A stretch of 37,344 nt of DNA, from assembly GCA_001801175.1 (NCBI GenBank), contig MGWZ01000056.1, positions 1 to 37,344 of the forward strand, read 5' to 3'. Of the stretch, positions 1-37,344 are shown in pieces (within the stretch, counting starts at the first letter, position 1; each line of letters starts with the position of its first letter). The notes under the pieces are model-generated. The model worked only from the letters and a program-made list of their open reading frames with translations, did no database searches and was not told the origin of the DNA. The translations under genes were made by a program, and so were the position numbers. The stretch is from Gallionellales bacterium RIFCSPLOWO2_02_FULL_57_47 (GTDB lineage: Bacteria; Pseudomonadota; Gammaproteobacteria; Burkholderiales; Gallionellaceae).

Positions 1-87
1 GAGAAGAACATCGGAAAGCCGTATGCGGGAGAACCGCACGTACGGTTTGATGAGGGAGGGCAGGCGAGAGCCTGCTCTCTACTCTAC
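1..87 (+). ncRNA. 3' end of a group II intron (domains V and VI)
   Basis: Bases 14-48 fold as a group II intron domain V: AAGCCGT pairs with ACGGTTT, an asymmetric bulge follows, then GCGG pairs with CCGC around a GAGA-containing loop. The catalytic AGC triad lies at about 17-19. The following GGCAGGCGAGAGCCTGCT hairpin (about 59-76) suits domain VI, and the end CTCTACTCTAC resembles the 3' end of bacterial, often class C, introns. Only the tail lies in the window; the intron-encoded reverse transcriptase would be upstream. The exact 3' splice junction (about 85-90) is uncertain. Confidence 0.8.
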
Positions 88-102
88 CTGCAGGTGCAAA
101 AA

Positions 103-759
103 ATGAAAAGTGAATTTTGGCTGGAGCGCTGGGAGCGGGAAGAGATCGGTTTTCACCAGAACGAGATCAATCCTTATTTGTGTCAATACTGGCAGGATTT
201 GCATCCTGCCCACAAAGGCGAGGTATTCGTGCCGCTGTGCGGCAAAAGCCGCGACATGCTATGGCTGCGCAAGCAGGGACACCGGGTGCTGGGCGTCGAA
301 CTGAGCGCCATCGCGGTGCAGGCGTTTTTCAGGGAAAACTGTTTGGCCCCGCAGCGCGTCACCGCCGGAAAATTCGACTGCTATGAAGCGGATGGCATCC
401 GTATTCTGTGCAGCGATTTTTTCGATCTGGGCAAAGATGATCTGGCGCAGGCAAGCTCGGTGTACGACCGGGCTTCGCTGATCGCGCTGCCGCCTGAAAT
501 GCGCGAACGCTATGCCCGACACCTGGTGAGCATCCTGCCGGCGAAAACGCAAATCCTGCTCATCACCTTCGACTATCCCCAGCCGGAAATGCCGGGACCG
601 CCATTTGCGGTCTCTGCGGGCGAGGTGGAGGCACTCTATCTCGGGCGCGCCGAGGTACGCCTGCTGGCGCAACTGGACGTGTTGCCGCAAAATCCGCGCT
701 TCCGGGAACGCGGCCTGAGCAGGTTGCAGGAAAACGTCTTTCTGCTGGCACTGCACTGA
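103..759 (+). CDS. tpm: thiopurine S-methyltransferase (TPMT family)
   Basis: This is a SAM-dependent methyltransferase of about 218 residues, the usual length for bacterial TPMT, which methylates thiopurines and in some bacteria selenium or tellurium compounds. The N-terminus MKSEFWLERWEREEIGFHQ is typical of the family. The SAM-binding segment VFVPLCGKSRDMLWL follows at about residue 45, with GVELS downstream and YDRASLIALPPEMR near residue 125. The ORF track starts at a GTG at 94, but the ATG at 103 matches the family N-terminus and has a weak AGGTG upstream. The gene begins only about 15 bp after a group II intron end, so the intron separates it from any older upstream promoter. Identity is secure; substrate is inferred. 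Confidence 0.9.
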   Translation: MKSEFWLERWEREEIGFHQNEINPYLCQYWQDLHPAHKGEVFVPLCGKSRDMLWLRKQGHRVLGVELSAIAVQAFFRENCLAPQRVTAGKFDCYEADGIRILCSDFFDLGKDDLAQASSVYDRASLIALPPEMRERYARHLVSILPAKTQILLITFDYPQPEMPGPPFAVSAGEVEALYLGRAEVRLLAQLDVLPQNPRFRERGLSRLQENVFLLALH

Positions 760-775
760 CGCAGAGCGTCAAAAC

Positions 776-806
776 CTCGTTCCCGAGCGGAGCATGGGAA
801 CGCCAG
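776..806. repeat. REP-like palindrome
   Basis: CGTTCCCgagcggagcatGGGAACG has 7-bp arms and resembles the CTCGTTCCC...GGGAACG palindromes scattered between genes in many proteobacteria. A second small hairpin, TGACGCagaGCGTCA, lies at 757-771 over the tpm stop codon. The pair may act as a bidirectional terminator between the convergent tpm and lipoprotein genes. Confidence 0.45.
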
Positions 807-810
807 GAAA

Positions 811-993
811 TCAGTCCTTGTGTTTTTCGCTCTCTGCTTTTTGCCTTGAAACCTCGGCTCCCAACTCGTTCTGTGCATTTTCAGCACGGCTTCTCTGCCC
901 AGCGGCATCGTTTGTTTCGGCGGGCGCGCTTCCGCAGGCTGTCATGCTTGTCGCAACAGCGGCAGACAACAGCAGATAAACAACTCTATTCAT
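811..993 (-). CDS. small lipoprotein
   Basis: This is a 60-residue protein of unknown role. It has a lipoprotein signal peptide (MNRVVYLLLSAAVATSMTAC) with a lipobox and cysteine at residue 20. The short mature part is very polar, rich in Ala, Glu, Lys and Gln, and probably helical (SRAENAQNELGAEVSRQKAE). The ORF track begins at 1056, but the ATG at 993 has AGGAG seven bases upstream and starts the signal peptide, so it is the better start. It lies convergent to tpm and downstream of the transglycosylase gene. No function can be assigned. Confidence 0.65.
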   Translation of the reverse strand: MNRVVYLLLSAAVATSMTACGSAPAETNDAAGQRSRAENAQNELGAEVSRQKAESEKHKD

Positions 994-1128
994 GATCGTC
1001 ACTCCTGAGTTAATAGTGGAAACAAACAAGGTGCAACAAGTCTGGCCCAATCGCAAATTATCTTGGGCGAGCCCGGATGGAATGAATTGGAATCCGGGGC
1101 AGCCTTCGGCACATACACCTGCACTTCC

Positions 1129-2418
1129 CTAGGGCATGGACGGCGGATTATTGTCGTCCGCGACTATTGTTTTGTCGATGCTGTAATAACGCTTGCGATT
1201 GGTATTGACTGTGGGCAGATATTTTCTGGTTTCTTCATAAGGAAGTTTTTCACGCAGCGTCTGAAATACCTGCGCCGGACTCAGGCTGTTGATTCGTTGA
1301 AAGCCTTGCTCAAAACGCTGCTTGCCTTTGGCGTCGGTAAAGGCGCGCATCACGTTGCTCGGCCCGGTGTTGTAGGCAGAAATGACGCAGTAATCGCGCG
1401 ATGCCCGGTCACCCACTTTATCCAGTTGGTCGTAGGTGAGGACGCTCAGATAAGCGGCGCCAAGTTCGATGTTGTTTTCCGGATCGAGCAAGTAGCTTGT
1501 AGAAGGCGCAATGTCCTGGTTTTTTGCGCGGCGGTATGCTTCTCGCCCGCCGCTGGTGGGAACCAGTTGCATCAGCCCGTAGGCAGGAGCTCCGCTGACC
1601 GCATGCGGGTTGAAGCTGCTTTCGCTTTTGATGACGCCGAGCACCAGGCTGGGGCTGACGTTGTACTGCCTGGCATACTTGCGCACCGACTGGAGATATT
1701 TTTGCGCCTTTTTATCCTCGAAGTTCGCAATCATCGCGAAGGTGACGAAGCGTACTGATTTTTCGCCGTTTTCGGTTTGAATCCTGCGCGTCCTGGCGGC
1801 CGGCAATAATTTGTCGGCGAAACTGGCGGCAGAAGCAGGCGTGGCGATTTCTTTCCCGCCATCATCCAGAACCAGGCCCAGCAGGAACGGGCTGCTCTTG
1901 CTGTCCGTTTTGACGGCGCTGTCGGAAAACACATCGACCGAAGCGGGATCTTCCGGCGTGAGCAGCGTGGAGATGATGGCGTTTTTCAGGCTGGCTGCGG
2001 CGTTCTCTTCCAGAGTTTCAACGATGATCTCGCCTTGCTCAAAATTCACGATAGCGCGGCTTTTGTATTGACGGGTATATTTGACGTAGGTCTTGCTCTC
2101 CGGCAAGCGCATTTCCCCTTTGCCCCATTTCTTTTTCACGTTGCCGGATAAGGCTGCCCTCAGTTTTTCATAGTCGCGCTTTGCCTCGCGCAGGTCACGA
2201 ACCAGCTGGACAGGGTCGTCTTTCCACACTTCGCGTTTGTGTTCAAGCATGGACTTTGCCGTGGCTTTGGCGTCTTTGCTGGAGGCGATCTTGGCAAGGT
2301 TTTTGCCGCTGCTGCTGTTCGCAACATTCAACAGGCTATCCAGCTTTGCTTCTCCCTGCGAAGTGCAGGAAGCAAGCAGCAACAGAACCGGAGCAGCAAT
2401 TAATATTTTTATAATCAT
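1129..2418 (-). CDS. mltC: membrane-bound lytic murein transglycosylase, MltC-like
   Basis: The protein is a lipoprotein: signal peptide MIIKILIAAPVLLLLASC with the lipid-anchored cysteine at about residue 18. An N-terminal DUF3393-type region follows, then a C-terminal SLT lysozyme-like domain. The SLT signature is clear: VIKSESSFNPHAVSGAPAYG carries the catalytic Glu, followed by LMQLVPTSGG and the late YNTGPSNV motif. These enzymes cleave the MurNAc-GlcNAc bond and leave 1,6-anhydro ends in the periplasm. The start at 2418 gives the signal peptide and has AGGT upstream; the ORF-track start at 2463 adds 15 implausible residues. It lies just downstream of ppc on the same strand. Length (429 aa) is somewhat above E. 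coli MltC. Confidence 0.88.
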   Translation of the reverse strand: MIIKILIAAPVLLLLASCTSQGEAKLDSLLNVANSSSGKNLAKIASSKDAKATAKSMLEHKREVWKDDPVQLVRDLREAKRDYEKLRAALSGNVKKKWGKGEMRLPESKTYVKYTRQYKSRAIVNFEQGEIIVETLEENAAASLKNAIISTLLTPEDPASVDVFSDSAVKTDSKSSPFLLGLVLDDGGKEIATPASAASFADKLLPAARTRRIQTENGEKSVRFVTFAMIANFEDKKAQKYLQSVRKYARQYNVSPSLVLGVIKSESSFNPHAVSGAPAYGLMQLVPTSGGREAYRRAKNQDIAPSTSYLLDPENNIELGAAYLSVLTYDQLDKVGDRASRDYCVISAYNTGPSNVMRAFTDAKGKQRFEQGFQRINSLSPAQVFQTLREKLPYEETRKYLPTVNTNRKRYYSIDKTIVADDNNPPSMP

Positions 2419-2487
2419 GGCATACCTCGTGAATTCATAACATTCTACAAACCGACAAAGCAAAGCTGCATGTTATCCGCGCAAGGA

Positions 2488-5265
2488 TTATCCGCTGTTG
2501 CGCAGCCCGGTGGCAATGCCGTTGATGGTGAGGTGTATCGCACGTTTTACGAGCACATCGTTGTCACCGGCACGATGGCGTTCCAGCAGTGCGACTTGCA
2601 GGTGGTTGAGGGGGTCGATGTACGTGGTGCGTGTCAGCAGGCTGCGCGCAAACGCCGGGTTGTCTTGCAGCAGCGTGGTGTTGCCGGTAACGGCGAACAG
2701 CATTGCCACGGTGCTTTCCCATTCGCAGTTGATCGAGCCGAATATCCGTTCGCGCAGTGGAACGTCTTTCACCAGCCCGGCGTAACGCGAAGCGATGCCC
2801 ATATCGGTCTTGGACAGCACCATGTCCATGTTGGACATCAGCCCGCGGAAAAACGCCCAGTTTTTATACATCGCCTGCAACTGCGCTAAACCGGTATCGC
2901 CCTCGCGCTCCACAAATTGCTTGACCGCGCTGCCGAAACCGAACCAGCCCGGCAACAGCGTGCGGTTCAGGCTCCAGCTGAACACCCACGGGATGGCGCG
3001 CAAATCCTCGATGCGCTCCGATGCCGTGCGTGCCGAAGGGCGGCTGCCGATGTTGAGTTCGGCAATTTCGCGAATCGGCGTGGTCGTGAAAAAATATTCG
3101 GTGAAGCCGGGCGTTTCATACACCAGTTTGCGGTAGGCGGCAAAAGCATCACGGCTCAATGCCTCCATGATGCGGTGATATTCCGGCATCGTGCTGTCCG
3201 CGCCGTGGTGATGCAGCAGCGTGGCTTCCATGGTCGCGGCGATCAGCGTCTCCAGATTGCGCCGTCCGATTTCCGGGTTCGAATATTTGCTGGCAATCAC
3301 TTCGCCTTGCTCGGTGATGCGTATCTGCCCGTTCACGCTGCCCGGCGGCTGCGCCAGAATCGCGTCGTAGCTGGGGCCGCCGCCGCGCCCGACGGTGCCG
3401 CCACGCCCGTGGAACAGGCGCAACTCGATGCCGTGTCTGGTGAACACTTTTGCCAGTTCTACCTCGGCTTTGTACAGCTCCCAGTTTGAGGTGAGGTAGC
3501 CCCCGTCCTTGTTGCTGTCGGAATAGCCAAGCATCACTTCCTGCATATTGCCGCGGCTTGCCAGCAACTTGCGGTAGTAGGCCAGCGAAAATAGTTCGTC
3601 CATGATGGTCGCGCAGCCGCGCAGGTCTTCGATGGTTTCGAACAACGGAATGATGTTGATATGCAACACCGGATTCTCGCCGCCTTCCAGCAGTCCCACC
3701 TGTTGCAACATCAGGGCGAGCTCCAGCATATCGCTCACCGCATCGGTCTTGGAGATGATGTGGTTGGGCAGCGCGTCGCGGCCGAAGCGTTGATGGATTT
3801 GTGCGGCGGCCTGCATGATGCGCAACTCGCTTTGCGAGACCGTCGTATATTGCCCGATGTCGGAAAGCAGCGGTTTGCCGGCCTGCAATGCGGCCAGCAA
3901 TACCTCGCGGCGCGCGGACTCATCCAGGTCTTTGTAGTTGGCCTTGCCGGAGTTGTGCGAGAACAGCTCGCTGACAGTCTGCTCGTGAATCGCGCTGTGC
4001 TGGCGCATGTCCAGCGGCGCGAGATGAAAACCAAACACCTCTGCGGCGCGGCGCAGGTTGGCGAGCCGGCCGCGTGCCAGGTACACCGCACCGTGCTTGA
4101 ACAACGAGTCGATCATGACATCCAGATCGGCAATAAATTCCTGCGGGGTAACATAGGGCCGTGCATCCCTGCCAAGCGGCGGCAGATGCACAATCTCGTG
4201 GCCGAGCAGTTTTGCGGTGGCTGACAAACGCGAATAAACCAGGTTCAGTACGCGGCGGTAGGGCTCATCTTCGCGTGCCGCTTCCTTGTCGGGGGAAACC
4301 TCGGCAAGCTTGCGCAATTCGTCGCTGACCTCGACCAGGCGATCAGTCAGGCTCAGGCGCCTGCCGAGGATATGCGTCTCGTTGAGGTAATGCTCGAATG
4401 CCAGTGCGGAATGCTGTTGTACCGCATCCAGCATCACATCGCAGGTAACGTAAGGATTGCCGTCGCGGTCGCCGCCGATCCAGCTGCCCACGCGCAACAG
4501 CTGCGGAATATGAATATCCTTGTCGAAGCGCGCCTCCAGTTGTTTTTCCAGGCTGGCGTAAATCTTCGGGATTTCATTGAGGAAGGTGTAGCGGTAATAC
4601 TCCAGGCCATTCTTGATTTCGTCGCGCACGGTCAGCTTGGAGGTGCGCAGCATGCGCGTCTGCCACAGCACCAGCACGAAGCGATGCAGCGCTTCCTCGT
4701 TCTCGGCGAGCTCCTCTGGCGTCATGTCCACGCGGTCGCGTTCGGAGAGCAAACGCGAAATAACCAGCTGGCAATCGAGAATACTCTTGCGCTGCACTTC
4801 GGTAGGATGGGCGGTCAACACCGGTGAGATCAGCGCGCTGTCCAGAAAGGTTTGCAGCGTTTCCCTGCTGATATGCTTTTCTTCGATGCGTTCCAGCGCC
4901 AGCAGCAGACTGCCGTCTTTCGGCGCGCTTCCCGCCTTGAGATCCGCGCGATGACGGCGGTTGTGATGCAGATCTTCGGCGATATTGGACAGCTGCGAAA
5001 AATAGCTGAAGGCGCGCACCACCGCCAGCGTTTCGCCGGGTGTCAGCGCGTCCAGCGTTTGTTCGAGTTGCACGCGGTCGCGGTCGTCCTGCGACTTGCG
5101 GAAACGAACCGCGGCACGGCGCACATTCTCGATCAGCACATAAGATTCTTCGCCTTCCTGCTCGCGCAGCGTCTCGCCAAATATGCGTCCAAGCAGGCGC
5201 ACATCTTCGCGCAGCGGCAAATCCTTGCTGGAAATATCGGCGGGGGTGACAATCAGATTCTTCAT
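2488..5265 (-). CDS. ppc: phosphoenolpyruvate carboxylase
   Basis: At 925 residues this is a full-length bacterial-type PEP carboxylase. It makes oxaloacetate from PEP and bicarbonate in the cytoplasm, replenishing the TCA cycle. Signatures in order are TAHPTEVQRKSI with the catalytic His (about residue 155), GGDRDGNP (about 265), YSDSNKDGGYLTSNW (about 575), FHGRGGTVGRGGGP (about 620), and the C-terminus LTINGIATGLRNSG, whose terminal Gly is conserved and functionally required in the family. It is divergent from hemC, with a 74-bp shared intergenic region. No frameshift or missing motif was seen. Confidence 0.97.
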   Translation of the reverse strand: MKNLIVTPADISSKDLPLREDVRLLGRIFGETLREQEGEESYVLIENVRRAAVRFRKSQDDRDRVQLEQTLDALTPGETLAVVRAFSYFSQLSNIAEDLHHNRRHRADLKAGSAPKDGSLLLALERIEEKHISRETLQTFLDSALISPVLTAHPTEVQRKSILDCQLVISRLLSERDRVDMTPEELAENEEALHRFVLVLWQTRMLRTSKLTVRDEIKNGLEYYRYTFLNEIPKIYASLEKQLEARFDKDIHIPQLLRVGSWIGGDRDGNPYVTCDVMLDAVQQHSALAFEHYLNETHILGRRLSLTDRLVEVSDELRKLAEVSPDKEAAREDEPYRRVLNLVYSRLSATAKLLGHEIVHLPPLGRDARPYVTPQEFIADLDVMIDSLFKHGAVYLARGRLANLRRAAEVFGFHLAPLDMRQHSAIHEQTVSELFSHNSGKANYKDLDESARREVLLAALQAGKPLLSDIGQYTTVSQSELRIMQAAAQIHQRFGRDALPNHIISKTDAVSDMLELALMLQQVGLLEGGENPVLHINIIPLFETIEDLRGCATIMDELFSLAYYRKLLASRGNMQEVMLGYSDSNKDGGYLTSNWELYKAEVELAKVFTRHGIELRLFHGRGGTVGRGGGPSYDAILAQPPGSVNGQIRITEQGEVIASKYSNPEIGRRNLETLIAATMEATLLHHHGADSTMPEYHRIMEALSRDAFAAYRKLVYETPGFTEYFFTTTPIREIAELNIGSRPSARTASERIEDLRAIPWVFSWSLNRTLLPGWFGFGSAVKQFVEREGDTGLAQLQAMYKNWAFFRGLMSNMDMVLSKTDMGIASRYAGLVKDVPLRERIFGSINCEWESTVAMLFAVTGNTTLLQDNPAFARSLLTRTTYIDPLNHLQVALLERHRAGDNDVLVKRAIHLTINGIATGLRNSG

Positions 5266-5339
5266 ATTACATGCGGAAAAGCGCGACGCTCCTCATGTTA
5301 GAATACGCCGTATATGGTCAATAAAATTCAGGAAATACG

Positions 5340-6305
5340 ATGAACCAAGCACCTTCAGCATCACCGTTGTCTGCGCCAGCCTCCCCTTCTCGTTTAGTGA
5401 TCGCTTCGCGTGAAAGCGCGCTGGCCATGTGGCAAGCCGAGCACATCCGGGACAGGCTGCGCGCATTATATCCGCAAACCGAAGTCAGCATCCTGGGCAT
5501 GACCACGCAAGGCGACCAGATTCTCGATGTGACGCTGTCTAAAATCGGCGGCAAAGGCTTGTTCGTAAAGGAGCTGGAAACCGCACTGGAAGACGGGCGC
5601 GCGGACCTCGCCGTACACTCGCTGAAAGATGTGCCGATGCACTTGCCGGAAGGATTTGTGCTGGCCGCCATCGGCGAGCGCGAAGATCCGCACGATGCAT
5701 TTGTCTCAAGCCGATATGAAAATCTGGCCGCATTGCCGCCCGGCAGTGTGGTGGGCACGTCCAGTCTGCGCCGCGAGAGCCAGCTGCGCGCACGCTTTCC
5801 GCATTTGAAGATCGAGCCGTTGCGCGGCAACGTGCAAACCCGTTTGCGCAAACTGGACGAGGGGCAATATGCCGCCATCATCCTTGCCGCTGCCGGACTG
5901 AAACGGCTGGGTCTGGGTAATCGCATCCGCGCACTGATTACCAGCGAAGACAGCCTGCCCGCCGTCGGGCAAGGCGCGCTCGGCATCGAATGCCGCGCCG
6001 ACCGCGCCGATGTAATCGCTTTGCTGCAACCGCTGCATCATCCCGATACCGCCGCCTGCGTGCTGGCTGAACGCGCCATGAGCCGTGCACTGGCGGGCAG
6101 TTGCCAGGTCCCGCTGGGCGGCTTTGCCGAAGTGCGGAACGGCAAGCTGCGCATGCGCGGCTTTGTCGCCAGCCCGGATGGCAAACGCATGGCACATACC
6201 GAGTTGTTCGGTAACATCTCTGACCCGGAAGCGCTGGGCAATCGGGTTGCCGATGCATTGCGTGCGCTGGGCGCAGAAGAAATCCTCGCCTCTCTGAATG
6301 TTTGA
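5340..6305 (+). CDS. hemC: porphobilinogen deaminase (hydroxymethylbilane synthase)
   Basis: HemC polymerises four porphobilinogens to hydroxymethylbilane in heme and siroheme synthesis. Family motifs are in order: [33 protein letters not shown] with the catalytic Asp, [43 protein letters not shown], and [11 protein letters not shown] with the Cys that anchors the dipyrromethane cofactor. Length (321 aa) is normal with a short disordered N-terminal extension. The ATG at 5340 has AGGAA upstream, and a TAGAAT -10-like box lies at 5299-5304. It is the first gene of a hemC-hemD-hemX-hemY run; its stop overlaps the possible TTG start of hemD. Confidence 0.97.
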
Positions 6306-6322
6306 GCAGACGCAAGCCGGGA

Positions 6323-7207
6323 ATGCCTGAAAAACCGCTTGCCGGCTTGAAAATCCTGGTCACACGACCGCGTGACCAGGCGGTGCTGCTTGCGCAGCGA
6401 ATTGAGCAGGCGGGTGGTATTCCGCTGCGGTTTCCGTTGCTGGAAATTGCGCCGGTGCAGGATGCCGGAACGCTGCACGAACAGGTGTCCCGCCTCGCGC
6501 AATTCAATCTAGCCGTTTTCGTCAGCCCGAATGCGGTGAAGTACGGCATCGCGGCGATACGTGCTGAGGGTGATATTCCATGTCCGCCCCAAAATATTGT
6601 GATAGAACCATCCGACAGGGGAAGGGCGGACGGGCGGCAGCTCCCGCAATCGGCTGGCTTCGCCGGTAACGTGTCGCTACCGCCTGCCTTGCGTATTGCC
6701 ACGGTCGGACAGGGCAGTGCGAAAGTGTTGCACCAATTGGGTATCGCCAATGTTATCGCGCCGACCGAACGTTTCGACAGCGAAGGACTGCTGGCACTGC
6801 CTGAAATGCAGAATATTGCCGGATGGCGCGTGATCATTTTTCGCGGTGATGGCGGACGCGAGTTTCTGGGCGATGCGCTCAAGGCTCGCGGTGCAGCGGT
6901 GGAATATGCCGTCTGCTACCAGCGCAGCAAGCCGCAGTGGGACGCAAGAGCATTGCTGGAAGCCGCGCCGGATGCGATAACAGTGACGAGCAGCGAGGCG
7001 TTGGTCTATCTGTGGCAAATGCTCGGCGATGCCCAAGGTGACCGCCTGTGCGGCATACCGTTATTCGTGCCGCATAAGCGTATTGCCGAATTGGCGCGCC
7101 AACAAGGCTGGCTTCGGGTGCAATTAACAGATGCAGGTGATGACGGCTTGCTATCGGCTTTGGTAGCATGGGGTTCAGAGGACAGAGGACTGAGGACAGA
7201 TTCTTGA
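6323..7207 (+). CDS. hemD: uroporphyrinogen-III synthase, with an in-frame insertion
   Basis: HemD closes and isomerises hydroxymethylbilane to uroporphyrinogen III. Visible motifs include ILVTRPRDQA near the N-terminus, VFVSPNAVKYGI, LRIATVGQGSAKVL, FDSEGLLALPE, WRVIIFRGDGGREFL, and TSSEALVYLWQML. Family position and length support the call, but about 34 residues (DIPCPPQNIV...FAGNV) interrupt the stretch between IRAEG and LPPALRIATVGQGS, where homologues are usually continuous. The last residues (GSEDRGLRTDS) are encoded by the neighbouring TCTGTCC-type repeat. The start is either this ATG or a TTG at 6302 that overlaps the hemC stop. Confidence 0.9.
   Translation: MPEKPLAGLKILVTRPRDQAVLLAQRIEQAGGIPLRFPLLEIAPVQDAGTLHEQVSRLAQFNLAVFVSPNAVKYGIAAIRAEGDIPCPPQNIVIEPSDRGRADGRQLPQSAGFAGNVSLPPALRIATVGQGSAKVLHQLGIANVIAPTERFDSEGLLALPEMQNIAGWRVIIFRGDGGREFLGDALKARGAAVEYAVCYQRSKPQWDARALLEAAPDAITVTSSEALVYLWQMLGDAQGDRLCGIPLFVPHKRIAELARQQGWLRVQLTDAGDDGLLSALVAWGSEDRGLRTDS
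6571..6672. repeat. palindromic insertion inside hemD
   Basis: This roughly 102-bp segment encodes the residues that seem extra in HemD. It contains the inverted pair GTCCGCCC (6582-6589) and GGGCGGAC (6624-6631) and keeps the reading frame. Edges are estimated from where familiar HemD sequence stops and resumes, so they may be off by some bases. Confidence 0.4.
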
Positions 7208-7297
7208 GTGCCACATGGCGGCACAACCAAAAAAATGTAAATCGCGGCAATGCCGCACAACATTCTGTCCTCTGTCCTCTGTCATCTGTCCTCTGTT
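7174..7297. repeat. inverted TCTGTCC heptamer repeats at the hemD/hemX junction
   Basis: Bases 7176-7200 read CAGAGGACAGAGGACTGAGGACAG. Bases 7263-7296 read TCTGTCCTCTGTCCTCTGTC and continue with further TCTGTC(C/A) units. The two arms are reverse complements of each other built from a 7-bp unit, separated by about 60 bp. The left arm supplies the last codons and stop region of hemD. The structure could form a long hairpin in the transcript between hemD and hemX. Confidence 0.75.
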
Positions 7298-7313
7298 ACC
7301 CGAAAGGTATTGA

Positions 7314-8465
7314 ATGAGTGAGCAAACTCCACAACCTGAAAACATTGAGCCGGTAAACATCGAACCGGAAACACCGGCATTGTCCGGCCAGCCGCGCCCG
7401 GCACATAAAACCGGGATGACGGGTGCGTTATCGCACATCAGCATCACACAAATGACTCTGGCAGTGCTGGCGGTGATTTTCCTGTGGCAATGGCAGGCCG
7501 GACATCGCGCCATCAGTGACATGCAGCAGCAACTGGCAAAGAAAATTGCCGAGATGGACGGCGGCAGCAAGGCCAATCAGATTTTGCTGACGCAAAGCCA
7601 GGACCAGGTACGCGAACTCTCCGCCAAAGTGGCAATGCTGGAAACGCGCTATGCCGAGGCGCAGAATCAGCGCGCCGCGCTTGAAGCCTTGTATGCGGAC
7701 ATGTCGGTAAGCCGCGATGAATCCGCACTGGCGGAAGTCGAGCAAATGCTGCTGATCGCCGCGCAGCAATTACAATTGTCGGCCAATGTGAAGGTTGCAA
7801 TGATCGCGATGCAGAGTGCCGATGCGCTTTTGCAGCGCATGAACCGGCCTGCTTTCAATGGACTGCGCAAAACCATCAGCCAGGATATTGACAAGTTGCG
7901 GGCGCTTCCCAGCGTGGATATTGCCGGCGTCAATTATCAACTTGATAATCTGATGGCCTCTGTGGATAAGTTACCGTTGGCCTATCAGCAACGCGCGGCG
8001 CCGCAAGCGGCTGCGCAAACTGCCACTTCAAAAGATGAAACGATTTGGCAAAGGTTGCTGCGCGAAGTCGGGCAGGAGATGATGCAACTGGTGCGCATCG
8101 AAAACACCGGCAAAGCGGAGATTCCGCTGTTGCCGCCCGATCAGGAGTTTTTTCTGCGCGAAAACCTCAAACTGCGTTTGATGTCGGCACGCCTTGCGCT
8201 GATGTCGCATGACGAGGAGAGTTTCAGGCAGGAACTGAAAACCGCGCAGCTATGGACGGCACGCTATTTTGACGGCAAATCGAACGAGGGCATGCGGATG
8301 CTGTCCGGGCTGAAAAAATTGGCCTCCTCCAGCATCCGCATCGAACTGCCGGATATCAGCCCGAGCTTGCAGGCCGTGCGCAACTATCGTTTGACGCGAG
8401 AAATCGAGCCAAAGGCGAGTTTCGAGGCACGTCCAAACGATCCGCGTCCCAGGATGTCGCGATGA
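7314..8465 (+). CDS. hemX: HemX-like membrane protein of the heme operon
   Basis: This is a 383-residue single-span membrane protein. It has a proline-rich cytoplasmic N-terminus, a transmembrane segment at about residues 41-60 (MTLAVLAVIFLWQWQAG), then a long coiled-coil stretch (MQQQLAKKIAEM...ALEALYADM) and a mostly helical C-terminal domain. This is the architecture of proteobacterial HemX, often labelled a putative uroporphyrin-III C-methyltransferase although the methylase fold is absent. Its role is not well defined; it may organise heme enzymes at the membrane. The ATG at 7314 has AAGG upstream. Its end overlaps the hemY start by four bases, implying translational coupling. Confidence 0.88.
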   Translation: MSEQTPQPENIEPVNIEPETPALSGQPRPAHKTGMTGALSHISITQMTLAVLAVIFLWQWQAGHRAISDMQQQLAKKIAEMDGGSKANQILLTQSQDQVRELSAKVAMLETRYAEAQNQRAALEALYADMSVSRDESALAEVEQMLLIAAQQLQLSANVKVAMIAMQSADALLQRMNRPAFNGLRKTISQDIDKLRALPSVDIAGVNYQLDNLMASVDKLPLAYQQRAAPQAAAQTATSKDETIWQRLLREVGQEMMQLVRIENTGKAEIPLLPPDQEFFLRENLKLRLMSARLALMSHDEESFRQELKTAQLWTARYFDGKSNEGMRMLSGLKKLASSSIRIELPDISPSLQAVRNYRLTREIEPKASFEARPNDPRPRMSR

Positions 8466-9631
8466 AATACCTGTTCTGGATACTGCTGCTATTCGCCGCC
8501 GCAGTCGCGCTGGCCACTTCGTCGCACAACCCGGCCTACGTGTTGCTGGTGTATCCACCCTATCGTGTCGAGCTGTCGCTTACCCTGTTCGTCGCTTTGT
8601 ACATGCTCACTTTTATACTCGGCTATGGTTTGGTGCGGCTGACGCTTGCTGCGATACAGCTGCCGTCGTATGTGAAGAAATATCGTCTGGAACGCGCGCA
8701 GGGCAAATCACGCAAGTTGCTGGACGATGCGCTCGGCGCTTTTTTTGAGGGACGCTATGCTGCGGCGGAAAAGGCCTCTGCGCATGCGATGGAATTGGGC
8801 GACACCTCCGCGCTGCATTCAATTATCGCGGCGCGCGCAGCGCACGAATTACGCGAGTTCGACAAACGCGATGCTTATCTCGCCGATACCGGCGGCAAGT
8901 CTGTGGGCGATACCACGATGCGTCTGATGGCGAAGACCCAGTTCCAGCTCGACCAGAAACAGCCGCAATCTGCGCTCAACTCGCTGAAGGAATTAAGCGA
9001 GTCGGGCATACACAAACATGTTGGCGCGCTTGGCCTGGAATTGAAGGCGCAACAACAGGCGCGCAACTGGGACGCTGTGCTGGATGTGATAATGCAACTG
9101 GAGAAGCGCAACGCCATCGACAAGCTCGCCGTCGATCAACTGCGCCAACAGGCATGGCTGGAGAAGTTGCGCGGACAGGCTCAGGAAATCGCCGCGCTGC
9201 GTGCGCTGTGGAAATCCATTCCTGACGAATTCAAGCAACGCAGCAAGATTGCGGCGGCCGGCGCTCGGGCGTTCGGCCAGCTGGGCGATTGCAGGAGTGC
9301 GCAGCAACTGCTCGCGGATATCCTGAACGCGCAATGGGACAGCGAGTTGGTGGCGTTGTATGGCGACTGCCAATCCGATAATGCGGTTGCACAGATCGAA
9401 CAGGCCGAGAAATGGCTCAACCTGCACCAGCAGGATGCCGGACTGTTGCTTGCGCTCGGGAAATTATGCCTGCATCAAAAACTGTGGGGCAAAGCCCAGA
9501 ACTACCTTGATGCCAGCATCAGCCTGGAACCCAGCCATGCCGCCTTTACCGCTCTGGGCCAGCTCGCCGAAAAGATGGGCAAGCACGAACAGGCGCTTGC
9601 CCATTTCCAGAAGGCAATGCAGTTTCACTAG
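8462..9631 (+). CDS. hemY: HemY-like TPR membrane protein
   Basis: This 389-residue protein matches the proteobacterial HemY of the hemCDXY operon, which is not protoporphyrinogen oxidase. Two N-terminal transmembrane helices (about residues 3-20 and 39-62) are followed by TPR-type helices, for example DDALGAFFEGRYAAAEKASA near residue 88 and ALGQLAEKMGKHEQALAHFQ near the C-terminus. The family is thought to scaffold late heme synthesis at the inner membrane; the biochemical role is uncertain. It overlaps hemX by 4 bp (ATGA) and appears to be the last gene of the operon. Confidence 0.9.
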   Translation: MKYLFWILLLFAAAVALATSSHNPAYVLLVYPPYRVELSLTLFVALYMLTFILGYGLVRLTLAAIQLPSYVKKYRLERAQGKSRKLLDDALGAFFEGRYAAAEKASAHAMELGDTSALHSIIAARAAHELREFDKRDAYLADTGGKSVGDTTMRLMAKTQFQLDQKQPQSALNSLKELSESGIHKHVGALGLELKAQQQARNWDAVLDVIMQLEKRNAIDKLAVDQLRQQAWLEKLRGQAQEIAALRALWKSIPDEFKQRSKIAAAGARAFGQLGDCRSAQQLLADILNAQWDSELVALYGDCQSDNAVAQIEQAEKWLNLHQQDAGLLLALGKLCLHQKLWGKAQNYLDASISLEPSHAAFTALGQLAEKMGKHEQALAHFQKAMQFH

Positions 9632-9726
9632 GAAGAAAAACAAGGGATAGCATTGTTGCTCCCCCTGCGTGCGTATGTCAGACAAACGCCTGGGCAAGTT
9701 CTGATTTTTCCCCGAACGAAACGGAA

Positions 9727-10740
9727 TTATTCTTTCGGCGTAAAGGTGAACATGTCCGAAAAGAACGCATCTTTCGGCAGTCCGCGCAAAGCGGTATAGT
9801 CGCGACGCGCGGCCTCCACCATGACCGGCGCGCCGCAGGCGTAGACTTCAAAGCCGGACAGGTCACAGAAATCATCCAGCACCGCCTGGTGCACCAGGCC
9901 GATTCTTCCTTGCCAATTGTCACCTGGCAGCGGCTCGGAAAGCACCGGCGTAAATTTGATGCCGCCGCTTTCCCATTGCCTTGCCTTTTCCAGCATGTAC
10001 AAGTCTGCCAGTTTGCGCGCACCCCAATAGAGATGCATCGGCCGTTTCAGGCCAATGTGCAGCGCGTGCTCGGTGATTGCCTTGATCGGGGCAAAACCGG
10101 TGCCGCTGGCGACAAGGATGACCGGTTTATCCGAGTCTTCGCGCAGGAAGAACGTTCCGAGCGGGCCCTTGAAGCGCAGCATGTCGCGCTCATGCATTTC
10201 GCTGAACACATGGCTCGTAAATGTGCCGCCTGCGATGTTGCGAATATGCAGTTCAAGAAACTCCTCGTTGTGCGGCGCGTTGGCCAGCGAAAAACTGCGC
10301 GGCTTCTGATCTTTCAGCAGGATGCTGATGTATTGGCCGGGAAGGAATTGCAGCCGTTCATTGGTCGGCAGCTTGAGCTGCAGCAGCATCACGTCCTCCG
10401 CCAGCCTTTCCATTTTCTGCACGCGGCACGGCAGGGTTTTCACCGGTATATCGCTGACGGCATTCACCTCGCGGCATTCGATCACCAGGTTGGACAGAGG
10501 CCTGGCGCAGCAGAACAAGGCCATGCCCGCCATTTTTTCCGCATCCGTCAGGGTGCCGGCCTGATACTTGCCATAATCCACCCCGCCTTCCAGTATCTTC
10601 CCTTTGCACTCGCCGCACACGCCGTCGCGGCAGCTATACGGCAGGATGTAGCCATGCTTGAGCGCCGCTTCGAGTATGGTTTCGTGTGCTTCGATGGGAA
10701 AGCTGTGGCCGCTAGGCTGGATGGTAGTTTGAAAGGTCAT
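9727..10740 (-). CDS. 2Fe-2S ferredoxin / FAD-NAD(P)H reductase (CDP-6-deoxy-delta-3,4-glucoseen reductase-like)
   Basis: This protein has about 337 residues. The N-terminal plant-type ferredoxin domain has the cluster motif SCRDGVCGECKGKI, with the fourth Cys in FCCARPL. A ferredoxin-reductase FAD domain follows (RSFSLAN binds FAD), then a NAD(P)H domain (LVASGTGFAPIKA, YWGARKLADLYM, YACGAPVMVEAARRDY). This is the AscD/UbiB-type layout often annotated CDP-6-deoxy-delta-3,4-glucoseen reductase in betaproteobacteria. The physiological partner is unknown and is unlikely to be sugar deoxygenation here, since no deoxysugar genes are nearby. The ATG at 10740 fits the domain edge; the ORF-track start at 11172 runs into the divergent epimerase gene. 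A TAAAAT box lies 32 bp upstream. Confidence 0.88.
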   Translation of the reverse strand: MTFQTTIQPSGHSFPIEAHETILEAALKHGYILPYSCRDGVCGECKGKILEGGVDYGKYQAGTLTDAEKMAGMALFCCARPLSNLVIECREVNAVSDIPVKTLPCRVQKMERLAEDVMLLQLKLPTNERLQFLPGQYISILLKDQKPRSFSLANAPHNEEFLELHIRNIAGGTFTSHVFSEMHERDMLRFKGPLGTFFLREDSDKPVILVASGTGFAPIKAITEHALHIGLKRPMHLYWGARKLADLYMLEKARQWESGGIKFTPVLSEPLPGDNWQGRIGLVHQAVLDDFCDLSGFEVYACGAPVMVEAARRDYTALRGLPKDAFFSDMFTFTPKE

Positions 10741-10771
10741 GTTGTAAATTGCCAGTTGCGCGAAAATGCGA

Positions 10772-10777
10772 ATTTTA
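10772..10777 (-). promoter_or_regulatory. -10-like TAAAAT box upstream of the ferredoxin-reductase gene
   Basis: On the minus strand the sequence reads GCGTTAAAATTCGCATTTTCGCGC, 32 bp before the start codon. Four other genes here carry the same TAAAAT followed by a CG-rich discriminator at similar distance. No convincing -35 was identified. Confidence 0.45.
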
Positions 10778-10812
10778 ACGCATAATCCGGCGAACCTCTG
10801 AACTGGCCATCC

Positions 10813-11727
10813 ATGAAACGCTTGCTGATTATCGGTTGTGGTGACGTGGCAATGCGCACCATCCCTTTGCTGGTACGCCGCTACCGGGTGTTTGCTTTGC
10901 TGCGCAATGCAGCTTACTCCCCGGCATTGCGTGCCTTGGGTGTCATGCCGCTGCAGGACGATCTGGATGACCGTGCCAGCCTCGCGCGTATCGCCGGAAT
11001 GGCGGATGCGGTGCTGCACTTCGCACCCCCCCGGAACATCGGCACACACGATACGCGTACGCGCAACCTGCTCAGTGCGCTGTCGCGCGGCACATTGCCG
11101 AAGCGACTGGTGTATATCAGCACCAGCGGGGTATATGGCGATTGTCACGGCGCGCGGGTGAATGAAACGCATCCGTTGAATGCGCAGACAACGCGCTCAC
11201 AACTGCGCGCAAATGCCGAATCGCAGATTCGCATCTGGGCAAGGCGCAACCGGGTTACGGCCAGCATTTTGCGCGTGCCTGGCATCTATGCGGCAGACCG
11301 CCTGCCGCTGAACAGATTGCAGCAGGGCACACCTTGCATCATCGACAGTGAGGATAGCTGCACTAATCTGATTCATGCCGATGATCTGGCGCGCATCGCC
11401 GCGGCGGCTTTGAGATACGGCGCGGCTTGCCGCGTGTATCACGCCAGCGACGACAGACCGCTGAAGATGGGTGAATATCTCGACAGTGTGGCCGATGCGT
11501 CCGGCCTGCAGCGCGTTCCGCGTATCAGCCATGCCGAGGCTCAGCGTGTGTTGCCGGAATCGCTGCTGTCGTTCATCAACGAGTCCAGGCGGCTGACCAA
11601 TCAGCGCATGAAACGTGAGTTGAAGGTGAAGCTGCATTATCCGACGGTCGCGGATGGTTTGCGACAAGGAAAAACTTGCGGCGCTTTACCCGGCAACGCT
11701 AGAAGCGGTAATGCACTCCAAGATTAA
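10813..11727 (+). CDS. NAD-dependent epimerase/dehydratase family protein
   Basis: This is a 304-residue SDR-type protein, close in style to the YeeZ group. The N-terminal segment LLIIGCGDVAMRTIPLL is a Rossmann dinucleotide loop. Later parts include VLHFAPP, the catalytic-strand segment VYISTSGVYGDCHG, and ILRVPGIYAADRLPLNRL. The Tyr/Lys pair of classical extended SDRs is not clear, as in many atypical members. The substrate is unknown. It is divergent from the ferredoxin-reductase gene, and its 3' end overlaps the convergent beta-barrel gene by about 29 bp. Confidence 0.82.
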   Translation: MKRLLIIGCGDVAMRTIPLLVRRYRVFALLRNAAYSPALRALGVMPLQDDLDDRASLARIAGMADAVLHFAPPRNIGTHDTRTRNLLSALSRGTLPKRLVYISTSGVYGDCHGARVNETHPLNAQTTRSQLRANAESQIRIWARRNRVTASILRVPGIYAADRLPLNRLQQGTPCIIDSEDSCTNLIHADDLARIAAAALRYGAACRVYHASDDRPLKMGEYLDSVADASGLQRVPRISHAEAQRVLPESLLSFINESRRLTNQRMKRELKVKLHYPTVADGLRQGKTCGALPGNARSGNALQD

Positions 11728-12715
11728 TCGCAGTTGATTCCCAGTTCACCCCATTGAGGCGAGAGTAGCCCACCGTGCCATCGGAAAAAAAGGTTTTGTC
11801 GATGCCCTCCCCGGTATTCCATTGCTGTGCTTCCACAGAAAAACCAACTCTCCAATCTTTACTGGCACGGTAGGTTGCTCCCGCAGCAAGCAGGATTCCC
11901 TGACCTATCGCGGTATGAACAAAACTCACCGGATGAGAAAATTCGGGGCGCAAATTCCAGTTTGCATTAGCCGTATAGTCAACCCAATGATATTCCCCGC
12001 TAACGGTCAGTGACCAATCGCTGTTACTTTCCAGCAGAGCCTCTACACCCACCCATGGACCTTGCCATTTGGCATCGTAGCTGCTGTCCAACCCTGGGAA
12101 AGGACCCGTTGCAGGCAGCGTCTGGAATCCTTGTGTCATCGTCAGATTCTGCCGGTTTATCGACAGGCCGGCCGACGGGGTTACAGACAGAAAATTCTCG
12201 CCATCGTAATTCAACAGGCGCAGCGTTCTTCCCAGGCATAAGCTGCCATCACGCACCACGCCGCCGCCCCTGTTATTGGAGCGCGAAAACTCCAGGGTGC
12301 GGTTATTCCCGTCATAGTCGGAATCCTGGTTGCTGCCGGAATTGATGCGGCCATAAGCAAGCTTTCCGCGCAAGCTCCAGTCAGCGTCGATATTCAGTCT
12401 GGCTGCCGCGCTTATTTGCGCAATTTTCAGGTTTTCCCATTTAAGTTCAGATAAAACATTCACCGATCCGCCTGCAATACTCCAATCGAGATGATCTTTG
12501 CGATAACCGGCTCCCAGGGAAAATTCAAACGGCTTATCCGTCGAAGCACGCTGGTCGACCGGCTCCACCCATTCCCAACGCTCGATTACATCCTGCTGAT
12601 CAGGCTTCAACCCATCCGCAGCCCATGCCTCGGCAGTTGCGCCCAGAGCGCAGCAGCCTATGGCGCAAATTATTATTACGTATTGTTTTTCTTTGCTTTC
12701 AGACCACCGCACGTT
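11699..12715 (-). CDS. outer-membrane beta-barrel protein
   Basis: An N-terminal signal peptide (VIIICAIGCCALGATAEAWA) precedes a long mature region of alternating amphipathic strands, rich in Trp, Tyr, Ser and Asn. It ends in GVHYRF, with the terminal Phe expected for BAM recognition of outer-membrane proteins. Strand-like segments include EFSLGAGYRKDHLDWSIAGG, WSLRGKLAYGRIN, WVGVEALLESN and WSLTVSGEYHWVDY. The layout suggests a 10- to 12-stranded barrel, possibly of the omptin-like or Protochlamydia outer-membrane class, but I could not verify catalytic residues. The start is uncertain: the ORF track opens at 12772, and I place the likely start nearer the signal peptide. Confidence 0.7.
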   Translation of the reverse strand, partial: NVRWSESKEKQYVIIICAIGCCALGATAEAWAADGLKPDQQDVIERWEWVEPVDQRASTDKPFEFSLGAGYRKDHLDWSIAGGSVNVLSELKWENLKIAQISAAARLNIDADWSLRGKLAYGRINSGSNQDSDYDGNNRTLEFSRSNNRGGGVVRDGSLCLGRTLRLLNYDGENFLSVTPSAGLSINRQNLTMTQGFQTLPATGPFPGLDSSYDAKWQGPWVGVEALLESNSDWSLTVSGEYHWVDYTANANWNLRPEFSHPVSFVHTAIGQGILLAAGATYRASKDWRVGFSVEAQQWNTGEGIDKTFFSDGTVGYSRLNGVNWESTAINLGVHYRF

Positions 12716-12852
12716 ACGCACTCCTTGAGAAGAGAATAAAAGCAAAGTGTTAGAGGTGCACCAACGTTGCATAACCCCGCTTCAATCGGTAGAGTAGCAC
12801 GGTCGTTCGCGTTTAAAGCTACGGCCTTAACCAAATTCTTGAGGAGACAATA

Positions 12853-14694
12853 ATGGAGCTTTCTAAATTAGTTGGCGCAGCATCGCTGCACACACGCGCA
12901 CTTATTGTAACGGCGCTGTTAGGCTTGTCATTCGGTCTGTCGGGATGCCAGGGCCCCAAGGGCGACACAGGAGCCATAGGCGCAGCACAACCCACCGGGA
13001 CCATCCAGGGCAGCCTGCGTGACAGCGTGACGCAACAGCCTATCGCCGGTGCGCTGGTGGACATTGGCGTAGCCACGGCAACCACCAATGCACAAGGTGA
13101 ATTCGTCATCGCAAACGTCGTGGTTCCCGTTGACGCGAACAACAATGTCAATGCCGCGTCCTTTCCCGTGAATATCAACTTGCGTAGCGTTTCTTCTCCC
13201 GTCAACATGGCCAGCGCCACCGCGACTCCGCGTTACCCGGATTTCTTCTACCAGACCATTCCCGTAACGTTTACGCCGCTTTATACCGCTACCGGCACTG
13301 CGACTCCAGTCACCGGCCTGGTCGCGACGGTCGATTTCCTGGTGGGCAAACTGGCTGCCAACATTACCGGCGTGGTTGCAGACAGCGTGACCAGGCAGCC
13401 GGTAGCTGCCGGCTATACCGTCAAGCTGGTCTCCCTGGGTTCAGCCAACTCAGCTACGACTACCGGCGGGACGGGCGCCGCTGAAAACATCGTTGGAAGC
13501 ACAACCACCGACGCGAGCGGCGGTTTTACCTTCGCCAACATCGAGTCCCTCCGGAACTTCCGCATCGATGCATGGAACGCCGCCCAGACCTTCAGGGGCA
13601 CCGCAAACGTGACTTCGCCTGCCGATGGCGAAACCAGAACCCTGTCTATTCAGGGGAATGACGCGGTCTTTGTGGCTTCCACCGACGTTCTTGCTCCGAC
13701 GATCATCAGCGTGACGCCGGAACAGAATGCCGACATCGCGCCTGCCGCGACCAATGTGGTGTTCACCTTCAGCGAACCCATCCTGCAGACGGCCGATACC
13801 AGTACCAGCCCTTCTGTTCCAACAGGTCTCTACAATACCGTAGCAGTCAACTTCAACGGCGCCAAGGCCAGCAATATCGCCCGCAGCCTGTCCTGGAATG
13901 CGACTTCCACCCAGTTGACGGTGAACATCCCGGCTTTGGCCGCCTCATCCAGATACTCTGTCAGCCTGGCAGGCACCGGCACGGCTCTCAGGGATGCAAA
14001 CAACAACGCAGTGACCAACATTGCCACGGCAGGAAAGGGTGTGCTTTCCTTCACCACCAACGGTTCGACAACCCCGGCCGCACCGGCGGCCGTTACCGTG
14101 ACCAACAGCGCAAGCCTTAACTACAACAGCCCCACTGTTCTGCTGAACTGGCTGCCGGTATCCGGCGCGAAAGCCTACAATGTGTATCGTGCGCAAAACT
14201 TTGCCGGTGCCAGCGGGCAGTTGCAGCTCGTTCAACCGGTGGCCGGTCAGCCATCGACTCTAACATCGAACTTTTCCGACGCTGTGCCCAATTCGCCGAC
14301 GGTTCCGTTCGTTTCCAGCCAGAGCAAGCTGACGTACACCTACGTGGTGAGGTCAGTGAGCACGGACAACGTCGAATCTGCCGATAGTATCCCCGTAACG
14401 GTGCAGGACAACGTGGTTCCAACTGCAACCATCCCGGCTGGTCTAGCGGCAACGTATACGATAACTTTTATCGAACCTGTGGATGAGGCTACGGCTACTA
14501 CCCTGGCTAACTACGTACTGACTCAGGGGGTTGCGGCATCCGTACCCGTTATCAGCAACGCGGTATTGAATGCCAATCTGACCACCGTGACTCTTACCTT
14601 GAGCGCGGCTACAGTGGCTGGCAATACACTCACAATTACGGGGGTAACAGACATAGCTGGCAATGCTATGGCCGGCGCTGCCAGGACGTTCTAA
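12853..14694 (+). CDS. large lipoprotein with Ig-like/fibronectin-like repeats
   Basis: This is a 613-residue secreted lipoprotein. The signal ends in GLSFGLSGC, with the lipidated Cys near residue 32. A single collagen-like run (GPKGDTGAIG) follows directly. Two carboxypeptidase-regulatory-like repeats begin TGTIQGSLRDSVTQQPIAGA and NITGVVADSVTRQPVAAG. Next is a Big_5-type Ig domain (APTIISVTPEQNADIAPAAT), then a fibronectin-like module (VLLNWLPVSGAKAYNVYRA), and a final Big_5-like module ending AGNAMAGAARTF. It is very rich in Thr, Ala, Asn and Val and nearly free of Cys, as expected for a surface or adhesin-like protein. AGGAG lies before the ATG. It is followed by two strong hairpins. Confidence 0.8.
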   Translation: MELSKLVGAASLHTRALIVTALLGLSFGLSGCQGPKGDTGAIGAAQPTGTIQGSLRDSVTQQPIAGALVDIGVATATTNAQGEFVIANVVVPVDANNNVNAASFPVNINLRSVSSPVNMASATATPRYPDFFYQTIPVTFTPLYTATGTATPVTGLVATVDFLVGKLAANITGVVADSVTRQPVAAGYTVKLVSLGSANSATTTGGTGAAENIVGSTTTDASGGFTFANIESLRNFRIDAWNAAQTFRGTANVTSPADGETRTLSIQGNDAVFVASTDVLAPTIISVTPEQNADIAPAATNVVFTFSEPILQTADTSTSPSVPTGLYNTVAVNFNGAKASNIARSLSWNATSTQLTVNIPALAASSRYSVSLAGTGTALRDANNNAVTNIATAGKGVLSFTTNGSTTPAAPAAVTVTNSASLNYNSPTVLLNWLPVSGAKAYNVYRAQNFAGASGQLQLVQPVAGQPSTLTSNFSDAVPNSPTVPFVSSQSKLTYTYVVRSVSTDNVESADSIPVTVQDNVVPTATIPAGLAATYTITFIEPVDEATATTLANYVLTQGVAASVPVISNAVLNANLTTVTLTLSAATVAGNTLTITGVTDIAGNAMAGAARTF

Positions 14695-14711
14695 GCCTAG
14701 GCAGCATGATC

Positions 14712-14741
14712 AGCCGGCGGGGACCAGCATCCCCGCCGGTT
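14712..14741 (+). terminator. strong GC hairpin after the Ig-like lipoprotein
   Basis: CCGGCGGGGAccagcaTCCCCGCCGG is a perfect 10-bp stem 18 bp after the stop codon. It lacks a long U run, so it may stabilise the mRNA 3' end or assist the next terminator. Confidence 0.6.
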
Positions 14742-14754
14742 TCCGGAAGAGGCA

Positions 14755-14792
14755 AAAATACAAAAGGGCTCCAGGAGCCCTTTTTGTATTTC
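14755..14792. terminator. rho-independent terminator
   Basis: AATACAAAAGGGCTCC-a-GGAGCCCTTTTTGTATT forms a long stem with a T tract after the GC part and A/T-rich outer arms. It would terminate the lipoprotein transcript and could act in both directions. Confidence 0.88.
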
Positions 14793-14835
14793 TGCCAATT
14801 ACTCAGCAGTCAGAAATTAAAGCTACAAAAAATTG

Positions 14836-14908
14836 TTGTTCATGTGTAGGAACCCGATTTATCGGGCGATAGCCAATCTTAAAATCGCCCGATAAATCGG
14901 GCTCCTAC
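14836..14908. repeat. paired inverted REP-like element
   Basis: GTAGGAACCCGATTTATCGGG and CCCGATAAATCGGGCTCCTAC face each other across about 20 bp, giving arms of about 24 bp. Each arm itself contains the palindrome CCCGATxxATCGGG. This is the layout of a BIME-like pair of REP sequences, a repeat style spread between genes in many proteobacteria. Confidence 0.75.
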
Positions 14909-15080
14909 ATCGACGCTTTGGCTTAAGCAATGATTTCGACTATTGGTGAATGTGTCGCCTAACTAACTGACTGCTGTGTAAAATGCTAATTCCAACTGTT
15001 GCGGCTGTTCACGCTCACCATTCGGGATGAGCATGAGTCAATCTCAAAGGCGTGTGAAGCTTAGCGTAACCTCTGCCAAA
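14909..15080. other. intergenic stretch without a recognised gene
   Basis: This completes the 386-bp gap between the Ig-like lipoprotein and the diheme cytochrome gene. The left part holds the two hairpins and the REP pair. The remainder is moderately AT-rich, and I see no ORF with a ribosome site or family resemblance in it. Confidence 0.5.
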
Positions 15081-15644
15081 TCAATCGTCCCAATCGGGAT
15101 AATTCGGGATTGAAACCGTATCCTCATCGAATACGCCCTTGTCGGCTTGTGTGTGGCACTTGTTGCAATGGCTCAGCGACTTCACGTCCTGGTTGCCCTT
15201 GACCATTTTCTCCGGAATATCCTGGTGTTTGCGCTTGATATAACGCACCTCGATGATGCGCAGCGGTGCCTCGCCTTCTGCCGTGGCGAGTGCAATCTTG
15301 CGCGATCGCTTGTAGAAGGATTTGTCTGCTGCGTTTTCCACCGCGTAATCATGAATGGCTTGCAGCGTGTCCCTGTCAAGCTCGGCATTGTCGCCAAAGT
15401 GGTTCTTCAATGCGTCAGCCGTCAGCAACTTCTCCCATGATCTGGCCGGCAGCAAACCCGGTTGGTAGGCGAAGTGGCAATCGCCGCATTCCTTCAGGTA
15501 CTGCTTGTCGGTGACCGGTTTCACCTCTTTGGTGCGCTGGAAATTAATCAGCCACTTTCCAAAGTTTTCTTCTGCCTGGGCATAAGTGCCATTCGTCAAC
15601 AGAACGCCCGCCAACAATGCAACAACTTTCAGTTTTTTTGACAT
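15081..15644 (-). CDS. diheme cytochrome c (DHC family)
   Basis: This is a 187-residue periplasmic cytochrome with a cleavable signal (VVALLAGVLLTNGTYAQA). It has two CxxCH heme sites, CGDCH at about residue 53 and CNKCH at about residue 159, with a helical region between. The sequence around the first (QYLKECGDCHFAYQPGLLPA) is typical of the DHC family, which is often encoded with SHP-type cytochromes and a cytochrome b. It should pass electrons between the membrane cytochrome b and a periplasmic partner. It lies 12 bp after the 206-aa membrane protein gene, implying one transcript. The partner and acceptor are inferred. Confidence 0.9.
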   Translation of the reverse strand: MSKKLKVVALLAGVLLTNGTYAQAEENFGKWLINFQRTKEVKPVTDKQYLKECGDCHFAYQPGLLPARSWEKLLTADALKNHFGDNAELDRDTLQAIHDYAVENAADKSFYKRSRKIALATAEGEAPLRIIEVRYIKRKHQDIPEKMVKGNQDVKSLSHCNKCHTQADKGVFDEDTVSIPNYPDWDD

Positions 15645-15656
15645 TATCTCGCTCCG

Positions 15657-16277
15657 TTACCAGGTCAATTTGATCGCAATACCCATGGCGATACCGCCGG
15701 CCATCCCTGTTCCCGCATGCCCGCCTTCAGGCGCCTGGGATACGGCAGCGAGCATCGCCAGCGCACCCGCCGTGCCGAGCAAAGCGTGCAGGTTGTCCGG
15801 GTCGGTCCAGCCGTCTTCCAGATGAAAGTCATCCCAGTGGGCCAGCAACCCGGTCGTTACCGTAGCCGCAGCCAGAGCGGCGGCGGCGCGGCCCAATTTT
15901 GCGTGGGTGCTTGATTTTTGTGCATCCAGCTCTGCCTGAGTCGGTGCTCTGTCTTCAATCTCTGCAGGCTTCGGGGCAATCGCCGTTGCAACGACCAGTG
16001 CCAGCGTTCCCAAACCCAGATACTTGTGGGCGTTGCTGCCCGAAAACATCGGAGGTTCAAATTCTGCCGTTTGCATTGCGGGCGTTGCGCCAGCCTGCTC
16101 CTTTACGGCACCGGTATCATTCAACGCCAGCATGTAGGATCTCGAACCGCCGGTGTAGGTGCTGGCCATGGACGGAATTACGATATCCTGCACGGTATCA
16201 TCCGCATAAACCATTCCCGATATAGCCGCCAGACAGGCACTGGCGGCAATATTTTTTAACCTCGCATTGCACTTCAT
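15657..16277 (-). CDS. unrecognised membrane protein with histidine-led helices, in the cytochrome cluster
   Basis: I do not recognise this 206-residue protein. It has a signal peptide (ACLAAISGMVYA) and a polar region to about residue 83. Four hydrophobic stretches follow, three of which open with histidine: HKYLGLGTLALVVATAIA, HAKLGRAAAALAAATVTTGL, and HALLGTAGALAMLAAVS, plus a final GMAGGIAMGIAIKLTW. The arrangement is reminiscent of b561-like heme ligation, but that is inference only. GGAG precedes the ATG. It sits between cytochrome b561 and the diheme cytochrome genes, 12 bp before the latter, so it is probably a membrane electron carrier or anchor for them. Confidence 0.65.
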   Translation of the reverse strand: MKCNARLKNIAASACLAAISGMVYADDTVQDIVIPSMASTYTGGSRSYMLALNDTGAVKEQAGATPAMQTAEFEPPMFSGSNAHKYLGLGTLALVVATAIAPKPAEIEDRAPTQAELDAQKSSTHAKLGRAAAALAAATVTTGLLAHWDDFHLEDGWTDPDNLHALLGTAGALAMLAAVSQAPEGGHAGTGMAGGIAMGIAIKLTW

Positions 16278-16565
16278 TGATTACTCCTTTAGCTAATAAT
16301 TATTCCTTGAGGGAACCCCTAAAAATCCGCATATCATCCCGACAACCGCGTTGCGCAGAAAACTTCCTGCTTGCATTTCAAACGTGTATTGCCCGGAGAA
16401 TTTATTATGTGCTTTGCATTCGGGCCAGCTCTGAGATTTTGGAAAGCCCTTGCAGCAGTTGTCACTATAGGTGCATCTACATATAAACGATAGTCAGTTA
16501 TTTTTATCCAAACCATAAGATCTTTTTATGGTTTGGAGATTCAGTATTTGCTTGCGCCCGACCGT
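16278..16565. other. intergenic region with an inverted repeat
   Basis: This 288-bp stretch splits the cytochrome cluster. It contains CCAAACCATAA (16508-16518) and its exact reverse complement (16526-16536), an 11-bp stem with a 7-base loop. Neither strand has a U run beside it, so it may be a protein-binding site or processing hairpin. The part near 16278 probably carries the promoter of the 206-aa gene. Confidence 0.5.
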
Positions 16566-17174
16566 CTACCGTAAAAATACGAACCAGAATACAACAGCGG
16601 CGGCCAGCATGATGACACCCAGCCAATTGTAACTACTCCGGATACCTTCATCCGTTTCGGCGGATTTGAAACCGGTGATCATCGAGCGCACCAGGTTTTC
16701 ACGATGCAGCACGCTGCTCACCAGCACTCCGATTACATGCAGCAATATCACAGCCAGCATGATGCTGGTCGCAATCCCGTGCAATTCCACCACGGCATCG
16801 ACGGCGTCATCCTGGAGCGCCATCACGCCGGTCACGCATAAAAAAAGTCCCAGTGCCAGAAGCAGCCAGACCGACACGCTACCCGCCGGGTTGTGCCCCA
16901 GATAATGCCCGGGCTTGCCTTTGATCAGCGATAACAGATAAGCGATGATTTCACCGAGCTTGAACAGGAACGAGCTGAACCGCGCATAGCGCGTACCCAA
17001 AAAGCCCCACAGCAATCTGAACACAATCAGTCCCAATAATATGTAACCGAACGCCATATGTATATCGCGGTTGCGTTCCGATTCCGCTGTCAAATAGGCA
17101 CCGGCGAATGAAATCGCCTGCAACCAGTGAAAAACCCTCGTTGGCGCGTCCCAAATCAAAATTCGTCGAATCAT
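16566..17174 (-). CDS. cytochrome b561 (diheme membrane cytochrome b)
   Basis: This 202-residue integral membrane protein belongs to the cytochrome b561 / Ni-Fe-hydrogenase cytochrome b class. The N-terminus IWDAPTRVFHWLQAISF has the family's helix-I heme-ligand His. Further ligand candidates are His in RDIHMAFGYILLG, VELHGIATSIML and ILLHVIGVLV. Four core helices plus a C-terminal helix (WLGVIMLAAAVVFWFVF) are visible. It probably takes electrons from quinol and gives them to the neighbouring periplasmic c-type cytochromes. GGAG precedes the ATG at 17174. It is 26 bp downstream of the SHP-like gene. Confidence 0.9.
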   Translation of the reverse strand: MIRRILIWDAPTRVFHWLQAISFAGAYLTAESERNRDIHMAFGYILLGLIVFRLLWGFLGTRYARFSSFLFKLGEIIAYLLSLIKGKPGHYLGHNPAGSVSVWLLLALGLFLCVTGVMALQDDAVDAVVELHGIATSIMLAVILLHVIGVLVSSVLHRENLVRSMITGFKSAETDEGIRSSYNWLGVIMLAAAVVFWFVFLR

Positions 17175-17200
17175 GGTGTGTTGCTCCTGTCAGGGTATTC

Positions 17201-17602
17201 TTATTTTTGAATGGCGAGCAGGTAAACGAGCATGTCGCCTTTTTCCTGGGGTGTGCAGACGCGCTCCAGAACATCGTTGCAGTTGCGCTTGAACCATTTC
17301 TCGACTTTTGCCATGTCAGTGAAGCGTTCAGCATTGGCGGACGGCGCCAAGGGCTTGATGACCTTGCCAGTTTTTGCGTGCTTGCCCTGCGCAGCCGGAT
17401 TGCCGGTATGGCAGGAAGCGCAGCTCCACTCGCCACCCTGCTTGGTCTTGAAGAAAGTCTCCCCGCGCGCAGCCGAGAATCCCTGAAAACCGGGCGCGCC
17501 CGACGCCTCGCTCTTGAAGGACGCCAGCACGCTTTCGGGTGTTTCTGCGAACGCAGCTGGCGCAGCCAATATCAAACTTGATACAAAAAGCAGACGCAAC
17601 AT
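17201..17602 (-). CDS. SHP-like (DUF1924) monoheme cytochrome c
   Basis: This 133-residue periplasmic protein has a signal peptide (LLFVSSLILAAPAAFA) and a single heme motif, CASCH, at about residue 60. The segments GEWSCASCHTGNP and VEKWFKRNCNDVLERVCTPQEKGD are characteristic of DUF1924/SHP, the sphaeroides heme protein family, which has an unusual high-spin heme able to bind oxygen or nitric oxide. The pair of additional Cys residues (NCNDVLERVC) is part of the family pattern. GGAGG precedes the ATG. It is the first gene of the cytochrome cluster, followed by cytochrome b561. Confidence 0.88.
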   Translation of the reverse strand: MLRLLFVSSLILAAPAAFAETPESVLASFKSEASGAPGFQGFSAARGETFFKTKQGGEWSCASCHTGNPAAQGKHAKTGKVIKPLAPSANAERFTDMAKVEKWFKRNCNDVLERVCTPQEKGDMLVYLLAIQK

Positions 17603-17789
17603 AACACCTCCCTAAAATTGGTGCTTATAGAGTGTGCTATAAAATTTAAGTTCAATCATAATCCGGGATAATTCATTGGTTCTGAAATTCCGTGGCAGGA
17701 GTAGCTTCTGGCTGCGCTTCGCACACAAGAGCGCGTTCCGTTCAAACCCTATCGGGAATGCGCTGCATCGCGATGTATCCTGCCGGCAA

Positions 17790-18749
17790 TTACCCGGATA
17801 CCTCTACTCGATTGCGCCCCAATTCCTTTGCGCGGTAAAGCGCGCGATCCGCTTCGCCGATGAGGATTTCAAGTTTCTCTTCGATCCGGGCCGGGGCAAT
17901 GCCGATCGAAATGGTAATGCGGAAAGAAATTTCGTTACAGCGTATCTCGCTGTCTGCAATCGTGGCCCGCAGCCGTTCGGCAATGGCCCTTGCTTCTTCC
18001 AGACCGGTGTCGGGCAACAGCATCGCAAACTCTTCTCCGCCATAGCGAACCAGCAGATCATGCGGCCTCAGATTTTCCGCCATGCATCTGGCAACGGCCT
18101 TTAACGCAACGTCACCGACAACATGCCCATAGGTGTCGTTTATCCGCTTGAAATGGTCGATGTCCGCAACCATGATTGCATAGGGCAAATTGTTGAACGC
18201 GCAGTTGTGCAGGACACGCGGGAAGGCATCGCCCATCCAGTGCCGGTTATGTATCCCGGTCAGCGCATCAACGCTGGCCTGATGTTCGAATTGCGCTTTC
18301 TTGTTCTGCGTAGTAATGAGCACGTTTTTGTCGTTGCGCATGCGCCCGGCGACAATACCCAGCAGATTGCGCGCAACCTCATGGGAATGGTCAACCAGCG
18401 ACCATACCGTGTCTTGCGGAATGGACATCACCCGGGTTGGTTCGGAAGCAACGACCAATGCAGATGGATGCTTGCCGTCTACAATGGATATTTCCCCCGC
18501 ACACTCACCGGCAATCAGCGATGCGTGCTCAGACGTTTCCTGCTCACCCAGGTGGACGCTTAACTTGCCGGCAAGTATCAGGTAGAGATGGTGATTCGGG
18601 ATGTCCGGTTGCAGCAGCTTCTCGCTCGCGTCCAGATTTCGCACCGAGCAGCGCTCCAGCATGTATTCGACGGTTGTGAAATCCACCCCATGAAACAGCA
18701 GGTTCTGCGCGGTTAAGGCGTAATCTTTCGGATCCATAGTCCTCGCCAT
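17790..18749 (-). CDS. diguanylate cyclase with N-terminal cyclic-nucleotide-binding-like domain
   Basis: The first 150 residues look like a cNMP-binding fold (LYLILAGKLSVHLGEQ, GECAGEISIVDGKHPSA). A linker follows, then a GGDEF domain from about residue 170 (SVDALTGIHNRHWM, VADIDHFKRINDTYGHVVGD) with an intact GGEEF active site in RYGGEEFAMLL. Such proteins make c-di-GMP in the cytoplasm. No RxxD-type inhibitory site was seen just before GGEEF. The start is uncertain: a GTG at 18788 would overlap purU by 31 bp, ATGs lie at 18749 and 18737, and the last has AGGA close by. It is directly downstream of purU on the same strand, possibly cotranscribed. Confidence 0.88.
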   Translation of the reverse strand: MARTMDPKDYALTAQNLLFHGVDFTTVEYMLERCSVRNLDASEKLLQPDIPNHHLYLILAGKLSVHLGEQETSEHASLIAGECAGEISIVDGKHPSALVVASEPTRVMSIPQDTVWSLVDHSHEVARNLLGIVAGRMRNDKNVLITTQNKKAQFEHQASVDALTGIHNRHWMGDAFPRVLHNCAFNNLPYAIMVADIDHFKRINDTYGHVVGDVALKAVARCMAENLRPHDLLVRYGGEEFAMLLPDTGLEEARAIAERLRATIADSEIRCNEISFRITISIGIAPARIEEKLEILIGEADRALYRAKELGRNRVEVSG

Positions 18750-18757
18750 TTCAGGAT

Positions 18758-19627
18758 TTATCGGAATACTATCGTTTTGTTGCCGCACACCAGCACGCGG
18801 TCTTCCACGTGATAGCGCAGGCCTCGGGCCAGCACGGCCTTTTCGATATCCTTGCCATAGCGCACCATGTCATCCACGGTGTCGCCGTGGTCGATGCGCA
18901 TCGTGTCCTGCTCGATGATCGGGCCGGCATCCAGTTCGTCGGAAACATAATGGCAGGTCGCGCCGATCAGCTTCACGCCGCGATGGTAGGCCTGGTGGTA
19001 GGGCTTGGCGCCCACGAAGGAAGGCAGGAAGCTGTGATGGATGTTGATGATGCGTCCGGCATAACGCGCGCATATATCCGGCGGAATGATCTGCATGAAG
19101 CGCGCCAGCACCAGCACATCGCCGCGCTCCGCATCGAACCGCCGCGCTATTTCTGCAAAAGCGGCGGCCTTGGCCGGTTCATTATTGCTTGGCATATCAA
19201 CGTAATGGAACGGGATGCCGTGCCACTCGACAAAGCCGCGCAACTCCTGGTGATTGGAAATGACACAGGGGATATCCACGCGCAGTTCGCCGCTACGCCA
19301 GCGATGCAGCAGGTCGTTGAGGCAGTGATCGTGCTGGCTGACCAACAGCACAACGCGCTTCCTGAAAGCGGAATCGCTGACCTGCCAGGTCATCCGGAAT
19401 TGTTCCGCCAGAGCGGCGAAGCGCGTGCGCAATTCTGCCGCATCGAACGGCAACGAATCGGCGCTGATTTCCTGGCGCATGAAAAACTGCTGCGTTTCCA
19501 GATCGGTGTGGTAACTGGCTTCTACGATCCACCCGCCATGTTGCGCGACGAAGCCGCTCACCGCCGCGACGATGCCGACTCGATCCGGACAGGAGATGGT
19601 CAGGGTGTATCGGTGGGTGGTAGTCAT
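18758..19627 (-). CDS. purU: formyltetrahydrofolate deformylase
   Basis: PurU hydrolyses 10-formyl-THF to formate and THF, balancing one-carbon pools. The N-terminal ACT domain starts TLTISCPDRVGIVAAVSGFV. The C-terminal formyltransferase-like domain contains VLLVSQHDHCLNDLLHRW, CVISNHQELRGFVEW, and the catalytic-region sequence RIINIHHSFLPSFVGAKPYHQAY with the conserved Asn and His, followed by IGATCHYVSDELDAGPIIEQD. The length of 289 residues is normal when started at 19627; the ORF-track start at 19993 is an artefact. A TAAAAT box followed by CCGCGC lies 29 bp upstream. Confidence 0.95.
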   Translation of the reverse strand: MTTTHRYTLTISCPDRVGIVAAVSGFVAQHGGWIVEASYHTDLETQQFFMRQEISADSLPFDAAELRTRFAALAEQFRMTWQVSDSAFRKRVVLLVSQHDHCLNDLLHRWRSGELRVDIPCVISNHQELRGFVEWHGIPFHYVDMPSNNEPAKAAAFAEIARRFDAERGDVLVLARFMQIIPPDICARYAGRIINIHHSFLPSFVGAKPYHQAYHRGVKLIGATCHYVSDELDAGPIIEQDTMRIDHGDTVDDMVRYGKDIEKAVLARGLRYHVEDRVLVCGNKTIVFR

Positions 19628-19655
19628 GATGTGCGTCCCAGAATGTGTTGCGCGG

Positions 19656-19661
19656 ATTTTA
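19656..19661 (-). promoter_or_regulatory. -10-like TAAAAT box upstream of purU
   Basis: The minus strand reads CGTTAAAATCCGCGCAAC, 29 bp before the purU ATG. The same box plus CG-rich discriminator occurs ahead of four other genes in the window. Confidence 0.5.
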
Positions 19662-19805
19662 ACGGATAACGCCGGCGTGCTTGTAAAAAGTATGGGGCAA
19701 AGCCTGGCCCGGCATCCCGCGCATTCATTAATGACCCGCATAGATGCGTTTGGAAAACGCCTTGGGTCAACTGGCAGAAAAGAGGGCTGTGCGATAGACG
19801 ATAGA

Positions 19806-20678
19806 TCATGAATAGTCGATATCCTGTTCATCGCCCGCGTAATAATTTTGTATCTCGGTGATGACTGTTTTAGTTCTGGCTTTCGACAGGATTTTTTTGA
19901 CGATGGTGTTTCTGTATTCGTCCATGCGTTCACGCAGGATGGGGTGATATTCAGACGGGATATTTTTGAGCCATGCGTTCCAGCACGCTTCAATATCCCA
20001 CGGTGTTTTCCGGACTCCCTGGATCAGGGTTTCGAGATCTGTTTGTCTGGCTCGCGCGACGATGGGTGCAACGCCGGCGATCGCGAAAATGACCGCGATC
20101 GAGATCACCGCATTGGCATCGAGGTCGGTGTCTTTGACGGGGCCGGCGTAATGTTTTTTTCGCAGCCATTTTGCGCACTCGACGATACTTTGGTTGCTCC
20201 TGCGATCGAGCAATTCCTTTTTATAGACGTCATCGCCTGTCCATGTGGAGATCGGGTCGGCGCGGCATATCTCCGCGAACAGCACCTTGATATCGCGTTG
20301 CTGCACGAACGGGTCGTTATCGAAATCCGAAACGAACGCGGTATAGGGCAGGCCGGATAAAGCCTTGATATGCCTAAATCCCATCTGGAATACATGTTCC
20401 GCACCGTGGTGCAGCAGAAAGGACAATTGAGTGTCGCCGTCCTGCGGAATATTCACCTGACTGATACCCAGCGAGATACAACCCACCGTCAGGTGAAACG
20501 CTTCAAGCAGGCCGTCCGCCGTCCGCTCATTGGTGAATTTTCTGGCGACGAGTACAGTGATACCGCTGAGTTCATCAAGCAGGGTCTGCGCCGCCTCCTG
20601 ATGATCCGCGCGTTGCCCCAGCGCTTCGAGCGCTTGCACTAAATGGGGAAGGCGCGTGGTGATGTGGGCGAGTTTCAT
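19806..20678 (-). CDS. unrecognised 290-aa protein of the J-domain gene group
   Basis: I do not recognise this protein. It is soluble, mostly helical, with no signal peptide. One hydrophobic stretch (ANAVISIAVIFAIAGVAPIVARA, about residues 190-212) could be a single membrane-associated helix. The N-terminus (MKLAHITTRLPHLVQALEALG) looks like a helical repeat. The C-terminus is charged (KKILSKARTKTVITEIQNYY). It lies 162 bp after the 262-aa gene on the same strand, with a palindromic repeat in the gap, so it may have its own promoter or be the last member of the same operon. Confidence 0.65.
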   Translation of the reverse strand: MKLAHITTRLPHLVQALEALGQRADHQEAAQTLLDELSGITVLVARKFTNERTADGLLEAFHLTVGCISLGISQVNIPQDGDTQLSFLLHHGAEHVFQMGFRHIKALSGLPYTAFVSDFDNDPFVQQRDIKVLFAEICRADPISTWTGDDVYKKELLDRRSNQSIVECAKWLRKKHYAGPVKDTDLDANAVISIAVIFAIAGVAPIVARARQTDLETLIQGVRKTPWDIEACWNAWLKNIPSEYHPILRERMDEYRNTIVKKILSKARTKTVITEIQNYYAGDEQDIDYS

Positions 20679-20741
20679 GGATGACTTTTCAGTAACGCGC
20701 TTGGCCTAACGGTTAACGTGGAACTCGCGTAGCAAGACCGC

Positions 20742-20785
20742 ATCCCTCTCGCCCGCTTGCGGGAGAGAGCCAGGAGAGAGGGAAA
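20742..20785. repeat. palindromic intergenic repeat
   Basis: CCCTCTCGCCCGCTTGCGGGAGAGAGCCAGGAGAGAGGG folds on itself (CTCTCgCCCGC / GCGGGaGAGAG). It resembles the CCCTCxCCC..GGGxGAGGG intergenic repeats of many proteobacteria. It lies between two genes of the J-domain group. Confidence 0.6.
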
Positions 20786-20840
20786 CGGGCATGGCGGGTT
20801 TTATCATCAGATGTGGCAGGTTTGCCATGACCGTTAGGTA

Positions 20841-21629
20841 TCACGCAAAAATATCCTCACCCAGGCTCGGGCGCGCATTTTTCTTGGGCGCTCTGGCCGA
20901 TTTGCCCGGCACTTGCTTGCGCAGGCGCAGCAGCAAATCATGGGTGGTTCGGGCTAAAGCATATTCATGGTGATGTTCGTCATCATCACCTTCTTCAGAC
21001 CTTGCCCGCAATTGGTTTTCGCCGGGCTGCCAGTCGGGGAAAATTTCAAACAGCACCCGATCCCAGGCATCCGTATCGCTGCGGGCAATCTCCAGCGCGA
21101 GCGGAATCACGTCGTGATCGGAAGACGTATGGCCGCTGTTGTGTGCACCGCGAGTGTGGATGTCGTTGGCGAGTTCGATGATCTCATGGGTGGCCGTCGA
21201 GAACAGCACGGCAAAAGCCGTCGTCCCCCAATCGGTCGACAACGCCTCATGGATCAGTCTGGTGCGCCGCTGCGCATCGTCGCTGGAAAAAATGACGCCA
21301 TGGATATGCGCGAACAGGGATTCGGTCAGCACCTCCGGCTCATCCTCGATCATATCCTCGCCCCAGGTGGCGGCGAAAAAGGCCAGGCTTTCTGCCCAGG
21401 CCTTGGGCGAGATCAGCAGTGTAGCCAGCGACAGCTTGCCGCCATCGAAAGAAGACAGGTGCATCGCAGCCACTTGCGGCTCCAGCGTATCCAGCACCGC
21501 CACTACGGCCAGATCGCCGAATTGCTCCGCCGTATCATTGATCGCCTCTTCCGCATGTTTGGTCGAGCCGGACAGAACCAGCGCAGTGACCTGCCTGCTG
21601 ATCGCGGGAAAATTGGTTTTAGCGTTCAT
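20841..21629 (-). CDS. unrecognised 262-aa protein, translationally coupled
   Basis: I do not recognise this protein. It is soluble and mostly helical, with an acidic His-rich patch (EEGDDDEHHHEYA) near residue 220 that could bind metal, and a basic C-terminal tail (GKSARAPKKNARPSLGEDIFA). The start at 21629 overlaps the end of the upstream 173-aa gene by 11 bp, a sign of translational coupling. The ORF-track start at 21968 reads through that upstream gene in the wrong frame. Its partner set is a J-domain protein and the 173-aa acidic protein. Confidence 0.7.
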   Translation of the reverse strand: MNAKTNFPAISRQVTALVLSGSTKHAEEAINDTAEQFGDLAVVAVLDTLEPQVAAMHLSSFDGGKLSLATLLISPKAWAESLAFFAATWGEDMIEDEPEVLTESLFAHIHGVIFSSDDAQRRTRLIHEALSTDWGTTAFAVLFSTATHEIIELANDIHTRGAHNSGHTSSDHDVIPLALEIARSDTDAWDRVLFEIFPDWQPGENQLRARSEEGDDDEHHHEYALARTTHDLLLRLRKQVPGKSARAPKKNARPSLGEDIFA

Positions 21630-22140
21630 TCTCGTCCTCGCGTGCGTCGAACAATTGCTCAAAATCGTGCCCCGGCGAGAGTTGGTCTTCATCCTCGATA
21701 TCATCGCCGCCTTCTTCCTGCTGCAAGGCTTCGAGCGAATTGTCCACAGCAGTCCAGCGCTTGGCGTTCTTGAACAGGAAAGCCGTAATGACCGCCTTGC
21801 GCGCCAACTCCGGGTTGCTGGCAAAAACGGTAGACAAAGCCTTGCCGGCCTCGGCGTCCGCACATGACACCATCGCCATTGCTTTCGCGGCATCGCCTTT
21901 ATCATATTGCCTGCATTGCGCCAGCAGCCCGGCGGGATCGTCAAAGCGCAAGTAGTCGGCAAGCGCAAAGCTCAACAGATTCACATCGTCGATCGCTGCG
22001 CCTTTCGCGAATTCGCCTAGCAACGATTGAATGACCCTCGAATAATTTTTCCGGTCGGGCGGATCGCCCAGGGTATCTTCGATCTGGGCGCCAAGTTCGC
22101 GCGACTGGTAGGCAAATTCATCATGTATATTATTTTTCAT
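21619..22140 (-). CDS. unrecognised 173-aa acidic protein next to a J-domain gene
   Basis: I do not recognise this protein. It is soluble and helical; the first 130 residues look like a compact alpha-helical domain (NYSRVIQSLLGEFAKGAAIDD, NPELARKAVITAFLFKNAKRW). The C-terminus is strongly acidic (EEGGDDIEDEDQ, DAREDENER). It starts 12 bp after the J-domain gene stop and overlaps the 262-aa gene by 11 bp, so the three are probably one operon. The acidic tail beside a J-domain protein could be an Hsp70-recruiting or client-binding arrangement; this is speculation. Confidence 0.7.
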   Translation of the reverse strand: MKNNIHDEFAYQSRELGAQIEDTLGDPPDRKNYSRVIQSLLGEFAKGAAIDDVNLLSFALADYLRFDDPAGLLAQCRQYDKGDAAKAMAMVSCADAEAGKALSTVFASNPELARKAVITAFLFKNAKRWTAVDNSLEALQQEEGGDDIEDEDQLSPGHDFEQLFDAREDENER

Positions 22141-22152
22141 GGGGTTTCGTAT

Positions 22153-22461
22153 TTAGGGTGATGGGTGGCCATCGTGCGGAACAGCAACTCCGCAGCGATC
22201 GAACAGTGAATGCCACAAAGCGCGCGCTTCATTATCCGGATCGGTGATGATGCGATTGTTCAGGCTCTGGTTATATTCGGCTCTTTTTTTCGGGTCCGAA
22301 AGCAACTCGTACGCCGTCTTGATCGCATTGAATCTGGCATCTGAGCCGGAATGCGCATTCCGGTCCGGGTGATGGCGCATCGCGAGAGAACGGTATGCCT
22401 TCTTGATCTCCTCGGTCGTAGCGGCCGGCGAAACGCCAAGAATATTGTATGGATTTTCCAA
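22153..22461 (-). CDS. short J-domain (DnaJ-like) protein, TTG start
   Basis: This 102-residue protein consists of a J domain plus a short tail. The N-terminus NPYNILGVSPAATTEEIKKAY, the HPD motif in MRHHPDRNAHSG, and FNAIKTAYELLSDPKKRAEYN are all intact, so it should stimulate an Hsp70 (DnaK) ATPase. It has no G/F-rich linker, zinc centre or C-terminal substrate domain, so it is a class C J protein. Its specificity probably comes from a partner such as the adjacent 173-aa or 262-aa proteins. The start codon is TTG, with a perfect AGGAGG six bases upstream. It is the first gene of the group. Confidence 0.88.
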   Translation of the reverse strand: MENPYNILGVSPAATTEEIKKAYRSLAMRHHPDRNAHSGSDARFNAIKTAYELLSDPKKRAEYNQSLNNRIITDPDNEARALWHSLFDRCGVAVPHDGHPSP

Positions 22462-22484
22462 CGGGTACCTCCTGTGAGGCGCGG

Positions 22485-22490
22485 ATTTTA
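22485..22490 (-). promoter_or_regulatory. -10-like TAAAAT box upstream of the J-domain gene
   Basis: The minus strand reads GTGTAAAATCCGCGCCTC, 24 bp before the TTG start. It matches the shared TAAAAT plus CG-rich discriminator pattern. Confidence 0.5.
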
Positions 22491-22942
22491 CACATTAGCC
22501 GGAACGGGGGTATGAATAATTGCTGTAATTGCTTGATTAGACTGGTGAGAGGTGCTGTGCTGGATTAGAACACTTTTGCTCAGTAGTGAGTCCCAAATTT
22601 TGAGTAGAGGCGGTTTTTCTGCTGTAGCGGCTGCATTGCAGATGGCAGGCAACACGATGGATGGGAAAATATTAACGCCGCATGAATGCGGCGTTATATG
22701 TCGGCTTATGAGAAGCCAACTGTGTCAGTCATCAGGTCCTGACTTGGGTAGCAACTACAGAGAATCCATTGCTGAGGGGTCGATAGGCGCCTCCCATTAG
22801 TGATTAACTTTTCCCAACCTGTATTCGACAACCATGAATATTTTATACACTTAATTTCTGGTAAATACAACTCTAAAAAATGAGCCAGCAGCAGGGCGGA
22901 TGCAAAGCTATCCGCCCTGCGCAGGCTGAAGGTCACTAAATC
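22491..22942. other. intergenic region between dbpA and the J-domain gene
   Basis: I see no convincing gene in this roughly 450-bp AT-richer stretch; the 76-aa and 82-aa ORFs lack ribosome sites and family resemblance. It contains one perfect hairpin (22673-22696, listed separately). Confidence 0.5.
22673..22696 (-). terminator. perfect hairpin, possible terminator for dbpA
   Basis: TAACGCCGCATgaATGCGGCGTTA is an 11-bp inverted repeat. On the minus strand it is followed by AATATTTTCCC, a weak T-rich tail. It lies about 250 bp beyond the dbpA stop, so it could end a long 3' UTR, or it may be an old repeat. Confidence 0.35.
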
Positions 22943-24364
22943 CTACAACGCGCGCACCTTCACCGTCTTGCCCTTCAACTTGCCTGCCGACAATTTGCGT
23001 ACGGCTTCATGTGCGATGTTGCGCGCGACGGCGACATAGGTGGACTGGTCGGTCACCGTGATCTTGCCGACCTGTTCGCGCGTGAAGCCCGCTTCGCCGG
23101 TGAGCGCGCCCAGCACGTCGCCAGGGCGGATTTTCTCCTTGCGCCCGCCGAGTATCAGCAGCGTCACCATTGGCGGCACCAGCGGTGCTTCGTCGGCACT
23201 TGGCAATTCGCCCAGCTCATGCCACTCCGGTTCGATGCGCATCATCTTTGCGATGCCGATAATGCGGTTTCGCTCCCCCGTGCTGCACAGGCTCAGCGCC
23301 CAGCCGTTCTCGTCGGCGCGCCCGGTGCGGCCGATGCGGTGAATATGGATTTCCGGGTCGGGCGTGACATCGACATTGATCACCGCTTCGAGCTGCGCGA
23401 TGTCCAGTCCGCGCGCGGCGACATCGGTCGCCACCAGCACCGAGCAGCTGCGATTGGCGAACTGGACCAGCACCTGATCGCGCTCGTGTTGTTCCATATC
23501 GCCATTCAGGGTTAGCGCCTTGATGCCCTGCGCATGCAGCGCTTCCAGCAGCGAGCGGCATTGCTGCTTGGTATTACAGAAGGCCAGCGTGCTGACCGGG
23601 CGGTAATGCTTGAGCAGCTTGGCGACGGCCTGCAACCTGTCCCCGTCTTCCACCTTGTAGAAGCGCTGGCGTATCTTGCTTTCCTCATGCTGTTCCAGCA
23701 GCTTCACCTCCTGCGGCGCGCGCATGAACTGACGCGCCAGCCGCGCGATGCCGTCGGGGTAGGTCGCCGAGAACAGCAGCGTCTGGCGCTCTGCCGGACA
23801 ACGCTTTGCGACATAAGCGATGTCATCGACAAAACCCATGTCAAGCATCCGGTCCGCCTCGTCGAGCACCAGCGTGTTGAGCGCGTCCAGGTTCAGCGTG
23901 CCGCGCTCCATGTGGTCCATGATGCGCCCCGGTGTGCCGACAACGATGTGCGCACCGTGCTCCAGACTGGTGGTCTGCGTGCGCATGATGCTGCCGCCGC
24001 ACAGCGTCAGTATCTTGATGTTGTCTGCGGAACGCGCCAGACGGCGGATCTCCTGCGCCACCTGGTCGGCCAGCTCGCGCGTCGGGCACAGCACCATCGC
24101 CTGCACCGCAAAACGGCGCGGGTTCAGATTGGTGAGCAGCGGCAACGCGAACGCCGCCGTCTTGCCGCTGCCGGTCTTCGCCTGCGCGATCAGGTCGTGG
24201 CCTGCGAGCGCAATCGGCAGGCTGGCCGCCTGTATCGGCGTCATCGTCAGGTAGCCGAGCTGCTGCAACGTCGCCAGCATGGCGAGCGACAGCGGCAGTT
24301 CGTTGAAGGAGCGTCCGGCGGGGTTTGATGCAGCAGGGGAGGAGGGTGGGTTGGTATTGGTCAT
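22943..24364 (-). CDS. dbpA: DEAD-box RNA helicase DbpA
   Basis: DbpA is a ribosome-assembly helicase that acts on helix 92 of 23S rRNA. Motifs in order are AQAKTGSGKTAAFALPL (Walker A), PTRELADQVA, TPGRI, VLDEADRMLDMGF (motif II, DEAD), LFSATYP (SAT), ATDVAARGLDIA, and HRIGRTGRA. The C-terminal RRM-like DbpA domain (MVTLLILGGRKEKIRPGDVLGALTGEAG ending KGKTVKVRAL) gives the specificity and distinguishes it from RhlE and CsdA. The start may be 24364 or an ATG at 24373. A TAAAAT box lies just upstream. Confidence 0.95.
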   Translation of the reverse strand: MTNTNPPSSPAASNPAGRSFNELPLSLAMLATLQQLGYLTMTPIQAASLPIALAGHDLIAQAKTGSGKTAAFALPLLTNLNPRRFAVQAMVLCPTRELADQVAQEIRRLARSADNIKILTLCGGSIMRTQTTSLEHGAHIVVGTPGRIMDHMERGTLNLDALNTLVLDEADRMLDMGFVDDIAYVAKRCPAERQTLLFSATYPDGIARLARQFMRAPQEVKLLEQHEESKIRQRFYKVEDGDRLQAVAKLLKHYRPVSTLAFCNTKQQCRSLLEALHAQGIKALTLNGDMEQHERDQVLVQFANRSCSVLVATDVAARGLDIAQLEAVINVDVTPDPEIHIHRIGRTGRADENGWALSLCSTGERNRIIGIAKMMRIEPEWHELGELPSADEAPLVPPMVTLLILGGRKEKIRPGDVLGALTGEAGFTREQVGKITVTDQSTYVAVARNIAHEAVRKLSAGKLKGKTVKVRAL

Positions 24365-24386
24365 GGTGATCATTCAAATGGCGGGA

Positions 24387-24392
24387 ATTTTA
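24387..24392 (-). promoter_or_regulatory. -10-like TAAAAT box upstream of dbpA
   Basis: The minus strand reads ACGCTAAAATTCCCGCC, 14-23 bp before the alternative dbpA ATGs. It belongs to the shared TAAAAT set but sits very close to the start, which would give a short leader. Confidence 0.4.
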
Positions 24393-24396
24393 GCGT

Positions 24397-24494
24397 CCCC
24401 TCCCCCTTGCAGGGGGAGGGCTAGGGTGGGGGTAGAGTCTTGGCATCTCTACAGTTCTACCCCCATCCTAACCTTCCCCCTGCAAGGGGGAAGG
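24397..24494. repeat. long inverted repeat of two palindromic units
   Basis: CCTCCCCCTTGCAGGGGGAGGG-CTAGGGTGGGGGTAGA and its inverted partner TCTACCCCCATCCTAACC-TTCCCCCTGCAAGGGGGAAGG face each other across about 20 bp. Each unit is itself a hairpin. This intergenic repeat style (CCCCTTGCAGGGG with a GGGTGGGGGT tail) is widespread in beta- and gammaproteobacteria. Confidence 0.8.
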
Positions 24495-24560
24495 AATTTT
24501 ATCGTTCTCACGCGGGGCGAGTGAACGAAGGGTGTTGGCTGGACAAACAGCTTCCCTGAA

Positions 24561-25058
24561 TCACCCTTCCTTGCGCCGTCGTGTTGCGAAAGACTTGAAA
24601 GGCTTGCGCTGTCCCGGACGTTTGTTGTCTTCCTCTACCGGTTTGGTTTTGGGCATCAGCAGGTTTTTGCCGGCACTTTTTTTGGTAGCCTGATGTGCAG
24701 AAATCGCCGCAGAGATTTGTTCCACCGTCAACAGGATGATCGTGTGTACACCGTTCAGGTGGAAATCAGCGAGTTTCTCCTTGATGTCGTAGATGCGCTC
24801 CTGACTTTTGGCTTTTTTCGCATGACCGGACACGATCTGCTGCGCATCCGGCGTGAGGGCGTAGCCGCCGTCCTGCTCGCAGATCAAACCGTATTCGGAG
24901 AGCCGATAAAACGAATCGGATAATTTTGTTTCGGGAGGAATCGCGTCCTGGGCCAGATCGACCGCAGCGAGGATTTCGACAAGTTCAGCCGGCCGCCGCT
25001 TGGCAGCAAGGGACATGGCCAGCAAAAGGATTGCATCAACATCGTGGACTGGGTACAT
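24561..25058 (-). CDS. unrecognised protein with a winged-helix-like N-terminus
   Basis: I do not recognise this 165-residue protein. The N-terminal 85 residues (DVDAILLLAMSLAAKRRPAEL, DSFYRLSEYGLICEQDGGYAL, TPDAQQIVSG) have the pattern of a winged-helix DNA-binding unit. A helical middle (RIYDIKEKLADF) is followed by a very basic tail (KKSAGKNLLMPKTKP, RPGQRKPFKSFATRRRKEG) suited to nucleic-acid binding. The start at 25058 removes an implausible extension in the ORF track. It lies downstream of the small winged-helix protein gene on the same strand but is not tightly linked to it. Confidence 0.6.
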   Translation of the reverse strand: MYPVHDVDAILLLAMSLAAKRRPAELVEILAAVDLAQDAIPPETKLSDSFYRLSEYGLICEQDGGYALTPDAQQIVSGHAKKAKSQERIYDIKEKLADFHLNGVHTIILLTVEQISAAISAHQATKKSAGKNLLMPKTKPVEEDNKRPGQRKPFKSFATRRRKEG

Positions 25059-25352
25059 CGTGAACCTCTGAATAAATATGGAATTAGAACCAGCAGGCCA
25101 GGGGTGCAATCGCGCCGTGGCGGCAGAAAGCTTTGCATAGCCAATCGGCCAAGCCACCAAAATACGGCGACATAAGCCGCTGGTTAGCTTTGCATGGCTG
25201 CTCGACTAACCTGGCAAACTACGCCAGCCAAGTCGCCTGTCAACGCCAGTCAGAGACCAACCTGACCCTCGCGAGTCGGCTCGGGATGGCTAAACTAGCG
25301 ATAATCCTTGTGGATCAGTGATTATCGGCGCACATGGCGGAGCGGAGAACTA
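25059..25352. other. intergenic region without a recognised feature
   Basis: No ORF here has a ribosome site or a familiar family pattern. The sequence is neither repetitive nor strongly palindromic. It probably carries the promoter of the 24561-25058 gene. Confidence 0.4.
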
Positions 25353-25604
25353 CTATAACTTTAGCTGCGCCTTCGCTTTCCTGCCCGGTGCTGCTGGAGG
25401 AATATAGCCGGCTAACCGGCATCTGATTCCCTCGGCTTTCTTGCCCTTCTCAAACCTGATCGAATGGCACGTCATAATTTCTCCCTTGGCAGCCAGTTCT
25501 GACAAATGAAGGCGCACCTTGGCAAGCGAGATGCCTGTCGCTACAGCAATTTCCGAGTCAAGCTGCTCACCGTGCTTTTTCAGGTATTGCAGAATTTCTT
25601 TCAT
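25353..25604 (-). CDS. small winged-helix DNA-binding protein
   Basis: At 83 residues this is little more than one winged helix-turn-helix domain. MKEILQYLKKHGEQLDSEIAVATGISLAKVRLHLSELAAKGEIMTC has helix 1, the turn, the recognition helix (LAKVRLHLSELAAKG) and the wing. The tail (GYIPPAAPGRKAKAQLKL) is basic. It resembles FaeA- or ArsR-like small regulators. No sensory residues are evident. The start is the ATG at 25604 or at 25613; neither has a strong ribosome site. Its target is unknown. Confidence 0.6.
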   Translation of the reverse strand: MKEILQYLKKHGEQLDSEIAVATGISLAKVRLHLSELAAKGEIMTCHSIRFEKGKKAEGIRCRLAGYIPPAAPGRKAKAQLKL

Positions 25605-25694
25605 TGGTTCCATACCACATCACCGATATCGTCGAGGTCATTAATCTACAGGTACGCCAAATGCAATGCGAGATATTCTTCGCCGGCACCTTGC

Positions 25695-26021
25695 TCACGT
25701 CTGCCACACCGCATACCCCGCTTCACGCTGGCCAATTGCCAACTCTACTGCCATGTCGCGCGCCCCATCACAGGGCATCGGGTTGTAAACCCCGTTGATG
25801 GCAGGCAACAACCGCAATCCGAATTACTGCACGTATCGATTGGACTGGATGCCTGCCTTGTGTTTGTCAAAGCGCACGTCCGGATCCAGGCACGTCATGC
25901 CGACATAAACGCATAGCTTGTCCGTGACGTAATCGGCGCTGGCTTTTTCGAATCGGCCTTTGTAAAGAACGGGTTTTGACAGTTCGATCACCTGGACATG
26001 GTAGTGGTTGCTGCATCCCAT
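25695..26021 (-). pseudogene. GIY-YIG-like nuclease gene interrupted by an in-frame stop
   Basis: The ORF opens MGCSNHYHVQVIELSKPVLYKGRF and continues to LCVYVGMTCLDPDVRFDKHKAGIQSNRYVQ, the pattern of a small GIY-YIG-like family (VYVGMT...RFxxHKAG). A TAA then interrupts it, but the same frame continues FGLRLLPAINGVYNPMPCDG and on to EAGYAVWQT before a real stop at 25695. In intact relatives these parts are continuous, so the TAA is probably a nonsense mutation, for example from CAA or AAA. The ORF track shows only the first half (25824-26060). Family identity is from memory of the motif, not a search. Confidence 0.65.
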
Positions 26022-26337
26022 GGTTGCGTTCAAATTATTGCAAGTGCAGATTGATAGCATAGTGTACTCCGCTGCAATCAGGTGTTGGGCATCATTTCAT
26101 CATGTGCCAATGAAGAAGACTGCCGCAGCTTTGATGCGTGCAGCAATAACGGCGATGCACAATGCGCCAAATACTGCGTGCAGTAAGACGGATTATCAAT
26201 GGGCGGCCCATCCTGTGCAGGACCCCATCAGGACAAATCCGGGATTTATCATAACCCCTGTTTCGTCAGCGATAATCCGCGCTCATCAGGGCTGACTGCA
26301 GTTATTACACCAGGCTCGGAACGAACGGGGCAGGTTT
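26022..26337. other. intergenic region downstream of ybiT
   Basis: This roughly 316-bp stretch separates ybiT and the GIY-YIG pseudogene. I see no gene, clear terminator or repeat; short ORFs on the plus strand have no ribosome sites. Confidence 0.4.
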
Positions 26338-27936
26338 TTACAGAGCCATGCCCTGGTCGCGCAGATATTCTTCATAGCTTCCATGATAGTCGGTCACGCC
26401 CTTGGCGGAAATCTCGATGATGCGCGTCGCCAGCGACGAAACAAACTCGCGGTCATGGCTGACGAAAATCAGCGTGCCTTTATATTCCAGCAGCGCGGTG
26501 TTGAGCGACTCGATGGACTCCATATCCATGTGGTTGGTCGGCTCGTCCATCAGCAGCACATTGGGGCGCTGCAGCATCAGCTTGCCGAACAGCATGCGTC
26601 CCTTCTCGCCGCCGGACAGCACCTGTACCCTTTTTTTGGCGTCGTCTCCCGAGAACAACAAGCGCCCCAGCGTGGCGCGCACGGTTTGATCGTCATCGTT
26701 CGGGCCGCGCCAATAGGTCATCCAGTCGGTCATGATTTTGTCTTCGGCAAATTCGGTGCTGCTGTCTTGCGCGTAATAGCCAATCCTGGCCTTGTCCGTC
26801 CACTTGATGGTGCCGGTATCGGGTGCGAGATCGCCCGCCAGGCAACGCAGCAGCGTGGTTTTTCCGATGCCGTTCGGGCCGATGATGGCGATTTTTTCGC
26901 CCGCGTCGATGCGAAAATTCACGTTGGAAAACAGCACCCGGTCGAAACCCTTCGCCACATGCTGCACCTCAACTGCGACGCGATGCAGTTTTTCGCGCTC
27001 ATCATATTCGAAGCGGATGAACGGATACTGGCGGCTGGACGGCTTGATGTCCTCGATCTTGATCTTGTCGATCTGGCGCGCGCGCGAGGTGGCTTGCTTG
27101 GCCTTGGACGCATTCGCCGAGAAGCGCGCCACGAAAGCTTTCAGCTCGGCGACTTTTTCCTTGGCCTTCGTGTTGTCCGCCGATTGCTGCTCGCGCGCCT
27201 GGGTGGCAGCCAGCATATACTCGTCGTACGTGCCCGGATAGGTGGTTATCTTGCCGTAGTCCAGGTCGGCCATATGGGTGCATACACTGTTCAGAAAATG
27301 GCGGTCATGCGAGATGATGACCATCGTGCAATTGCGCGCATTGAGGATGTTCTCCAGCCAGCGGATGGTGTTGATGTCGAGGTTGTTGGTCGGCTCGTCC
27401 AGCAACAGGATGTCCGGGTTGGAAAACAACGCCTGCGCCAGCAGCACGCGCAGCTTGAAACCGGGTGCCACCGCGCTCATCGGCCCCTGATGCAACTCGA
27501 TCGGAATGCCCACGCCGAGCAACAATTCACCGGCGCGCGGTTCGGCCGTGTAACCGTCATATTCGGCGAATTCCGCTTCCAGGTCGGCAGCGCGCATGTA
27601 GTCTTCTTCCGATGCATCCGGGTTGGCGTAGATCGCATCGCGCTCGGACATCGCCGCCCACATCTCGCCGTGGCCCATCATCACCACGTCCAGCACGCGC
27701 ATGTCTTCATAGGCGAACTGATCCTGGCTCAACTTGCCTAGCCTCTCGGTTTTGTCCAGCATCACGTTACCGGAGCTCGGCTCCAGATCGCCGCCGAGGA
27801 TTTTCATAAACGTGGACTTGCCGCAGCCGTTAGCGCCGATCAGCCCATAGCGGTTGCCGTCGCCGAATTTCACGGAGACGTTTTCAAACAAGGGCTTCGC
27901 CCCGAATTGCATGGTGATATTTGCAGTGGAAAGCAT
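26338..27936 (-). CDS. ybiT: ABC-F family ATPase YbiT
   Basis: This 532-residue soluble protein has two ABC domains and no membrane part; ABC-F proteins act on the ribosome. Domain 1 has Walker [10 protein letters not shown] (about residue 35), a degenerate signature ([18 protein letters not shown]) and DEPTNNLD. The linker, rich in Lys and Ala ([20 protein letters not shown]), holds the P-site tRNA interaction motif. Domain 2 has [22 protein letters not shown] and DEPTNHMD. The N-terminus ([20 protein letters not shown]) matches YbiT rather than EttA or Uup. It is the last core gene before the cassette region; a TAAAAT box lies 34 bp upstream. Confidence 0.94.
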
Positions 27937-27969
27937 GTAAAACTCGACTTCAGAAAATTTTGGAGCGCG

Positions 27970-27975
27970 ATTTTA
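27970..27975 (-). promoter_or_regulatory. -10-like TAAAAT box upstream of ybiT
   Basis: The minus strand reads GTGTTAAAATCGCGCTCC, 34 bp before the ybiT ATG. It has the same TAAAAT plus CG-rich discriminator as four other genes in this window. Confidence 0.5.
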
Positions 27976-28029
27976 ACACCGCGCGGGGTGATGACCTAAA
28001 CTATTGATCCGGCACGAATTGAAATCCCA

Positions 28030-28103
28030 TTCCATTCGATCTATTGATCAGGCCAGCAATTAGTATCACCGTCATGCCGGCTTGAGGTGGCCGCTCGTTG
28101 GGA
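28030..28103 (-). other. degenerate attC-like site at the left edge of the cassette array
   Basis: Read on the minus strand, CTCCCAACGAGCGGCCACCTCAAGCCGGC resembles the R''-L'' half of an attC (CCAAC followed by TCAAGCCGxC). The other half (TGGCCTGATCAATAGATC) is poor. It could be the last, decayed site of the array next to the core gene ybiT. Confidence 0.3.
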
Positions 28104-28106
28104 GGT

Positions 28107-28529
28107 TCACGCATCGTTTTCATTGCAGCGGTGTTTAGAGGCTGGCGGGAAGTACCACCACGCTGCCAGGACCAGCAAACCAAAAAGTGAGTAGCACAAC
28201 GCGAAGACCCACGATGGTGCCTCGTAGTACAGCAGTCGCTGGAGCCAATGCTCGATGAAGCTGCCGTTGTAGGTTGATGCACCGGCATTCGCACGCAGCC
28301 CCATTTCCAGCGTCGTCAGGGGACACGCGACGCCCAGCCAGGCCTCCGCTACTACGAGCGCTATAGCACCGAGGTGCGCGAGCCTGAACCACAGGGCATT
28401 GACCCACCGCCAGTTGCGCAGATTGCCGATGACAACGAAAACGAGGCCGCCAACGACGAATGCAACAACTAAGGCGTGCAACATAAGCACGGCATCCGCA
28501 AGTAGCTGATACAGCAGGTCGTCGCGCAC
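28107..28529 (-). CDS. DUF2784 membrane protein
   Basis: This 140-residue protein has four hydrophobic segments: AVLMLHALVVAFVVGGLVFVVIG, LAHLGAIALVVAEAWLG, a short third, and WVFALCYSLFGLLVLAAWWYFPP. The pattern of an early helix with LHALVVAFVV, then CPLTTLE and the WLQRLLYYEAP segment, is typical of DUF2784, a family of unknown function often found as a mobile passenger. The start is GTG, preceded by AGGAA that overlaps the 3' end of an attC-like site. It is the leftmost gene of the cassette array. Confidence 0.8.
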   Translation of the reverse strand: MRDDLLYQLLADAVLMLHALVVAFVVGGLVFVVIGNLRNWRWVNALWFRLAHLGAIALVVAEAWLGVACPLTTLEMGLRANAGASTYNGSFIEHWLQRLLYYEAPSWVFALCYSLFGLLVLAAWWYFPPASKHRCNENDA

Positions 28530-28536
28530 CCGGAAT

Positions 28537-28599
28537 TCCTAAAGTAAAGGCAAGAGGCGCGCCGCTATTGGCGCGTCCCGATTGACCACAGGTTGGGGC
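28537..28599 (-). other. attC-like recombination site
   Basis: On the minus strand, GCCCCAACCTGTGGTCAATCGGGACGCGCC is a good R''-L'' half, closely patterned on the common CCTAACAATTCGTTCAAGCCGACGCG. AATAGC forms the loop, GGCGCGCC the returning arm, and TTTAGGA a decayed R' box. It lies between two cassette genes, with the next ribosome site overlapping its 3' end. Confidence 0.55.
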
Positions 28600-28621
28600 T
28601 GCGACTTGAGAGGAGCGATGC

Positions 28622-29179
28622 TCATTTGCCCTGGTATCCCTCGTACCGGAGAATAACGCAGCCCGACGTTAGCGGTCGCGCCTCAAGCAGCTTTAACCTT
28701 AGCCGACTCAGCCCTCCCTCGAACAGGGGTCTGCCAACCCCCAGGATGACCGGGACAACCGCGAGGCGATACTCGTCGAACAGGTTGTTCTTGATCAGCG
28801 TTGCGGAGAGATTGGCGCTGCCGAAGACGAACATGTTCCGGTCACCCTGTTGCTTCAGGTCACGCACGGCGGCAACGGCGTTCTCCTTTACCAGTGTCGT
28901 ATTGCCCCAGTCAGGCTTCTCGAGCGTTCGCGAAAAGACGACCTTCGGAATGCTGTTCATCAGGTCGGCCACCTCGCCTTGGGCGGTGCGCCAGTAGGCC
29001 GCCATACCCTCATAGGTGACACGGCCGAACAGGAGCCGGTCAGCAGAACGCAGTTGCTCGATGGAGAGGCGCTCCAGTTCCTCGCCCCAGACGTACTCGT
29101 GCCAGTCCAGATCCCAGCTCTTCGCGCCCTCGAAAAACCCGTCCAGCGAAATCATATTCCACATGATCAGTTTGCTCAT
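28622..29179 (-). CDS. RibD C-terminal-type (dihydrofolate-reductase-like) protein 1
   Basis: This 185-residue cytoplasmic protein has the dihydrofolate-reductase fold in its RibD C-terminal/YyaP form. MSKLIMWNMISLDGFFEGA opens the first strand, RLLFGRVTYEGMAAYW follows, and NMFVFGSANLSATLIKNNLFDEYRLAVVPVILGVGRPLF is the family signature. Such proteins probably use NADPH on pterin- or pyrimidine-like substrates; true DHFR activity is not shown. It is not one of the trimethoprim-resistance dfrA or dfrB types. AGGAGG precedes the ATG. Its start overlaps the stop of reductase 2 (ATGA), so the two form one two-gene cassette. Confidence 0.88.
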   Translation of the reverse strand: MSKLIMWNMISLDGFFEGAKSWDLDWHEYVWGEELERLSIEQLRSADRLLFGRVTYEGMAAYWRTAQGEVADLMNSIPKVVFSRTLEKPDWGNTTLVKENAVAAVRDLKQQGDRNMFVFGSANLSATLIKNNLFDEYRLAVVPVILGVGRPLFEGGLSRLRLKLLEARPLTSGCVILRYEGYQGK

Positions 29180-29754
29180 GGTGTGACCTCCTTGATGATG
29201 TTGTATTCGCGGCGTGCTACACGATACTTGACCTGTACGAAACCAAACTCAAACGTCCTGGTCGCCATGAGGGCGAGCGTGATGTCATTTTCTATCGGTC
29301 CGAACAATGGCCTTCCCTGTCCAAGCAGCACGGGGATCAGGGTAATGGTGATGTCGTCGATCAGCCCGGCTGCCAGGAAACGCTGAATTGTTTTGCCACC
29401 ATCGACATACAGGCGTTGGGTGCCTTCTGCGGACAATCGTTCAACCAATACGTCCGGTGATTCGGAAGACGCAGAGACCGTGCTGGGTAGCCCAGCGGGA
29501 ATAATTAGCGGCTTGCTGCTCAGCACCACCACTCTTTTGTCTTCGTATGGCCAAGCCTCGAAGGTCAACACCATTTCGAAAGTGTTTCTGCCCATCACCA
29601 GGACATCGACGGACTTGATGAACTCGGCATAACCGCAGTCTTCGCCGCTCGGCACAACCGCGTTCGCCTCGTTGAGCCAGTCAATACTTCCGTCCGGTCT
29701 GGCGATGAACCCGTCCAGACTGGTGGCAATGAACACGGATGCCTTAACACTCAT
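29176..29754 (-). CDS. RibD C-terminal-type (dihydrofolate-reductase-like) protein 2
   Basis: This 192-residue paralogue has SVFIATSLDGFIARPDGSIDWL at the N-terminus, VLVMGRNTFEMVLTF, then RLYVDGGKTIQRFLAAGLIDDITITLIPVLLGQGRPLFG, the full RibD_C/YyaP signature. It differs strongly from reductases 1 and 3, so it is not a recent duplicate. A short ribosome site (GGGA) follows the 57-bp attC upstream. Its last four bases overlap the start of reductase 1. NADPH-dependent reduction is inferred from the family. Confidence 0.88.
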   Translation of the reverse strand: MSVKASVFIATSLDGFIARPDGSIDWLNEANAVVPSGEDCGYAEFIKSVDVLVMGRNTFEMVLTFEAWPYEDKRVVVLSSKPLIIPAGLPSTVSASSESPDVLVERLSAEGTQRLYVDGGKTIQRFLAAGLIDDITITLIPVLLGQGRPLFGPIENDITLALMATRTFEFGFVQVKYRVARREYNIIKEVTP

Positions 29755-29772
29755 GGGTAGTCCCTGTGTGAT

Positions 29773-29829
29773 GCATAACGTTTGAATTCAACGTCACCGA
29801 AGGCGCTCACTTGAATGAATTTGTCTGGC
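29773..29829 (-). other. attC recombination site (best example)
   Basis: On the minus strand the 57-bp site reads GCCAGAC (R''), AAATTCATTCAAGTGAGCGCC (L''), a TTC loop, GGTGACGTTGAATTCAAAC (L') and GTTATGC (R'). Length, order and the TTCAA blocks match short attC sites such as those of class 1 cassettes. It starts five bases after the reductase 3 stop and ends just before the reductase 2 ribosome site, exactly where a cassette boundary should be. Confidence 0.85.
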
Positions 29830-29834
29830 GGCTT

Positions 29835-30449
29835 TCAATCGAGAGCAAACGAGCCGGTCTTGAGGCTCCCTGCGCGGCGATAGACACTGACAATTGCGCC
29901 CTTGCTCGTGGTGCTGGAGCTCACGAGCCTGAGCGTAGCCGGCACGGCACCAGCGCCGAAGAGCCGCTTCCCGGTGCCGAGAACCACCGGAAAGGTCAAC
30001 AGCCGGTATTCGTCAATGAGGTCGTTCCTGATAAGCGTCTGGGCAAGGCCGCAACTCCCGTGTACCTGCACTTCGCGTGGAAAACGTTTTTTGATGTCGG
30101 CGATTTCCTTCGTGACATCCCGGACATGGGTGGACCCGCTCCAGCCAAACGTGTTCTGCGTATGCGAGGCGACAAATTTCGGCAGCGAATTGAGTTTGCC
30201 GGCAATCGGATCGTTTGGATCGGTGACCCTGGGCCAATAGGCCGAGAATATGTCGTAAGTTGTCCGCCCAAGAAGGAATGCATCCGCCTTCGAGAAAATC
30301 TCGACCATGGTCTTTCCCATGTCATCGTCGGCATGGGGAACGAGCCATCCTCCATACGGGAAGTTTCCGCTGGTATCCTCGTCCGGGCCACCGGGTGCCT
30401 GCATCACCCCATCAATCGTAAGGAAGGTCGTCAATGTAAGTTCAGCCAT
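29835..30449 (-). CDS. RibD C-terminal-type (dihydrofolate-reductase-like) protein 3
   Basis: This 204-residue third member of the same superfamily has LTTFLTIDGVMQAPGGPDED, then AFLLGRTTYDIFSAYWP, VQVHGSCGLAQTLIRNDLIDEY, and RLLTFPVVLGTGKRLFG. The early APGGPDED insertion marks the long YyaP/YybB-like subgroup. The probable role is NADPH-dependent reduction of an unknown substrate. GGAG precedes the ATG. It is flanked by attC-like sites on both sides, so it is a single-gene cassette. Confidence 0.88.
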   Translation of the reverse strand: MAELTLTTFLTIDGVMQAPGGPDEDTSGNFPYGGWLVPHADDDMGKTMVEIFSKADAFLLGRTTYDIFSAYWPRVTDPNDPIAGKLNSLPKFVASHTQNTFGWSGSTHVRDVTKEIADIKKRFPREVQVHGSCGLAQTLIRNDLIDEYRLLTFPVVLGTGKRLFGAGAVPATLRLVSSSTTSKGAIVSVYRRAGSLKTGSFALD

Positions 30450-30488
30450 GATGTGCTCCTGTCTTGAATGTTATGGACAGCTTCGTCC

Positions 30489-30567
30489 GTCCAATGTTTG
30501 AGGTAAGCGGCGCCGAGCGAAGCGAGGGTGCCCGGAAAGCGCCGCTTCTGACCTGATACCTTGGTGC
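30489..30567 (-). other. attC-like recombination site
   Basis: On the minus strand, the left arm CAGGTCAGAAGCGGCGC and the right arm GGCGCCGCTTACCTCAAACATTGGAC pair around a terminal stem-loop (cctcgcttcgctcgg region). CTTACCTCAAACATTGGAC closely follows the L'-R' pattern CTTAACTCAAGCGTTAGGC. It lies between VOC protein 1 and reductase 3. Confidence 0.6.
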
Positions 30568-30584
30568 AGTCGGAGCTGATTCCA

Positions 30585-30992
30585 CTATGCCGGCTTCGGC
30601 GCATGCCAATTGCGCGGGATAGGCTGAAGCATGCTCAAGCGGTTGCCCTCGGTGTCGATGAACGAGACATACTGCCCCACGCCGGGTATCTCCATCGGTT
30701 CTCCGAGCACTTTACCGCCCGCAGCTGTTACTTCTTTTATTGATTGCCTGATATCGTCCACCGAGATAACGACGGACGGACATCGCGCATCGGAATTTTT
30801 CGGATAGAAGCCACCGTTGATCGCACCGGGTTTTATTGGGCCGGTCTCGCCGGTTTCTGTGGTGGTCGCGAGAACGTAATTGCCCATTTCCTCGCCCAGC
30901 ATCTGCGTCTGCCAGCCGAATGCCGACCCATAGAACTTCGCCATACGCACCCGATCATCGTACGGCATCTCAAAGTGAACGACGGGATTCAT
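30585..30992 (-). CDS. VOC-family (glyoxalase-like) protein 1
   Basis: This 135-residue protein is a vicinal-oxygen-chelate fold. VVHFEMPYDDRVRMAKFYGSAFGWQTQ is the first beta-alpha-beta unit with a metal-ligand candidate in VHFE. SVVISVDDIRQSIKEVTAAGGKVLGEP and FIDTEGNRLSMLQP form the second, with the usual late Glu replaced or shifted. Substrate unknown: the fold serves lyases, dioxygenases and drug-binding proteins. AGGAGGA precedes the ATG. It sits between two attC-like sites. Confidence 0.85.
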   Translation of the reverse strand: MNPVVHFEMPYDDRVRMAKFYGSAFGWQTQMLGEEMGNYVLATTTETGETGPIKPGAINGGFYPKNSDARCPSVVISVDDIRQSIKEVTAAGGKVLGEPMEIPGVGQYVSFIDTEGNRLSMLQPIPRNWHAPKPA

Positions 30993-31045
30993 GATATTTC
31001 CTCCTTATCGATTGAAATGTGCTTTCCTTATATGCAGGGCTACTA

Positions 31046-31110
31046 CCTGACGTTAATCAGGCCTCACGGTGGCCTCGTGCGAATGCCACGAGGCCACCAG
31101 GCCATGTTCA
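31046..31110 (-). other. attC-like site overlapping the end of the YdeI-like gene
   Basis: A perfect 12-bp stem (GGTGGCCTCGTG at 31068-31079 and CACGAGGCCACC at 31087-31098, 7-base loop) is flanked on the minus strand by GATTAACGTCAGG, the same ACGTCAGG box seen at other sites here. The R'' half is poorly conserved. The stem lies inside the last codons of the upstream gene. Confidence 0.45.
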
Positions 31111-31333
31111 TGTACAACTTCCCACCCTGCAATTCATCAAGCATCTGGTTAACGCGTTTCAACCTGGTCGCCTCCAGTTTTGCACGCGCAATCCAGCCCA
31201 GGTAATCGTTCTGCTGATAGGGCGGTCGCTCCCGATAAGCGTCCATGAGTTCGCGCTCATTCAGCGCGTTTCTGACGAACACCGGCATTGGATTCCTGGC
31301 ACGCTTGAGTCCCGATTTCTGGTTTTCTGGCAT
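31064..31333 (-). CDS. small YdeI/OmpD-associated-type protein
   Basis: This is an 89-residue protein matching the C-terminal part of the YdeI/OmpD-associated family: MPVFVRNALNERELMDAYRERPPYQQNDYLGWIARAKLEATRLKRV and NQMLDELQGGKLYMNMAW. Stand-alone short forms are known from memory, so it need not be a truncation. The last eight or so residues (PRGIRTRPP) are encoded by the stem of an attC-like site, so the C-terminus was created at the cassette boundary. AGGA precedes the ATG. Function is unknown; the family has been linked to bacteriocin tolerance and envelope stress. Confidence 0.75.
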   Translation of the reverse strand: MPENQKSGLKRARNPMPVFVRNALNERELMDAYRERPPYQQNDYLGWIARAKLEATRLKRVNQMLDELQGGKLYMNMAWWPRGIRTRPP

Positions 31334-31342
31334 GGCTGTCCT

Positions 31343-31411
31343 GGTGCTATCGCCTGGATTTCCCGGTCTGCGCGGCTGTTCGCGCAGGTCCGGTGCACTG
31401 ATGGGTTGTGC
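31343..31411 (-). other. attC-like recombination site
   Basis: On the minus strand, GCACAAC (a fair R'') is followed by CACCGGACCTGCGCG, a short loop, and CGCGCAGACCGG, an imperfect stem with extrahelical bases as in attC bottom strands. GCGATAGCACC stands as a decayed R'. It lies between the GNAT and YdeI-like genes. Confidence 0.6.
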
Positions 31412-31421
31412 GTTGCTTCAT

Positions 31422-31982
31422 TTATGCGACCCTCAGTTGAAAGACATGCCGCCGGGTACCGGCGCGCCCCACTTCCCGAAAACCAGCAGCCTCGAATGCC
31501 GCAACGAAGCCCATGAACCGGTAACTCGGAGACTCCGGATCGACCGGATAAGCCTCCACAATCGATACGCCTCTGGTTTTGGCAAAGTTGACGGCAGCAG
31601 CAATGATTCGTTGTGTGATGCCCAGGCCCCGCAACCTGCGGACAACGAAGAAGCAGGCGATTGACCAGATGCCTACGTCAGGACTGCCATCATCAACGAG
31701 TCGACGATAAGTTGATCGTGGTGCCACGGAGCACCACGCGACTGGTTCTTCATCAAGATAGCCGAGCAGCCCGACGGTTGTTCCGGCAGCGATGCGTTTT
31801 ACCATCGCGGCTTTGCGGCTGGCGCCGTCTGTGTGCCTTGCTTCCTGCGGAGTTGCTCTCCACAACATGCACCAGCAGTACCCGGGGCAGCCGCGACTTT
31901 CAAAAAGCCGCTCGAAATCAGGCCATGTGTCGGCGGTGACTTCGCGAAACACAATGCGATCAATTTCCGCTGCTTCGATCAT
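31422..31982 (-). CDS. GNAT-family N-acetyltransferase
   Basis: This is an acetyltransferase of about 186 residues. VGIWSIACFFVVRRLRGLGITQRIIAAAVNFA has the acetyl-CoA-binding motif A (V-R-R-L-R-G-L-G-I), followed by the beta-strand VSIVEAYPVD and SPSYRFMGFVAAFEAAGFREVGR. The N-terminal segment GCPGYCWCMLWRATPQEARHT is typical of a cassette-borne GNAT subgroup. The acceptor is unknown. I take the start at 31982 (MIEAAEIDRIVFREV); ATGs at 32003 and 32045 are possible and would increase the overlap with VOC protein 2 upstream. Confidence 0.85.
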   Translation of the reverse strand: MIEAAEIDRIVFREVTADTWPDFERLFESRGCPGYCWCMLWRATPQEARHTDGASRKAAMVKRIAAGTTVGLLGYLDEEPVAWCSVAPRSTYRRLVDDGSPDVGIWSIACFFVVRRLRGLGITQRIIAAAVNFAKTRGVSIVEAYPVDPESPSYRFMGFVAAFEAAGFREVGRAGTRRHVFQLRVA

Positions 31983-32397
31983 GTGACGCCCAACTTTTGA
32001 CATGAGCGGCAGCCGCCGGCTGCACAAGATTGATGAGGTTTCCACAGGTATCTTCGAACACCACCGAGGTGATCAGCCCCGTGTTGATCGGTTCGCCGAG
32101 AAACTTCACCCCGCGCGCCCTGAGGCGCTGAACCTCGGCCATGATGTCCTTTGTGGTGAATGCGGTCGCCGGGATTCCGGCCTCGTATAGCGCCTTCTGG
32201 TAGGTACGAGCAGGAGCAAAATCCATGGGCTCCAGTACGAGTTCGACTCCCTCGACCCCTTCCGGCGAACGCACCGTGAGCCAGCGATACTGACCCACTG
32301 GAAGGTCTGCCATCTTCTCGAACCCCAGCACATTCGTGTAGAACTGGAGCGCCTGCTCCTGGTCCTTGACCATCACGCTGACGAACTTGATCTGCAT
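31960..32397 (-). CDS. VOC-family (glyoxalase-like) protein 2
   Basis: This 145-residue vicinal-oxygen-chelate protein has IKFVSVMVKDQEQALQFYTNVLGFEKMADLP as its first unit, VELVLEPMDF with a likely metal-ligand Glu, and a second unit ending VVFEDTCGNLINLVQP. Relatives usually end near LVQP; the extra tail (AAAAHVKSWASHDRSSGN) runs over the start of the GNAT gene by about 22 bp. No attC-like site separates the two, so they may form one two-gene cassette or mark a deletion. GGAGG precedes the ATG. Confidence 0.85.
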   Translation of the reverse strand: MQIKFVSVMVKDQEQALQFYTNVLGFEKMADLPVGQYRWLTVRSPEGVEGVELVLEPMDFAPARTYQKALYEAGIPATAFTTKDIMAEVQRLRARGVKFLGEPINTGLITSVVFEDTCGNLINLVQPAAAAHVKSWASHDRSSGN

Positions 32398-32418
32398 GCG
32401 GACCTCCGTGGGATGAGG

Positions 32419-32484
32419 GCCTGACGTTTGAATTAACTGGCTGGCGCTGGGATATCGCGCCCAGGCTTATAATTCAGCTTGGCC
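32419..32484 (-). other. attC-like recombination site
   Basis: On the minus strand, GGCCAAGCTGAATTATAAGCCTGGGCGC (R''-L'') pairs with GCGCCAGCCAGTTAATTCAAACGTCAGGCC (L'-R'). The TTAATTCAAACGTCAGGC half closely follows the consensus TTAACTCAAGCGTTAGGC. It lies directly before VOC protein 2 and 68 bp after the 88-aa gene. Confidence 0.7.
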
Positions 32485-32551
32485 ACTTTAATTAAACTAC
32501 GAGCTCAGGCTTGCGGCCCGTCGCGCCTGTTGCGAGTCGCCGGAATACGCA

Positions 32552-32818
32552 TTACCGTTTCCGGACATGTATCTCTGGATGATTAATGAGGTCGTATTCA
32601 AGCGCGTTGGCCAAGCTATCAATCAAAGCCTCTTGTATCTGAGGATTGAAAGCATCGGCGCTGTCGACAGAGGCCTGGTATACGGCAAGCGAAATCTGGT
32701 GCCCGTCTGTACCAAACGCAGCCACGCAAACAGTTTTTGGGTCAGTCCAATACTCGATACTTACTGCAGCTCCGTCTCCAAGACGAAATTCATTCCTCTT
32801 TACTCTATGATGATTCAT
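32552..32818 (-). CDS. unrecognised 88-aa cassette protein
   Basis: I do not recognise this protein. It is soluble and acidic, with a predicted beta-rich first half (RLGDGAAVSIEYWTDPKTVCVAAFG) and a helical second half (PQIQEALIDSLANALEYDL). AGGAG lies six bases before the ATG, which supports real translation. It sits between the diheme oxidoreductase gene and an attC-like site, the position of an ordinary small cassette ORF. Confidence 0.6.
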   Translation of the reverse strand: MNHHRVKRNEFRLGDGAAVSIEYWTDPKTVCVAAFGTDGHQISLAVYQASVDSADAFNPQIQEALIDSLANALEYDLINHPEIHVRKR

Positions 32819-32866
32819 TTGGAACTCCTTTTCTTCGATGACCTTGTGCCGGAAACTCCCATGTGT

Positions 32867-32974
32867 GCTCTATCGTTCAAGGGCAGGGCCTGGTCACAAA
32901 GCAAGGCAGCCGAAGCCCGAAGAATCAAATTTACCACTTCCCGCAAAAAGCGCAATGAGCAGAGTTCAGAGCGC
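32867..32974 (-). other. possible attC-like site, weak
   Basis: On the minus strand, GCTCTGAACTCTGCTCA could be an R''-L'' half and CCCTTGAACGATAGAGC an L'-R' half. A boundary is expected here between the diheme oxidoreductase and the 88-aa gene, but internal pairing is poor. No good gene is seen in 32819-33069; the 81-aa ORF there lacks support. Confidence 0.25.
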
Positions 32975-33069
32975 CCGGATTGCGCAGCCAAATCAGGCAC
33001 GATTCCGGTTTTCAGGATGATCACAAAAGCCAAATGCCCACAGCAAAGCGCGGGGTGCACCTCCCCGTG

Positions 33070-34674
33070 TTATTCGGGTCCCTCAGAAGGAATCTGGAAT
33101 AACGCCCCGAGGTTGATGCTCCCATGCGCTGCGGGGTCCTGGGGATTTTTGGTGCCGGGAACCCCCGGATGAAGGTTGGAAGCCGTGTCATCGGGCGGGA
33201 ACAGCACCAGCGTAGACAGGAATTCCAGCAGCTTCTGGCGGTCATTGTCGCTCAACCGTGCGAATGCTTTCCTGGCCGCTTGGGCCTCGCCGCCATGCCG
33301 CAGGATCACCTCTTCCAGACTGATGCTGCGCCCATCGTGGCCGTACGGCGCGGTGGTGGCGACACCCCAAAGCGGCTCCGTCATGAATTGCTTCTGCACA
33401 GTCCCGTCATAGTTACGCTCGTGGAACTCCGGGCCCAGGTCATGCCGTTTGAAGTCTGCGAAGATGTCTCGGACCAGAAAAGACTGTTGCTTCGGCAGGA
33501 GTTTCGGATAGGTTTGGCCGTCATTCACGACTTCAAAAAGCGTGGTCGCTGTGGCAAACAGGCGGTTGAAGATTCCCCGCACCGGATCGAAGCCTGTCTC
33601 GACATCAGCCACCCGGCGGTCGTGCTCGATGCGCAGGTTCTGCACATGGCACGAGGTGCACCCGATTCTTTGCATTACCCGCAGCCCCTCTCGCGTGCGG
33701 TTGGTGGTCCGGCCAGTTGCCGGCCGGAAATAGTTCAGCAGATAGAATTCAAGGTGGTCGACCAGCGCACCGTCAATCTCGTTGATAACCCCATCACCAT
33801 CGCCGTCGTCTTCCGGGCTGCACACTGGCGGGCGCCTGATCTTGTCCAGCGCCGGGTCCAGCACGAGGCCGGCGGGAGTAATTGCCGTTGCCGGCTGGTT
33901 TGGGTCCGTGGCCCTGCACAGGACCGGGTCTGGCGCCTCCAGCCCCATCTCGTCCTTGAGGGCGCCGACATCGAACGCGCGCATCGAAAACTCTCCGCCG
34001 TGTGCAAAAAGGGGGCGAACGCGCAGGTCCGGGTTGACTCCATCGACCTGCGAGGTATCCACCTTGCCGCTTGGCAACGCCGTGACAAATCCGAACTTGA
34101 TCCGCTTGCTTGTCAGCGGCAGGGTCACCGGGTGTGACGAAGCAGCCGCTTCGGCAAGCGCCTTTGCGCGGATGGCGCGCAGCTCATGCGTGATCTCGTC
34201 GGCAAGCATCTCGACCAGTCCGAGTCCGAACAAGTGCGGCGCGTTTCGGCTATCAGGCCGGGTTGCCACTTCGCCGCCTGCTCCGGCCGAGCCCCGGGGC
34301 AGTCCGTGACACGCAGCGCAGCTATCCGTGAGGCCGGCGCCAAGCGCCGGGTTTTTGTGGATGTCACCGGAAGAGTCTCTGCTGACCCGCGGTCCTTGTC
34401 CTTGGTCAAGCGTGAATTTCCGCTGGAAGAGTTGCCGGCCGCGGCGGACCGAGCGCGCCGGATCCCTTTTTATCAGGTAAATCGAAGACCCCGGCGTAAA
34501 TTCGTCACCGCGACCCGCACCGATCTGTTGGGTCAGGGATTTCCCGATCGCGCCGCCTGGCACATGGGGTGTCGTTTGAGTAACATCCGTCAACTCGGCA
34601 CGCGCCTCGGTACCCGCCAGGGAGCAAACGAAACCGAAGAGCCCTATTGATATAAGCCTGAGTTTTGATCGCAT
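33070..34674 (-). CDS. diheme oxidoreductase (DHOR family, c-type)
   Basis: This is a secreted protein of about 534 residues with a Sec signal (LISIGLFGFVCSLAGTEARA) and two heme c sites: CAACH in DSCAACHGLPRGSAGAGGE (about residue 120) and CTSCH in RIGCTSCHVQNLRIEHDRR (about residue 340). The spacing and C-terminal cytochrome-peroxidase-like region (PLWGVATTAPYGHDGRSISLEEVILRHGGEA) fit the DHOR/thiol oxidoreductase family. It is periplasmic; its donor and substrate are unknown. The ATG at 34674 begins the signal; the ORF-track start at 34716 lies inside an attC-like site. It is unusually large for a cassette gene. Confidence 0.88.
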   Translation of the reverse strand: MRSKLRLISIGLFGFVCSLAGTEARAELTDVTQTTPHVPGGAIGKSLTQQIGAGRGDEFTPGSSIYLIKRDPARSVRRGRQLFQRKFTLDQGQGPRVSRDSSGDIHKNPALGAGLTDSCAACHGLPRGSAGAGGEVATRPDSRNAPHLFGLGLVEMLADEITHELRAIRAKALAEAAASSHPVTLPLTSKRIKFGFVTALPSGKVDTSQVDGVNPDLRVRPLFAHGGEFSMRAFDVGALKDEMGLEAPDPVLCRATDPNQPATAITPAGLVLDPALDKIRRPPVCSPEDDGDGDGVINEIDGALVDHLEFYLLNYFRPATGRTTNRTREGLRVMQRIGCTSCHVQNLRIEHDRRVADVETGFDPVRGIFNRLFATATTLFEVVNDGQTYPKLLPKQQSFLVRDIFADFKRHDLGPEFHERNYDGTVQKQFMTEPLWGVATTAPYGHDGRSISLEEVILRHGGEAQAARKAFARLSDNDRQKLLEFLSTLVLFPPDDTASNLHPGVPGTKNPQDPAAHGSINLGALFQIPSEGPE

Positions 34675-34687
34675 ATATCCACCCGAT

Positions 34688-34795
34688 GCTTTCGTTTGAT
34701 GGCGGCGCGCTTTCACGCCAGCATTAGGTGCTTAAGCACCAATGATGTCGGGGAAGACCCTTGCGATCTTTGCCCTCTGGAATGCGGGGTCGGCT
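34688..34795 (-). other. long attC-like site, copy A of a three-copy repeat
   Basis: The core matches copies B and C: on the minus strand AAAGATCGCAAGGGTCTTCCCCGACATCATTGGTGCT, a small loop, then AGCACCTAATGCTGGCGTGAAAGCGCGCC. The outer boxes are weaker than in B and C (R'' GCCGACC, R' CGAAAGC). It lies directly before the DHOR signal-peptide ATG. Similarity to copy B continues for about 65 bp into the upstream cassette's 3' end (to about 34865). Confidence 0.55.
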
Positions 34796-34890
34796 GGATG
34801 CGTGATTGCACAACCTGATCCGCGCAACCTGCTGCTTTAGTTTAAACACGTAATGCGAAGCAGACTTCTTTTTTTCGAATTCGTTCAATT

Positions 34891-35494
34891 CTACCGGCCT
34901 TCGCGGCCTGACAGGTACATCTTGCGCAGCCACCGCTCGCGCTTTCGTCCGTCCGGTGATTCGACGAGTCCTACCAAGTTTTCTCTGACAGGACCAAGGC
35001 CGCTAAGGCTGAGCGTGTTCTTCTCCGGGTGAGGACGAAAAAACCATCGATAGATGAACGCCGGCATTTGCATGGTGATGACGATGCGAGCGGTCTTGCC
35101 CTTTAAGGCTTTCCTCTGGTTGAAGTACGAAAAGAACCCCAGCGGCTCACCTGGTTTGGCATCGGGAAAGATGAACGCAGGCCGAAACGTCTGTTCAAGG
35201 AACCCTTTCAGGATCGCCGGCATCGCGCCATTCCAAATGGGAAAAAGCATGACAACATGATCGGAACGGGCGATGACGCCCTGTGACTGCAGTATGGCTT
35301 CCGGAGGCACCCCGCGCTGGTCTTCCCTGCTTAGCAAGAGGGGGAAATCCAGCCGGGCAACTGATAACCTGGACATCGTGTCCGGCCTCGTTAGCGCCCT
35401 TCGCATAGGCTTCCGCAAGGGCATGGCAGAAATGGTCGCTTTGGTGATCCGGGTGCCCCTGGATGATCACAATATGCCTGGATTCATGTCGCAT
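34891..35494 (-). pseudogene. frameshifted NAD(P)H-quinone-oxidoreductase-like flavoprotein
   Basis: The N-terminus (HIVIIQGHPDHQSDHFCHALAEAYAKGANEAGHDVQVI) in one frame and the rest (VARLDFPLLLSRED...SDHVVMLFPIWNGAMPAILKGFLEQTFRPAF...GRKRERWLRKMYL) in another together make one flavodoxin-fold (flavodoxin_2/NQO-like) protein of about 200 residues. The shift lies near 35362-35372, where GHDVQVIS should run into VARLDFP. It is either a real single-base mutation or a sequencing error. If intact it would reduce quinones or similar compounds. It lies between attC-like sites. Confidence 0.75.
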
Positions 35495-35512
35495 GATTTA
35501 CCTCAGCCCTGA

Positions 35513-35574
35513 GTGTGACGCGTTCGAGTGGCGCTGGGCTTTCCGCAAAACATGGAGCACCGGCCTGGTTGGCC
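35513..35574 (-). other. attC-like recombination site
   Basis: On the minus strand, GGCCAACCAGGCCGGTGCTCC is a fair R''-L'' half, a loop follows, and CCCAGCGCCACTCGAACGCGTCACAC is an L'-R' half with the shared ACGxGTCA pattern. It begins just after the stop of the membrane protein gene and ends before the flavoprotein start. Confidence 0.5.
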
Positions 35575-35580
35575 GCCATG

Positions 35581-36240
35581 TCAGGCGTTCGCGGAAACAT
35601 GGCGATGTTTGTCAATCCAGTAACCCCAAAGGACCAACAGCCATTGGAGTTGCCCCAGCCACGCAATGGCCTCGGTACTTGGAGGCGGAGCACCCAACAG
35701 GTTGCCAGCATAAACCCCTGTCAAGAAGACCACCAGCGCGACCAATCCCCACCGGCCAGTAGCGTCGTTGGGCGTTGTCGCGCGGCAATATAACCAGACA
35801 CCGAATGCGAACAACGTGCCTTCAATGGCTACTGTAGCGGGCAGCGACGACCAGACATTCAGGCCAACGAATGTGGCCGTACCGGGAAACAACGGCAGGT
35901 CCGGTTGATGAACAATAGCGTCGAGCGCCCAATGGCTGATGACGAGAGTTCCGAGGACAAACGCCGCAATGCGTTTCCGTTTCAATGCGAAATGGATACC
36001 GCCCACCAATACCGCCCAGCCAAGCACAGCAATCAGACTATGAGAGATGGGGTAATGCTCGAAAACCAGAGGGGTGACAACGGTTGCGCCAGGAACGATG
36101 CGGACCGTCTCCACGCCAAGCAGCAAAAAGGTAGGCCACAGCAGATCGATAAACTGGGCGGCGATAAACAGGGAGCCCAGAGATACTTTCGAAGCGACTG
36201 CTTTTGCGCCGAATCCAACACCGAAGTGGCCAATAAACAT
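35581..36240 (-). CDS. polytopic membrane protein, possibly YdjM/metal-dependent-hydrolase-like
   Basis: This 219-residue protein has about six transmembrane stretches: FIAAQFIDLLWPTFLLLGV, SHSLIAVLGWAVLVGGIHFAL, AAFVLGTLVISHWALDAIVH, TVAIEGTLFAFGVWLYC, WGLVALVVFLTGVYAGNLLG, and LQWLLVLWGYWI. The start MFIGHFGVGFGAKA, with conserved His at position 4, then YPISHSL and SHWALDAIVHQPD, resembles inner-membrane proteins annotated as metal-dependent hydrolases (YdjM-like), but I am not certain. The start at 36240 has a perfect AGGAGG that overlaps the 3' end of attC copy B. Confidence 0.75.
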   Translation of the reverse strand: MFIGHFGVGFGAKAVASKVSLGSLFIAAQFIDLLWPTFLLLGVETVRIVPGATVVTPLVFEHYPISHSLIAVLGWAVLVGGIHFALKRKRIAAFVLGTLVISHWALDAIVHQPDLPLFPGTATFVGLNVWSSLPATVAIEGTLFAFGVWLYCRATTPNDATGRWGLVALVVFLTGVYAGNLLGAPPPSTEAIAWLGQLQWLLVLWGYWIDKHRHVSANA

Positions 36241-36248
36241 GGGATACC

Positions 36249-36363
36249 TCCTCACGTTCAAATTGAGTGGCGGCGCGCTTTCACGCCAGCATTAGGTGCT
36301 TCAGCACCAATGATGTCGGGGAAGACCCTTGCGATCTTTGCTCTCTCGAATGCCGGGTTAGGC
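36249..36363 (-). other. long attC-like site, copy B
   Basis: R'' is a perfect GCCTAAC on the minus strand, followed by CCGGCATTCGAGAGAGC (L''). The shared core hairpin CATTGGTGCTgaAGCACCTAATG follows, then GCCACTCAATTTGAACGTGAGG as L'-R'. The outer arms pair imperfectly. Similarity to copy A extends past R'' to about 36434; copy C shares only the core. Confidence 0.65.
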
Positions 36364-36490
36364 TGGATGCGTGATTGCACAACCTGATCTGCGCGACCTA
36401 CTGCTTTAGTTTCAAAAAGTAATGCCAAGCCGACCACTTTAGTACCGCCGTTGGCTCCCCGGTTGAGAGAAGGATCAGGCAGCATCGCTC
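36364..36490. other. short cassette tail without a recognised gene
   Basis: This is 127 bp between attC copy B and the flavin-oxidase stop. The first about 70 bp repeat the tail found beside copy A. The 75-aa ORF of the track (36258-36485) crosses the attC site and lacks a ribosome site. Confidence 0.4.
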
Positions 36491-36967
36491 TTAGCCTTCG
36501 CTCAGCACCTCTGCCAGAACCTCGGGCGAAATCGTTGTGGCCTGGGCAAACCCACCGACGAAACGAATTGAACGCGGCATTATTACGAATAACGAGAAGT
36601 CGGAAAAACCGAACATCGCGGCGCTCTGGGGAAACCTTGCCAGGTACGCAGCCTTGGCCTCGGCATGGCCTTGCGTGGACTCAGCGTATTGCACAGCCTG
36701 ACCTTGTATCGTGACGCGTGCCAATGCCTGGGCGGGGAGTTCGGGCTTCGGCGGCGCAACAACCAGGACACTCACTTGTGGACTTAACAACATGTCCCTG
36801 GTGTGGGTCGCGAGATGGCTGACATGAATCACGAGGCCCAAGCCGCCGGGAAGAATGGCGTAGGGCACCATGGAAACATACGGCTCGCCCTTGTGAAGCG
36901 TTCCAAGAGAGGCTACTTGCTGTGTTCGCAGCAGCTCGCGAAGTGTCTGGGCGTAGGCGGGAGTCAT
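36491..36967 (-). CDS. pyridoxamine-5'-phosphate-oxidase-like FMN-binding protein
   Basis: This 158-residue protein has the split-barrel flavin-binding fold. ELLRTQQVASLGTLHKGEPYVSMVPYAI is the start of the barrel. IHVSHLATHTRDMLLSPQVSVLVV and ALARVTIQGQAVQYAEST follow, and the late segment FSDFSLFVIMPRSIRFVGGFAQATTI resembles the HugZ/PPOX-like heme-utilisation group. The reaction is unknown, possibly flavin-, F420- or heme-dependent. The ATG at 36967 has no strong ribosome site. It is flanked by attC copies B and C. Confidence 0.85.
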   Translation of the reverse strand: MTPAYAQTLRELLRTQQVASLGTLHKGEPYVSMVPYAILPGGLGLVIHVSHLATHTRDMLLSPQVSVLVVAPPKPELPAQALARVTIQGQAVQYAESTQGHAEAKAAYLARFPQSAAMFGFSDFSLFVIMPRSIRFVGGFAQATTISPEVLAEVLSEG

Positions 36968-37003
36968 CAGTGAGGTGTATGGCTGGTCGGCACTTGGACT
37001 GCT

Positions 37004-37123
37004 GCCTGACGCCGAGATAAGGAACGGCGCGCTTTCACGCCAGCATCAGGTGCTTCAGCACCAATGATGTCGTGGAAGACCCTTGCGATCTTTGCGGCAT
37101 CCCGCTTAACCCACGGGTTGAGC
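37004..37123 (-). other. long attC-like site, copy C
   Basis: On the minus strand, GCTCAAC (R'') is followed by GTTAAGCGGGATGCCGC (L''). The shared core AAAGATCGCAAGGGTCTTCCACGACATCATTGGTGCTgaAGCACCTGATGCTGGCG follows, then GCGCCGTTCCTTATCTCGGCGTCAGGC (L'-R'). L'' and L' pair well although their sequence differs from copies A and B. Confidence 0.65.
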
Positions 37124-37224
37124 GGCTCAGTCGGCATGGGCCTGTTGAAACCATAGCCGGAAGCGGCCATCTTGGGGGCTGTATACAACGCAATCCCAAT
37201 TGTTATAGACATCATCCGTTGCAA
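37124..37224 (-). CDS. possible small cassette ORF running into attC copy C
   Basis: An ORF opens near 37224 (MQRMMSITIGIALYTAPKMA) and continues in frame through attC copy C to 36967; only the part outside the attC is listed. It has a weakly hydrophobic start, no clear ribosome site and no family I recognise. Cassette ORFs often read into attC, so it could be real, but the evidence is thin. Confidence 0.25.
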
Positions 37225-37282
37225 AGCAAACAGGCTTATTGTTTAAAAGTGGCTCTTTTGAAAAACGAATGGATTAAGCGGC

Positions 37283-37344
37283 ATGAGGGTTGAATCTTTG
37301 AAAATTGAGCTTGCCAGCGATGAGAAATATCACCGTGCGCATGG
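37283..37344 (+). CDS. start of a possible plus-strand gene cut by the window edge
   Basis: MRVESLKIELASDEKYHRAH is open to the end of the window. It is the only plus-strand gene candidate in the right third. It is too short to identify. Confidence 0.25.
   Translation, partial: MRVESLKIELASDEKYHRAH

Follow-up and report, generated by a model that had tools for sequence, protein, structure and literature searches.

Background

The genes Slit_1321-1324 of Sideroxydans lithotrophicus are described as encoding, in this order, a cytochrome b, a hypothetical protein, a monoheme cytochrome c and a diheme cytochrome c, and as being followed by the gene for Hsp33 (PMC8788666, PMC10734462, PMC12442390). 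These genes are reported to be up-regulated with Fe(II) in Sideroxydans (PMC8788666), the cluster is common in Gallionellaceae (50 genomes; PMC10734462), and its proteins, including Slit_1322, have been detected by proteomics (PMC12016527). The cluster has been named ircABCD, and within it IrcC is annotated as 'hypothetical' with a predicted inner-membrane location (PMC12442390). Homologues of irc are also described in Leptothrix and Rhodoferax, but these need not include IrcC, because that study accepts three of the four genes as a cluster (PMC12442390). In the excerpts of the irc literature considered here (PMC8788666, PMC10734462, PMC12442390, PMC12016527), IrcB is not linked to SHP/DUF1924 and IrcC is given no cofactor; likewise, the identity of IrcA with the diheme cytochrome DHC is not drawn in those of PMC8788666, PMC10734462 and PMC12442390.

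Two other systems are of interest for comparison. The SHP operon of Rhodobacter and other Proteobacteria comprises SHP, CytB, mDHC and sDHC, and an electron path from quinol through CytB and DHC to SHP has been proposed for it (PMC2909971). The PCC3/PCC4 systems of neutrophilic iron oxidisers contain inner-membrane proteins that are proposed to carry two b hemes (PMC5566968).

The locus compared with the irc cluster

The window, i.e., the whole stretch of 37,344 nucleotides that was analysed, carries four genes on the minus strand between positions 15081 and 17602, which are transcribed in the order SHP, cytochrome b, a 206-aa membrane protein and DHC. The first (17201..17602) encodes an SHP-type monoheme cytochrome c of 133 aa with one CXXCH motif (DUF1924; PF09086, 2.9e-41), equivalent to IrcB. 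The second (16566..17174) encodes a cytochrome b of the prokaryotic b561 family, 202 aa in length (PF01292, 1.1e-25), equivalent to IrcD. The third (15657..16277) encodes the 206-aa protein, which is characterised here by AlphaFold2 modelling, by its conservation in 50 sequences and by its homologue loci, and the last (15081..15644) a diheme cytochrome c of 187 aa with two CXXCH motifs, a DHC of the irc subtype (PF09626, 7.8e-35; PDB 3u99, 3.2e-35) equivalent to IrcA. The first-pass annotation had described this region as a cluster of SHP, b561 and DHC genes with an extra membrane protein directly before DHC; all four genes and the three cytochrome identities are borne out, as is the position of the extra gene.

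The gaps between the genes are 26, 288 and 12 bp along the cluster. A second promoter could lie within the 288-bp gap, between the cytochrome b and the membrane protein genes; promoter-like sites in the cluster region are no more numerous than in shuffled sequence.

The window shares with ircABCD all four gene types, adjacent to each other. It differs in their order, which is of the Gallionella type (SHP-CYTB-IrcC-DHC), whereas Sideroxydans loci follow the order already published, CYTB-IrcC-SHP-DHC, and two of them (L027 and L032) have Hsp33 further downstream; neither the Sideroxydans order nor the downstream Hsp33 feature is found in the window. When SHP-CYTB-IrcC-DHC is counted as a variant order, the window is still assigned to the ircABCD cluster type. 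The 206-aa protein is taken to be IrcC on the grounds of gene content, gene order and the Hsp33 link in the Sideroxydans loci rather than of the Slit_1322 sequence.

The earlier description of the membrane protein as unrecognised holds only in part: the cluster itself has already been published as ircABCD, but IrcC is its uncharacterised component, being just 'hypothetical' in the excerpts concerned. The present analysis adds the conservation of the histidines of IrcC and its likely topology, its pairing with an apparently dedicated DHC subtype, the assignment of IrcB as SHP-type and of IrcA as a DHC subtype, and the confinement of IrcC, among the sampled genomes, to two families associated with iron oxidation.

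Distribution and gene neighbourhoods of IrcC

An IrcC-type protein is present in 70 of the 150 sampled genomes of the Gallionellaceae, the family of the window, and in 24 of 74 of a second family (f51), which, judged by the labels of the homologue loci and by shared contigs, is probably Mariprofundaceae. Gallionellaceae and Mariprofundaceae are both families known for iron oxidation. Among 399 genomes from 213 genera sampled across the phylum, the protein occurs in these two families only, and among 300 genomes sampled across the order it occurs only in Gallionellaceae, apart from one borderline partial match. The homologue loci come from Gallionella, Sideroxydans, Sideroxyarcus, Ghiorsea and Mariprofundaceae, and further ones are labelled just Nitrosomonadales, Proteobacteria or Gammaproteobacteria.

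Within the Gallionellaceae, DHC is present in 68 of the 70 IrcC-positive genomes versus 39 of the 80 IrcC-negative ones (Fisher test, 5e-12, which ignores kinship among the genomes). The corresponding counts are 67/70 versus 49/80 for SHP, and 53/70 versus 42/80 for a Cyc2-like motif, the last being a weak association. The presence of IrcC thus tracks DHC more tightly than it does SHP or the Cyc2-like motif, and the co-occurrence with cytochromes on which the first-pass proposal had been staked was recovered by the homologue search. The strict Cyc2-like DNA pattern has no match in the window's own genome and may therefore miss divergent copies; in view of this silence and of the weak association, the motif was dropped as a marker of co-occurrence.

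Proximity of the genes shows the same partners. At least 69 of the 76 homologue places in the 150 Gallionellaceae genomes lie no more than 3 kb from SHP or DHC, among the matches listed; the other seven were inspected directly, and two of them are IrcC-DHC pairs and one adjoins SHP and cytochrome b. Most homologue loci with sufficient flank have DHC and/or SHP adjoining, and in family f51 SHP is present in all 24 IrcC-positive genomes, adjacent to IrcC in 23.

The order of the genes varies. The Gallionella type is SHP-(DHC2)-CYTB-IrcC-DHC, the order CYTB-IrcC-SHP-DHC is shared by Sideroxydans and several f51 genomes, and Ghiorsea has IrcC-SHP-DHC. IrcC-DHC stands without SHP or cytochrome b at the locus in four genomes, namely G130 (its second copy), G137, G265 and G050; in G265, SHP and cytochrome b are found together on another contig. 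At one locus (L073), an IrcC-DHC pair comes after a CytB/DHC fusion, SHP and DHC. From the partner counts, the gene orders and the four loci with IrcC-DHC only, IrcC plus DHC emerges as the combination that recurs most reliably, and IrcC and IrcA form a separable module. The lack of IrcD in the Ghiorsea clusters raised the possibility that IrcC replaces it there; this was rejected, as most Ghiorsea-type genomes carry a close cytochrome b elsewhere.

In genus g31, three second-copy homologues of IrcC have no adjoining cytochrome gene, two of them clearly and one at a contig end. This observation speaks against the b-heme reading of IrcC given below.

A DHC subtype linked to IrcC

Most IrcC-linked copies have a DHC domain of 369 or 372 bp. 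Among the matches listed, 50 of the 52 DHCs with a domain of either length lie within 3 kb of IrcC, as against 17 of the 100 with other lengths. A tree of 54 DHCs places the 47 IrcC-linked ones, including that of the window, in one group (support 86/73) and separates six of the seven unlinked ones by a branch with 100/100 support. The linked group has its two CXXCH motifs 106-108 residues apart; the distance is 94-96 in six of the others and 104 in the seventh. Judged by these sequence features, IrcA is a dedicated DHC subtype paired with IrcC. The support of the linked group in the tree is moderate, and the placing of one long branch (L073_3188) is uncertain.

Helices, histidines and topology of IrcC

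The 206-aa protein has no match above cut-off in Pfam or NCBIfam, nor does its profile match any chain in the PDB above cut-off. In the AlphaFold2 model of the full-length protein (pLDDT 81), a signal peptide is followed by four transmembrane (TM) helices, at residues 80-100, 124-150, 160-181 and 187-205; the model of residues 70-206, built from 49 sequences, has a pLDDT of 94.7 and a pTM of 0.87. Each helix opens with a histidine (H84, H125, H164 and H187, respectively). The first-pass annotation was thus right about the histidines at the helix openings, but its count of three helices is one too low, and a fifth histidine, H147, stands at the end of helix 2.

All five histidines, at spacings of 41, 22, 17 and 23, are conserved in 50/50 homologues, so that the conservation on which the earlier proposal also depended is found; the sixth, H152, is conserved in 42/50. 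Only 13 of the 206 positions are invariant in the 50 homologues, and five of the six histidines are among them. The probability of this by chance is about 2.5e-6 in a simple hypergeometric calculation, which ignores the general tendency of His to be conserved and the kinship of the sequences. A25, at the end of the signal peptide, is likewise invariant. The arm that follows (approximately residues 26-79) is weakly conserved, with L50, A51 and N53 near-invariant.

The loop between TM2 and TM3 (residues 148-163, WDDFHLEDGWTDPDNL; 15789..15836, minus strand) is flanked by the invariant H147 and H164. It has the pattern WDDFHLEDGxxDxDN, with D150, D159 and D161 unchanged in all 50 homologues and E154 and D155 each retained in 49 of them, and it contains on average 5.9 Asp and Glu but only 0.3 Lys and Arg. 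Such a strongly acidic loop, almost free of Lys and Arg, is consistent with a periplasmic location. IrcC is accordingly predicted to be an inner-membrane protein with its N-terminal arm and its TM2-TM3 loop in the periplasm. As the N-terminus would be exported, the periplasmic side is expected to hold H84, H147 and H164, and the cytoplasmic side H125 and H187.

Possible function of IrcC

In the most likely reading, which we rate as about as probable as not, IrcC is a b-heme protein of the membrane that mediates electron exchange between the quinone pool and IrcA, SHP being an additional partner in most clusters. IrcC would bind one or two b-type hemes, the probable ligands being H84 and/or H147 paired with H164 near the periplasmic face, and H125 paired with H187 near the cytoplasmic face. 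The protein would exchange electrons, in either direction, between the membrane quinone pool and the periplasmic diheme IrcA, which may also serve SHP (IrcB) in most clusters. Such a function is suggested by the five histidines, invariant across two distant families and located at both helix ends, and by the pairing of IrcC with IrcA, the separate DHC group of the latter and the published Fe(II) response of the cluster. Several points tell against it. No match of IrcC to a known heme protein, in sequence or in fold, survived the controls (Pfam, Foldseek), and the invariant acidic cluster would equally suit a non-heme metal site. Moreover, there is no evident need for a second heme protein in the membrane, since most clusters hold IrcD and the Ghiorsea-type genomes mostly have it elsewhere. 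Should IrcC prove to pair with IrcA as a b-heme protein, a defined step could be assigned to a protein now called hypothetical, and the two together would make a small system open to direct expression and testing.

The acidic cluster is the basis of an alternative that we regard as unlikely, namely that IrcC binds non-heme iron, copper or zinc in the periplasm and serves the cytochrome chain as a sensor of Fe, a chaperone or a buffer instead of carrying electrons. The site would be made up of H84, H147, H152, H164, D150, E154, D155, D159 and D161, and the invariant or nearly invariant acidic residues do stand beside H147 and H164. The restriction of IrcC, in the sampled genomes, to families noted for iron oxidation and the failure of its heme-protein homology under the controls are also in keeping with a metal site. 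However, H125 and H187, which are predicted to lie at the opposite membrane face, are equally invariant, and a periplasmic site gives no reason for this.

Comparison of IrcC with known b-type cytochromes

In Dcytb, the functional histidines are the heme ligands H50/H120 and H86/H159, together with H108 (PMC6123691). The five invariant histidines of IrcC match H50, H86, H108, H120 and H159 in order and in predicted topology (50/50 homologues), as a pattern only, and the spacing of 22 residues between H125 and H147 is identical to that between H86 and H108. Eukaryotic-type b561 proteins (PF03188; 5zle, 4o6y) thus resemble IrcC in having five functional histidines in the same order and four core helices; IrcC differs from them in its total of four helices, its signal peptide and the greater length of its acidic loop.

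It is rather improbable that IrcC is a very divergent, minimal b561 of this ascorbate/ferric-reductase type, in which H84/H164 and H125/H187 would be the heme ligands and H147, like H108 of human Dcytb, a non-cytoplasmic site for Fe or a chelate. PF03188 is the most frequent weak Pfam match of IrcC (21 of 49 members, best 5.2e-4), and in hhalign comparisons with 5zle and 4o6y the residues H125, H147 and H164 align with H86, H108 and H120. The two structures were retrieved from the PDB with a consensus sequence as query, and only the retrieved PDB sequences were used. The hhalign score against the solved b561 sequences is 22.1, falling to 14.2 without the histidines; the reversed profile reaches 20.1 and 60 block shuffles reach at most 18.1, so that the similarity is at most suggestive.

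Other controls also weaken the case. The window's IrcC scores 14.6-15.8 bits against PF03188, below the cut-off of 23, while a reversed control reaches 17.7, and reversed sequences match Pfam about as well as the real ones (PF03188, 0.0044; PF01292, 0.00093). The weak Pfam matches (PF03188, PF01292, DUF4079) were for this reason rejected as evidence of homology. Foldseek searches with the full-length and the trimmed models gave no match with E < 0.1, and 5zle and 4o6y were outside the top 50. When 249 genomes were searched for PF03188 members, just seven marginal matches were obtained, and these were not used for a b561 profile. In view of the reversed-sequence, reversed-profile and Foldseek controls, IrcC is not filed as a b561; the histidine pattern shared with Dcytb is taken as a lead on how IrcC may work.

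The b-heme reading may be extended to the proposal that IrcC represents a new family of four-helix diheme cytochromes b, possibly with a periplasmic iron site by the outer heme as in Dcytb, which has co-evolved with its own DHC subtype as an IrcC-IrcA module for electron transfer in the membrane in Gallionellaceae and Mariprofundaceae and provides an inner-membrane step of iron oxidation. This fuller proposal is tentative, and on balance we would not expect all of it to hold.

Least probable of the readings weighed here is that IrcC is a structural or assembly subunit, an anchor that docks IrcA beside the cytochrome b and whose histidines have a structural role instead of binding cofactors. 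The close pairing with DHC and the near-invariant L50, A51 and N53 of the periplasmic arm would suit such a part, as would the IrcD-type cytochrome b that most of the genomes encode, either close by or at another place. Five invariant helix-end histidines among 13 invariant positions would, however, be unusual for a scaffold.

Two further candidates were set aside. PCC3/PCC4 resemble IrcC as uncharacterised inner-membrane proteins with conserved histidines in cytochrome clusters of iron oxidisers, but they have five TM helices and two HX13H motifs, whereas IrcC has four TM helices, each opening with one histidine, and its spacings include no HX13H. Kinship of IrcC with the window's own cytochrome b (PF01292) was rejected, the hhalign probability being 0.3% and the Pfam match below cut-off.

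Relation to the SHP system

In the PDB, the window's SHP matches 1e8e, cytochrome c'' (3.7e-25), and 1dw0, SHP (2.1e-23). The distal-ligand position is occupied by Asn in all 41 readable SHP homologues, as in 1dw0, and by His in cytochrome c''. Asn at this position is the heme ligand of SHP, and its presence instead of His in 41/41 homologues places IrcB with the SHP type. In the window's cytochrome b, H16, H39, H94, H132, H146 and H157 are invariant in 19 homologues.

The grouping of SHP, diheme cytochrome b and DHC in the window is that of the SHP operon (PMC2909971), to which irc adds IrcC and the DHC subtype with the wider spacing of its heme motifs (106-108 versus mostly 94-96). The SHP and DHC identities tie the Fe(II)-responsive cluster to a biochemically studied system that reacts with O2 and NO. 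Since IrcB is SHP-type and IrcA a DHC, handling of O2 or NO is a possible alternative role of the cluster.

The window's genome also contains, on contig 40, a separate SHP-DHC-CytB copy that resembles the classic SHP operon (PMC2909971). It is followed by response-regulator-like and sensor-kinase-like open reading frames, as recognised by eye.

Flanks of the irc-type locus

The SHP gene, with which the locus begins, lies directly downstream, on the same strand, of a gene for a cyclic-nucleotide-binding/GGDEF protein (17790-18788), which is a possible regulator. At the other end, the convergent ends of the DHC gene and the gene at 12853-14694 are separated by a nearly perfect inverted repeat (14849-14905), consisting of GGAACCCGATTTATCGGGCGAT and its complement with one mismatch; none of this kind are expected from the shuffled-sequence control. 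The extreme start of the window (14-87) matches the Group II intron domain RF00029 with 55.7 bits.

Neighbouring genes and second copies

In both families (putatively Gallionellaceae and Mariprofundaceae), several irc-type loci are adjoined by a complete or partial operon encoding an ABC ATPase, a MacB/FtsX-like permease, a LolA-like protein and a PF10118 metal hydrolase. It is found at 352-3723 of homologue locus L072, where alone the latter three identities were checked against Pfam, and ORFs judged by eye to resemble it are also present in L007, L021, L066, L069, L078, L079 and L080. In Ghiorsea-type loci, the genes for the IrcC-type protein, SHP and DHC are followed by a series of short ORFs whose products each contain a single CXXCH (L033:7488-9504, L034:7721-9567 and L041:7573-10866); the one that was searched has no Pfam match.

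The genome of the window carries a second SHP-DHC-cytochrome b copy on contig 40 (L077:862-4701), followed by response-regulator-like and sensor-kinase-like ORFs. Genus g31 has second copies of the IrcC-type protein without adjoining cytochrome genes (L065:5771-6430, L066:3372-3977 and L064:5765-6376, the locus L064 stopping at a contig end), in which Ser replaces H152 and H147-W-D-D is retained.

Follow-up and report, generated by a model that had tools for sequence, protein, structure and literature searches.

The window, by which we mean the whole stretch of 37,344 nucleotides analyzed here, carries toward its end a run of minus-strand genes that are separated by three related repeats, sites C, B and A in reading order. 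A cassette-like gene resembling pyridoxamine-phosphate oxidases (36491-36967; Pfam PF01243 and PF13883) lies between sites C and B, and a membrane protein gene with weak similarity to YdjM (35581-36261; PF04307 with E=4e-5, under the curated cut-off) directly follows site B. Site A comes directly after a flavodoxin-fold oxidoreductase (34891-35494) and directly before a di-haem oxidoreductase-like gene (33070-34716; PF06537). The flavodoxin-fold oxidoreductase is split into two overlapping frames that both match PF02525, probably through a frameshift or an assembly error. The three repeats extend over 34700-34790, 36268-36358 and 37022-37112 and share a 23-nt core on the minus strand (34722-34744, 36290-36312 and 37044-37066) with 0-1 mismatches. 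This core did not appear in any of 100 shuffles, and its three copies cannot be attributed to chance. The first-pass annotation had described three attC-like sites here with a shared hairpin core and divergent arms, and these are indeed present.

The genome that contains the window encodes a full-length integron integrase, IntI, on contig C79 (488.6 bits against a cut-off of 265). The intI gene adjoins a cassette that terminates in the short attC CCCTAACCCTACGCTCAAGCGGGACTGCGC-AAAA-GCGCGCAGCCCCTTAGCTCCACGTTGACG, which has the empty loop GCGCAAAAGCGC and scores 77.5 bits. A covariance model of short attCs (R1), trained on nine of them from Gallionella, places attCs on eight of the genome's contigs, those outside the window including C42, C65, C71, C79, C101 and C119, and the ordinary short attCs of the genome are of one homogeneous type. 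In the window itself, a short attC without insert was detected at 28537-28598 on the minus strand, in the same orientation as sites A to C (43.4 bits, E=7e-10), which shows that cassette sites reach beyond the three copies. Contig breaks occur beside attC sites in this genome (C71:90, C42:77, C119:82 and the end of C101), so that the integron array is evidently fragmented in the assembly and the true array may be larger.

Model R1 also matches site B (36249-36363, minus strand; 19.8 bits, E=0.005) and, marginally, site C (37004-37123, minus strand; 13.7 bits, E=0.3), in both cases with a 57-nt unit taken as a loop insertion, and gives no match to site A (34683-34794, minus strand), a degraded attC. 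Neither site B nor site C forms a full attC hairpin when folded by energy alone. Judged against the boxes RYYYAAC for R'' and GTTRRRY for R', sites C and B fit in R'' (GCTCAAC and GCCTAAC) and deviate in R' (GTCAGGC and GTGAGGA), and site A fits neither, with GCCGACC as R'' and an unrecognizable R'. The arms of site C are mostly complementary and the right arm of site B is intact; the L'' arm is partly missing in site A and similarly shortened in site B. In agreement with the claim that pairing is retained in C, this site keeps 8 of 9 L-stem pairs as against 4 of 9 in A and 5 of 9 in B, the mean for short attCs being 8.5 of 9. Together with the position of the sites between same-strand genes in a genome with intI and short attCs, the matches of B and C bear out the proposal that the three sites derive from attCs and mark the boundaries of gene cassettes.

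Sites A and B have a further ~80 bp in common upstream (34785-34871 and 36354-36440), despite the different genes that precede them (flavodoxin-fold and pyridoxamine-phosphate-oxidase-like, respectively), and this points to a cassette 3' end that was duplicated or gene-converted. Given this shared stretch and the shortened L'' arm, the two probably arose by copying of a single degraded site and, without part of one arm, would probably be poor recombination substrates.

The conserved unit of the three sites is exactly 57 nt long (AGATCGCAAGGGTCTTCCCCGACATCATTGGTGCTNAAGCACCTAATGCTGGCGTGA) and runs from AGATCGC to GCGTGA on the minus strand at 34713-34769 in site A, 36281-36337 in site B and 37035-37091 in site C. 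It opens with the head hairpin AGAYC-GCAA-GGGTCT, continues with a TCCCC linker and another hairpin, and closes with GCGTGA as its tail, a plan that can be written AGATCGCAAGGGTCTTCCCC-hairpin-GCGTGA. Records with the same core are mostly from Gallionella, a genus of iron-oxidizing bacteria, and we extracted 15 distinct insert-bearing attCs, which are not fully independent, as A and B share a deletion and the two sites a and b of genome G017 share a left arm and the insert. The unit is inserted exactly at the apex of a short attC, in the loop GCGCAA^AAGCGC, with GCAA preceding it and AAGCG, or this motif with one base changed, following it. This is supported by a relative (G014) in which one array holds intI together with both an empty and a filled attC, the arms of the two sites being identical except for a few substitutions. 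The empty site reads CCGGACTCCGCAA|AAGCGCGGAGCCGGTTAATT (L082:6728-6790) and the filled one CCGGACTCCGCAA-insert-AAGCGCGGAGACGGTTAATT (L082:5290-5467), revealing a precise insertion without target duplication. A further element of 58 nt and the same design is nested in four attC inserts (one each in G014 and G106 and two in G011), precisely within the head loop of the first element (GCA^AGG) and again without duplication. Other long Gallionella attCs (122-124 nt; L170:2932-3053 and L195:1835-1958) have a different, unrelated-looking variable terminal structure (VTS).

The same element plan is found outside integrons. The initial 20 nt and the final 6 nt of the core are met again at non-attC loci in other Gallionella genomes, where free elements, mostly 57 nt in total, occupy dozens of such positions and share the head AGACCGCAAGGGTCTTCCCC and the tail GCGTGA or a similar one, with different second hairpins (e.g., GCACAACTAAGGGGC..GCCCCAAGTTGTTGC). 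Up to 15 head matches were counted per genome, and the element folds compactly, with z-scores of -4.5 for the free and -3.0 for the attC type. The two-hairpin unit is a short, dispersed, imperfect palindrome as REPs are; a terminal GTAG or CGTC tag is absent from its ends, and we therefore call it REP-like. Nesting within hairpin loops is likewise seen among the free elements (L113 and L123).

Several identities and modes of movement were considered for this element. Filled and empty sites differ by the insert alone, and the terminal inverted repeats and target duplication of a MITE were not found. Y1 transposases are encoded in 17 of 20 genomes tested, and none of ten loci examined was clearly flanked by the element, so that we do not claim a RAYT as its mobilizer. 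A general targeting of hairpin loops by free copies was not supported, since flank complementarity is near background and most copies lie in AGGATTC/GGATTG-like tracts; clear cases of insertion into a loop are limited to the attCs, the nested copies and a single locus in Methylophilaceae. As a separate observation, the tracts that hold free elements (L074, L110, L115, L123 and others) are iterations of AGGATTC/GGATTG/GGACTG, a second repeat class of Gallionella, and excising the element restores the tract register. In the window, a 39-nt inverted repeat with 90% complementarity (CCCTCCCCCTTGCAGGGGGAGGG...) at 24398-24494 resembles another dispersed palindromic repeat.

The element type found in the window, with a CATTGG hairpin, has a much narrower distribution. 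A fourth core copy lies on contig C58 (21929-22000), and a genome-wide search with up to 3 mismatches gave no copy beyond these four. Among 158 genomes of the family, the CATTGG hairpin occurs only in attC sites or their remnants, and neither a free copy of this type nor a direct donor was seen in the Gallionella genomes searched. A scan of 399 genomes of the order found the CATTGG core in the window's genome only and the head motif beyond Gallionella in just two genera of one other family; the core was absent from the viral contigs scanned. In the window's genome the head motif is confined to attCs, so that insertion in this particular lineage is not demonstrable. A Methylophilaceae MAG carries a CATTGG-type element between GCGCAAT and ATTGCGC (L087, JADGRN010000047.1, ~60-150) without recognizable attC boxes, which reflects either a transfer or a misbinned contig.

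The first-pass annotation had set two outcomes against each other, namely that copies of the core found always at cassette ends would point to a species-specific attC family and that copies found widely outside cassettes would indicate an unrelated REP-like element. Each proved right in part, given that a REP-like repeat is inserted in the attC tip. Each of the genome's four copies sits in an attC setting; the core, however, is not a species-specific attC motif serving the integrase but a member of a REP-like family. Conversely, head and tail do occur at many non-attC loci of other Gallionella genomes, whereas the sites themselves are still attCs and the CATTGG hairpin keeps to attCs and their remnants. 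That the attC resemblance is accidental and the element has nothing to do with integrons is extremely improbable, as the presence of the family outside cassettes must be weighed against the intI gene and attCs of the window's genome and against the filled sites of G014 and G017, which carry full R'' and R' boxes in cassette arrays. A lineage-specific attC family of the ordinary kind, comparable to the Vibrio VCRs, in which one long attC was amplified with its cassettes and has a uniform core because it is recent, would agree with the restriction of CATTGG-type cores to attC sites and remnants, and vertical spread with cassettes must have contributed, as the two G017 sites indicate. We nevertheless consider this explanation unlikely on its own, because core head and tail occur in free repeats, near-identical empty sites exist, and simple descent predicts arms that are as alike as the core.

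The arms, which in an attC are usually what is conserved, are in fact far more diverse. Mean pairwise identity among the 15 filled attCs is 93.5% in the core and 66-67% in the arms, so the insert spans many attC backgrounds and the arm diversity of the genus; the arms of 45 short attCs, at 73-75%, are more alike than those of the filled sites. Moreover, the two arms of a filled site no longer covary. In short attCs, arms pair in 381 of 405 cells compared with 305±7 after permutation, whereas filled-attC arms pair in 97 of 135 cells compared with 94.9±3.2 (p=0.30, z=0.7). Lack of power does not explain this null result, since subsamples of 15 short attCs gave a mean z of 5.9 and never less than 4.2. 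The suggestion that the arms had been remodelled is thereby upheld.

It could be argued that a conserved core beside drifting arms marks a functional module under purifying selection, such as a protein-binding or regulatory palindrome, and the core is indeed strongly conserved and in the window it lies immediately before the start of every gene that follows it. That position is however normal for an attC, the free relatives keep head and tail and exchange the hairpin wholesale, the core of G002 has an internal deletion, and the region has no Rfam match other than a chance one, all of which makes such a function very unlikely.

Decay is a more serious contender. If the sites were inactivated by the insert and drift of their arms followed without any exchange, partial loss of the L'' arm in A and B and the deviating R' boxes would be expected, and decay clearly contributes to arm mismatch in these two sites. 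Part of the mismatch elsewhere may also be plain decay. As the whole explanation we find it doubtful, given that neutral drift would wear the core at an equal rate and that the discordant arms are not random but recognizable sequence of another attC type. Three filled sites (G003_C141, G027_C27 and G011_C107) join a G-type arm to a C-type arm, in both directions, compared with 1 of the 45 short sites so classed; the right arm of G003 is 88% identical to a C-type short attC and the left arm of G011_C107 reaches 92%. Similarly, a GGCGCT variant of the core is found with both left-arm types. Left and right arm distances of filled sites correlate weakly (r=0.35), which indicates that the exchange is partial. 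Recombination through the shared insert is the best account of the unlinked arms, and arm exchange rather than decay alone appears to lie behind the mismatches.

We contend that these sites are likely attCs belonging to a chromosomal integron of Gallionella, that a 57-nt REP-like element invaded their apical loop, the VTS, and that arm exchange and partial decay followed. The element sits precisely where GCGCAA and AAGCGC meet in the loop of a short attC, without target duplication, and empty sites, dispersed relatives and nesting point to transposition as its mode of movement. An attC works as a folded single strand (PMC2727003). The integrase reads the R and L arms and their unpaired bases rather than the tip, so the site could tolerate the insert, which would be carried along with the cassettes. 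By analogy with VCR2/1, in which VTS replacement altered attI integration just 1.6- to 2.4-fold (PMC2727003), an insertion at the tip is expected to be tolerated. The insert would in this way become a long identical patch common to many attCs, and recombination or template switching through it could swap arms, leaving a uniform core between arms that come from different attCs and are often unpaired. Such mismatched sites presumably recombine less.

It can be speculated, as a tentative extension, that long attC VTSs generally derive from dispersed palindromic repeats, in that single-stranded hairpin tips serve as targets, every insertion makes the attC longer and leaves the integrase unblocked, and shared tips drive arm exchange that makes new attC combinations or kills sites. 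Whatever its generality, an attC with a REP-like insert in its tip is a real and explainable variant. As empty, filled and doubly filled sites and a free donor-like family are all visible in one genus, the origin of a VTS becomes testable here. The arrangement also offers a route for unlinking attC arms, by which cassettes could become fixed in their array or new types of attC could arise, and it cautions that a conserved attC centre need not mean function.

Searches of open-access papers for attC together with REP, and for Gallionella integrons, found no report of this arrangement, and it is best viewed beside the systems that it resembles in part. Like the attCs of sedentary chromosomal integrons, such as the VCRs of Vibrio cholerae, the Gallionella sites have R''/L''/L'/R' arms, a position at cassette ends and an integrase gene in the genome, and a long VTS is possible in both. 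Unlike in VCR-type attCs, the long VTS is a dispersed repeat that also exists outside attCs, empty sites are visible, and the arms of filled sites have ceased to covary. With REPs, BIMEs and TnpA-REP systems the element shares its nature as a short, dispersed, imperfect palindrome that is modular and nested or composite, and REPs inserted within palindromes are on record (PMC3733652). The Gallionella element differs from REPs and BIMEs in having no GTAG/CGTC tag and no associated transposase found, and in its target, an integron recombination site. Elements of the IS1397 type insert into the loop of a dispersed palindrome, the REP, whereas the Gallionella insert has no coding capacity and is a palindromic repeat in its own right. 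Group IIC-attC introns and IS1111-attC insertion sequences use the folded attC as an insertion site and are autonomous elements of 1-2 kb. An association of group IIC introns with integrons is mentioned in the literature (PMC7923331). In contrast to these introns and insertion sequences, the Gallionella insert is a non-coding hairpin element of 57 nt that sits in the apical loop.
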